A stretch of DNA of 64,000 nucleotides. Source: Amphirosellinia nigrospora. Taxonomy: Eukaryota; Ascomycota; Sordariomycetes; Xylariales; Xylariaceae. Below are positions 1 to 64,000 of the stretch, piece after piece. The notes below the pieces were generated by a model that saw nothing but the letters and a program-made list of their open reading frames with translations, was not told the origin of the DNA and did no database searches. The DNA is taken from contig SCHM01000002.1 in the NCBI GenBank assembly GCA_004123355.1, positions 3,410,001-3,474,000 on the forward strand. Direction: 5' to 3'. The stretch's first letter is position 1; the number at the start of each line of letters is the position of its first letter. A program made the translations under genes and the position numbers.

Positions 1-3000
1 AGATACGGGTAGAATGGGTATGCTACTCAGGGGTTTCAGAAAATCAAAAAGTGGCCATTAATTAGATCCTAGTTCATACTACCCTTTTCGGAAGTCATCA
101 TCGCCAGGAAGCCGGAAATAGTACGAGCAAAATCAACCACATGGCCTGCCGACGATTTCAACGCTTTGTGCCTGACGGTCGAGGGAGCCCACCAGACAAG
201 GACAAGGAGAGGATCATATCAAAAGCGTACTCCCAGATCTTCCAGATGCTACGCGACTATCAGGCCAGTAGCATCTCTCCCTTTGCCCGAGAGGATAGCA
301 ACCTTGCTGTTGCCCCTTCTGGAAGGCTATGATGATGATGATGACAACGACGGCGCACAGCCTTGGTTTCAGCACTTATGCCACATATATTGGTCCAACG
401 GCGACGAGACCAGATGAGATGTCGACCAATCATAAAGGCTTTTTTCCAGTGTACCACTATTTGTGTCTCATGACTGAGCCATGTTGTCTCATCTGTTTGT
501 CTGCCTGGGCCGTATAGCGTCCCAAATCAAAACTTATGATTCGAAGATGAATTTTTTGTTGTCGCCTGCTTACCTACGCGCCAGAATAAGCCAATATAGG
601 GGCAAGAAACTGAAGGCTCAAGTCTCAGTGGTTTCCTTTCGTAGCATATGCCGTACCTGTTAGAGTGTATCAATATCAAGTGCAGGGAGATTTACTTCCT
701 GAGCTAAGCAAATCCTCTTAAGCCACCAACAACAAATCCCTTGCCCCTCCACTGGGTAGAGGGAGAGTGAGGCTGCGTACGTCCTAACACCAAACGCGTC
801 GCAATGTTGTCGGCGCTAAGGCAATTTTGAGCTCAGTGTCCTTCGGGCTGCAATGCTCACCAGAATCGGAACCCAATCCCCGCCGCCAACCATGGCTGGC
901 GTGGGTCTCGTGCCTTGTATCGTCGCTTTCCCATCTTGCTATTGGTATCCAGCAGGCTTTATACAGCGTACGCAATCTTATTCTGCCTTGACAGCTCTAT
1001 AGGATGTAACCGCTGCTGTCCCTGAAGCTAGCGCACAGCATCTGCATAAACCGGGCCCGTCCGCTCGGGTTCGCGCCGTACCTACGTCCTTGTGCTTCGC
1101 AAGCCATACGAATGGGTACTAGGTCTTCCGAAGCGTTGACCTGTTAGGTTTCATGTATCTCATCCCACATTGGACACAATGGCTGTTGGCCTTCATCCCG
1201 CTGTTGGTATGAGAGGTGAGGAATATCACGGGCATTGTGAGATGAGTCCAACCGCCGAGCTCTCAGAGGGCACGTTGCTACTAGTAAAAGCAACACCAAT
1301 AGGATGGTATTGAAATAAGGTAAATTGTCAATATCGACAAGTATGAATATGCGGCGGTGATGCCCGAGCGCGCGCTTATAGTTCATTGAAATAGCCTATC
1401 GGTTACAATAAGCTCTCACATCAGCGTTCCATCCTACTACATGTTCCTATAGAGACCTTCAACAGGTTATAGATTTACAGGACATAGTCGATCTACGAGT
1501 GGTGTGTTTGAATAATTCTTACGCTGTTTTGATGCCCAGTTCTGGCAAGGCTACCGATCGCTCGAAGGGAGTAAGCTCATATCGTCTCATCTCATCTCAT
1601 ACAGCTCAGACAACAAAATAGAGTTTGTTCTGCTGTGAAAACAATCGACAACTTGTCTGTTGAGTAACAATTATCAGCTTATCATATAAATGAATTTCCA
1701 CCTATTTACGTATACCAGTGAATTTCATAAACCCTTGCGTCCGGTAGGGCGATTTAAGCTTACAGGTAGAAACCCATCACCCGAAATCTCGGCCTACCTA
1801 TATTTCTGTGTCCACAAACCTATCGCTGCTTTATCTTGTTTGAACCGGATTAGAAAAAGATTTCAGTCCCGGCATCGGATGCTGGTCGGTTAAGCAATCG
1901 GCAAGCCATGCCTGTATTCGCGTTCCTATCGGCCAATGTTCAGTCGGGTTGTCGTAGGAGTCATCTATCAACACAGCCAACTGACTCTTCTCTAATCTCG
2001 CCTCACAAAAAGACTTTCATCAATATCCCGGTTACACGGTCCCCGAGTTTGCCAAACCACTATGCATGAGATACCTAAATGGGCACCACAACATGAACAT
2101 AGACAACATCCGATCCCCAAACGGCCGCCGGAAACCGGCCCTCACGTGGCAGATTGCATTGCCTGCAGGACCGCCCGGCGCAGACCAGAGAAGCCCGATG
2201 GAAGGACGAAAACTCAAGCTTTACCGCAAACGCCGCGGGGTCTGATGACAGTAAAATGGGATTGGCTTGTTCGAGTTGGACAGTTGACGCGGCGAAATTC
2301 GAGATGTTGTTCACCGTTGCCTTGATTGAGATCTACAACATACAAAAGAACATAAAGGGCTCGCTAATTAAGATACTGTTTCATCGAAAGCATTAAGTGA
2401 GTGGCAAAAAGGTATATTCGCAGATAGAATGGTTATCACAAGCAAGTAACCTCTGGGAGGCGAGTTCTCACTTTGAAATAATCTTCTGCATATCTATGGT
2501 GGCCCTGCCTTGAATCATTAATCATGTGGCAGTCATCGTATGATTAAAGCTACGATGATCTTTCGTGGGCTAGGTATATTTGAGCCACTTGCCGAAGCTT
2601 CCGGTGTCTTCTAGATAGTAACCAACGCATCGATTTCGGCGTGCCGTTAGTACGTAAAGCTCGTCGTGCTAGATTATATTTCTAAGCAGCTTGTTAATCT
2701 TCGTATGCCAGTTCTGCAATATTCTCTCACGTAGTCTATGCTTTAGTCCATATTCTGAGCCGCTCTGCTGAGTTGAGCTTCTGAAAGGTTGCCGTATGCA
2801 ATAAGCCGTAAAGCTCAATAGAAAATAGCCATTTATCCAAATAAAATACCATTGATACCTAGGTACCTAGTTTAGGCAATGTTTATGAATCGTGTAGAGT
2901 AGCCCGGCTATATAGTACGCCAAGCACTTCGTCATGGGATTGTCAGGGTTATATGAATTATGCGTAGCCTGGTGCTTGTTATTTAAATAAAAAAACAGGA

Positions 3001-3060
3001 GGTTACTAGGCATAGTAAAGAATCGAGAATCATTTTTACTTGCGAGGAGTATTCTCGTTT
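1..3060. other. gene-poor left flank, no gene recognised
   Basis: I find no credible gene. Open frames are short, overlap on both strands and have no recognisable motif or splice pattern. A small (GAT)n tract lies near 329-346 and a (TCTCA)n tract near 1585-1600. Base composition is mixed, unlike the A+T block further right. Confidence 0.6.
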
Positions 3061-3600
3061 TCAGTCTGTCACCCGTCTGTTAATCGACTTTTCACCGAAG
3101 ATATTCAAAGCACTCGAGGTCACCAATTTCGCTCTCCCTTTAAGACCCAGGCTGCGAGTAGCTATTACGTCGCAACCCTTACTTACAGATTTGTATATCT
3201 TGGTGATGAATGCCTTGTAGCATTTCACTATAGGTAGTAATGGAGTTGTATTACGACTTGAGTAGGAATCGGCTGGAACCAAGGTAGAGATACATAGTAG
3301 CGTTATCCATGTAGTAGGGCAGATTGAGAGTATCTCAAGATTATACTTAATGGTCGAGTCTAATTTCATTGTAGAGAGATAGTGTAGAGTTCTTGGATTA
3401 GCATTAGGTCATGATATCAAGGCCGATTTCAAGGCTTCTAACTCAGTGCGTATACTGAAGAAGCACAGGTCCACATCTTTCTACCGATCGCAGATGTTAA
3501 ATATATGTTCGGCCGTCCTCCCAACTAGTTTGGCTATCTTGATGGCCCCTACGGTGCCGATAATGGGATTTGGGGTCCATGGCCTTGGCTTGCTAATTCG
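3061..3600 (-). pseudogene. eroded fungal STAND/NLR-type N-terminal domain remnant
   Basis: The minus strand carries two protein-like stretches separated by stops and a frame break. The first (about 3600-3409) reads PNPIIGTVGAIKIAKLVGRT, then after a short gap KDVDLCFFSIRTELEALKSA. The second (about 3369-3061) contains GLKGRAKLV. Their order and spacing resemble the helical N-terminal domain of fungal STAND/NLR-like proteins: a GTVGAI-type start, a WKDADL-like segment followed by LxALKxAL, and later an LGFKxKAKLV-like segment. The stop between the first two pieces is TAG where a Trp codon (TGG) would fit, a RIP-type G-to-A change. No NACHT or NB-ARC motif and no repeat domain was found downstream. 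The assignment rests on motif memory only. Confidence 0.4.
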
Positions 3601-4229
3601 TAAGAGCACAAGTCGCCAAAGGCAAGAATAAAGATGGCTCGTACAGTCATTTCTCATGTATGTCGTTTTAGAGCCTAATATCTCGCATGGTATATAGGAA
3701 CACAAAGCTTCAGGATAGGAGAGAGCTGGAGGTGGCTGGCATAGGATCATTTCAGACCAATTCGCCGATACTATATGCCTTGGAAAGCTGTTCCTAAACA
3801 ACTCAGCACATCCCTTTATTCCTATCACTTCCAAGCCCCACAACACAGGATTATACTAGGCGTAGGAGTAGGTGAGACAATATATCGCTATTGGTGTTAA
3901 ATCACTTCGCTAGTTATACCCATGACGACCCAGTCGATATTCTCAACAAGGTGTAGTTCTTAGTCGTCTAATATAGTAAATAGTAACCGCAAGTTTCAAT
4001 GTTCTTGATATGCCCTGAGGATTCAAGGTGGGAAACGTATAAATCACTAACTCATTCATGAAGTCGTAAAGCGTAGAAGCTGTATAGGGAATACCACAAC
4101 CCCAACCCCATAACCACAACTCCAAGTCCTGAACCACGGGATGAGACCCGACGCATCACACAAGCAATAAGGCAACTAAAGGAACTCTTAATACAAACGC
4201 AGTCTCACACAACTCAGATCACCCCTCAT
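3601..4229. other. intergenic, 3' side of bleomycin hydrolase
   Basis: No supported gene. Short open frames here have no family resemblance. The interval holds the 3' flank of the minus-strand bleomycin hydrolase gene. Confidence 0.5.
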
Positions 4230-5894
4230 CTAAGCTAACGAACCCATAGGGTCCCAAAGCGGGAGAACGATCGGCTCCTTCTTGAGGACATCCCTCACCT
4301 CCTTGCTTAAGAGTCGCGGGTCGACAACAGCCTGATACACGAACTGGTCCATCCAATCGTCGCTCATGACGAACCAGCCCTTGTCTCCCGAGTCGACGCC
4401 CCAGGAGTTCTGCACGCGCCAGCGGACTGTCTTCCCGGTCTTCTCGTCGACGTGGACGGCTGTGAGGACCATGGCGTGCGTCATGGCCGATTCGCCAACC
4501 CGGAGTCTACCGGCCTTGCCCATGGCGCCGGCAGCGTACATGTCGATATTGAATCCCAGGCCGTAATCGATCAACCCGAGGTCCATGATGCCCGCAATGC
4601 GGTCACTGAACTTGCCGACGTCGGAGCCGAAAAATATGGGTAGACCAGCTTTGAGCATGCGAACGCAGGCTTGCTTGAGCACACTCATGTCGACGTTGAT
4701 GTACGTGATACCGCGCCCTCCCACGATATTGCCAAGCCGGTCAACGGTCAGCAGTGACATAGGCTCATGTCGCGGATCATGCACTAAAGATACCATGGCC
4801 TTGATGGCGTCGTTCGATATGCGGAAGCCACTCCCCGGTACGGTAGCAGCGATATCCCGAGCGAAGTCGAGTGGTGTCTTACGGACTGTGTGCGACTGGC
4901 CATTCTTGTCGAGGAAATCCCACTCAAAGACCTCACCGCTCGCAGGCGGCGGACCCAGCGTTAGAGTGAGAACCGTGTGGATCTCGCGCATCATTCTCTC
5001 CTTTGTCGCTTTCAGAATCGCTACCGTTCTAGCGGAAGCTGGCTTGTTCTGGATGATGTTACGCAGGACGAGCGCGTACTCGCGTAACTTGCCAACAACG
5101 ACGTAGTTTATCGTGCTACTTGACATGGCATTCCAACTATCCGGATACTACAACACCCGAGTTAGTTATTGTATGGGATTTTTCGAACATGGTAGTTCCC
5201 AAAAAAGAAAGCTTCCCACTCGAGAAGCTGCCGCGAGAGGACGAGCTCAAGAATCACTTACCAGAGCCTGTGGGACAAGTCCGTATTTCTCAACCAGGTT
5301 ATAGACCATATCCCACTGACCGCCGTCACTGACCGGGTCAGCGAGAATGCGCTGCACAAGTCGGCTATCCAGATCCTCGCCAGCCGTATCAATAATGTTC
5401 TCGAGGAAGTAATTTGCCTTCTCCAGCTTATCCCAGAAGAACAGGTACGCCTGTGACAGCTCAAACGAGTCGAGGCCGTACTTCTGCATCAGCGCCACGC
5501 GGAAGACATTGGTGCTCGCGAAGAGCCAGCACCGTCCGGAAGATCTCTGGTTGGTGATCGGGGCGCCCTCGAAGGGGATGCGGATGTTGAACACCTGCTG
5601 GTCCGTGATCTTTGTCGACCGTGACATGAGGACATCCTTGGGGTTTGCGCTGCTGAGGGCCGAAAGCGCAAGCCTATTCTTGGGGTCGTCGAGGAGCTCC
5701 GCTTGCCAATCGTGCGTTAACTGTATGCCCAGCCCCTCGGGACTTCGATCCAGCTTGCCATCGAAGCCAACTTTCTCGTCCTCCACATGGACGAAATCGT
5801 CTCCTGCATCACTCTGATCAAGCTTTAGCGACCGTAGACGGTCGAGGAGAGCCTTCTCGTTCTCGCCCGTGACCTTGGACTGTTGAGCTCCCAT
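4230..5894 (-). CDS. LAP3: bleomycin hydrolase / aminopeptidase C (peptidase family C1B)
   Basis: Papain-like cysteine aminopeptidase. In this family it forms a self-compartmentalising hexamer that trims peptides and inactivates bleomycin and homocysteine thiolactone. Two exons (5894-5262 and 5147-4230) are joined in phase 0 across a 114-bp intron (GTAAGT donor, ACTAAC branch site, TAG acceptor) and give 516 residues with no frameshift. The catalytic triad is visible: Cys122 in GRCWLFAS, His435 in THAMVLTAV and Asn458 in VQNSWG. The C-terminus ends in SLA; the family has a C-terminal arm in the active site that loses its last residue by self-processing. The start at 5894 gives MGAQQSK, a good N-myristoylation signal, in strong context (A at -3, G at +4). 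An in-frame upstream ATG at 5936 would add a hydrophobic leader. Family assignment is very secure; the start is less so. Confidence 0.94.
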
Positions 5895-6863
5895 GATAAA
5901 GATGAAGACTGGCGCTAGCCACTTAAAAACTTGCATAAACTTGAAAGGGATGTCAACGCAATGAGATCTAATAAGTCGGAAGACGGTGCACAATCCCAAA
6001 GCTGATCTCCTAGTATGTCTACGAAACACGAAGCGGGAGAAGTGAGAGATGTCCGGTTTAAGAAGGTGCTGTTGTCCCTCATATGACCGGAAGCTTCACA
6101 GCAGACATATCGCCGATAACGAGGAACCGAGGAGGGGCTGCGGGCGGCGATTGGCGCAGACCACTGGCGGGATGCCAACTTTGATTGGATGAGCTCCAAA
6201 CACCTTGATGGCCATCCTTCCAAGGTCGGGAACCGAGGGGTCAGCGGGCAGCTGCCATGCCCAAGGTTCACCCAGTTCTGGTCCAGAGGAAATATCAAAC
6301 TATAAAGGCATGACTCGATAAGAGGCACTCGGAGAAGACTAATACCTAACTCACCACATAAAAGGTGCTAACATTGTAGACTATACTTATCCGGACTTGC
6401 CGGGTCCGCTCTCGTAGCACTTTTAACTTTGGTATCAGAGTCGTAGTTCTTCCGAATGCTTTTAAGGAGTGTGGCTACGAAAGGATACACGTAATGCTTC
6501 GAATTGGCGGGCCGGGCACCTCCCTAGGTCACAAGGAGGAGGTGCACAGGTATGGAAGAACTCAAACGCAGGTCTCACCTACAGAACTAGTAGGGAGTGG
6601 TCAAGCAATGGGAGAGCGAAGAGGCGAACCAAAAACATTCATGACACCAAGATTGTATTACCAACGATATACAGCGCTATCTACTTGATATGCTACCCTG
6701 AGATCACCCTCCTTTACACATCCTCTACGTCCTAAGAAATAACACATATCCGCACAGCTTCACTAGTATTGACACGCCGCGATATTGGCTCAAAGACATC
6801 CAATCCAGAACAAGTTTTATGGAGTCGATACATCATTAAGGCGACAAAGAGAAGTGGGTATGT
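5895..6863. other. intergenic between bleomycin hydrolase and HEX1
   Basis: This holds the promoter and 5' leader of bleomycin hydrolase and the 3' flank of HEX1, both on the minus strand. An in-frame upstream ATG for bleomycin hydrolase lies at 5936. No other gene is supported. Confidence 0.6.
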
Positions 6864-7520
6864 TTACAGGCTAGCACCGTGAACAACCTTGACATCGACG
6901 ACGAGCTCGTTGCCATTGTCGTTAAGGACGAGGACACGGACGCTGCCATTGCCCTTGTGGAAGGCAGACGACAGGCGAGAGTAGAGGCTCGACTGGTCAA
7001 TGACAGGCAGGTTGGTCTTGACGTCGCCAGACTCGGTCATGGCAGTGACGGAACCGTTCTGAATGTCAAGCACACGGTACTGCTTGAAAACAGGGCCGAG
7101 CATGGTCTGGACGACAACGCTGGGGGCAGGGTTGGAGACGAAGGAAGACTCCTCGTGAAGCTGCTTGCTGAACAAGTCAACACCGAGGTAACGGTGCTGG
7201 CCAGTGGCAGCCGAGGTCGAGATACGGATGACCTGGCAGGGACGACCCTGGAGCATCAAGATGTCACCCATGCGGATGTGATGGCAAGGGATAGTGACAG
7301 TGTTGGGGATGGAGCCACTGCCACTGCCACCACTGGGGCGGGGAGCAGAGGCGGCACTGGACTCGCGGATGACCTCATGGCCCTCGGGGTGGAAGATACG
7401 ATCGGCCATTTTGTGAAGACCGTGGCGGAATGAGTGATACTGTCCTATATCGCGTCACGTCAGTATAAGAAATCACTAAAGGTCATTGGCGAACTAACCG
7501 TCTTCGTCGTAATATCCCAT
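6864..7520 (-). CDS. hex1: Woronin body major protein HEX1
   Basis: HEX1 self-assembles into the crystalline core of Woronin bodies, the peroxisome-derived organelles that plug septal pores after hyphal wounding. It is an eIF5A-like fold. Two exons (7520-7499 and 7444-6864) are joined by a 54-bp intron (GTTAGT donor, CTGAC branch site, ATATAG acceptor), giving 200 residues. The start MGYYDEDG followed by QYHSFRHGLHKMADRI matches the usual HEX1/HexA N-terminus. The conserved core includes IPCHHIRMGDI, LQGRPCQVIRIST and QHRYLGVDLFSKQLHEESSF. The C-terminus is HGASL, where HEX1 proteins normally carry an SRL-type peroxisomal signal (PTS1), so the basic residue is missing. Upstream exons remain open in this frame (separate entry). 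No frameshifts are seen. Confidence 0.96.
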
Positions 7521-8729
7521 TCTAGACTTTTGGAAAGCCGAGCTGTGGCGAGGAGACTCTACAGTTTCCTCAGAGACTTTTACGTCTTTGTGATAAGAAG
7601 GAGTTGCTTTGCGGACGTCGACAGTTTCCTCAGAGAAAGAGACCTGGTCGGCGTAGTGAGGGATGTGAGTAGGGGTGTCGACGGTAGCACCGGTTACAGC
7701 GACGTGTTCTTGGAACTGAGGTCGATGGGTAGGTGTGTCAATAGTACCACCAGTCACAGCAATGTGTTCCTGGAATTGAGGCCGATAAGTAGGGGTGTCA
7801 ATAGTACCACCGGTTACGGTGAGGCGCTGTTCGATCTGAGGTCGGTGAGTAGGGGTGTCAACAGTGACGCGGATGTCCTCTCTCTTGGAAGCGGAGGGAT
7901 GAATACGAGCGCGATATTCGCGTTCGATATGGTCAATAGCAGAGTAGTGAGGCTGGTGGCGACGGTCGACCTCAATGGAAGACTCCGAGTACCTTGAAGA
8001 ACCGTACTGGGGTCGCAGAATCTTAGACTGAGGGCGAGATTCTTGGAAGACGTTTACGTTGGCAGGTCTGTAGCTGAGGAGCGAGGGTCAGATGAATTGT
8101 CTTCCAAGGAGCGATTGTTTACATGATCGACATGGACTGGGACCCATCTCGGCCAAGCGAGATTTTATGGACGCAGCTAGTGTAAAGGAAATTTGGTTGC
8201 AAGGATTCAAAACGGGGCAAGCCGTAGCGCGAACAGTGCGAAGTCATATCCAATGACCGCGTTACTATCGTCTCGGCTATTCACCACGCGTTCGTTTCCC
8301 CAGCCCCCTTGGTCTCCCCACCTGGTTTGGATTTCGCGGCTCTCAATTCATTCGAGGCTACCCGGGACACCACCGTGGTTGCAAGAAACGAATGAAAGCC
8401 ATCATACGGCAGATAATAGAGGAAGATTTGTAGACTAACCTGTGCTCCTCGTAGTACTCCTTGTGGACACCGGGACGGCGGTAACGTTCTTCTTCACGCG
8501 TGATCCGGACCTCTTCTTCGCTGTAGCGCTCCTGTCGTCGCGGCGGAAGCTGAGCAGAGGCGGAGATAGAAGAGTATTGACCTTCCCGTCCGGCTTTCTC
8601 GGGTTTGGCGGGAAGTTTGATCTCAAGCTCTTCGTGGGTCTTGGTGACCTTGGTTTCAGCCTCGGGGGCCTCTTTGTAGGTGCGAGGGAAGATGCTGAAG
8701 GGCACGGGGACGCGGGCTTCAAAGTCCAG
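6864..8729 (-). CDS. hex1: proposed N-terminally extended HEX1 isoform (non-AUG start)
   Basis: Two exons upstream of the HEX1 ATG keep the HEX1 reading frame. Exon A ends at 8440 and joins exon B (8073-7499) across a 366-bp intron (GTTAGT donor, CTGAC branch site, CAG acceptor), and exon B runs into MGYYDEDG. The frame is open from a TGA near 8806 to the HEX1 stop. The extension contains VPVPFSIFPRTYKEAP, an acidic/Arg-rich stretch (EEEVRITREEERYRR) and 20-residue tandem repeats. There is no ATG in any frame in these exons, so the first AUG on the spliced RNA would be that of HEX1. A CTG at 8729 in the context GCCAAC-CTG-G is my candidate start, giving 481 residues. The splicing and open frame are read directly; the CUG start is inference. 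The alternative is an unusually codon-like untranslated leader. Confidence 0.5.
7557..7856 (-). repeat. 60-bp (20-residue) tandem repeat in HEX1 upstream exon
   Basis: Five 60-bp units begin at 7557, 7617, 7677, 7737 and 7797, with a partial sixth from 7857. On the minus strand they encode units such as TIDTPTHRPQFQEHVAVTG, TVDTPTHIPHYADQVSFSEE and TVDVRKATPSYHKDVKVSEE. The period is exactly 60 with no frame-breaking indel, which suggests the repeats are translated. Confidence 0.9.
8074..8439 (-). other. 366-bp intron in the HEX1 5' region
   Basis: On the minus strand it starts GTTAGT and ends CTGACCCTCGCTCCTCAG, a branch site close to a CAG acceptor. It is long for this gene set, where other introns are 50-114 bp. 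It contains seven ATGs, whereas the flanking exons contain none, which independently supports its boundaries. Confidence 0.75.
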
Positions 8730-8806
8730 GTTGGCGACCTTAACGGCGCAAGGATCCTCTTCCCGACAACCTTTCGAACTCAACGAACGAAAGGAAGATC
8801 AAGAAG

Positions 8807-11800
8807 ATTCCTCTTGCTCTTCTTTCTGAAATATCTGAAAGAAAAGAAGGGAGATGAAGAAGCAGCGGTAATGATCGCTCACTTCTAGACTCGATTCTTT
8901 CTGGCAGATGCGACTGAAATAGAAGAGCGGATACGGGGTGGGTTGGGAAGGTGGTTGGGCTGGGTTGAAGAGATCAATTGGGAGAAAAGGAGGTGAAGTG
9001 GCAGAGGCGGCTATTGGCGAGCAAGAAATAGGAACCGGCGCAGCTGGCCTGGAGTGCGGGCGTCAAGGGCAGTTGTTGTGAGCAGATGGCGTGGCAGCCG
9101 GATTGCAGGGGTCGAGTGGTGCGCGCCGTGTTTACACGGGTGGGTCGGCACTGGCGGTCTATTTATCTCGGAGCCAAAGCGGCTAGACCATCGTCGCGAG
9201 TGGGGGGCACTATTGCCAATCAGAGCGGAACCCCTGAGCAGCAGCCCTGGCCGAGATGGATCCTCTTCTCCACTGTCTTACTCGCTAGTCTGGGCGTTAC
9301 CCAGCTCCCAACCACCTCTATTGACAACTTTTCCCAGCTCCCCACGAGCTCGATATCTTTTCCGCTTGGCCTGTCCGTTTACACTAGGTTGCCCGCCTGG
9401 TTCGTCGGGGAAGTTTCCCCGGTTTGATCGAATTGTCCTTGGGTAAGCTACCTGTCAATTGTGTCGCAACTAGAGTCTCTGGTTTGGTTGTTTGGTTGTT
9501 TGGTTGTAATTGTTGCGTGTAGTATAGGTACCTGAGTAGGTATCTCGAAGAACCCGGGTATCTAGATCCGTACTGTACTCCGTACTGTAACATACCAATA
9601 CGTACGTACAGGCACTAAGGTACTGTAATCGCGACTCTTTTCATCACATCTCTGCCACTGGCCCAACCTCCTCCTCCCCAATGTTCAGCTGCTACCCTCC
9701 CAGCCCTCGCATGTCGATCAGCACTTGTACTGTACATTGTATGCTAAGTATATCTGCACTAGATTATTCCTTAGGTCTCATTTGCGAGCAAACCTGTTCT
9801 GGCGCCAACGGAACGTTTCTGATTTGTCACTCGATACATCGTATAGTACAGTCGCAATCGTTTCCCTTACTGTTTTAGATAACGCTTGTAACAGCGATCA
9901 GTCGTTGTTTCATGCGATCGAACCAGAGATCCTCATCATCCCTATACTGTAGATATACGTGTGGCTGGAAACCCGTCCCCCCCCTTTCTTCTGGCAAACA
10001 AGCGCATTGAGGTGGCTGGGGACGATGCAGAACTGGTGCATAGCATCAGCATTCTGGTGACCTTTGCTGACGCCCTGCAGCCCGGCATGAAGCGTCGTCC
10101 ATGGATGCGTAACCTCGTGGTTTGCTCCCATTGGGTTGTGTACTACGACTTATGCAAGCCCAGATGTGCAACATGTAAAGACGTAAGCTGACCTGTTATT
10201 TTGAGCAGCACTGTGTCTATCTGCTACGTAGGGTTCTGTGCTCATGCAGATGCAGATGTACCGAGCTCTGTAGTATATAACCAACCAAGCCTACTGCCTT
10301 CTATGAACCCGACCACCGTCCATTGACTTCGATATAACCTCGGTTGTTCGTCAATCCTCAGCTGTTGTTTGGCCAACATCGACGGCCTCGGCCTGCTCTT
10401 AGCTCTTACCAAGCACGTTTGGGGAAAATGATCCCTGCAGTTGGAGCCGCCAGCTCCCCTGATCGTCTGTTGCTATGACGACGTTGACTGGAGACGCTAC
10501 TGCTTGCGCCCCATTGCGGAGAAATACTGTTTTGGGTATTTACCAGATTCGGTGATTCGGTACGACAAAATAAGCACCATCACATGCTGGATACGAGAGA
10601 CGGCGTTCTAATACATTGATATAGAACTAGTGGCTTAATGTCTACTGTAGGTGTCTTATCAAATATGAATAAGCAACCGTGACATGACAGAGAAGCACAT
10701 TTCATTGATACTATGTACATAGCGCAAATGGGAAACAAGCGATAATCGAGAAAACGGCTAGTACTATAACTCTCTAACGTTGCCCAGCTTAAGAGTATGT
10801 TATGTGGGTGCCTTAGCCGACACTAATTGTATCTGAGTAATGATGATGCCTTTCGGTGCTTTGGCCATGACTCTTGTTCTTACGTTGGTAGATTGAAGAA
10901 ATAGGTGTCTACAGAGAGAAGGGTTTGGACGTTACGCCTACACTAGAGAAGATTCCCATTTTCTAATCATTTGTCAATTTAAGAGCCTTCTGTAAGTTTA
11001 CATGGCATGCAATGTTATACTGACCTAAGCCTGAGGTTTCTTTTTCGTTGCCTTGATACCAGGTCTGATTTTGAGGTATGAGATTCTACTATCTAGGCAT
11101 GAATCTGAACCTAATCCAGTCATACCCTACCCTTCCTTTTGGCTGCCCTCAACCCTACATCTTAGGTTAGAATCGAAGCAGCTAAAATAAAATAGCAGAG
11201 GAAAAAGAAAGAAACAAGTTTAGTTCGGTTGATTCGATTAAAAGCATTTGATTCTAAGATAAGCGCGTAATAGCGCTCGCCATAGACAGTACTATTCTAT
11301 ATTTTTCTGTAGTGATGGGCTATATGAACTTAGGTATGGTAATACAGATTACCTAGAGCTGGGCTGAAAATTATAGGGCATTTAACTGAATTGGGTTTGG
11401 ATTCATACCTAGATAATAGAATCTCATACTTCAAAATCAAACCTAGCCTCGATACAGAAGGCGCCGGCTGGAAGAATAATAGTAGGATGTCTTCAAATAA
11501 CTGCAACAGCACTCATCATAAGAGGAGGCCTGTTTCTCTCACTCTCTAATCAACAAATCCAATATCATGATCCATATGAGCCTACCAACACCAAGTAAAT
11601 TAGCACCATTAAAGTACCCAACAACCATGAACTCCCACTCCCAATCTCGCAACCTCCCTGCAGCAGTCGCCAGCCTTGGTCATTATAAATATATAAAAAA
11701 AACCGAGAGCAGCACATGTATCATATGTACAACTTTGTTAATCTCATACAAGACTAGGCGCAAGTGTTCACCGGTATGTACCGAGTTCAACACCAGTAAT

Positions 11801-12334
11801 TGTCGCTTCACAAATACTCAGGATGACGCGCTTCATTATAAATTTGGCTTGGGTCATTGAGTTGTCATTCTACTTCATGGAGGTAACCCGACATAGAGCT
11901 CAGTTACACGGTTCAGGAGACGCGAAGAAAAAAAAGAATCCAAGCCCTTTGATTAAAGCCTCATACCGTAGAGGTATACATACTCTTTTCTCCTAGAACG
12001 ACGTTGCATAAGAGAATCTCTGTGTCTTTTTTCTCATATGTATATTTGTATGAAAATAAGAATGAGTCGTCGCAGCGGTATGAATGACTGGCTCGGCGAA
12101 TGGAAGGTTGATGACGTCAGCCGGCGAGTTCTAGTTTGACCCAATCATTCTATAGGACTAATACAGTGCACCCGAAGCCGAAGCTATACCCCACCATTCA
12201 ACATCCCACTTCCACGAGCCTTGGCATCCGGGAACCCCACGTTCATTCTTGAAGACACGCCCATTTCTCTACATTTTATTGGTATCATCCGTGGCCGGAG
12301 ACACAGTAGCGCGGTACACGACAGACAAACCAAT
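8807..12334. other. intergenic: HEX1 promoter/leader side and RQC2 promoter side
   Basis: About 3.5 kb with no supported gene. The part next to HEX1 (8.8-9.2 kb) is purine/pyrimidine-biased and lacks minus-strand ATGs down to about 9187. A TTTGGTTG-type tandem repeat lies at 9480-9511. The stretch 10.2-12.1 kb shows only short, overlapping frames without motifs. Confidence 0.6.
12112..12119. promoter_or_regulatory. CRE-like palindrome TGACGTCA upstream of RQC2
   Basis: A perfect TGACGTCA palindrome lies about 215 bp before the RQC2 start codon. This is the consensus site for CREB/ATF-type bZIP factors, which in fungi include AtfA-like stress regulators, and it overlaps the core of Hac1-type sites. 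One 8-mer can occur by chance, so regulation is only suggested. Confidence 0.3.
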
Positions 12335-15300
12335 ATGAAGCAGAGATTCTCCTCCCTCGATGTGAAGGTATGATGATTCAGCAATGTGAAGTCGAGCTCA
12401 CTAACAGTAGCGTTTGCCCTCTGCCGTAGGTCATCTCCCACGAGCTTTCGGCAAGTCTCGTCTCGCTGCGCCTGTCCAACATATACGACCTGTCCTCCAA
12501 GATACTACTTTTCAAGTTCGCCAAGCCCGACAACAAAAAACAGCTCCTCATAGACTCCGGCTTTCGGTGCCATCTGACCGAGTTCGCACGCGCCACCGCT
12601 GCCGCCCCTTCCGTCTTCGTTCAGAAGCTGCGCAAGGTTCTGAAGACCCGCCGTCTCACTGCTGTCTCCCAGATCGGAACCGACCGGATAATAGAATTCC
12701 AGTTTAGCGATGGGCTGTACAGGATATATCTCGAGTTCTTTGCCGGTGGCAACGTCATATTGACCGACAACGAGCTCAAGATCTTGACTTTGCTGCGCAA
12801 TGTGCCCGAAGGAGAGGGTCAGGAGCCACAGCGCCCCGGTCTGACATACTCTTTAGAAAACAGGCAGAACTACGCCGGCGTTCCACCACTCACCAAGGAT
12901 CGGTTGCGGGAAGCTCTCCAGACAATTATCGATAAGAATGCCGCATCGACTACGGCTGCCAAGAAGATCAAAAAGAAGCCCGGGGACGAGCTGAGGAAGG
13001 GGCTTGCGGTTACGATAAACGAATTGCCCCCATACTGTTAGATCACGCGATGAAGGTGTCCGACTTTGATTCTGCAGTCCAGCCAGCAACTGTCCGGGAT
13101 AACGAGGAGCTACTGGGCCATCTCCTCCGGTCACTCGAAGAGGGTCGAAAACTGGTAGAGCATGTGACTAGCTCAGATACATGCAAGGGCTATATATTTG
13201 CGAAAAGGCGACCAGGAGTCGAAGAAACACGAGACGAGAGAGAGGACGAACAAAAGCCCAAGAAGGGCTTGCTGTACGAAGATTTCCACCCTTTTGCCCC
13301 GTCAGTTTGAACAAGATCCGTCATATACCGTCCTAAGTTTCGACAGCTTCGGCAAAACAGTAGATGAATTCTTTTCCTCTATCGAGGGACAAAAGCTTGA
13401 GTCGCGGTTGAGTGAGAGGGAGGCTGCCGCCAAACGAAAATTAGAGCCGCCAAGGCTGACCAGGACAAGAGGATTGAGGGTTTGCAAGCAGTTCAGACAC
13501 TCAACGTCCGTAAGGCCAATGCCATAGAAGCCAATGTCGAGAGGGTTCAGGAGGCCATGGATGCCGTCAATGGATTGATTGCGCAAGGCATGGACTGGGA
13601 AGATATTGGGAAACTGATTGATAGGGAGAAACGATTAAATAACCCTGTGGCGGCCATCATTGCGCTTCCCTTGAAGCTTCACGAGAACACAGTGACAGTT
13701 TTGCTGGGCGAGGCGGAAGAAGACGACGAAGATGATGTATCCGAAACCGATTCTGATAGCGATTCCGATAGCGGGTTTGGCGGAAGCATAAATTCTGGTA
13801 TGAAGAGCCAAGACAGGCGATTGGCTGTGGATATAAACCTAGGGATATCTCCATACGGTAATGCACGAGAGTATTATGGCGAGAGGAAAGTAGCTGCCGT
13901 CAAGGAGCAGAAAACCAAGCAACAGTCCGAGATAGCCCTAAAAAGCGCAGGGCAGAAAATCGAAGCCGAGCTAAAGAAAGGGCTCAAACAAGAGAAGCCT
14001 GTCCTTCAACCTATCCGCCGTCAAATGTGGCTCGAGAAATTTATCTGGTTCTTGTCCACCGATGGTTATCTATGCTTGGCGGAAAGGATGCTCAGCAAAA
14101 CGAGCTACTTTATAGACGGTATCTGAAAAAAGGAGACATCTATGTCCATGCCGATCTGCACGGTGCTGCGAGCGTCATAATCAAGAATAATCCACATACA
14201 CCCGACGCTCCCATACCCCCTCGACACTATCCCAAGCTGGGTCTCTTTCCGTTTGTTCCTCTTCTGCATGGGATTCGAAGGCTTCAATGTCAGCCTGGTG
14301 GGTCACCGCTGACCAAGTGTCGAAATCCGCGCCGACGGGAGAATTTTACCAACAGGATCTTTCATGGTTCGTGGAAAGAAGAACTTCTTACCGGCCTCTC
14401 AACTCATCATGGGGTTTGCCTTGATGTTCAGAGTTAGCGAAGAGAGCAAAGGGAAACATGTCAAGCATCGCCTCTATGATACACCTACCCGGCCGGCAAC
14501 AGGGCCGGAAGCTCCCACTGCACCTTCTGGCACTGCACCTGCTGATGCCCCTGCTTGTCGAGGGAATGAGACGCATGAAGAAAGCGATTCCGAAGAAAGT
14601 GCTGCTGCTGAAGAAGATGACTTCAAACCAAGAGCAAATCCTCTCCAATCTTTCAACGGCAAAGGTGTGGATAGCGACCATCTGGAGACCATAGATGAGG
14701 TAGAACCATCGGAGCAGATGGAACAGTTTGCTATTGCTGATCAAACCTCAGCCTCTCAGTCAAATGAGAGAAACCAGGATCCGGAACGTGTTGAGCAAGC
14801 TACGGAAGGCGACGATGCCACAACAGAAGCGGATACAATACCGACGAGCAACACTAACCAAAACGCTCCTACTCGTGACCAAGTCAACCAGCCCAAAAAG
14901 AAAGAGCAGCAGCCAAAGAGAGGACAACGTGGTAAGGCGAAGAAAATTGCTAGCAAGTACAAGGACCAAGACGAGGAAGACCGCGAGGCCATTGAAGCCC
15001 TCATCGGGTCATCAGCAGGGAAGCAACGCGCAGAAGCTGAGGCGAAAGCTAAAGCGAGCGCGAGGCCGCCCTAGAAGCGGCACGCGAACGGCGCGCGCCC
15101 AGAAGCAGCGTGAGCAGCGGGAGACGGCCGAGCACGAGGAGGTGCGCAAGGTCATGCTGGACGAGGGTATCGAGATGCTGGACCCAGACGAGGTAACGAA
15201 CCTTAGCCCGCTCGACGCCCTCGTCGGCACACCGCTACCGGGCGACGAGATCCTCGAAGTCGTGGCGCTGTGCGCGCCCTACGCGGCCCTCGGCAAGTGC

Positions 15301-15595
15301 AAATACAAGGTCAAGTTACAGCCAGGGACGCAGAAGAAGGGAAAGGCGGTGAAGGAGATCCTAGAGGCGTGGAAGGCGGCCTCGAACAAGAAAGGGGTGG
15401 TGGATGAGAAGAGTACCGATAAGGAACGCATGTGGCCCGCGAGGTTGAGCTTATGCGAGTTATCAAACCGGAGGATGTCGTGAATACCATTCCCCTGAAG
15501 AGCTTGAAGGTCATGTCGACCGGCGGTGGGAGTGGGAGTGGAGGAGGTGGTGGGCAGGGAAGGGAAAGGGTGGGAAGGGCGGTAAGAAGAAGTGA
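12335..15595 (+). CDS. RQC2: RQC2/NEMF (Tae2) ribosome quality control factor, NFACT family, frameshifted in this sequence
   Basis: Rqc2 binds stalled 60S-peptidyl-tRNA complexes, recruits the E3 ligase Ltn1 and adds C-terminal Ala/Thr (CAT) tails. A 33-bp first exon (MKQRFSSLDVK) is joined to exon 2 at 12430 by a 62-bp intron (GTATGA donor, CTAAC branch site, TAG acceptor). Asp9 and the Asp96-Arg97 pair in QIGTDRIIEFQF align with yeast D9 and D98/R99, which are needed for CAT tailing. NFACT-N is followed by an acidic/coiled-coil middle, the NFACT-R core (KGDIYVHADLHGAASVIIKN) and NFACT-C (ALCAPYAALGKCKYKVKLQP), ending in a Gly/Lys tail. The frame breaks near 13027, 13293, 13446, 14071, 14218, 14346, 15055, 15093, 15437 and 15558. 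Nine breaks fit a single lost base; the one at 13293 fits two lost or one gained. The frame arithmetic then closes on the final TGA at about 1070 residues. Probably a functional gene with consensus errors. Confidence 0.93.
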
Positions 15596-16234
15596 GCTTC
15601 CGCTCTCAATAGTAATTGTTTGGATTTATATTAGATGAGTCGTAGGGTGCACATTCTACATTTAAGCGGCATATTGAGCGTAAAAGCAAAGACTAGCAGT
15701 TGTTTATCAAAGGAACTATGACAAATAGTTGGTGGGAATAGTACATTTACGTTTGGTTCGTCTTGAGATTTCTTTCCGCATCATATTACAGTTGGGCAAG
15801 TTTCTAGATCAAAGGACTATGCGTAATGAAGCGAAAGAGATTATGGTATCTAGATCTATCTAGCATTGGAAAATTAAGGGGTATGAATGGAATAGAATAG
15901 AAATATTTGTTATTATACTATACGGTGGAACGTGGCGAGCTCGCTAGAGATAAGAGATACTGACTCATCTTACTTACGAGCCGGTTTTTTTTCTTCGTTT
16001 TTTCGTTAGGGGAAGGGGAGGGGGAAGGTGTTTGCTTATTTACTTACACCCAAGTCATATTCATATCCTGGGCAATGGCCTCCCGCTCACAACACGAAAG
16101 GCACTTGTCTCTATTATTCTGGCTCGCCTTCATCGTGACATCACAGAAGCATGACTGAACCGCCGTGCTGTAGCGGCGTTTTGGCGCGTGCACGAGCAGC
16201 CCAACCCCGGAGTCAACGATTTCCTATTTCGGAA
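15596..16234. other. RQC2 3' flank up to the A+T block
   Basis: Intergenic sequence of ordinary composition. It includes a short polypurine tract (GGGGAAGGGGAGGGGGAAGG) around 16010-16030. No gene is seen. Confidence 0.6.
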
Positions 16235-16260
16235 GGATCTTAGCTCTAGAGACACTGTTC
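16235..16260 (+). repeat. left edge sequence, inverted match to the right edge of the A+T block
   Basis: GGATCTTAGCTCTAGAGACA here closely matches the reverse complement of about 38498-38523, which reads AGATCTCAGCTCTAAAGACA. Most differences are C/T or G/A transitions. It sits where normal composition gives way to extreme A+T. Confidence 0.45.
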
Positions 16261-16344
16261 GTGAGTTTATTTTAGGAGTTATATACTTAATCTAGTGTAC
16301 TAACATACTATATTTACTTTATTTAATTTATTTTTTATATAGAG

Positions 16345-16490
16345 CTGAACTTTTTTTATTTTAGTGTAAAATTAAAACTTAAGTTTTAATTTATTATGCT
16401 ATATGTTTTTTTATTATAATCTAGTTTAAAATAAAACTTAAGTTTTAACTTATAATATTTACTGCATGCTTTTTTATTATACTAACCTGC
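16345..16490. repeat. diverged direct duplication of about 75 bp near the left edge
   Basis: A unit containing AAAACTTAAGTTTTAA, then a TATGC/CATGC motif and TTTTTTATTATA, occurs twice in direct succession. The copies differ mainly by transitions. Confidence 0.6.
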
Positions 16491-17614
16491 TAAAAAAAGT
16501 ATTAAGGTAATGCTAGCTAATAGTACGAGCTAAAATAATTATAAATATAAGTTCGGAAAAAAAAAAAATTTTAATCTTAATAATTATTAAATGCCTAGTT
16601 TTTATTTAAATAATACTATTAGCTATAAAGTTTAAATATTAAGTTAAAATATTATTATATAAGTATTATTGTTTTTAAGCTTTATAAAATCTTTTTAAGC
16701 TAAAATTTTTACCGAAAAAAACAATAAAAACGCGTTAAATATATAATTAGCTTAATATTATTTATAATATACTTATTTTATTTAATTATTAATTAAAGTT
16801 TAAATAAACTAATAAATTAATTAAAAATATTAATAATTATAATAAAGTTTAAAAATAATTTTATTTAAAATATATATATAAACTATAATTTATAATTATT
16901 TAATTTTATAAAAAACTTAATTAATGTTTAATAATACTGCTAAATACGCTTATTAAAAAAAACTTAAAAATTTAGTATAAAATCGTCGGTAATATAATTA
17001 TATTTAATATTACTTTTAGCGATTTATAGTATAATTTAAAAGTTTAAAACTATTATTTTAAAACTAGTTTAAATTATATTATATAATAAAGCTTTAGTTA
17101 TATTTACTATATATAATATTATTATAAAGTATATTTTAATAAAATCTAATATTTTATATTTAAATATAATAAAAGTTTTTATAGCTATAATAATAAAAAT
17201 AGCTATACTAAAAGCGTAAAACATATAATATTTCGGAAAAAATATAATGTTTTTATTTGCTAAAATAGCTATAATAATTTATTAATTAATATTAAAATAA
17301 ATTTAGAAAATAGTTTTTATTAGTTATTAAATAGTAGTAAATATTACGGCTAGCTTATATTATACGCTTATAACTTAGTTTTAATAGCGCTAAATTATAA
17401 AAATAAAATTAATTTTAGTTTTTGTATAATAAAATATAAAATCGTAAATATAGCGAATATAAACTTAAAAACTTTAAATAGCTTAAAAATAATTAATAAA
17501 AATTAAAAGGTTGTTTTATTTAAATAAAATAATAAACAAATAATTATATAAGTTTATAAAGGTTTATAAAGCTAAAAAAAAATATAAAGCTATTTTAAAT
17601 ATAAAAACTATAAT

Positions 17615-17830
17615 ATTAAAATAATTATATTTTTTAATTTAGTTGCTTTAGCTAACCATAATATTAGATTAATTATATCTTTTAACTTAGTTTTAAGCTT
17701 AGCCGCTTTAATTATTTAAATAATATAATATTAAAGTAATTATATTTTCTAATTTAATTTTAAGCTTAGCCGCTTTAGCTAATTATAATATAAAACAATT
17801 ATATTTCTTAATTTAGTTTTTTATTTTTAT
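17615..17830. repeat. short degenerate repeats containing TAAGCTTAGCCGCTTTA
   Basis: Four related units each begin AATTATATTTTTTAA-like. Two contain a TTAAGCTTAGCCGCTTTA core. Spacing is about 50-65 bp. They are decayed by transitions. Confidence 0.5.
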
Positions 17831-20198
17831 ATATAACTATTCTTTTTTTTAATAAAAATTTTTTTTTTTTTTATTAATTTATTTATAATATTTTTATTTA
17901 TTAACTTATTTTTATTATTAGATTTTGCTTTTTTTAGCTATTATTAAATTATAGATTATAGTTTTAGTAGAAGTTTTAAATAGTTAAAGTTTTTAAAGTT
18001 TAATAATTCGACCGAAATAAAAAATACCGTTTATTTAAAGATTTTCGAGCTAAAGTTTTACGCTAGCGTATTATTTTAGTCCGAAATAAAGCTTACTATA
18101 ATAACGTTTATTAAAAAACTATTCGAAAAAACTATTAAATCGAAAAATAAAAAAGTTTATTTTTTTATATTAGTATATAATCCCGGCTATTAATATAATA
18201 ATAATATTTTACTTAAAATTAAAAATTAAACGTACGTTTTTAAAACGTTATAAAAAAGTTGTTTATTTAAACTATAATTTATTACGTTATTAAACTATAT
18301 ATAATAAAAATATAAACTAACGTTATATTAAAACTAAAACTTAGAACTAATTTTATTTAAGTTTTTATAAATATTATAAAAAACAAACTATATAATATTA
18401 ATACTTCGAACTATATAAAAATAGCATTTAGCGCATATATAAACTTCCTATTCTTATAAACCTTAGGGCTATTTGCAGTTTCCCTTAAAGCATTATATAT
18501 TGTGGCAGGCTTATAAAAGCTACGCCTAAAAAAGCTAGGCCATCCTAAGCTAAAACATTAGTTAAACTATTACTTAGAAGTTAATTTAATATTTATTAAA
18601 AATTGTTTAAACTAAGCAAAAAAAAATTAAGCCCTAGTAGTCTTTTTATTTATAGCAGTTTTTACGAACTAACTTAATTAAAATAATATAAAACGTTAAT
18701 AATTATTTAATACGTTAATAAACGTAGCGTTATTTTAATATATTAGTAGTTTTTCGCTAAATTATATAAATCGGCTCGTTTAATAGTTAACGTTAAATAG
18801 TTTATAAATTTAAAATATATTATAAAATAAGCAAAAATTATAAATCGCTTAGCGCTCCAAATATAAAATAAAAAAGTTAATAAATATAAACTATTAAATT
18901 TTAACTTTAATTAAAATATTAATAATAAACTATAATTATAAAACTATTATTATATTTTATTATTATATTAAAACTATAAAAAGTTTTTATATAGTATTTT
19001 TTAATAGTTATAGTATTTTATAATATAATAAAAAAAAACTTTTTTGCTCGATATATTATTAAAAATTTATTTAAAAAAAATATTTTTTACTTGTTTTTTT
19101 TAAATATTATTTTTTATTTCGAAAAATAAAATATAAATAAAAAATTTTTTTATTTTAGCTAAAGCTTTTTTTAAAACTTATAAAAATAACTATATAAATA
19201 AGCCGAAAAATTTAAACTAAATAAGCTTAATTTTAACTTTATAAAACTAATAATTTTTATAATATATAACTTAAAAAAAAAAATATAAAAAACGCTAGCT
19301 AAAACGCGAATATATATTATTAATAATAGCTTCGGGCTTTTTTACGTTCTATTTAAAAAATATTTATTATTTATAGCTTTATATAAAAATATAACTATAA
19401 TATTATAATATTATTTAGCTTTAATAAATATTTTAATTAAATAAATTTTAACCCGGTTAAAAATTTCGATAAATTTTATTATATTATAATTTTTAATTTA
19501 ATATTTATTAATAATATTTGCTAAAACTATAATATAAAAAAGTTAGCAAAAATTTATAAGCAAGCATTATTAATATTTTTTTATTACTTTTTTTAGTATT
19601 TTTATTTAAAAAATAAAAAAAAAGTCTAGTTTTTTAAAAAAAAAAACGAAAAAGCTATATTAATATTTAAATTTTTCCGGAGTTTTTATAAAATTAAACT
19701 AATTTTTTTTAAAGCTATTTTATTCTAAACTATAAAAAAAAAACTTTAAAAAATTAATTAAAAATAACTAACTAAAATATATAAATTTTTTTAATTTAAT
19801 AGATTTTAATTATAACTATAAGTCCGAATAAAATAAAAACAATATTTAAATAGTTAAAAACTATTAATAAAACTAAAAGTTTAAACAAATATTATATAAT
19901 TTTTGCTAAAATTAACTATATTTTTATAAATTTTATAGCGTTCGAATAAGCTTAAAAAATAAACTATAGTTTTATTTATTTATTTTTTATAAAAAACTTA
20001 AGCTATTTTTATACTTAAATATAAGTTATAACTAAAAGTTTTATTTTTAATATTTATTTTAAGCTTACTATAATCGCGATTATATAAAAATAAAAAGTTT
20101 TTTTATATACGAAATATATAAAAAGGACTTTTTCTTTTAGGTCCTATTTTAACACTATTTATAACAAGCATACTATAAGCCAAAATAAGAACAAAAAA

Positions 20199-20806
20199 AG
20201 TATATATACTTAGGTTATACTTCTTAACGAACGTTTAACGAAATAGGCCTTAAAAAATATATAAAAACATATATAAACCTTAGAAAAAGTATAACTATTT
20301 AAGTTATATTTTTTAATAAACGTTTAGTAAAAAAACCTTATAGCTTATATAAAAACGTATATAAACTTCGGAAAAAATATAAATATTTAAGTTATACTAT
20401 TTAATAAATATTTAGCAAAAAAGCTTTTAAAACTTATATAAAAAATAAATATAAACTTTAAAAAAAGTATAAATATTTAAATTATATTTTTTAATAAATA
20501 TTTAACGAAAAAGCTTTAAAAAATATATAAAAAATATATAAACTTTAAAAAAAGTATATATACCTAAATTATACTTTTTAACAAACGTTTAGCAAAATAA
20601 GCTTTAAAAAATATATAAAAAATATATATAAATTTTAAAAAAATATTTATACCTAAGTTATACTTTTTAATAAACGTTTAATAAAAAAAACTTTAAATTA
20701 TATATAAAAAATATATAAACTTAATATTTATATTTAAGTTATAATTTTTAATAAACGTTTAGCGAAAAAAGCCTTAAAAAATATATAAAAACATATATTA
20801 AAACTA
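20199..20806. repeat. 88-bp tandem array, about 7 copies
   Basis: Each unit contains an AGTATATATACTTAGGTTATA-like start, a TTAACGAACGTTTA-like palindromic core, and a tail ending TATATAAACCTTAGAAAA. Units start near 20199, 20288, 20375, 20466, 20553, 20641 and 20723. The first copy is least altered; later copies differ mostly by C-to-T or G-to-A, consistent with RIP acting on an existing tandem array. Confidence 0.85.
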
Positions 20807-23161
20807 AAAGCTTAACGTTTAAATAGTATATTTATTTATAAATTAAATTAGTTTAACTTTTAACTAAAATAGCTATAAAAACTATTTATAAATATTACGC
20901 AGGTCTAAGTTTAATATATATATAATACTATATAAAGTCCGCTAAATATTATATTATAAAGTTAAAATAATTATATAAAATTATAATAAATCTTAAATAA
21001 ATATTAAAGCTAAACTTAAATACTAAAATATTTAGCCTCCGATTATAAAAGTTTTTATTTAAGTTTATATAGCTAAAAAAAAAATATAATAAAATTTTAT
21101 ATTTAAAAATAGTTTGATAAAAAAAAAATATAATTAAAGTTTATATTTAAATATTTAAAATTTAAAATTTAATTTAGCTAATAATTTTTTCGAGGTTTTT
21201 AAAAGCTTTAGTTTTTTTATTTTAATTTTAATATAATTTTGTTTATATTTTTAATTTATAGCCGAATTTTAAAACTTTTTTTTTATAAACTTTTTAAAAT
21301 ATAAGTCTTTAAAAAAACTTAAAGCTATTTTAAACAATATTATAATAATATAATACGTTTTAGCTTATAAAAACAGTTAAAGTAATATTAGCTTTTTAAA
21401 TCTTTATAAAAGTTTTAAAAATCTATATAGCTTTTATAGCTAGGTTTTATAGTTAGTTTATATAATAAAAAAAAAAGTTTTAAATATTAAAAAGTATAAA
21501 ATCTTACCTTTTAAAAAATAAAAAATTAAATTTTTATAGCACTTTTAGTATTATTATTTATTAATTAATTTAAACTTATTTTAAGCTTTATTTAAGTTTT
21601 TATTATAGCAAATATAAATATAACTAATAGTATAATAAAAATAAAAAAAATTATTTAATTATTAAGCTATAACTAATATAATAATAAACTAAACAGCTAA
21701 TTTATTAAACATTAAATAATATAAATAAAGTTATAAATAATAATTCGTAAATATTATATTTTACTATTAATTATTTAAACTATTAAACTATTTACTATAA
21801 TCGATTTAAAAAACCTTAACGTTTTATATATATAAACAAAAATATAAACAAAATATAAACCGAAATATAAATAAAACATAAGCGAAATATAAAAAAAAAC
21901 ATATTTATTATAACTATTAGCAAATAATATTATATATAATTAATAATATATATACTTTTTTAAATAATAATAATAATAATAGAAAAACTAAGCTATATAG
22001 CTTTTTTAATATTTATTTAATAATACGCTTTTATATAAACGCTTTTTATTTTTGCGCTATTTCGAACATATTAAAACTAGCAGCTAATATATATTATTTT
22101 AAACTTAAGCGTAGTTTTATTTAGTAAATAAAATTATAATATTTATTTTATACGTTTTAAATTTTCGATTTTAATAAACTTATAAAAAATTTTTATAGCT
22201 AAATTATTAGTTAATTATACGTTAATAGTAGCAAATACTAAAACTATGCTATTAAATAGTCTAAAAATTAAGCTTTTTTATTTATTATTATAAATTTCGC
22301 TTTTTTCCGGGCGAAAAAAGTTATTAAAATTATCGTTATAAACTATAAATATTTTATATTAATATTTAAGTTTAAATAAATAATAAAATAATATATTTAT
22401 AAATAATTTTAACTTTTTTAATAAAATAAATCGTTCCGAAAGCTTTAAAAAAAATAACTATAAATATTATTTAAAAAATTCTAACTAGTTTTATAAACTA
22501 GTTTAATATAAGATTAAAATAATAAAGCTGATAAATTCTACGATAGTAAATAATGCAAGAAAAAAAAAAGTTTTAAAATTAAGCAAAAAAAAACGTTTTT
22601 TTAAAACTAGATTTTAAACAAAAAAAAAAAAAAAAATAACGAATATTTTAGTTTTATTTTTTTAATTTTTTATAAATCCGGGCAATAATATATAATAATA
22701 TACGCTAATATTATTTAGCTGTTTTTTTATTAGTTATTTATATAATTTATTAAAAAATATATAATATATTTTAATTTATATATATATTTAAATACTTTTA
22801 TATTTAGCTGTTTTATATAAAAAGCTATAATATTTTTATAAAAAAAAACTATAAAATAGCAATAAATAAGCTAGCGCTTTTTTATATTTACTATTATTAT
22901 TATTAGCACTAAAAGCTTAATAACTTTTAAACGTTTTATATTATTTTAGTTTATTTTTAAAAAGTATATTAAATAGCGTTTTTTATAATATTATAAAATA
23001 TATTTAGTATAGCTTTTTAGTTATTATTTATAAAATAGCAAAAAAAGCAGAAAAATAATAAATTTTTTTTTTTATATAGTTTAGCTTCGTTAATAATTTT
23101 TAGTTTACGTTTATTTTAAAAAAACCTATTTAAATATATAAAAGCTAATAAAATAATAATT

Positions 23162-23312
23162 ATTAGCTTTTATATTATAATTTTTATAAAAATAAAATAT
23201 AAATATTTATTATTATATAAATAATTAGTAAAATTATTTTTATAAACTTTATATAATTATATAATTATATATAAAGAATTTTTTTATTTAATCTAGTTTT
23301 TAATTTTATATA
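23162..23312 (+). repeat. inverted-repeat family, copy 1
   Basis: Contains ATAAATATTTATTATTATAT, then TTATTTTTATAAACTTTATA and a T-rich TTTTTTATTTAAT segment. It matches the reverse complement of the 34.03-34.17 kb copy along its length. Confidence 0.6.
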
Positions 23313-26300
23313 GTATTTAATATAGTATTTAAATAATAAGCGTTATAATAAATAGTTATTTTTTTATTTTAAGCTAAAGCTAATATTTTTAATAACTATT
23401 ATTTATTTTTGTTTTTAAATATATATAGTTATTATTTCGCGCTTTTTTTTATTATTTAGTTTAATATTTTACGTTTTAAAAATTTAATTAAACTAAAATT
23501 ATTTTAAAAAAAAACTAGGCTTTTTTTTATATTAGAAAAATCTTTTTTAATATTAAGCTTTTTATTAATTTATACGTTTAATTTATATATATAATTAATT
23601 ATTTTTTAATTAAATAGTTTTAATTTAATTTTTATTTTAGTTATTTTACGCCGAAACTATTTATAAGCTAAACTTAATAATAATATATATATATAATTTT
23701 TTATATTTTATTATTTTATTTTATAGCGGTTTTAAAACGTTATATTTTATTAACTAATATATATTATTAAAAGTTGTTTTTAGTTTTAATAAAATAGCGT
23801 TTTTATAAAAATATTCGATAATAAAGTTAAATTTTTAAGTTTTATTAATATAAGCTTTTTTTGCTTTATAAATATTATATTGTTATTATTTTTAATTTTT
23901 AATAAGTTAGCTTTTATATAAAAAATAATTATTTAGCCGCCCGTTTGCCCGTTTTAAAAGATTCGATAGTTTTATTAAATTTTTGTTTATTATAAATATA
24001 AATATAAATATAAATATTTTACTAACTAAAAATTTATACGGGCTAATAAATATTTAAACTGTTTTTATTTTATTATTTAGTTTATAATAAATAATATTTT
24101 TAAAGCTATTTATATCGATTAGCTATATATTAAAAGTTTTTTAAATATTTTATTTATTAGTAGCGTTTAATATAATTTAATAGTATATTTATATATTAAA
24201 TAAAGCTATAGTAAAAAAATAACTTAAATTATAGCGGGCTATCTAGCTTTATAATATATTAAAAAAATTATATAATTTTAATTTTATTAAATATTTAAAC
24301 CGTAAATTAAAAGCTTTTAATAAAGCTAAAAATTTAATTATTTCTATTTTTTAGTTTTTAATTTTATATTTTTTTTTTATAATATTATTATAGATTTTAT
24401 TATATAATTTTTTTATTTATTATTTAAAAATAATATTTTTTTTTTAAAGCTTTTTATTTAATATTAAATTTTATAAACGTAATATTTATATTTAGAAATC
24501 TTTAATACTATTTTAATAATATATTGCTTTTTAAAATATATTTATAATAATTTCGGTTAAGTTATTTATTTTATCGAATATATTAATAATTTTTTAATAA
24601 ATAAAAAATATATTTTATTATTTTCTAATATATTAATAATTTTAGTAAAAATAATAATATTTATAATAATAGCGTTAAAAATAATAATATTAAAAATAGT
24701 AGTTTTATTATTAATAAATTATATTAAAAATTAGTATTTTTTTATATATATAAGTTTTTTTATATTTAAAAATAAATATAAATAAAAAGCTAGAAATATT
24801 TTTATCGGCTAACTAGCTAAACTTTATAAATAATATATTATTAATAAAACTATATTAAATATATTTTGTTAAAAAAATAAACTATAATTATATAATAAAT
24901 AAAAATAACTAAATAATTATTTAATATATTAAGGCTAAAAAAGTATAATAGTATAAAAAATATTAAATAAATAAATATATTAAATAATTAATAACGATAA
25001 TATATTTACGAAAGTTTAGTTAGCTTTTTATAAAAATCTTTTATAAAAATTATAAATATAAAAAAAAACAAAAAAAAAAAGCTATAATAATTATTAAGAT
25101 TTTGGTTTTATATATAAAATATTATAATAGTTGCTTTATTATTTATTTAAAAGTTTATTTTTTATTTTTGTCCGTTTTTTAGCAATATATAATAAAATAT
25201 ATTAAAAGTTAAAAAACAATACTACTTTAAAGATTTATTATATTTATTTCGAAAATAAGGTTTTTATAAAGCTTATATAAACGCGCTAAAAAAGCTAAGT
25301 TTTGCTTTAAATATAAAAAACAGAAAATAAATACCCCTAATATATAAAAAAAAAACTATTAATTTATTAAAAACTGGTTAAAATTATATATAAAATATTA
25401 TAGTTATAATAATTAATATAATTATACGTTTTCTATATAAATAATATAATAACAATTATAACATTATATTAAAAAATAATAAATATATATTTTATTAAGT
25501 TTATAAGTTCTATATTTTTTTAATAGCGTTAAATCTTATATTAAACGTTTAAACGCTACGCTTTTGTTTAAATAAACAAAATTAATATTATTTTTTTTGC
25601 TAGTAATATTAACGTTATTAGTCTAAACGTTTTTGTTTTTATTGTTGCTATAGTTAATACTATTATTATTGTTGTTGTTATTAGCTTTATTATTACTATT
25701 ATCCTAGCTTAAAGGCAGGATTATATAGCTTTATTTAAAAAAACGTTTTTATTTTATTAGTTAGAACTAAAAAATAATTAATATATAACTTACCTTAAAA
25801 TACTACTATATAAAGTTTTATGCTATTTAACCTTATTTAATATATTAAACCGTATAATATAATCCCGAATTTTTTTATTTAAATTTTAATTATAGCTGCT
25901 AAAACATTAACTAATTTTGTTTTAATTTCCGGCTAAACATTAAAGTACTATTTAAAAATAATAAATGTTATAAAAATAACTATATTTAAACTAGTATAAA
26001 AAAATAAAAGCTTATTTAGTTTATATGTTTATAAAACTTTTAGTTCTAAAGAAAAAAATAATTATTTTAGCCGGTAGTCCGGGCAAAAATTAAAAAGCTT
26101 TCTTAATATATTTATAGTATTAAATAATATAATAATAATAATAAAGAACTATTTAGCAAAATATACTTATAAACGTAAAAGATAGCTAGGTTAAGTATAA
26201 CTATAAACGTAGAAAATATTTAGGTTAAATATAATTATAAATATAAATAATAATTAATAAACCATTTTATAATAAAATAATAATTTAATTTTTATAAGCT

Positions 26301-29300
26301 ATAAAACAAAGTTTTTATTATATTATATTAGTATATTATTATTAACAAAAAGCTTATTATTTAAAAATAAATAATAATAAACGGAATTTTAAATAGCGAT
26401 TAGTTTGTTTTATATTTTTGTTTAATATTATTAAAAATTTTCTATTATTATTTTATTTTAATTATTATAAAAAAAATATAAAATTTATTTAAGCTTTATA
26501 TTTTAAAGCTTTATTAGTAACGTTATTTAATAAATAGCTTTAATTTATATATTTTTTCTTCCTATTAGCTTATAATACTATTTTTTAAATCTTATTGCTT
26601 TTATTAATATTTTATAAATGCTATATATACCACTTTTTAACGTTTCTTTATAAAAAGTTTTTTTTAAAATATTAGCTAGCTTTATTTAAATTAGGTTTAT
26701 TAAATTATTACGTACGGTTTTTAAATATAACTTTTATAACCTAGCAATATGTTATACTTCTTTTATTTTTTTTTTATCGCTATAGTTTAAATGTTTTTTT
26801 AAATATAAGCTTATATATTCGTAAAGTTATTAAAGCTTTTAATATAACAATATAGCCGGCAAATAATAACTAAATAATAAATAGTACCTATTAAAGCTAG
26901 CAATATTTTTTAGTTATAAAACTTTAGCTAAATAGCAGGATTAAAAAAAGCAAAATCTATAAAAAGCTTATTTTTAAATATAAAATATTAATACTATAAT
27001 AATCGGCTAAATAATATCTAAAAAAGCTCGTAGGATTATTATAATATAATATTTAAATCGAATATTTTTTAAATATAATAAAAAAAGCGTACTATATTAG
27101 GTTAAATATGCCGGCTTATTAAAAAAGCTGCTATTATAATATTTTATTTATATAAACAAAAAAGGCTATAAAAGCTATATTTTAGTAGAACTATTTATTT
27201 TTAGCCGCGTAAAAAATACGCTTTTTTTTAATAGTTTAATAACTATAATTATATAAAATCGGCTTAAAAACAATATAATTAAAATTTATATATAAAAAAT
27301 TATAATATTAATAAAAGCTATTATAACGTTAAAAAATTTAATTTTAATAAAATTATTAAATTTTACGCCCGTTTATAGCTATTTATTAAATTATACTATT
27401 GCTTAGGCTATTATAATAATATAATTATTAAAAAATATATTTACTATTATACGATTAAAAAAAATTTTATTTTACGTAATATAAAATAATTTGCTTATTA
27501 AACGATTTAAATTTATTAATAAATAAAATTTAAAATTTAATAATATAATAATATTTTTAGCTTTAGCGCTTGTTAATTTTTAAGCTAAATAATATATGTG
27601 CTAAAATATATTATTTTTACCCCCTAAAACATTATTAATTTAGCGATATATTTTTCGAAACTTTTTTTTTTGCTATATAAAAGCTACGTAATACCTTTTT
27701 ATTAGCCTAGGTACTTTTTTAATAAAAGCGCATTATATATTAGCATAATTTTTATAAATTAATAACGTCCGAACTAATAATTTTTCTAAATATTATTTAA
27801 AGCTAATATAATCTTAAAATTAAATAATAATATAAATAAGCTAAAACTACTAGCTAGCAAAAATAACTAAAGCTGCTTAAGCGGTTATTTATTATTATAA
27901 GCAGCTCCGAATACTTAAAGTTCTAATAATAAATTAAAAATTTATTATATTTTATTAAATATATTTAAAAATATATAACTATAAAATCTAATAAATATTA
28001 AATATTAATAGCTTTTAGTATATAAAAATAAACTTAATTTATTGATTTTATTTTTAATATTTTTATAAATACTGTTAAAAATTTTACGTATAGCTAAAAA
28101 TATAACTATAAAAATATTTATATTTAATAATTTAATATAATAATACTATTTAATATTTTTTTTTTATTAATTATTTATTTAACGTTTAAATAAAATAATT
28201 TTTTTTATAAAAAGCATAATATTAATTTTAAATTTTAATATATTTTATTTATATTTTAATTAAACTAATAAAAAAGCATAACTATTAAACTTATAATAAT
28301 ATTTTATTTATATAGTTTTATTTTTATAATATTATTATAGTATTACGTAAAAAAACTTATTTAATATATTATAATTTTATATTTTAAAACTTTTATAAAA
28401 TATTTTAAATATTATTTTATACGCTAAACAACCGGACAATTAATTTATTATATTTAATTTTACTAACTTTAATTTTATATTTAGCTAACTAAGTTTTTTA
28501 AATATTATTTTTATCTTTAACTAAAATAATAAATATAAAATCTTATAATAATTTAAAACTACTTAAAAATATATTTATTTATTGCTTAAGCATATATTTA
28601 TCTTTTAAACGTAAACTTAAAACTTAAATATATATTTAATACCTATACGTATATTTAATATTATATATGTATTTATAAATATTTCTTATTATTTTTTAGT
28701 ACGAATTTTTCGTAATATAAAATACTAGTACATTAAACAGTTTTATTATATTGCTAGGCTACTTTATTAAATATATAGTTTTTATCCCGTATACTTTTAG
28801 CTTTTTAAAATATATACGCTATTAAAGTTTTTATATAAATATCGTATTAATAATATATATTTATATTTTAGTAGTTTTTATTATTTTTAATAAATATTTT
28901 AATAAATATCTAAATATTTAAAAAATATTTTTTAATATTTTTAATAACTATATTAATATTATAAATAATATAGTCGTTAAATATATTAAATAATATATAT
29001 ACTATAAGCTATTAAATTATTAAAATCTTTTATATAATAATATTTTAAAATAAATTAAAGCTAATAGTTATAATTTTTTTGTTAATTTAAAACAAATAAA
29101 TTTCCTAGAAAAAAAACCTAGGATTAAAAAAAATATTATAATAAAAACCTAGATAAAAACTAAAACTATAATTACGCACTATTTAATAAATAATAACACG
29201 TTATTAACTTAACTCGGACTAATAAAACAAAAAAGAACGAAAGTAAAAAGATATGTAAAGTAATATAAAGGATAAAAAAACTAAAAAAACATATAAATAA

Positions 29301-29822
29301 TAAAAACAAAAAAAACTAGGAAAAATAAAAAAAAAAAAAAAATCCTTTATACTAAAGTAAATATATTATATAACTATATAAAATTTTAATTTAGCAATTA
29401 TTATAAAATATATAAAACTATAGTTAAATATTTAATATTTTAATTATTTTGTTTTTATGCTTTAACCGTTTTTTTTATATTAATATAAATAATTTATTTT
29501 AAGGTTTAAAAATATTTTAAGTTTTTATTTTTTTATTTCGTTAAGAATATAAAAAAGGCTATTATAATTAATACTAAAAAATTAAACAAACTATATTAAT
29601 TTATACGCGCACAGTTTAATCCACTATTATAGTGCTTTAACTACTTATTTTGCTATAAAAGCTAATAAAGCATTAACCTACTTAACGTTAAAATTTATAC
29701 TTTCTTTAGCAACACAATAGCAACAGCAACAATAATAGCCCGATCAAACTAAGGCTCTGTTTTTAATATGTTATATCACCTCTTATTACTTGCGTATACA
29801 TGTTTAAGAACATATAGATTCA

Positions 29823-29890
29823 TAACAACAATAACAACAACAAATAAACAACAATAATAATAATAATAATAACAACAACAATAACAAAAA
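29823..29890. repeat. (AAC/AAT)n microsatellite
   Basis: An imperfect trinucleotide tract of AAC and AAT units inside a less mutated island of the A+T block. It survives with many CA dinucleotides, unlike its surroundings, so it probably arose or expanded after RIP. Confidence 0.85.
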
Positions 29891-31372
29891 AAAAAAAGGC
29901 CTATAACGAAGCTAAACTATAATTCGGTTATTAATAAGCTTATAACTACCCTTTAAATATATATGTTTATAATATATATTTTTAATAAAAAACGTTTACT
30001 ATAAGGCTAAAATAGTTCGATTAATAGGGTTTTAATTGCTTATTTTATATATACGTTTAAATATTTTTATTTTTATTACGTAGTTATAATATTAGTTTTA
30101 CCCGTTATTTTAAAACTTTACTATAATTAGTAAAATTAAATAAAAAATAATTAAATTAAAAACTAAAATAAGTTTACTTTAAATATAATAATTATAGCCT
30201 TTATTTTATTTTATTATTTAAAAAGTATGTTCTATTTTATTTTAGCTTAACTATTTAGTATAAAACAAAAAATGCTTTAAAACAGCAAAAATAAATAAAG
30301 CATAAAAAGAAACTTTAGTGTTTAAAATTTTAATGTTTAAAAACGTTTTTATTTTGCTATTTAAAAAGTATATTCTATTTTATTCTAGCTTAGTTATTTA
30401 AAACAAAACAGAAAATGCTTTAAAGCAATAATAATAAAACAAGGTATAAAATTTAGCCTAGCTACTTAAAATAAAATAAAAATGCTATTAAAACAACGGA
30501 CACCTAGGGAATAGTATATTAGTTAGTAATATATAATATTATATTCGAAAATTTATTTCTAATAATATATATGCCTATGTGTATATGTGTATGTATTATA
30601 AGGGAAATTTATATATAAGGGTATAATTATCGTTCTTACTACTAATTAATTATTGCTTATAACCTACGATTTAACCACGCTAGTATTATATGCCTTTTAA
30701 ACCCTTTTAATATAAAAGCGAACTTTTTTACGAAATATATTTAGCGTTATTATTAATTACTTTTAAATAGTATATTTACGGTAAATAGCTTATTTAAGTT
30801 ATAACTAGAATATAGTTTTATTTAAGCTATAAAACTAAAAAAATATGCTAGCTAGTTAGTATATAAGCTTAGCTATAATTTGTTCGTATATAGCGTATTA
30901 ATAAGCTATTTATTTATATATATAGCAATAATAAAAATTAAAAGTACTGCTAAATTATAACTTTAAAAATTAATAATAGCTTTTATTATTATTTTAAAAA
31001 ATTAATTAATTAGCGCGTTTTAAAAATTTATATTAACTAAAGTAGTTTTAAAATTATATAATTTTATAAATTTCGACTTAGAACTAGCGTAGCTAGGATA
31101 ATAATATGTTTAAAAAAGTAGAAAAAGCACGCATAGCAGAGGCCGGGGTTATAAATTAAGGTCTTTTAATAATAAATAATTAGCTTAAATATAAGCCCTA
31201 GCTGTAACCCTAGCCCGAACCTGAGCCCTAGCTTCGTAAGCCCAAATATAACCCTGTTTATTTGCAAATAAACAATTTGTCTAGTAATTAATATATTCTA
31301 AATATTCTAACCTGCTAGTTTTCGTATATTAGTTTTAATGGTTACGTTATTATTATATTTCTATTTAACCCG

Positions 31373-31985
31373 CTAAATATTTATTTAACTAGTTACTCTT
31401 TAGCTAATATATTTATTAATAGTAATAGCGCTATAAAATTTTTTTATTAATAATTAACTATTAATAAAGCCGATTTTTTATATTTTAGTTTATTTAGTAA
31501 ATAATTTAAATAAAATGCTTTAGCTCGCTAGCTATTATATTTTAATGTTTTTAGAAATAATAATTATATTATAATATTATTTTAATAGCTAAATATTTAT
31601 ATAACTAATTATTCTTTAGCTAGTATATTTATTAATAGTAATAGCGCTACAAAGTTTTTTTATTAATAACCGATTATTAGCGAAGCCGATTTTTATACTT
31701 TAGCTTATTTAATAAATAATTTAAACAAAATGCCCTAGCTTGCTAGCCGTTATATCTTAACGTTCTCGGAAATAATAATTATACTATAGTATTATTATCT
31801 TAATAGCTAAATACCTACATAACTAATCACTCCTTAGCTAGCATATTTGCTAATAATAATAGCGCCACGAAGTCCTTTTATTAATAACTAATAGCTCGCT
31901 AGCTATTTTATCTTAATATCCTTAAAAATAATAATTATATAATAGCGTTATTATCTTAATAGCTAAATATTTATACGGCTAAACT
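31373..31985. repeat. about 216-bp tandem repeat, 2.7 copies
   Basis: A unit beginning CTAAATATTTATNTAACTA and containing AGTAATAGCGCTA...AAG and a GCTCGCTAGC motif begins at 31373, 31589 and 31807. A truncated end lies at 31963. The third copy keeps more C/G (CTAAATACCTACATAACTAA) and is closest to the ancestral unit. Confidence 0.8.
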
Positions 31986-32589
31986 TATATAAAATAGCAT
32001 TTTTAATAATATTAATAATAATTTTAGCTTAATATTTATATTAATATTTATTAAAACAATTAGCTAAATATTATATAATTAGCGCGTTATTTTTATAAAT
32101 TATTTATTTTAATTTTTTAGCGAAAAACTGCTTATTATAAACGAGCTTTTTACCGGTTAAAAATTATTTGCTATAAATAAAGTTTTATAAACCTAAAAAA
32201 TCTAAATATAATATTATTTATTAATATATAGTTTTTTCTGGCTAAAAATAAATTTTTAATAAACTATATTTTATAAAATATAATTTTTATTAACTATATT
32301 TATAAACTATTAATTTAAAAATATATTATAGCAATTTAAAAGTTTATAATACTTTATTTAAAAATAATACTAAAAAAATTATATTTTTTTTATAAAATTA
32401 ATATAAAAGCTTTTTAATAAAAGCTAATTTTTTTATTATTACGTTTAAAGTTTTTAAAAATATTAATATTAAAACTAAAATATTTACGTTTAAAATTTTA
32501 AAAATAATTTTAATTATAAAACTTTATAATAGTTTTAATAAATTTAATATTATTATTAAAACTAGTTTTATATTTAATAAAATATTATT

Positions 32590-33140
32590 AAAAACTTTTG
32601 TTTTTAAGCTTTTAGCTATAACTAACGTTTTTTTTTTATAACGTAATTACGCTTAAAAATATTTTAATAAAAAGTTTTATTTTTAAACTTTTAGTTATAA
32701 CTAACGTTTTTTTTTATAACGTAATTATGTTTAAATAATATTTTAATAAAAAATCTTACTTTTAAACTTTTAGCTAAAATTAATATTTTTTTTTATAATA
32801 TAGTTACGCTTAAAATAATATTTTAAAAAATTCTATTTTTAAACTTTTAGTTATAACTAACGTTTTTTTTATAACGTAATTACGCTTAAAATAATATTTC
32901 GATAAAAAATCTTACTTTTAAACTTTTAGCTAAAACTAATATTTTTTTTTATAATATAGTTACGCCTAAAATAATATTTTAATAAAAAGTCCTACTTTTA
33001 AACCCCGGCTAAAACTAATATTTTTTTTCTATAACGTAATTACGCTTAAAATAATATTATAATAAAAAATTTTGCTTTAAATATTTTAGTTATTACTAAC
33101 GTTTTTATTTTATAGCTTTATTACGTTATAATATTATAAT
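32590..33140. repeat. 80-bp tandem array, about 7 copies
   Basis: Each unit contains CTTTTAGCTATAACTAACG, a poly-T run, ATAACGTAATTACGCTTAAA and ATATTTTAATAAAAA. Cores fall near 32610, 32690, 32770, 32848, 32927, 33007 and 33088. The sixth copy keeps CCCCGGCT, so it is less altered than the others. Confidence 0.85.
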
Positions 33141-34027
33141 AAAAAATATTTATAAGTACGCTTTTTATATTAAATATATTTTACTAAAATAAAATTATTT
33201 TTTTATTAATAAGCTTTAAAAAAAAAAAAATAATTAAAAAAAATAATACTAAAAATCGCTTTTAAATAATTTATAAGCTTATAAAACTATAAAACAATAT
33301 AAAAAATATAAAAAATAAAACAAATAAAAAACTAGTTTATAAAAGCTAATAAAACTATTTTAAACTTAGTTATAAACTTATAAACTTATTAAAACTTTAT
33401 AAATATATTAATTATATATTATTCGCTTAGCAAAAAAAAATTTATAAACTTTATTATTATTTTAAATTAAATATTTAAAGCTTTAAAACTAAAATAGAAA
33501 TTAATAAAAAAATAATTTTATATTAGCTATATTGCTTAATTTAAAATATTTTTTATAAAAAATATATATATAATTATTAAAAATATAAATTATAATATTT
33601 TAAATAATTAAATAAAATATAACAAAAATAATAATTTTAACTTTTGCTATTTCTATAAAATATTAATAATATTTAAATACTTATATTAATATAATATAAA
33701 AACTTCGTTTAATATTTTATATATTTAAGTAATTTTATATAATAATTATAGATTATAATACTTATAATTTTTATTTATAATAACTACTATTTGTAGTAAA
33801 TAATATTTATAATAAATAAAAATAAATATAAACAATAAATATATTTACCCTATTAAATCACAAATATATAAATAGCTACTTATAGTATAAGGTTAAACTT
33901 TTTTTTTTTCTTTTTTTATTTATAGATTTTATATACAATATATTAATAAAAATCAACAAAACTTAAAAACTTCCTAGCTTATATATTAAATATAAAAATA
34001 AAATATAAAATACTAAAATAAAAATTA

Positions 34028-34172
34028 AAAACTAATTAAACAAAAAACTTTACGTATATTGCTATATAGTTACGTAAAGCTTATAAAAATAACTTTATTA
34101 ATCCTTTATATAATAATAAATATTTATACCCTACTTTTATAAAGATTATAATATAAAAAGAATTCTATTTAT
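34028..34172 (-). repeat. inverted-repeat family, copy 2 (least altered)
   Basis: The reverse complement reads GTAGGGTATAAATATTTATT, then AAGGATTAATAAAGTTATTT and a TACGTAACTATATAGCAATA segment. It pairs in inverted orientation with the 23.16-23.31 kb copy and retains the most C/G of the four copies found. Confidence 0.6.
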
Positions 34173-36423
34173 ATTTCTAAAGTTTATTACTTAGGACTTT
34201 TATTTTACGTATTAAATAAAACTATACTATTTTAAAACTTAAAAAAAATTAATATATATTTTTATTTTATTATAAAACTAAAATAAAACTTATAATAATT
34301 ATTTATTTTTTAAATAATAATAATAAATTAATAAAAATAAATAAAAATAAATATAGCTAAAATAATATATTTAATTTTTAATAAAAATATAACTAAATAT
34401 ATATTTTTTTATATTTTTATTCTATTTATTTTAGTTTTTTATAAGCTATACTAAACCTAAAATATTATTTATTGTTTTTTTTGCTTTTTATTTATAAATA
34501 AAATTAATTCGGCTTTTTTAAAAGCGGTTAAACGTATTTTATAATAAAAAAATAACTTATAAATAATTTTTACTAAAAATAAAAATATTAAAACTATAAT
34601 AATAAACCGAATTATATATAATTTAAATATATTTAAAACTAAAAAAAAAATTATAAAACGTTAATTTTATACCGATATTATAATTAAGTTTAATTATTAT
34701 AAAACAACGTTTATTAAATATTTTAAAAAAGCTAATATTAAAAATAAAAATATAACTAAAGCTTAAATTATTAGCGCTATTATTTAATATTAATATAAAG
34801 CTACTAACTTTAATAGTATAAAACTTATTAATAAAAACTTTAACGCTAATATAGCTAATAAAAATAAAACTATTAATAAAAGTACCGATAAAGCTTTAAA
34901 AACCTTTTTTTATATTTCGAACTTAGGTTTTTTAATGTTTAATAATATATTTTTTTTAACTAGCGTTACTACTAAATATAATATATATTTTTGCAATTTT
35001 AAAAAGTATTAGCTACTAATATTTATTTTATTAAAATAATTATTTATAAGCTTTATTTAAATATAAGCTTAAAGTTTTTAGTTTTATTATAAACGTATAT
35101 ATTAAGCAATTAGGTTTTTTTTAAGTTTACGCTACTTTTTTAAAATATAAAAAACTATACGCCTAATAAAAAAAAAACAAAATTTTTATATTAAAAATAA
35201 AAATATAAAATAAACGGCTTAATTAGCTTTATTATTTATTAAAACGTACTAAAGCTAAAAATATTATTAAATATATTCGATAAAATAATTAAAAACTAAT
35301 ATAATTTAATATTTATATATAAAAAATATAACTATAAAATTAATAAAGCTATTTAATAAATTAGCTTTTATTATTTATATAATTATTTTATTTTTTAATT
35401 TAATAATATTAACGTTAAAATATTACTAAAAGCTTTATATAAATTATACTTTAAATAAAATATATATTATAAATTATAAAATTAAATAAATTATTTTTTT
35501 ATAAAATTATAATAAATATTATATAAAATACGCTAAACTATAAAATTAAAAATAAAATTTAATAAATAAATATAATAAATTTTAGGCTTAAGTTTATTTA
35601 ATATATAGCTATTAATTAATTATTATTTATAAATAGCTTTAATATTTGCTTTTAAATTTATTAATAACTTTTAAATCCGAACTTTTTAAAATTATATTTT
35701 AAATTTTTATATAAAACTTTTTAGTTATAGTTATTTAGCTAGATTTTTTTTTTTAAATTTATTTTAAATTTAGCTATTTAGTTTTTAATTTTTATTTAAT
35801 ATATTTATTATAATTATTTATAATATTTTAGCTATAGCTTTTTTATTTTATAAATAATATTAGTTTTATTTATATTTTATTTATTATTTTTTTTATTTAA
35901 TTAGTTTAGTTTTATTTTTTTACTATTATTAGCGGCTATAATAATTTTAAATTATTCGAAAAAGCTCCGTTTAATATAAATCTTATTAAATAAATCCGTT
36001 ATTTTATAATATAAGTTGGCTTATATAATTATATAGTTTTTTTTTGCTTAAAAAGCAAAAAAAAAAAACATATTTATATAATAAACTTTTATATATTATT
36101 AAAACATTTAATAAAATCGTCGATAATAATATTAAGCTTAAATATTATCGATTAAATAATTTTATTATTATTTTTTTAATTTAAGTTAATATTATATAGC
36201 TATATTTAAATTTTTTTATAAAGTTATAAAAAGTTAAATTTGTCTGATTTTTTATTTTTTGTTAGCTTTATTACGCGATTTTTTTAAAAAATAAAATAAT
36301 ATAAACTTATTTAGCTTTTACGTTTAAGCTTTTATTATTTTTTCGTTTAAAAATAATATTATATAAATAAAAATAGCTATATATTAAAAAATAATATCTA
36401 ATATAATAAAAAAGCTTCGCGAA

Positions 36424-36720
36424 CTTTATAAAAATAAAATATAAATATTTATTATTATATAAAAAACTAAAATTATTTCTATAAGTTTTATATAATTATT
36501 TAATTATATAAAAATTTTTTATTTTTAATAATATAAATTAGTTTAATAATATATAGCAAATATTCTAGTAGTTAATATTTATATTTTTATTAATTAATTA
36601 ATACTAAAAATAAAAATTAAAAACTAATTAAATAAAAAAATTCTTTATATATAACTATATAATTATATAAAGCTTAAAAATAATTTAATAATAAATATTT
36701 ATTTTATAAAAATCGTAGCA
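36424..36720. repeat. inverted-repeat family, palindromic pair (MITE-like)
   Basis: Two arms of about 110 bp (36424-36535 and 36612-36720) are inverted copies of the family seen at 23.2 and 34.1 kb. They are separated by about 75 bp. The shared core is ATAAATATTTATTATTA and TTTATATAATTAT. The compact palindromic layout resembles a foldback or MITE-type element, or two element ends meeting. Confidence 0.55.
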
Positions 36721-38463
36721 AAAAATCTTAATAAAAAATATTTTATAAAATATTAAAAAATTATTAAACTAATAGCTAATTTATTTTTAAAATAATATTA
36801 GCTATTTTTTTAGCTAATATTTAAGTTTAAAAAATCTTTAGTTTTATATAATATTTAAAAATATAAATTAATATATTTATTTTTTAAAACTTATAAAAAC
36901 GTTTTTTTTAATTTTAATATTTTTTTATTAAAATTTTAGTTTAATTTTATAGCTATTATAAACTAAAATTTTACTATTATGTTTTTTATTATTAATTTTT
37001 TATTAAAATTATAAAGTTTATTATTAATAAAATAAATTTTAATATTATTTTTAATTTAATAAAAGCTTTCGATTTATTAAAAGCGCTTTTAAAAAAAAAA
37101 TATTTAAAATATTATATATTTGTTTATTAATAATATTTTCGGAAGCTTTTTAAAAATCTTTTAGTTTATTATATAAAATATTTAAAGCAAATAATTTTTT
37201 AGCTTAAATAAAATAGCTAATTATTAATTTTATATATTTTAAATCGTTATTTTTTTTTAAAGTTATTATTTATTTTTTAATAACTTAAATAATAAAAGCG
37301 TAATATTTATAATATTTTTTTATTTTTACTATTTTATAAACTTTAAAATTATATTATTAGCGCTATAATTAAATTTAAAATAACTTTTAGCTAATATAAA
37401 CTATTTTTTAGTTATTTACGGCCTATAGCGTATAGATTTTTTATTTTTAAAAATAAAAAAATTTTTTATTTTAAGCTATTTTTATAAATAGCCGGTTTAG
37501 CGCTTATAAAATTATACTAAATAAATTAATTAATGCTTAAAAAAAAGCTTTAAAAATTAAATATATAATTATTACGTTTTTTATTTTAAAAAACCTAGCG
37601 TATATTTTTTTTTATTTATAAAACAATATTAATTTTTTTATATATTTATATTTTTTATAAAAAAATATTTCGCTAGTTTAATATTAATTTTTGTTTTTTT
37701 TCGAAAAATATATATATATTTTAATATAAAATTATAAGTTTAACTAAACTTTATATTTATTAAAAAATATTTTTAAAACAAACTATATTGTTTTTTTTTT
37801 TGCTATAGCTTATAATATAATAAATTTAATAAAAAAATTTTTATAAAGCTAAAACGTTATACGATTAATAAATAATAGCTAATAATTTAAGCGTTATTAT
37901 TATTAATTATTTATTAAAAAAAATATATAATTATTAAAAAAACAAATTAATAAACGCTTTTTTTTTTTAATAAAATATAAAGCTTAAACGATAAATATCG
38001 TAATAGCTATAAAAAAACGCGCCGTATTTAACTATTTTAACGTTAATATATACTATTTTTAACTATATAAAAACCTACTTTTATAAAACTACGTTAAAAT
38101 AAAAAAATTATATAATATTTTAAATTTCGATAAAAAAACTAGCTAAACGTCCGAACGTTTAACTATAAATAATTATTAATATTATACTAATAAAAATTAA
38201 TAATAATATATATTATTAGGCGGACTATTTATTTAAAGCACCGTTTTTATAATAAATATTACGTACGAATATAATTATTTCGTTTTATTACTTTTATTCC
38301 GGAGTAAATAATAAGCTGCGGTTAATATAACAAGGTGCTTAGAATATAGAGTTTAATTCAGCTAATAATCTCTTTGGGGTCTCTAGGGGCTCTGGTTTCC
38401 TAATTCTGACTTCAAACTTTTAGTAAGAACAAAGAAAATGTTTAAAACATGCATATTAACTCA

Positions 38464-38523
38464 ATAGCTCTAGAAACATGTTTTTAGAGCTCTAGAAACA
38501 TGTCTTTAGAGCTGAGATCTTAC
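38464..38523. repeat. right edge repeats: AGCTCTAGAAACATG units and inverted match to left edge
   Basis: A short unit, TAGCTCTAGAAACATGTTTT, is followed by a near-copy AGCTCTAGAAACATGTCTTT, and the end of this stretch is the inverted counterpart of 16235-16260. It lies directly beside the stop codon of the neighbouring minus-strand gene. Confidence 0.5.
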
Positions 38524-40185
38524 CTAAAATGGCAAATTATGCCTCCGGGAGCTTAAGAACGGGGGCCGGCTTCTCCAGGATGGCAGAGCGACACTCCTCT
38601 TGAATGTAAGCAGCGGGCGCAAGCCCCGCTCCTTGAAGAATGCGCGACGGCCGGTCGCGGGCTGGTACGTGGACTCACCTTCTTCGGTGGCCGGACGCGC
38701 CGAGGCGGGGATCGAGATGCCCTTGTTGCGCCGGGCGGCGGCACCGTGACGCTCTCGTGGGACGAGGAGCGCCGGACGCGCACCGAGGACCCCGTGGGCG
38801 ACTTGAGGTCGGGATATGTTTGGACGAAGTATGCCGAGGGAGACGCCACTCCCTTGCCTGAAATTAGAGTTTCGGGCACACCGATGGCAACATCGATGGC
38901 CGTTGTACCTTTAGAGCCGGATGGGTCCCGATCCGTGGTCTTCTTCTCACGACGAGGTGACCCGGGCGTCGAAGGCGGGCTGGGGTTGGTGTGCGCGACT
39001 TAGGCTTACCCGGAGGGGGCGTTAGGATTCGTGGAACCCACTTCCCTCGAAATCGATGTATTCAATATTTGGAATGTAGAGGTCTTTCGCTACCTTCGTT
39101 AGCTTTTTCACGAGGCTACAATCGGAGACACTGTCCGCACGTCGAACGATGGGCCTTCTGTTCTTTAAAGTTCGAGGGGTTGGTTGTTGGAGCTCTGGGT
39201 TTACTTGCGGTGCCGGCCCTCGCACTAGGTGGGCGAGCTCGGGAACAAGATCGTTGCTGTTGTACTTGGGTGGTGGCGAAGGGGTGAAAATGCGTACACC
39301 GCCTACGCCCTGTTCGTTGTCACTGCTTTCATAATCGTCGTCCTCATCAACTGCGAAAAGACTCAAGTCAGTGGGTAGCGGTTTGTCCTTCTTGGGAATG
39401 AACAACGGGCCGGCCGTTGCGAGTCATCACTTACCTCCGAGAAGAAGTCTCCTGGCGGCAATGCAAACGCAACACCTACATTGTCTAATGTGCTGCCCTG
39501 GCTTGGAGTACTTTCTGGCTCGGACTGAGACTTTGCGGAAAGGGGGTGCCTTCACGGCTAATTGGATATGGTAGTTGACTTATTTGAGCTGGTCGCTGAG
39601 AGTTTTGACGGAGTGTTCGAAGACCCCCCGAGCCGCTTGTTGGATTACTTGATTTTGCTGTGGACGAAGTGGTCGGACGCCTCCTCGAGCTGGTTGTGGG
39701 TTTGCACGAGCTCGTGGTTCGCTTACTTGAACTGTCCGCCGCTCCTCTATGCTAGTCATTATGGAACGCGAGGCGACCGGCGCCGTGCTTCTTTGTGTAG
39801 GCTGTTGCATAGGTTGGTTGACTTGATAGGGTTGCCCTTGTCCCCGTTTGGCCTCTGCCCCTGAAGACTGGCGATCGAGAAGAACATTACGCGGAACGGT
39901 ACGGGGATCTACGGCCGTCCCCAACCAACCTTTTTTCGCCTTATACTCGAGGAAATAATCGACGAACTTCTTGTAGTGGTGCTTGCCGTATTTTCTGCGG
40001 AAGTAGTCATTGCAATCTCGACAGACTCGCTCTAAATCATATCTTCTCACGTGTGGGCGACACTTAGGAAAACAGCAAGCGAAACAAGATCTTTCTTCTC
40101 GCAACTGGTAAAGCAAACAGAGCTCTGTAAACCGCTCTTTATGCGCACACGAACAAAGATATGTGATTCTTCGACAACCACACAT
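38524..40185 (-). CDS. Cys-rich hypothetical protein, frameshifted in this sequence
   Basis: Function unknown. The ATG at 40185 opens a Cys-rich N-terminus with 12 Cys within 58 residues (MCGCRRITYLCSCAHKER, then SCFACCFPKC and VCRDCNDYF). This could bind zinc, although I recognise no named finger. A basic/aromatic stretch (YFRRKYGKHHYKKFVDYF) and a long Pro/Gln/Arg-rich, probably disordered region follow. Coding character continues to a TAG at 38524 through several frame changes: near 39580 (a TAA interrupts), 39535, 39410, 39030, 38955 and 38752. Each fits one lost base. Pieces include ESTPSQGSTLDNVGVAFALP, PTDLSLFAVDEDDDYESSDN and YIPNIEYIDFEGSGFHES. Whether all pieces form one protein is inferred from continuity. 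The 3' end is almost at the edge of the A+T block. Confidence 0.6.
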
Positions 40186-40961
40186 CGTGTCTAGATGGTG
40201 GATTCGCTAGCAATTTACTTTGCGTCTCTCTCTCTCCGGGGTGGTCGATCTATTCGTTGGTAAGATCGTTTTACGTTGATGATAGTAATGCAAATTGATA
40301 GCTTAGTGGTTGGAAGGGGCGGGATAAACAAGTTATGTATGCCATGTATTAGACTATGTCATTGTTCGGGGTGGACAAAAGGTATTGACAGGCTCTTGTT
40401 TCTACCTCTTCACTACAGAAACACATGCCTTCTCTCGCACACGACCCTGGTACCAATTGAATCCTTTGACTACGATGCTATGACCCTATTGATAGCCTTG
40501 ACCGATTCTTTGCTATGGAGTAACAATGTCATTGTGTTTGGTTGAAGCCAGAGTGCTATGGCTAAAGAGAAGCAACGGTCGCTTGGGCACGTTGAGATGG
40601 GCAACACAAGAATCGACAGGCAGGTACCTAATTCACCTAGGTAGGCAATGTTGATGCGCGGGAATGGCACTGCGCGCCAGCGGGTTGTGAAACCCTATGA
40701 ATCATGTTGAGCAGGCCAAGTACTTTAGAGGTTGGTTGACCGGTTGAGTCACTCGGTACATGCAGCATGACTAAGTAAAAAACGCGGCCCCACCAAAAGT
40801 TATAGTGCTTTTTTAGACGTCATAAGGACCCAGACGCGCCAGAAAGTACCTAACCAAACATTCTATACATCAGCTCAAACAACACAGAAGCGCAACTAAC
40901 AGCTTTCCACAACGAATACCCGACGCAGTCGGAAGTCTTGTTGGTTTAGGGCCAGAAGGCA
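40186..40961. promoter_or_regulatory. divergent promoter region between the Cys-rich gene and VMS1
   Basis: About 780 bp separate two diverging genes, so it should contain both promoters. A TACCTAATTCACCTAGGTA-like palindromic stretch lies near 40623-40645. I see no clear TATA box or recognisable operator. Confidence 0.5.
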
Positions 40962-43031
40962 ATGGCACCTGCTATGGACAAGAAAACCGAAGACCTCTTA
41001 AAGAGGCCTCTATGGTACTTACCTATTTACTTATTTATTTACTGGCGACAGCGCTAATCATCAACCCCGCCATCGCAGTCTACGATCTGCCCCACGAAGT
41101 TCTCGCGACCCTCACCCTTCGAGCAGATGCTGACGACCATTCCCACAACTTGGAGGCGAGCCCCGTAGTTCCCTCTACATCACCGTCCCAGGATGCGTCG
41201 CGAAACACACTCACCGAGAATCTTGTCGGGTCCCAAGCATGCTCGCTCTGCGGCTTGTCATTCGCGAGCGTCGAAGATCAGCGAAGTCACCAAAAGTCCG
41301 ACTGGCACCACTATAACCTGAAGCAGAGACTACGGGGTAACCAACCTGTGTCCGAACCCGAATTCGAAAAGCTAGTCGGTGATCTGGACGAGAGTCTATC
41401 GGGCTCCGAGTCATCCGAATCCGACGACGACGAAGATGACCGCGGCAGCAGGGAGACCGTCTTGACTGCCTTGCTCAAGAAACAGGCCACGTTAGTAGAC
41501 AGGAATGCTCGGCCAGACAACGAGAAACCCGGCGCCGACGAGGAAGACCACGACCTCGAGAAGAGGAGGCAACGGGGCGGCGGCAATCCACCCTTATTAT
41601 GGTTCAGTTCGCCACTTTTGCCGACGAACAACTACTTTGGCATCTACCGAACCATATTCTCGCCCGAAGAACTGAAAGACGAAGCCAACATGACCCAAAC
41701 TATCAGGAGGAAACAGCTGGAGCCCGTGTCGATACCTAAGCCTAAGGCTGATGGGAGTCTCGTGCCCGAATCGTACAAAGGGCCACACTTCTTCCTGTGC
41801 ATGATCGGTGGCGGCCACTTTGCAGCCATGGTGGTGTCGCTCGCGCCGCGGCAGACAAAACACGGCTCCGTTGGGCCCATGAATAGGGAGGCGACCGTCC
41901 TAGCACATAAGACCTTTCATCGGTATACTACAAGGAGAAAACAGGGTGGTTCACAGTCGGCAAACGACAACGCCAAGGGGAATGCTCACTCCGCTGGTTC
42001 CAGCATTCGTCGCTACAACGAACAAGCCCTTACAGATGAGGTACGTCTTCTCCTGCAAGACTGGAAAGGCCTCCTCGATACGTCCGAGCTGCTCTTTATT
42101 CGCGCGACGGGCGCAACAAACCGGAGGACACTTTTTGGCCCTATGAAGGCCAGGTTCTACGGGCCAACGATCCACGAATACGGGGGTTCCCATTCAGCAC
42201 GCGGCGAGCTACCCAGAACGAACTGATGCGCTCCTTCATCGAGCTTACTCGGCTCAAAGTGAGAGAGATCGACCCCGCACAAACAACGAAGCCGGCGCAG
42301 GAGTCCGCAGCAAAGACAGCCCCGGCGAAACCTAGCAAGCCTGCTGCCCGAAAACTGACCGAGGAAGAAGAGACGGCACAGTTACACACATCACAACTCC
42401 AAGCCTTTATTCGGCGCTCAAAGTTACCCGCCCTCCTCTCTTACCTGAAGAGTAATGATCTACAACCAAATTTCCACTTCCAACCTGCCGACTCGCAGCA
42501 GAACCATCATGCACCCACGCCGCTCCACCTAGCAGCAAGCCAGAACTCGGCGCCGCTCGTCTCGGGTCTCTTGCTCAAAGCAGGTGTAGACCCAACGCTG
42601 CAAAGCCATGAAGGCAAGACGCCGTTCGACCTCGCCGGCGACCGCGCGACGCGGGATGCATTTCGGGTGGCGCGCGACGAGTTGGGTGAGTCGGCGTGGG
42701 ATTGGGACGCTGCGCGCGTCCCGCAGCCCTGAAGCGCGCGGACGCTGAGCGGCGCGACGAGCGCGAACGTGCCGAGGCCGAACGCAAGGAGTCCGAGCGT
42801 CGCGCCGCAGAGGAGATCCGGCTGCGCCGTGAAGGCCCTAAAGTGGGAGACGCGAAGGTTGGAAAGGGTCGGAGTATGCTAGACGCAGGTATACCGCGCT
42901 CCGCGCAGGACCACCGCGAGCAAGAGGCGCGCGGCCTCACACCCGAACAGCGCATGAAGCTAGATCGCGAGCGCAGGGCGCGCGCGGCTGAGGAGCGGTT
43001 TAGGAGGATGCAGCAAAGCGCTGGCGGCTAA
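40962..43031 (+). CDS. VMS1: VMS1/ANKZF1 peptidyl-tRNA release factor (VLRF1 family), frameshifted in this sequence
   Basis: Vms1/ANKZF1 cleaves the tRNA on 60S-stalled nascent chains, counteracting Rqc2 tailing and protecting mitochondria, and binds Cdc48/p97. A short exon from 40962 (MAPAMDKKTEDLLKRPL) leads to an intron at 41015-41078 and then VYDLPHEVLATLTLR. The splice junction is one base out of frame, so an indel or a different donor is likely. Domains in order: a C2H2 finger (CSLCGLSFASVEDQRSH, then H); the VLRF1 core (GGGHFAAMVV, then HKTFHRYTTRRKQGGSQSAN, which includes the GSQ motif with the catalytic Gln); an ankyrin unit (TPLHLAASQNSAPLVSGLLL); a charged coil; and a C-terminal VIM motif fitting R-x5-AA-xx-R (RERRARAAEER). 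One-base losses fall near 42140 and 42722. Full length is otherwise preserved. Confidence 0.93.
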
Positions 43032-46000
43032 ATGTTGGGGTTTAGCGGGTTACGACGTAGTAGTGTCGGGAAGCAATGGCGTTTTAGGGACTACCTGTAA
43101 TTACGGATTACTCGTGTATGTAGATTCATCCGACCATCCATCTATCTACGCTACGCTGCATATAGTCGGGCGAAATGATAGGAATAGAAACTAGGCCCCG
43201 AGCTTTTGTCCGGTATGAAAGATGTACGGCCACGATTGTGGTGATAATCTTCATCGCCTTTTCCCTCTTACCGCCAGACGGGGACGATCTTCACGTCTAT
43301 TTTTTTTAGCGCCCGCCTTCCCCACGATGAATGTACGTACAACCTTGTATGGTACGGCGCTTAATACCTACAGTAGTCTCGGGTGTGGGACTGCGTCTTT
43401 GGGCGCTTATGAGCGATTAGTAGTGCGTCCTGTGATGTAATTGCGGAATGAACGCATTTTTGGGGCTGAGGTGAATTGAATAAAGTGATGTCTTTGTGCT
43501 TTGTTGGGGGTCTTGGCTAGCTTGATTACTTACTTTTGGTGATGTGTGGGATGTTGGGCGTGTATTGGTAGGTATGATCTTAGAGTCGTAGGTAGCATCT
43601 AACCTGGAGATTAAGGGAGCGTGGCATCGTTCATGCGCGGAGGCTGAGTCCTGACGAGGGCTTTGTTGTCGCGGATTTAAGGGATAGTATATATAGTACA
43701 CATGTAGAGTTGTATGAGCCATGAAAAGAATTGAGTGGTGCACTGACCTGTAATCTTTCAAATGTCGGTCGCTGTTGTGATACAGTTAGGTTATGGCGTA
43801 TGGCCGGGTCAAATCGTTCAGTGAGAGATCTTCGTGTAATAACACCCGTTTCGTGCGACGTATTGCGAGATGTCTAAGTATCCATCAAAATCCCGGTGTC
43901 GCACGTGCTTTGAGGTTCAAAGGTGGATTAAACTAAACTTCCGGGATGTTTGTCCTTCCCGCAGCGGATCGATCATCTCGTCCTCCTTGGGACAGGATTC
44001 TCGTGATCAGATGAATTGGATTAAGAATTGATCCGGATCATCATATCTATCCAGTTATTCTGACTATGTTTTCGGGGTTTCTCATTTTATGTCTTAGCCT
44101 CCACCGACGGTGTTTCTTAACAATAGATTGAGTACGGTTGGGCGAGAACCATCTCAGAGGCGGCTTCAGGAGGTTTCAGTCAGAAAACGACCGTTTGGTA
44201 AGTCGGCAGATGGTGCCGTAGTAGAGACATCACATTAATGTTCTCTCCTTTTTCTTGAATAGAATACGAGAATAATTAATTAGACAGCATCGATAGTTTC
44301 GTCTCGCTTCGTCTCTATCACATGATGGGGAGGAAAGTTCCGGCCTTGGTCATAGTTTGTCATCGTCCGATCCGGGTACTAGTTTTGCGCAGCAAAGCTC
44401 CGTTTCTTAGACACCTACTACATTCTTATAACCTCACTCTACACTGTACGGGCTGCCTATGGGTAAACATAGTGTACTTAAACGAGCCGGGAATCAATGC
44501 AGTATATATACCTTACTAGTGCAGTAGTGCTGGAGATGGAGCATTATAGGAACAAGGTATGATGGATAGATTGAAGTGTAGGGTTCGCGGATGATCCGGA
44601 TCCTCGAAAATCTGTATCGGTGTTGACCAATTTAAGGGTGTGAAATAATACCCCTTTCTCTAAGACTGCTCGCTTGAAAGTGAGGATGTACGCTTTTGAT
44701 AGTAGCTTCACGTACAGTACTTTATGAAGTGCAGGATGCGTCTAGATGTCTAGCATCATTGAATGGGGGTGCGAATGAAAGTTACCTGAAGAGGCTTGGG
44801 CTAGTCTTACTCATCGAACTGATTGTCTATGGTAGATCTGGTGTTCTGATCTTAGGGAGAAGAACAATCTTCTATCGGAACACGGCGCAGTGGAGGCTTT
44901 GATCATTGTAGTTGTGTAAGAGCTATTAGTTCTGCTATACTAGCACGCAATATATTTCGTCTTGACCTACGCTTAAATGGCAGAAAGAACCGACCCAATG
45001 GCCTGGAAAATTACTGGTCACAATTTCCCTCTCTGAGTCGCTAGTGATTGTTGTGAGCAGACGAAGGGTTTCGCCGTACTACACCCTGGGATCGGTTCCA
45101 AGGTCGCATTTGTCCAAGGGTCGGTCTCAGGTAATGCGCAGTAGTCTCTTGGCAAAACGAGAGCTTGCTTAGATAATAATACATTCTCTGTACACTCGGA
45201 TATTAAGCGATCGAGACTAATTACCTGACATATCGAAAACTTGCTTTATATTAAGTGTTCTATGTCATAATCTCGAACGACGCGCGCTCCCTACTTGACA
45301 GTTATATCATCGTGGCTTTTAGCCCAATCCTTGACTGGGCCCGAAAGTCGTATAGTTTACAAAGACCTAACGTTAATTTAGTGCCCAGTGAAACTATGGC
45401 TTGTTGGTTATGTCGATGCTTCCCAATGGCTACGACCTGAAACAGAGCCGAACGAGTTCGGGCGACTGGACACCTCCTGTCGTAACCTAGCTAGTCTAGA
45501 CTACCAATTTGGGCAGCTGGTGCAAGGATGCCTTCGAGAGCGCCAAATCTGGCAAGGGAGATAGCTTATCATCCCTGCAACAGATCTTCAAATGCGGAAG
45601 CTAATGTCGCTGATCGGTGAAGATGCCCAAAATGGAACAACTCGCTGACGGGACTGATCGATTTCCATGATGATTTATATACCAAGCGCTTGTCATATGA
45701 CGGTGGGAAGTGATCTCATGATGTTAAGCCCATATGGCAAGAGGTCATCAGAATGGACCGTGGAGGGATTCGAATTACCTAATTATATATGTTGATTCAA
45801 AGCAGTACTATATACCACGTAGTAAACTACTAATCGCAAGCCGACGTCATATAAACATGTGGCTAAAGCTAGTAACCGGTTCAATGTACAAGGAACTACA
45901 TAATATCCCTTGCTTCTCTATACTCGAGCTACGGCGTTACTAGTAGGCCAAGACAAATTTAGAAAAGCAACGCCGAGGGCTTCACTTTCACATTACCTCG

Positions 46001-47581
46001 ACTGTTAAAACTTGTACTCTCATGGAGCTGCTGCAACCGTGCCGCCGCCTCATCATTCACCATAGGATCCAACAAGACGGCACGGTCCTTAGCCGTAAGA
46101 GTTGGTTGCAGCTGGACGCCTTCCAAACAGCACTTTTTTGTGATAAAATTTATGATTCGGCACCGCGAGATCCTACATGGCCTTTTGGAGGTTGACCCAG
46201 ACTAACGCATCGACCCCACAGACCCCAGATGTAACCGTGGCAAGCTTGGGGCGTGCCTGTTGTACCTGCATGAGGGGATTGTTGCGGTGGCTGTGCTCGT
46301 TTCGGACTGAGCAACTCACCAGTGAAACAACGAACACCTCGTATTGCTCTCTGTGGTGATGGGAGAGTTGGAAGGTGAATCGAATCGCCTAACGGCCTAA
46401 TCTGGACCCGGTCGGTTTCTGTTGGGTCTAAGATCTCTCCCACATTATCTTCATCTGCAGGGTTTTTGGGCATTTCCTGGTCTTGGGGGAAAGAAAGGTG
46501 TACTGGCCCTCCACGTAGACTAGGTATCTAGTGTAATATGAATTTGTTTCGTAAACAACTCTCAGGTACCTAATGGATCTCTTCATTTTTAGCATTCGCC
46601 AGCGGCAAAGTCCACTACACTACCTTAGTGTGAGTGCATCGCAGCGCATTTGGCGCTGTACAACCGAGCACAGAAGCGTGGACTGCCATTCATGGCCAAA
46701 TCGAACGACCGCAGGCCCTCCCATTGGTCGGAGCTACTAGCCGGGGGTCGCCATGACTGGCTGGATGGTCCAAGAGACCCGCTGAATGACCCGCTGTCAC
46801 TAAAAGCGGGTACCTAACACTGCATGCACGCCCGCCCTCAAGGATCTCCCTGATCCATTCAAGTTCATCCGTCCAGCACTGATCTGACCGCCAACGCCGA
46901 CCCCTGAAAATACAACGTCGATGCCCAGGGAGCCGCGCGCTCTAGTTAGCTCTACTCTAGCTCAGCCTCTCGGCTCTGTCATGCAACGAGGGGCTCTTTG
47001 CTGCCGGTCCATCTGGTCCAGTCGTGCCTGGTACCTATATGCTGGTACATGCTGGTACCCCACCGACCCTCCCTAGGCGTGGGAGCACTGAAGCCACGAT
47101 GCTCAGTCGCCCGTCGCCCACGGTACAGTACGACCAATGGTTCTCTGCCATGGGACAAGGGATAATGTGTAAGCAAGGGCCGACATGGAGAAACAGCCGT
47201 TCTCAACCCCGGTCTGCTGGTGCAGGGTCTCGTTCATGGTCTGACCCGCAGTCTGGCCCTCCTCAGATGAGAGGCTCGCGTGTATCCAGCATGAGATGCT
47301 ATATATGTCGCTATCCTCTTCCCAGAGTTGTGACTAGACCTCCTCATCTTCTCTAAGGCTCTTGTTTCTGTCGAGGCCCTCGTTTCCTTGGGGGTATAAT
47401 TAAACCGTTATTTTTTCTTTCATTGAAGAGGTCAAGATCATTCGCTTGCTTAACTTCGACTACATTTCTTCATACCGTCATTTCTGCTCGATATAAGACA
47501 CACATTCGCTCTTACCGAACTTGTACCGCAGACACCATCTACCAATTTTGAACTGAACAGTTCGTCTTAGTTTCATACAAC
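43032..47581. other. 4.5-kb intergenic region
   Basis: No convincing gene. Frames are short, overlapping and lack family motifs. A minus-strand frame at 46150-46473 begins with ATG and looks mildly coding (MPKNPADEDNVGEILDPTET) but soon becomes low in signal. The last 200 bp, pyrimidine-rich with several TTTC tracts, is the probable promoter and leader of the adhesin gene. Confidence 0.55.
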
Positions 47582-50128
47582 ATGAAGAACACTTTGGCCC
47601 TCGTCGCCCTGGCTGCTGGCCTCAGCCAGGTCGCCGCTACCGTAAGTTTCTGGCTGCCACAAATCTGACCATCTTTCGCTAATGAGATCAGGGCTACGGC
47701 TTCCATAATGCGCCTTCATACACTTGTCCCGACAACTCGGACAACCAATGTACACCAGACATGACCAAGGGTTTCGACTGGAGTGACCTAAACATTGGCA
47801 ACTTCGATAGCTATAAAGGTTTCACATACACTGGCTACCAGTGCTCGCAGAAGTTTGGCAAACGGGACGCACTTACTGGACGAAGCTTCCAGTCCAAGTG
47901 CATCACTGGCAAGGCTACCAATGACAAGAACAACAGCCCAAAGATTAGTTGTGATCAGAGTCAGGTCAAGAAGACTTCGATTCGCGAGTTTCAGGTCACC
48001 CCGACTTCGACTGTGATCTCGAGTTTCACTACACCATGCCCGATGGATCCAGCTGCAAGCACCGTTCTTCGTGCAAGGCTTCCGGTACTGTTGTCCAGAA
48101 CACCAGTGCGGTGGCGCTACCGACGTGACTGTCGTCTATCCCACCAGCCTGATAAGTCGCAGGATTCTTGCAACTATGGCATTCACTCCATTGGCTTTGA
48201 CTGCGAGGGACCTAAGCCTACTAAGGAGCATACTTACCCCGTGAACACGCCCACATATCCCGTCAACACTCCTGGGTACCCTGTCAGCACTCCTTCATCT
48301 TCTGCTAGCACTTCCTCGGCCGTCGTGAGCACTCCCTCATATCCGGCTGGGTCCCCTTCGTCGCCCACGAGCACCCCGTGAGCACCCCTTCGGTCCCCGC
48401 AACCAGCAGTGTGCCTTTCACCTACCCATCATATAGTGTTAGCACACCGGCTCAGAGCACGCCTGCCGAGTCTACTCCGGCTTCGTCTACACCTGCTGAA
48501 TCTACTCCGGCATCGTCCACACCCGCCGAGTCTACTCCAGCCTCATCCACGCCCGCTGAGTCCACCCCTGCTCAGTCCACACCTGCAGAGTCCACTCCCG
48601 CTCAGTCTACTCCTGCTGAATCTACTCCGGCCTCGTCCACCCCCGTCGAGTCTACTCCGGCCCAGAGCAGCACTATTGGGAGCTCGAGCACTGCTGCTGT
48701 CTCTAGCCCTTCGGTAACTCCTCCCAGCTCAGTCTCTGTCCCGGGTTCCTATCCTGTGTATACTCCAAGCACTACCAGTGTGCCTGTTGAGTCTACACCT
48801 GCTCAATCTACCCCCGCAGAGTCTACTCCTGCCTCGTCCACGCCTGCTTCGTCCACGCCTGCTTCGTCTACGCCTGCTTCGTCTACGCCGGCTGAGTCTA
48901 CTCCTGCTTCATCCACTCCTGCTCAGTCTACTCCTGTTGTGACGACCCCTATTGGTAGCAGCTCAACTGGTGCTGTGTCAACTCCCGCCGACTCCACTCC
49001 TGCTCAATCTACACCCGCCGAGTCTACTCCTGCTTCATCCACTCCTGCTCAGTCTACTCCCGTTGTGTCGACCCCTATCGGTAGCAGCTCAACTGGTGCT
49101 GTGTCAACTCCCGCCGTGACCCCGAGCTACTCTGTGACTAGCTACATCACCACTTCTACTGTTTTCAGCACTTCAGTCCACACGATCACCAGCTGCGGCC
49201 CTGACGTCCCCAACTGCCCCGCCGGCTCTACATCGGTCACCACCGTCATCATTCCCGTCTCCACCACTGTGTGCCCAGTCACTGAGACCCTCAGCCAGCC
49301 ATCGGGTACTCCTACTCCCACTCCCGTCGGGACTGGCTCTTATCCTGTTTCATCGCCAGTCGGGTCGACCCCCGTCGCCTCGTCGTCTACTTCGCCAGTC
49401 TCTCAGACCTCGAGCACTCCTTCTTACCCTGTTGAGACGCTGCCTTGCCCTGGTGTTGTCCCATCGTGCTTGAACACTTGGATGTTTAACGTTGGCTGCA
49501 AGGACAACACCGACTCTGCTTGCTACTGCCCGATAGCACCTTTGTGAACAACGTCTTTGCCTGCCTGTACGCCCACGGAGAGTCTGACGAGGTCATATCC
49601 GAGGCCGTTAGCTACTTCCAGGGTATCTGTGCACCATTTGTTCCCTCGAACCCTGGTATTGCCACCGGTGCTGAGACCATCACCAGCGTGCTGACCGTCA
49701 CTCCCACACCCGCTCCCGCTGCTTCCTACACTACCATCCAAGTCGTTGCCACCACTGTCGTCCCTTGTACCGACTCAGTCGGCCAGGTCATCCCAAGCTC
49801 TAGCAGCACTGTTATCGTCAGCACTGCCATGACAGTCCCACAGGTCATCTTCACAACCATCACTGCCACTGGTGCTGGTGCTGGATCCAGCTCCGTCGCT
49901 GTCATTCCTGGCACATACCCTGCCTTTACTCCTACCTCCACACCTGGTGGCGTTGCACCACCTTACCCGACCGGCCCTGCCATCACCACCTTCACTACCT
50001 CACCTTCAGCTGGTTTCCCTGCCACCACAGCGACCACAACCCCTGCCATCGCAACCGGCGCCGCCTCGCGGTTGGGTGCTGGCTTGGGATTTGTTGGCAT
50101 GATGGTCATGGCTGTCGCTGCCTTGTAA
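47582..50128 (+). CDS. GPI-anchored cell-wall adhesin, Mad1-like with CFEM-type domain, frameshifted in this sequence
   Basis: A predicted surface adhesin. Exon 1 (47582-47641) encodes a signal peptide, MKNTLALVALAAGLSQVAAT. A 50-bp intron (GTAAGT donor, CTAAT branch site, CAG acceptor) precedes a Cys-containing N-terminal domain (SYTCPDNSDNQCTPD, FQSKCITGK, DLEFHYTMPDGSSCKHRSSC, CNYGIHSIGFDCEG). A long Ser/Thr/Pro region follows, with many STPAES, STPASS and STPAQS units. Then comes a CFEM-like domain (PCPGVVPSCLNTW, GCKDNTDSACYCPDSTF, FACLYAHGES, FQGICAPF) and a hydrophobic tail (GAASRLGAGLGFVGMMVMAV) typical of GPI attachment. Only seven of the usual eight CFEM Cys are visible; the seventh position lacks Cys. 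This layout matches Metarhizium Mad1/Mad2-type adhesins. One-base losses occur near 48000, 48103, 48145, 48376 and 49530; the first three together restore the original frame. Confidence 0.88.
48460..49110 (+). repeat. Ser/Thr/Pro-coding minisatellite in the adhesin
   Basis: Degenerate 15-18 bp units encode ESTPAS/AQSTPA-type hexads, often written TCTACTCCTGCTGAG or a synonymous variant. Two larger near-identical blocks around GSSSTGAVSTPA (about 48930-49010 and 49065-49130) indicate a recent internal duplication. Such tracts change length readily and are likely heavily O-mannosylated stalks. Confidence 0.9.
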
Positions 50129-50602
50129 GTAAGGCTTTGCCAATCAACGGCAACATATTTCCTTATCAAAAAAAAAACGAATTCTTGTACAAGATACAAA
50201 GTGACCCAGGCCTGGGTCCAACATGGGCACAAAAAAAGCGCGCACATTGTCTCATTCTTACGATCCTTATGAAGCGCGTTTTTATACTCTTGCATATTTT
50301 GGCGGCATATATCTGGGATTAAAAGAGGGGAAGAGTGACATGACAGGAGAAGTCATGGTGTGAAGAATACCCCCTGCGAATTGGACATGCAAGATGAGAG
50401 GAGGGAATCTGTAGTAATAGTTAATACCCCATTTCGAGATTACTAGAGGATAAAAATAAGTCACTGAGCTTGATGTTCATTTATTTATTCTTTACTTTAC
50501 TCTGAGTGCCAGGTGCGAATGGTGATATCAGTTTCTAGTATAGGTTAATGCTTACAGTGATAGCGTTCTTATTGAGATCGGTTTCCTCAACCACAACCTC
50601 AG
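50129..50602. other. adhesin 3' flank
   Basis: Intergenic sequence with an A-run near 50168-50177. No gene is seen. It is bounded on the right by a possible minus-strand small gene whose 3' end lies at 50603. Confidence 0.5.
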
Positions 50603-50977
50603 TTATCCCGCCCTATTTCTGTTACCTCGTCTTCCTTCGTGCCCCGTGTTTCTCACGTGTCCATTCGCCCGACTCTCGGCGTACGGAGCATACAAAAAAC
50701 CTCCCCAGTTGGAAACATGAACATAGGGTGGATAGTAACCATTCCCTGGATGAAATCCAGGGGCGTACCCAGCCCCCTCCCCACGTGGATAAAACCACGA
50801 GTCCCGGAATGGCCCGGTCCGACCCGGCCCGTGGTCTCTCGGCGTCCGGGTGTCCAACTGGCTGGGAGGCGGGTGCGGTACCCGTGCCACCTGTCCGGTA
50901 ACAAGGTGGCGTCTACGTCGCGGCGAACGGCTAGGGCGATGTGGTCTAGATGTTTCTGGTGAAAGTGAGTAATCCAT
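50603..50977 (-). CDS. possible small Pro/Arg/Gly/Tyr-rich protein
   Basis: A 124-residue frame with an ATG at 50977. It begins MDYSLSPETSRPHRPSRSPR, has a basic cluster (SPRRRRH) and a Tyr/Gly/Pro-rich middle (GYAPGFHPGNGYYPPYV). No family is recognised. The composition is biased in a protein-like way, and the GC content is higher than in the flanks. A TTTCACCAG just inside the start could instead be a splice acceptor, making this a downstream exon. It may also be a chance frame in GC-rich DNA. Confidence 0.33.
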   Translation of the reverse strand: MDYSLSPETSRPHRPSRSPRRRRHLVTGQVARVPHPPPSQLDTRTPRDHGPGRTGPFRDSWFYPRGEGAGYAPGFHPGNGYYPPYVHVSNWGGFLYAPYAESRANGHVRNTGHEGRRGNRNRAG

Positions 50978-52813
50978 TCATGTTTTCCCTATATGGGGTA
51001 TTTTCACAATCCGTCCTTTTTTCCATTTATGCCCCCTTTTCTCTGGCCATGATCATAACTGGGGGACTCACACAACCCTTCCATCTAGTGTACCCCGTGA
51101 CGCCGCCTCCCAGCCCCAAGGATCGCTTCTCTCGCAACTCTGCATGCACTACGTAGCTAGATTGCCGAGTGGGCATTAGGAAATGCACAAGAGGCCGCTA
51201 GGCTCGTGGTATGCTTTACATACCGCGCGGTAGCCAGTCGTATGTCGGGTGTCGTTGCAGCTCGGATTTCGAGTCTGAGTCCCTATCCGGAGCCTGTAGG
51301 AGATGATCAAGTGTCCCTCTGGAAACAACAACTGACAATGATAGCAGGTCCGCGAAGCTGGAGTGCTTCAGTTGCGTCGAGTTCTTGTTGAAGAATGGCA
51401 TAGAAAAGCTGCATATGAACTCCTACAAGTATCATACTCGAGAAAGAGCGAACACTGTAAACAGATAGAACGGCGGGGAGCGAGCGGTGCCGCAAAGACG
51501 AAGTTCAGCATAGTCTTCAGCGTAAGGCTCTTTCAAGAGCCGTTCAAATGCCTCCTCGTCATACATAACTGAGCCTCTTCTTAGGAGCATGTGCCGAGTT
51601 TCGGTCAAGGCCATGTGCACCGGGGGCCTGCCCAGGTATTCCGTGTCCTCTTATACTTTAGCTCACCTCCGCCCGACCAGTGAGAGGCAGGCATAAATCG
51701 GCTTCGCCTCGCTCATTGTTATGCTTTGCGGTCATGCGATCATCTGTGCCGTAGGTAGCGAGTATGCGGTAAGACGGGAGCAGGGAAACGGATACAAAGT
51801 GTGAAGACGGGGAGAAATAAGGCTGCTGATGTTCATTGTGTAGATAACACTGACGTCGGGTCACGCGTTGCCATGTGATATCGTGGCAGGATACCCAACG
51901 CTTCCGTGGTCGTGTGTAAGTGCTCGTGTACATGTACAACCCAAGAAAGGGCTCATCTGTCGCCGCATGGCAGCGGTTGACCGAGTGAGCACACAGCCGA
52001 AGCGTACAAATGTGCCCACATCACAAACCAAGCACGTGAAATCTAAGTTTATTACGACCACGGCTCATCCAGGTAGCAGAAAGTACATGCCCTGTGTGTG
52101 CAGCAAGTAGAGTCGGCCTCAGCGAACGACTCATTACGTCGGCGGCGGCAACGACCCGTTTCCTCGCTTTTTCATGTGAGTTCAAACCTCCCGTACCCGC
52201 CTAGTTCTACACGACTAGCAAAGCTGGCTTCGCCTTCTTCGGTATCGTATTTTCGCCTTACGGCTCTGCGGGAGGGGGATGCCGGATGATGCTGTGTTAC
52301 TTGAATTGCCACATCATCACAAGGTGGGCAGGCCACCCTAGACAAGCCTAAACATGTCCAGAGCCGCTCATTGTACTCCATGAAACTGCTTAACTGTGGG
52401 CATGGAAAGAGGAACATTCTCTCAGAACTTTATCTTGTTTAGTTGAGGCTCTTCTCGGGAAGTTGGCGACATAGTCTGTCCCCTAAGCCTATCGGCTGAG
52501 CCTAGGGTTAGAGGAATTGGGAAATCAGCATCCATGGAAAGTATAAAGTATTGCTGCCAAGGATTCACGCCACGAGGACTAGCAAGGCATGTTACAATTA
52601 ATAGAAATCGAAAAGGTTTTAGAATCAAGTTCCCTGAGCCGTGCAATTCATTATCATGCTTACTACACGTGATGAGCCAGCCAGCTAGGTGCCGCCAGCT
52701 GCTGGGGGAAAACGCATATTTAAATATACAATTACGCCAATTCCGCCAAGAATGAGTATACCAACCAATAATGCTTTGCTCCTCTTCCTTTCCTAGTCAA
52801 TAATGTGTGCGCC
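50978..52813. other. intergenic between small ORF and myosin gene
   Basis: No supported gene. Minus-strand fragments near 51216-51620 (for example VMYDEEAFERLLKEPYAEDY) look weakly protein-like but cannot be joined or assigned. Part of this is the 3' flank of the myosin gene. Confidence 0.5.
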
Positions 52814-55800
52814 TTACAAGAAACCTTTCGTCAGACTGGGCGCCCGCCCTATGCTGCTTTTCCGCTTAGGCACTTCGATTCCTGTGGCGGTCTCATCTGG
52901 ACCGGGCGTCCCATTCCTTATCGAGCTGACCCTCCTCGACCCGTTGCCCAAGGCGGGCGTGCTAAACCGCACACTCCCGCCATTCGCGTTCCCCTTTTCC
53001 ATCCGCAAGTGTTTCCACCCTTCTAATTCGCGTTCTAGGCGCAGCGCCTTCTCCTTCTCTGTACGTAATTCGCGTTCGGCCCGTCGAGCGGTGAGCTGAT
53101 TCGTACTCTCGCTGGCCTGGAGCTCATCGATTGTCTTGAGCAGTTTTTCGACCCTGTCGCGTAATCTGGACACATCGTCGTTCAACTGTGTAGCCTGCTT
53201 ATCCTTGCGCTCGATCTGCGACTGCAAGTCCTTTACTACGCGATCGACGTTGCGTGTCGACCTCTGCGATTTAGATCGCTCGTTCTCCTGGGTTTCAAGT
53301 TGAGTTTCGAGCTATTGTTGAGAGAGAGTATTAGCGTTGCGCCTTGTGAGCTTGCGAAGCAGAGAGGAGAGAGGTTTTGTTGGCGCTTTACTAACCTCCT
53401 GGATGCGCTTGTGTAGGAACTTGATGTCTTGACTACCACTGGAGTAGCCCTTGGTCTCCAAGTCGACTAGTCGAACTTGAGTCTCGTTGAGGCTCTTCTC
53501 GAGCGCTGCTTTTTGCTTGGAGAGCTCGGCGTTGGTTTCACGCTCAGCTGTGATCTCCTTTTGTATTTCCGTGGCTAGAGACTCGGCTCGCCGCATTTTC
53601 TCGATTGCCGCGGCCGCGAGGTCTTCTTGCTGGGCAAGACTGGACTTGAGATCCAAGATCTCCTTGTCGGTGTTGGCAGCATTTCGCAAAGCAGGACTTT
53701 CGCTCTTGGACAGATCGTCTAGGCCGGCTTTGGCTTCCTCAAGTCTAGTCTCGATGCTGCGTTTTTCTCGAATGAGAGCTTCGCGCTCCGCCGTTATGTC
53801 GTCGACGGAAGTTCGAAGGCTTCTCACTTGTGATAGAAGTGACACTACCTTGCCTTGGGCTTCATTATGAGCGCTAACAGCCTCGTCCCGGAGGCCATAA
53901 CATCGGCGAGCGTGCTCTCTAATCGAGATTTCTCTTTCGACCACGTCGAGCTGTTGAGAACTTCATCATCCCACTTGGAACGTAGTTCCTCGAGTTCTTC
54001 TCGTAGTCGGGCTACCTCAGCCTGCTTGTATAGCTTCTCCTCGCGCGCCAAATCTAATTCTTTGTCAAGCCAGCAAACTCAGCTTGGTACTTCTTGCGTG
54101 TCTGCTCCATGCTCAACTCCTTGTCTTCAAGGTCAATAGCCCTTTGACTCCTATAATCTTCAAGCTCATGTTGCAGACGCTTCTTAGCTTGGGTAGCAGC
54201 CTCAAGGTCCGTCGACATGTCTTCGAGTTTCTCTTCGAGTCGCTGGTTTTGGCGCTGTAGATCTTCCATACTACCGTCTGACTTGTTCCGTTGAGACATG
54301 ATCTCGGCATAAGCTTCTTCGGCTTCCTTAGCTTGACCTTTGGCAAATTGCTCAGCCCGGTTGGCCTTCAAGACGGCAATCTCAGCTTGCTCTAGTTTAC
54401 TGAAATACTCATCGGCACGACTCTTGTACGTCTCAAGGCTGGAAGAAACATCTGCTAACTTGGATGTCTCGGCGTCCAGTCGTATTTGCAGGTCAGCGTA
54501 CTCTTGTAGGAGTTGACTTCGGCTGGCGGCTTCTTGTCCCTAGCCGCGGTCATTCTCTTGCAGGTCTGATCTTACATCTCGAAGATCAACCTCTACGTTG
54601 GCACGATCGTGTCGCATCTTCTCAAAGTGTTCTTTTACATCTGTAAGTTCAGCGATGGCATCGTTATGGCTATGGAGTAGAGATCTTCGAGAATCCTCCT
54701 GGCTGTTGAGTAGTTCTAGGATTTCTTCATGGGATTTGGTTTGAATATCACGTAATGATAGTTCGCCACTTCTCATTGACTTCTCCAGGTAAGAAACTTT
54801 CTTCGTTGAATCATCGAGCATGTCGTGTAGTCGATTGTTCGCTTTCTCTAGTTTTTGCATACGACGAACGGAAGGGCTCTCTTCTGGATTAAGCTCCTTT
54901 GAAGTGCTTGAACGCTCAAGTTGGCTCTGGAGATGTCGGTTCTGCATTTGAGCCAATTGAAGTTGGTTTTGTAACTCCTCGACTTCCGTCTTGAGGTCCT
55001 GACGATTGTTGAAACTCAGAATATCGGCAGTCCGGTCAGACCTACCAGAGTCCGGAACCACATCATTCTCATTGGTAGGCCGACGTGTTGGCGTAGACGT
55101 ATTCGAATAGTGTCTTACATGAAGCTTAGTACGCCTCTGGGTTGGCGAGCCGTTGAAAGGAGCCTCGTTAGGGTGCATCTCTTCTAATTTTGGCTTCATT
55201 GGGGACTCTCCTCGGGTGTTGCGCGCTTCGGCTAATTGTGCTTCGGCATTGACCCGAGCTGTCCTCTGAACTCGCAAATTCTGCTGTAGCTCCTCAATCT
55301 TTCTAATCATATCGAAGTTTTTGCTCATGATCTTATCATGAGACCCGTCAATCGAAGCTGGAATAGAGACTTCTGGATCTACAGCCTTCAGCACTCTGAG
55401 CATTTGAGTACGAAGCTCATTGATCTCTTTGCCACGTGAATCTAGTGTTGCCTGCATGGTACGAACTGTTGACTGGGCTTGTGCCCTTAGTTGACGTTCA
55501 GACTCGATGGACCGGTTCGCCTCTGCTAACTGGGCTGTGAAAGTAGAGGATGCCTTTTCCGCGTTTCGGTTAGACTTCGCTTCGCGAGCAACCTCATGGT
55601 TCAAGTCTTCTAAATTAAGATGTAGCTTCTCAACTTTCTTTTCCAACCCAGCAATAGTCAGTGAGGCATCACCAAGCTGTTTGTTGAGTTTTGTGTTTGA
55701 CTCTTCAACCCTGGTCTTCTCGCGCTGAAGAGTAATGATCTGTCCTCGCGAAGCTTCGGTAGCTTTCGAGGTAGAGCGAGCGATCTCTAATCCTTTTTGT

Positions 55801-58800
55801 TGCAATTTATTGAGCAGAGCACGATTGTCGTTTTCGGATGCGGTTAAACGACCCTTGACGGTGACGAGTTCTCGTTCAAGCCGTTCTTTCGCCTGGTCAT
55901 TCTTGAGACCAAACTCGCCCGACTCGATCATGAATTTATTCATGTCCTCTACTTGACGATTGAGCTTTTCGCATTCCTCTTCGTACCACTTGAGTCGCTC
56001 TTGTGTCGCGTCGAGATCCTGTTGTAATCTAGCTTCTCGTTCACGGGCTATGCGTGTTGCTTGACGGTCGGCTGCTTCTTCAGCGTTCAAGCGTGCCTCC
56101 TCAGCCTGGGTTTTTGCAATACGGAGCCGTCGGATTTCATCACGAGCCTCGTCACGTTCTTTTTCAGCTGTAGCACGAGCCTCCATGGTTCGCCGCATCG
56201 TGTCCTGTTGTAGGTAAAGCTCCTTCTCTATAGTGATCTTTGCCTCCTTGAGTTGCTCGTGTTCTTGCTGTAACTCCTGGAATTTGTGTTCAGAAAGGAG
56301 TGCAACGTCGTCTCTTGATTGCCGCTCTCTGCTAAGATCTGTTTGTATTTTGTAGAGTTGGTCTTTGAGATCCTTAATTTGTGATTCCAGTAGCTCACGA
56401 TTTTGATTCACTTGCGCATCTTCAGAAAGTCGAGCTTGAAGTATTTGTTTGGCATCTTCAGCCTCACGCCGAAGTTGAGACTGCTCAGCCCGCATAGCTT
56501 CCATCTCTGCTTGGACTTCTCGTAAGCGCGATGTCGTTTTCTCCCTGTCAGAGAGCAGACTTTTCTTCTGATCCTCAAAGTTTCGCTGGTCTATCTGAAG
56601 TCTCTTGTTGTCTCCTCGTAAGAGGGCAAGTTCACTCTCCTTCTTTGTAATCAGATCCTCGTACTCTGTGGAAGTCTTCGATAGTTGTGATAATTGCTGT
56701 TGGATCTCACGATTATCGCGGGCAAGAATTTGTTCACGCGCTTTTACCGACTGCAGCTCTTTCTGCGCAGCGGCGAGTTTGATATCTGCGTCTTGATCAT
56801 TCTTCAGCAGTCTCCCTTCTAGGTCTCGTATTTTCCGATCCTTTAGGGAAAGCTGGCTCTGAAGCATCTTGACTTCATCCTCCAGTGCTGATTCTTGTGC
56901 ACTGCGATCTGCTTGCTTTCTTGATAGCTCGGCCAGTTCAGCTTCGAGTCCCCTAGCTCGAGCATCGAGGTTCGACTTTTCATCCTCCAGCCGCGCGATG
57001 AGCCCGGCGGCTTGCTCAAGTTGTGACCTGTATTGTTCAACATCCTGCTCGGCTTTCTTTTTGCTTGAAGAAGGACATCAAGCTGTTCTTCTAACTTTTC
57101 TTGGTCGTCCATGGCGCCCTTTAATTCCTCCTCTAGCTCTACCTCTCGGAACTGAAGACGTTTAAATATTTCTTCCTTATCAAGTGCTAAAGCTCGCTCG
57201 CTTTCGAGGACCTGCTGTGTCCGCATTAACTCAGCGTGACAATTGCGGCGCTCCTCTTCGAGCCGCATCCTGTTCTCCATATCTTGCCGCATCTTCTCAT
57301 TGAGTTCTCGTATCTTCTCGTCGCGCCTCTTCACTTCTACGGCCGTACGAGTAGCGCCTAATAATGGCTTCATCTTCATGAGAAGTTGCCACCACGGGTT
57401 ATCGCAGAGGTCGAGATAGACATTGAAATTGCGCTGGATGATTTGAGTTGCCTCGGTACGATACAATCTCTTGTAGGCAATTCGCCGCTGAATATAACCA
57501 CGCGCAACGGACTGGAACCGAGACATTATCTCGGTAATTAAAGCATCGCGTCGTTCTTCTAATTCTGCGAGAACACCAGCTCGGAAGAAAACTTTGGTGA
57601 TACCGACACGGAATAGCGACTTATCAACACCAAACTTGTCAAGCATAAATGACGCTGCCGCCTGGCCTTCCAGGTAGCCCTTGGGCACATCCCTGCAGAG
57701 CACCTCATATCGTTGGCGGAATTCGCGGAATGATAATCGATTGGGGAATCCGGTACGAGCGATCCTTATTCCCTCGAGGACACCGTTACACCTTAGCTGG
57801 TCTAATACGAGCAGTGCATGAAACTGTTTTGGCCGCTTTTTGTGATTTGGAAGAATGCACCGCACGAAATGTGGATGTGTTGAATGAAGCTGGGTCATGA
57901 GGCTAGACAGCTGCTCCTTGTGCCGTTGGGCGACGGTGCGGAATAGCCCCTTCTTCACCCGGCTTCGGGTGTTCCCGTTCATTTCATCAACATCAGCACA
58001 ATCAGCGAACAGATTGGCAATGTGCTTGTCAGTAGAGGCGGCAAGTAGACGCGTGATATTGTCATTCAAAGGATCCTTGTTTTTTTCTAACCAGCCCTCA
58101 GTGGAATATTCAACTTCTGCAGCGTAATGTGTAAGGATAAAGCCATGGCGAGGGCCGGGCCTAGAAGGACGATACTTTGCAGACTTCTTGTCCCACAACG
58201 AGTTTAATTTCTCTGTGAACGACCTATCGGTAGCTTTAGGCATAACACTATCTTCGTCCAGGCATGAAAATATGCCAATGGGGTTGGATACTTCAATCAA
58301 ATCGATTGTGGGTTGGAGATCTCGGCCGAAGTCGATAAATTTCCATTCAATCTGTTCGCGTGCATATTCTTCTTGCTCCAGGACAAACATATGATGATTG
58401 AAAAACTGTTGTAGCTTCTCATTGGTATAATTGATGCATAGTTGCTCGAAACTGTTCTCCTCAAATATTTCAAACCCAGCGATATCAAGAACACCGATGA
58501 AGTGGGATTCATCAAGGCTCAACCCATTGCGGTCAAATTGGTGATTGATCCTGGTGACAAGGTCCCAAAGCCGCGCTCGTAGATACCTTTCGCCAGCGCG
58601 TCTATTCCTAGACGCACCTGTTCAGGGGTTTGTACCTTTTCCACCCATTCCCGGCCTGCTTTGACTTTCGGGTGTAGGAGGCCTTGCAGGAACGGTTCCA
58701 ACGGTATGCCCAGCAAGGCACAAACGCGAGCTGCTATTTCCTTAGCATCTGGAGCTAAACGAGCCTGGTCGGCCATGCGGCTTTCCTTGACGACTGAGAT

Positions 58801-60198
58801 GTTTCCCAGATGAAGAACCGCAGCCACAGTGCGCAGTATGGCGTTTTGAGCCTCGCCCGAAAATCCCATTACATGGAAGGCTTCCAATAATGAGTTCCAC
58901 TCATCAATATCCGAGACGCCGACGATGGTATCATGACCGTCGCGGGTGTAGGCGAAATCACTGATATCGAGCCCGTTCAGCAGAAAGTCGCGTCGCATTG
59001 AATCGTCCGCACCGGCCAAAAGTTGGTAAAAAATATGGTAATTGCGCTCCTGGGGGTTGATTCGCACTACCCTAGACTTCTCAAGCAAATACCAATCAAT
59101 GAAGGCACCGGCTATAGATCCACTGGGTGTGAACTCAATGCGAATGAACTTGCCGAATCGCGACGAGTTGTTGTTTCGGACAGTCTGAGCATTGCCAAAT
59201 GCTTCTAAAATGGGATTCGCACGTAGGATCTGCTGCGACAGAGTTGAGTGTTGACCTCTATTCTTGACTGGGGATTCAGAGTAAGCCACGGCAGCGAGAT
59301 ACTGTATGACTTTCTTGGTATTTTCGGTCTTGCCGGCACCAGACTCTCCGGTGACCAGTATACTCTGGTTCTCGCCTCATCGACAAGATTTCGAAAGGCC
59401 TCATCAGCCATGGCGAAGATGTGTGGTTTTGTATCCTCTCTGCTCCGGCCCTTATACATATTGACATACTCGTTGGTGTAAATGGGTAGAGGGCAGTAAG
59501 GGTTGACGGTGACCAAGAAGAGACCGGAGTAGGTATATATGAGATCAGATTGATAGCGCATATGCAAATTGTGCACAACAGATGCCTCGTTGAGATGCGT
59601 CAGCTCGGCCATATCGTTGGCCTTGTCGAACTTGGCAGGGTTGACTTTATCCACGCTTTCGCTATCGACCTCGCGTTGCTAGAGGCGTTGTTGGTTAGAT
59701 GGCGTAGTTCTTCCGCTTCTCAAAAAAGTAGTCACTTACACTGCCATCATCGCATTGGACGAGAAGCCTACCTCCTCCCAGCTCCTCCACGACCCAGCCT
59801 TTCACGAAGGCGGCCTGTGGATCTCGGAGCCAGACATATCGCTTCCCTGAAAAGTCGTTCTCGCCCTCGATACCTTTCACGACATCTATGCTCCGCCTCA
59901 AGTCCTCGGTCTTGATGAAGGAAGGTGCGAATGTGGTGGAGCCCGGGCCGTTGCTTTTGGAGTCAGCTCGTTGCTGCCGCGGCGCATGCCCATTCAAAGG
60001 CGGCGGCACGGCGGCAGCGAGAGCCGCATGTGACTGTGACTGGGTGCGGTTGTGTAAGGAGGAGGGAGGTAGTGTTGCCGCACTCGAAAGTGGGGACTGC
60101 GAGGAGAACAAAGCGGACTTGGGCCTGTTCGGGGCGTTGGGAGCCGGCGATGGGGATGGCGAGCCCATGCGGGCGAAAGGATTGTTGCGTACTGACAT
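52814..60198 (-). CDS. myo-2: class II myosin heavy chain, frameshifted in this sequence
   Basis: Conventional myosin II powers the septal actomyosin ring. Exons are 60198-59740, 59678-53396 and 53311-52814, with introns of 61 and 84 bp (GTAAGT/TAG and GTTAGT/TAG). The start MSVRNNPFARMGS is the first in-frame ATG. The SH3-like N-domain (RYVWLRDPQAAFVKGWVVEE) precedes the motor. The P-loop GESGAGKT is recoverable across a frameshift near 59377. Also visible are FGNAQTVRNNNSSRFGKFIR (switch I), DIAGFEIFEENSFEQLCINY (switch II and following), the IQ region (VARGYIQRRIAYKRLYRT) and WWQLLMKMKPLL. A coiled-coil tail of about 1500 residues ends with a basic, Ser-rich tip (EVPKRKSSIGRAPSL). One-base losses lie near 59377, 58564, 57060, 54060 and 53893, and a TAG at 54540-54542 interrupts the tail while the same frame continues beyond it. 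With these restored the protein is about 2414 residues, normal for fungal myosin II. Confidence 0.95.
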
Positions 60199-63100
60199 GG
60201 CGGCAGTACCAGACGCTGAGGCTATATTCGAGCTATTCACTGGTGGTGTTCGGTGCTCGTCGATACCGGGTGGAGTCGACTCGCCCTGGTTGATGTCTCT
60301 CGTAGGTAGGTAATTCAATATCGGCGGGATGTGATGCCATCACGAAACGCGCACCACGCGCGTCCTGTTGTAGTACGAAGTCAACGAAAATTAGCGGAAC
60401 GAAACCGCAAATCAAGCGTTCTGGTCGTGGTAATTCGAAGGGGAAATGGCCTCGGTTTCGGGTGTATTAATCCTCCTGGTGACCGTGAGATGAGGTAGGT
60501 GGGTAGGTGGTGGACTATAGGTGTCTCATAGAGACATGTGTTGGACCTATCGGGAAGCTGAAGACAATTGTTGATACCAGGACCAGGGACTGGGGCATAG
60601 CAACGGGCGCAAAGTAAACATTTAATTCTTGGCACACCTCATTCTATGGGGGGTAATGGGTGGCGGGCTTGCCCAGCTGCTGTCAGTTGCTAGGGTGCTA
60701 CAGCTAGTCTCACTCCAGAATACAGTGTCACATACATTATATACTGTCTTAGCATCAAAGCTTATTTCTCTAGCAACCTTTCAATCCAAAACAGTCCTGG
60801 AGATTTAGTCTTGGGAACTGAGTTAACATCTACCTGGTAGGTACCTAGGTAGTTTTGACTATTACATATATGACCATAGATATAGTTATTTTCGAGTATA
60901 TATATGTATACTTAGTGATTGGATAATCACGTATCCCAGTTAACATCTCTCTATAGATGTTACCACTATTCACTCATCTCAGAGGCTCTCCTCTCACACG
61001 TTTGGCCGCCCTATTCTATAGTACATATAGTAGTACATGGCACTTGACAGTAATCCGTCACTCATCGGGTTGTACATTAAACTTCGCGAGCACTAGGGCA
61101 GGCTGAGGTAGGTATCTAATAAACTTTACCAGCAGCTACCTACCTCATAGTAAGAACCTTTGAACCTTCATGTCTTTGGAAACCTTCGTCTTGGAAAGGA
61201 AGTATCCATCCTTGTAGGTACATGACCTGCCTCGGAACCTTTACGTCTCTTTCCGGTACAGTCACTTTCCATTACTACCAATTCCTCTAGAAACCACTGC
61301 TCTTCCAATTCAGTGCTCTAAACCTGGAAAGTCCATTACTTCCCTCGCCAGACACTCATCAACGTGCTAAAAACCCTCAAAAATGAGAAGCCATGAAGGC
61401 AAGGCCGATGACCTGTCAATTGTCGCCGAATCTATCAACAACATATTATTTGGTCCATGCCGGATAGAGTAAGCCACTGCATATAGACCCGGAGGATACA
61501 ACTGAAACAACTACTCCGACGCCAAAAACCACCTTTGCGATGACCTTCTATACTTACCGCTTCTCCAAATCAACCCTACCGGTATGAAAGCCTTAATATT
61601 GGTACTCTTTTCGGATGCTCCTCGGAGATGGGTTATAACACCTAACTCGAGAGCTTCGAGAATCTCGAAGAGACTTTGGATCGACCTCGCCTTAATCCGT
61701 CCGACTCATCGCATTAATCCGGCTAGAAACTCAGTTGAAATCCATTCCAAATCCTCGAAATTGTCAGCTCAGATCTTATCAGCTTTGGGCTCTTGTCCGT
61801 CTCCCGTCCGTCCCGCGCTCTCGTCGACGTTCCCCTGGTTGCATCAATTGAAACTATCATGGTAGATCGAAAGACATCAACTATCCGGTTAGTTACTGAT
61901 GCCCTATGTTGTGAGTGCTTTGTTGTGTGTGTGTGTGTGTGTGTGTGTGATCTGTGAGCCATCCACCCACGGGCACAGTTCTTCTTTCGATATTTTACCT
62001 CTAGACAGTACTACTTCATCTTTTTTCCTACGTTACTCTATGGTTTATGTAATAAAAAAAATAAAAATAAAAGCTCGTATGAGGGCCTGGAACAGGTTCA
62101 AAGTAGCTAATAATCATTTATGAGGCTAAAGGTGCTATGAAGTAGAGTTTAGGCAGGAGGATTCCGTGTTTTTTATCTCGAAATAGCTCCGTGTTTATCC
62201 TATAGCTTTGCGGACTTTTCTAGACTCATGTGGCCGGAGTCTGCTTGTTTCGGTGATTTGTCTTGGTCTTTGGTGAATACCCGAGACCCGTGAGCCTCGT
62301 ATAATACCAATAGCCGAGATCTGGGTGATACTTATAAAGGCTTCGAAGGCTCTCATGCCACTACTCAGCGCGATGACTTAAAGGTGATCAAATGGTCCGT
62401 TCCGAGCCTCAAAAAAAATGTGTACCAAGTTAATGAATTATGTTGCTGTTGCCTGCGTTGATGCATTTTACAGACTTGTATATCGAACTGAGCGTTCAGA
62501 AAAGTCCTCTGCCGCCTAGAATAGCTCTAGGTAAGTTTGGGTCCATGCTCTCTCATTGTCCGGAATGAAAGTGGCTGCAGGGCGATCAAAAATTTGCCTT
62601 AACGACGTGATAACAAGAGAAAGTTTTCGGCCTGCAAAATTGTCACACACACAACCTGTATCAAGCGGATCTTACCTACCTACTACATCTATCGGCGATC
62701 TCACAATGCCTGTAAGTCCTTTTTGATCGGACAGATGTTTGACACCACCACAAACCAAATATACAGTACATTTCTATGCCTCTGGACATCGTTCTTCGCC
62801 TAAAATCCTTCTTAGCATTGCACGGACTGATTTTTGCTCCAAGGGCTAGCCAATGTTCTCAGAATTTACTTGAATTCACTATAACCAGAGCCAAGTGTAT
62901 GTCTGTTAATTCGCTAGATGCGTCTACTAGACCGTTCTTCAATAGCCAGTTTTGAACGCAGGCACTGTCTAGACATAAGGTAGGTCTCGGACCCTAGCTG
63001 GGAGTATCCGAGCGTAACGACCAACCTCCTAGAGAGCAAAGAATCGCATCGAAAAACTATAGAGGGTATTTTTTTGTAATTGATCTTTGATATATTTGAC

Positions 63101-64000
63101 CTAAATATTATTTATTATAAATCTAAGGGCTTGGGGTTAATGGCATGGTTTTATATACAAACAAGTTGCTGGCTCGCTCTCGAGTGGGAGGGGCTAGGTA
63201 CCCAACAATTACCTAACACACTGCCTATACACTACTTCAACCGTCTACTATTGTCGCGTAACACTATTATATAGAATCTAAGGAAATAAACTCTATATAA
63301 TTGGATAAGTAAATATAGTTCAACTTATGCGTAGCAAGCTTTTTTTTGTACAGTATCTAAGGCTGTTCTATGAAGTAGTAGAGAGAGTAATAGGCCTACA
63401 CTAGTTCTCAACTCCAGGGCCGCCCAATCAATGCAAGTGCGGACTGAGTTTGCGCTAAACCCGACTCGTCACGCTTGTAAAACTTACTCACTTGTAGAAC
63501 TGTGCTACAAGGCCTATTGCTAATTCTAATTCATTACCTACGCACCTCCCAGGCGAACGAATTTGTCGCCTCTCACCACCACTCACCAGCGACATTTGTT
63601 ACCTCGCGATCCTACATATTTCGCATGCGGTTTTGCATGTACTGTGTTGGATTCTATCACTGGCCACACCATTTCTTTTGACTGCTTTTCTTTTTCTTTC
63701 TCTGCATCCCCGGCGTCTTGTCTAACCTAGGCCCTTGTGGCGCCGTCCCCATATCCTGTATCCCATATCCCACACATACTGCGCGTGCATTGTTGCTCGT
63801 ATAAACTCACGCAACCTAGCCGAACAGCATTCCTACTCCGCTTGTAATTCTATCTACGATGAGTTTTGAAGTCGACTTTGGGAGAACAGTATTTTCCGGG
63901 CAGACACAAAGACCCTCTGATTACTTTTAATTCCAGTGGCGACACTGTTGTTGTTTGCCTCAAGGTTATTTGTATTCGCACTTCGGCCGCACCCACACTT
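60199..64000. other. myosin promoter side and right-end intergenic region
   Basis: No supported gene. It contains several TACCTAGGTA-like palindromic stretches (for example about 60837-60850) and a (TG)n microsatellite. A two-exon 64-codon frame at 62706-62955 was considered and not accepted. Confidence 0.55.
61924..61949. repeat. (TG)n dinucleotide microsatellite
   Basis: An uninterrupted run of about 13 TG units, in ordinary intergenic DNA. Confidence 0.95.

Follow-up and report, generated by a model that had tools for sequence, protein, structure and literature searches.

Filamentous ascomycetes plug their septa with HEX1, a crystal-forming protein. In the case of Verticillium dahliae, alternative splicing of hex1 gives rise to one form of 188 aa and another of 209 aa, and the accessible part of the relevant paper also states that HEX1 genes conserve the start MGYYD with an intron shortly after it, that the peroxisomal signal of the V. 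dahliae protein is SRL, and that the hypervariable N-terminal extensions predicted for HEX1 proteins are possible annotation errors (PMC7762394). For Pyricularia, HEX1 products of 439 and 417 aa appear among transcripts sharing a start codon in the portion of the source available to us (PMC8475275). This shared annotated start is presumably an AUG. By analogy with the Pyricularia lengths, a long upstream coding part of HEX1 may not be unique to the locus described here.

The 5' regions of Woronin body genes have also been associated with an RNA motif, hexA. According to the accessible text of its description, it has 19 examples in 10 species, is located in HexA genes, within a 5' UTR or an intron, and has a 3' tail with variability at wobble positions; its authors consider regulated splicing as its function, and at least 7 of the 19 examples are oriented opposite to the Woronin gene (PMC5640933). 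In our reading of that description, the tail supports the idea that HexA leaders encode protein.

N-terminal extensions with non-AUG starts are established in fungi, as documented in the accessible sections of papers on cpc-1 of Pezizomycotina, in which the codon termed NCC8 shows perfect conservation of its A at -3 and its G at +4 (PMC5487733), and on PGD of Ustilago maydis (PMC7214817). Our literature search, which mostly covered papers open without subscription, yielded no paper on a non-AUG start of HEX1. The organization considered below is thus one known in other genes, and the case of HEX1 did not surface in the literature searched. Here, we describe a HEX1 gene for which the best single explanation appears to be leaky non-AUG initiation that would produce a form of about 481 aa beside the 200 aa form; we assign to this explanation a probability of about 0.54.

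The HEX1 gene and the open frame upstream of it

The window, i.e., the whole analysed stretch of 64,000 nt, belongs to a genome of 48.1 Mb in 11 contigs. The features of the HEX1 gene and of the region preceding it are as follows:

6864-7444, minus strand: main HEX1 exon with eIF5A-like domains, stop TAA, terminal HGASL
7445-7498, minus strand: early HEX1 intron of 54 nt, GTTAGT...CTGAC...ATAG
7518-7520, minus strand: HEX1 AUG in the context TCTAGA ATG G (A at -3, G at +4), opening MGYYDED
7521-8073, minus strand: upstream part of exon C, in the frame of the HEX1 ATG, second part of the putative extension
8074-8439, minus strand: predicted intron 1 of 366 nt, GTTAGT...CTGAC...CTCAG, phase 2, with seven ATGs inside
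8440-8729, minus strand: exon B from the candidate CTG to the exon end, first part of the putative extension
8799-8801, minus strand: in-frame TGA, upstream bound of the open frame

The two-domain eIF5A-like core of the product is recognized by Pfam (PF21485, 30 bits at a cutoff of 27.1; PF01287, 27.3 bits at a cutoff of 24.2), and a comparison with PDB returned solved Woronin body proteins with E values down to 1.3e-94. The protein opens with MGYYDEDG at 7520, and the intron 7498-7445 follows, which is the start and early intron characteristic of HEX1. Judged by its core and its start, the gene is a HEX1 ortholog with an unusual end: instead of the canonical C-terminal PTS1 (SRL), the protein has ASL (6864-6878, minus strand), and an aligned PDB homolog has HGSR at the position where HGAS is present here. 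Possibly, the ASL end is a weak peroxisomal signal or a variant of one. A search with the HEX1 core of viral and genome contig collections, assembled without fungal relatives, found no relatives. The downstream neighbour of HEX1 (4233-6095, minus strand) encodes what we take to be a bleomycin-hydrolase-type cysteine peptidase.

Exon C spans 8073-7499 on the minus strand and contains the HEX1 ATG. An open HEX1 frame extends from 8798 through the 8440/8073 junction to the ATG at 7520, which gives 304 codons, or 281 codons when counted from CTG 8729. The splice signals of both junctions, 8440/8073 and 7499/7444, are well formed: the donor is GTTAGT in each case, a branch-like CTGAC is present, and the acceptor is CAG in one and TAG in the other. 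The first-pass annotation, which had described about 310 codons open across two splice junctions, was essentially right. The upstream part of the transcript as drawn is free of ATG in any frame; a transcript keeping 8247-8123 would contain an in-frame AUG.

The extension had only a self-match in its own genome and zero matches in PDB at E values up to 1. When the long HEX1 form was compared with Pfam, no further family was above cutoff (DUF3276 reached 13 bits at a cutoff of 23.1). The structure predicted for 8072-7521 alone from single-sequence input is uninformative (mean pLDDT of 43.8).

Coding signatures of exons C and B

The part of exon C that directly precedes the HEX1 ATG is repetitive:

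7521-7868, minus strand: six 20-residue units with the core T[I/V]DTPT, the final unit having 16 residues and being ended by the HEX1 Met

The last two units are degenerate (ETVDV and ETVES). Four copies of 29 nt are spaced by 60, 60, and 60 bp, and a tandem-repeat measure gives 3.3 copies with 76% matches and 0% indels. The perfect 60-bp period described in the first-pass annotation is therefore exact with respect to spacing, whereas the copies are similar rather than identical.

The differences between copies 1 and 2 look like those of protein-coding sequence. In the HEX1 frame, copies 1 and 2 differ by eight synonymous and two non-synonymous changes (dN/dS of 0.05), and 8 of these 10 differences are at third codon positions (binomial P of 0.003). 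The six pairs that can be formed from four copies have dN/dS values of 0.17, 0.40, 0.58, 0.05, 0.86, and 0.40; the values of the pairs with copy 3 (0.58, 0.86, and 0.40) weigh against the coding reading. Variable columns of copies 0-2 number 7, 2, and 12 at the first, second, and third codon positions, respectively. In the two other frames of the repeats, stops are present in three and in all four of the four copies, and 12 of 12 pair ratios are at least 1.0. The openness of exon C is restricted to one forward frame, as the HEX1 frame runs through 184 codons without a stop, compared with 6 and 9 stops in the remaining two forward frames.

Codon usage was scored with three training sets, comprising seven long ORFs (2,854 codons), a set with HEX1 added and a Ser/Thr/Pro-repeat ORF dropped (2,642 codons), and a set with both HEX1 and this ORF omitted. 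The score of exon C is +0.15 bit per codon with the Ser/Thr/Pro-repeat ORF in training, +0.02 without it, and -0.04 when HEX1 is omitted as well. Hence, the codon usage of exon C is neutral, dependent on the training set, and not clearly coding. The ORF in question (48176-49544, plus strand) is a tandem-repeat ORF rich in Ser, Thr, and Pro, with periods of 15, 30, 60, and 126 bp among those listed, and its predicted product resembles a cell-wall or mucin-type protein.

Exon B, by comparison, has a frame-specific codon usage. Past the CTG, the HEX1 frame of its 96 codons reaches +0.23 to +0.27 bit per codon with the three training sets (+22 to +26 bits in total), and its five other frames score below zero with each set. 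The corresponding values are 0.11 to 0.19 bit per codon for HEX1's own exon and -0.15 to -0.28 bit per codon (-3.5 to -6.4 bits) for the 23 codons preceding the CTG. When 1,000 open 96-codon frames are drawn at random from the window, real exons of other genes included, 7.4% equal or beat exon B. The cumulative codon score has its minimum at 8765 (-9.03) and is nearly as low at 8750 and 8744; the coding signal begins near 8765-8729, with a resolution of about a dozen codons. The openness of exon B alone carries little weight, because a further forward frame and one reverse frame are stop-free too; the remaining forward frame has four stops.

The first-pass interpretation as a whole is partly supported. 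The translation of this frame in fusion with HEX1, which it proposed, is supported by evidence internal to the locus, namely, the substitutions between repeat copies in exon C, the frame-specific codon usage of exon B, the openness of exon C in a single forward frame, and the well-formed introns. Taken together, the extension, or minimally its exon C part, is probably translated, and we hold this with good confidence.

Absence of ATG and the candidate CTG start

On the minus strand, no ATG starts in 9190-8406 or in 8123-7521. The seven ATGs of intron 1 are at 8405, 8402, 8351, 8247, 8147, 8133, and 8124, and the nearest one further upstream is at 9191 (ATG GTC TAG). These counts agree with the first-pass annotation, which had described both upstream exons as ATG-free, the ATG-free tract as continuing to about 9187, and the intron as containing seven ATGs. 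The absence is unusual by base composition: the spliced leader of 1,301 nt has no ATG against a mean of 7.5 in dinucleotide shuffles, none of 5,000 of which had zero. The two ATG-to-ATG gaps of the leader (786 and 604 nt) rank second and third among 1,321 gaps of both strands, when gaps that reach into the AT-rich island (15,900-38,300) are excluded. Ten control stretches of this genome, each of 10 kb (100 kb in total), contain 3,309 gaps, one of which reaches 604 nt (2,131 nt, 13% GC); none of the 1,962 gaps with a GC content of at least 45% does so (the longest has 593).

The AT-rich island at about 16000-38000 (22 kb) has a GC content of 10-21% per 2 kb and ATG-free runs of up to 4,999 nt on both strands, and has presumably been worn down by RIP-type mutation. 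An AT-rich patch of similar kind is present in one of the ten control stretches (L012).

According to the first-pass annotation, the lack of AUG lets ribosomes scan to the HEX1 AUG. Although the absence is real, its weight as evidence had been overstated. The 281-codon extension is ATG-free in 29% of the shuffles that hold protein sequence and codon usage (P of 0.29) and in 8.4% of codon-order permutations; the 401 nt above 9191, which are beyond the leader, are ATG-free too (P of 0.014); and the Ser/Thr/Pro-repeat ORF contains an ATG-free run of 1,306 nt, longer than that of the HEX1 leader. Much of the absence therefore goes back to the composition of a repetitive protein that contains no Met. 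The region 9130-8730 alone is ATG-free as well, which is mildly unusual (P of 0.04).

The candidate start codon and the elements preceding it are the following:

8727-8729, minus strand: candidate non-AUG start CTG in the context GCCAAC CTG GA
8730-9187, minus strand: ATG-free 5' region with ATAAATA at 9166 and a CT-rich tract at about 9000-8900
8852-8809 and 8807-8758, minus strand: two adjacent predicted hairpins, ending 28 nt ahead of the CTG

From the TGA to the end of exon B, the HEX1 frame contains 12 near-cognate codons, and the combination of A at -3 and G at +4 is found at two of them, CTG 8729 and AAG 8651. AAG is generally a poorer start codon. When the search is limited to CTG, GTG, TTG, and ACG, the 1,254 nt of leader examined contain three codons in this context, counted over all frames together, and CTG 8729 is the sole one in the HEX1 frame. 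By a rough estimate from base frequencies, the chance of such a codon in the stretch is about 1 in 16. The minimum of the codon score lies 12 codons upstream of the CTG, and the score is flat to 8744, so that a near-cognate codon is located roughly at the onset of the coding signal. CTG 8729 is thus supported by its context, earlier called near-ideal, and by its approximate coincidence with this onset. The evidence for CTG 8729 as the start codon is suggestive.

The ATAAATA element and the CT-rich tract constitute a plausible core promoter, which suggests that transcription starts inside the ATG-free tract. A bacterial-type promoter scan was set aside as irrelevant for a fungus. Folding was applied to two stretches as single sequences. 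The fold of 8900-8640 has a z score of -2.6, with 3 of 200 shuffles equally stable, and that of the region near the intron-1 acceptor is ordinary (z of -0.8), both values being uncorrected for the number of stretches; the hairpin coordinates were counted by hand from the dot-bracket output. A search of 6000-10000 against Rfam gave three matches, all far below gathering scores. At 8836-8880 (minus strand), a possible small 5'-leader intron of 45 nt (GTGAGC ... TTTCTTTCAG) can be noted, in which the branch site is not clear and the acceptor tract of which doubles as the left arm of the hairpin 8852-8809.

Alternative origins of the extension and comparison with known systems

The main rival explanation is that an ordinary AUG, located either inside intron 1 or in a distal first exon, serves as the start for the whole extension or a part of it. 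We consider it possible, if on balance unlikely. In the intron-1 variant, the strongest one, which was overlooked in the first-pass annotation, transcripts starting within intron 1 or retaining it would use ATG 8247 or 8133 and be spliced to exon C by means of a short intron:

8074-8122, minus strand: alternative intron of 49 nt within intron 1, GTAAAC...CTGAC...CTCAG, in phase

This intron is well formed, and ATG 8247 and ATG 8133 would add 41 and three codons, respectively, ahead of exon C. Alternative splicing of hex1 5' regions is, moreover, documented in the accessible parts of the Verticillium and Pyricularia papers (PMC7762394; PMC8475275). On the other hand, the 41 codons from ATG 8247 score -0.24 bit per codon, a value equalled or exceeded by 74% of random open 41-codon frames, and ATG 8133 has T at -3. 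This route also omits exon B, and thus leaves the frame-specific codon usage of that exon unexplained.

In the distal variant, an AUG in a far first exon would be spliced onto exon B. Within about 3.8 kb, 10 combinations of an ATG exon and a donor are in the right phase, and the acceptor that they would use, the CAG at 8694, is preceded by a pyrimidine-rich tract and is the one YAG acceptor in the exon B region 8798-8560. These counts refer to single upstream exons, YAG acceptors, and consensus-like donors, and omit eight non-YAG AG sites in 8798-8661. Against this variant, introns of 879-3,747 nt would be required, and splicing at 8694 would skip 8729-8695. Both routes may exist.

The extension could also be a relic of an N-terminal domain that once started with an AUG, recently lost this start, and is now a long untranslated leader. 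The start codon is indeed gone from the frame, but 304 codons are free of stops, the splice sites are intact, and a neutral relic would have no need of a spliced leader with zero ATG, all of which make such an origin improbable. AUG-free leaders suit strongly expressed genes, and a long leader of the usual non-coding type, in which AUGs are avoided so that HEX1 is translated efficiently, would be in line with the mild ATG depletion of 9130-8730 and with the neutral codon usage of exon C, but it would leave to chance the third-position bias among the repeat copies, the frame-specific codon usage of exon B, the indel-free 60-bp periodicity, and a frame open in phase across two introns, and is highly improbable.

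According to the preferred explanation, leaky non-AUG initiation, two HEX1 proteins would be produced from one mRNA. Most of the scanning ribosomes would pass the AUG-less leader, reach AUG 7520, and synthesize the 200 aa crystal-forming HEX1, and a minority would initiate earlier, at a near-cognate codon that is most probably CUG 8729, to synthesize the form of about 481 aa. The N-terminal tail of the long form, with its six repeat units, is probably flexible. As a guess, the minor form might co-assemble with the short HEX1 and tether the crystal or limit it. Such a minor long form would add a layer of control to the assembly of the crystal or to its tethering, and could account for the N-terminal diversity of predicted HEX1 proteins. 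We regard as rather doubtful a more far-reaching version, in which HEX1 is a dual-start gene in this lineage, the AUG-less leader with stable hairpins just ahead of the CUG sets the ratio of long to short form, and the hexA RNA motif represents a conserved trace of the arrangement. If it were true, the HEX1 extensions suspected as annotation errors would be a real isoform, controlled by the choice of start codon, with a role in shaping or tethering Woronin bodies.

As far as the accessible text of the respective paper allows comparison, the HEX1 locus resembles cpc-1/cpcA of Neurospora and other Pezizomycotina in the long open in-frame extension upstream of the main AUG and in the A at -3 and G at +4 of near-cognate start codons, a candidate one in the case of HEX1 (PMC5487733). 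The cpc-1 frame is under purifying selection, of which the HEX1 frame has signs in repeat copies 1 and 2 and in the codon usage of exon B. It differs in that cpc-1 has two AUG uORFs and starvation control, while the HEX1 leader as drawn is AUG-less (PMC5487733). The closest CPC1-type bZIP gene of the same genome is at C5:5770955-5774101 (L014) and has an open frame of 429 aa. It was rejected as a control, as this frame holds an in-frame ATG (IMASSSSS), which makes the comparison unclean.

In the case of PGD of U. maydis, a peroxisome-linked protein exists in a long and a short form owing to a non-AUG start, as is proposed here for HEX1, according to the part of the source available; the extension of PGD, however, bears a PTS2 signal and starts at AGG-AUU (PMC7214817). 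In HEX1, by contrast, the C-terminus would be common to both forms, and the tail consists of repeats in which no signal was recognized. The likeness to the hexA RNA motif, compared by its description in the accessible text, consists in a hairpin and, behind it, a tail of protein-coding appearance; in that motif a splice-site-like stretch is on the right arm, whereas here it is the left arm of the hairpin 8852-8809 that bears the pyrimidine tract and CAG (PMC5640933). With the spliced hex1 genes of Verticillium (PMC7762394) and Pyricularia (PMC8475275), as described in the accessible portions of both papers, the HEX1 gene of the window would share the production of more than one HEX1 form per gene. 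The reported Verticillium forms differ by 21 aa and two of the Pyricularia forms by 22 aa, while those proposed here would differ by about 281 aa, through the choice of start codon.
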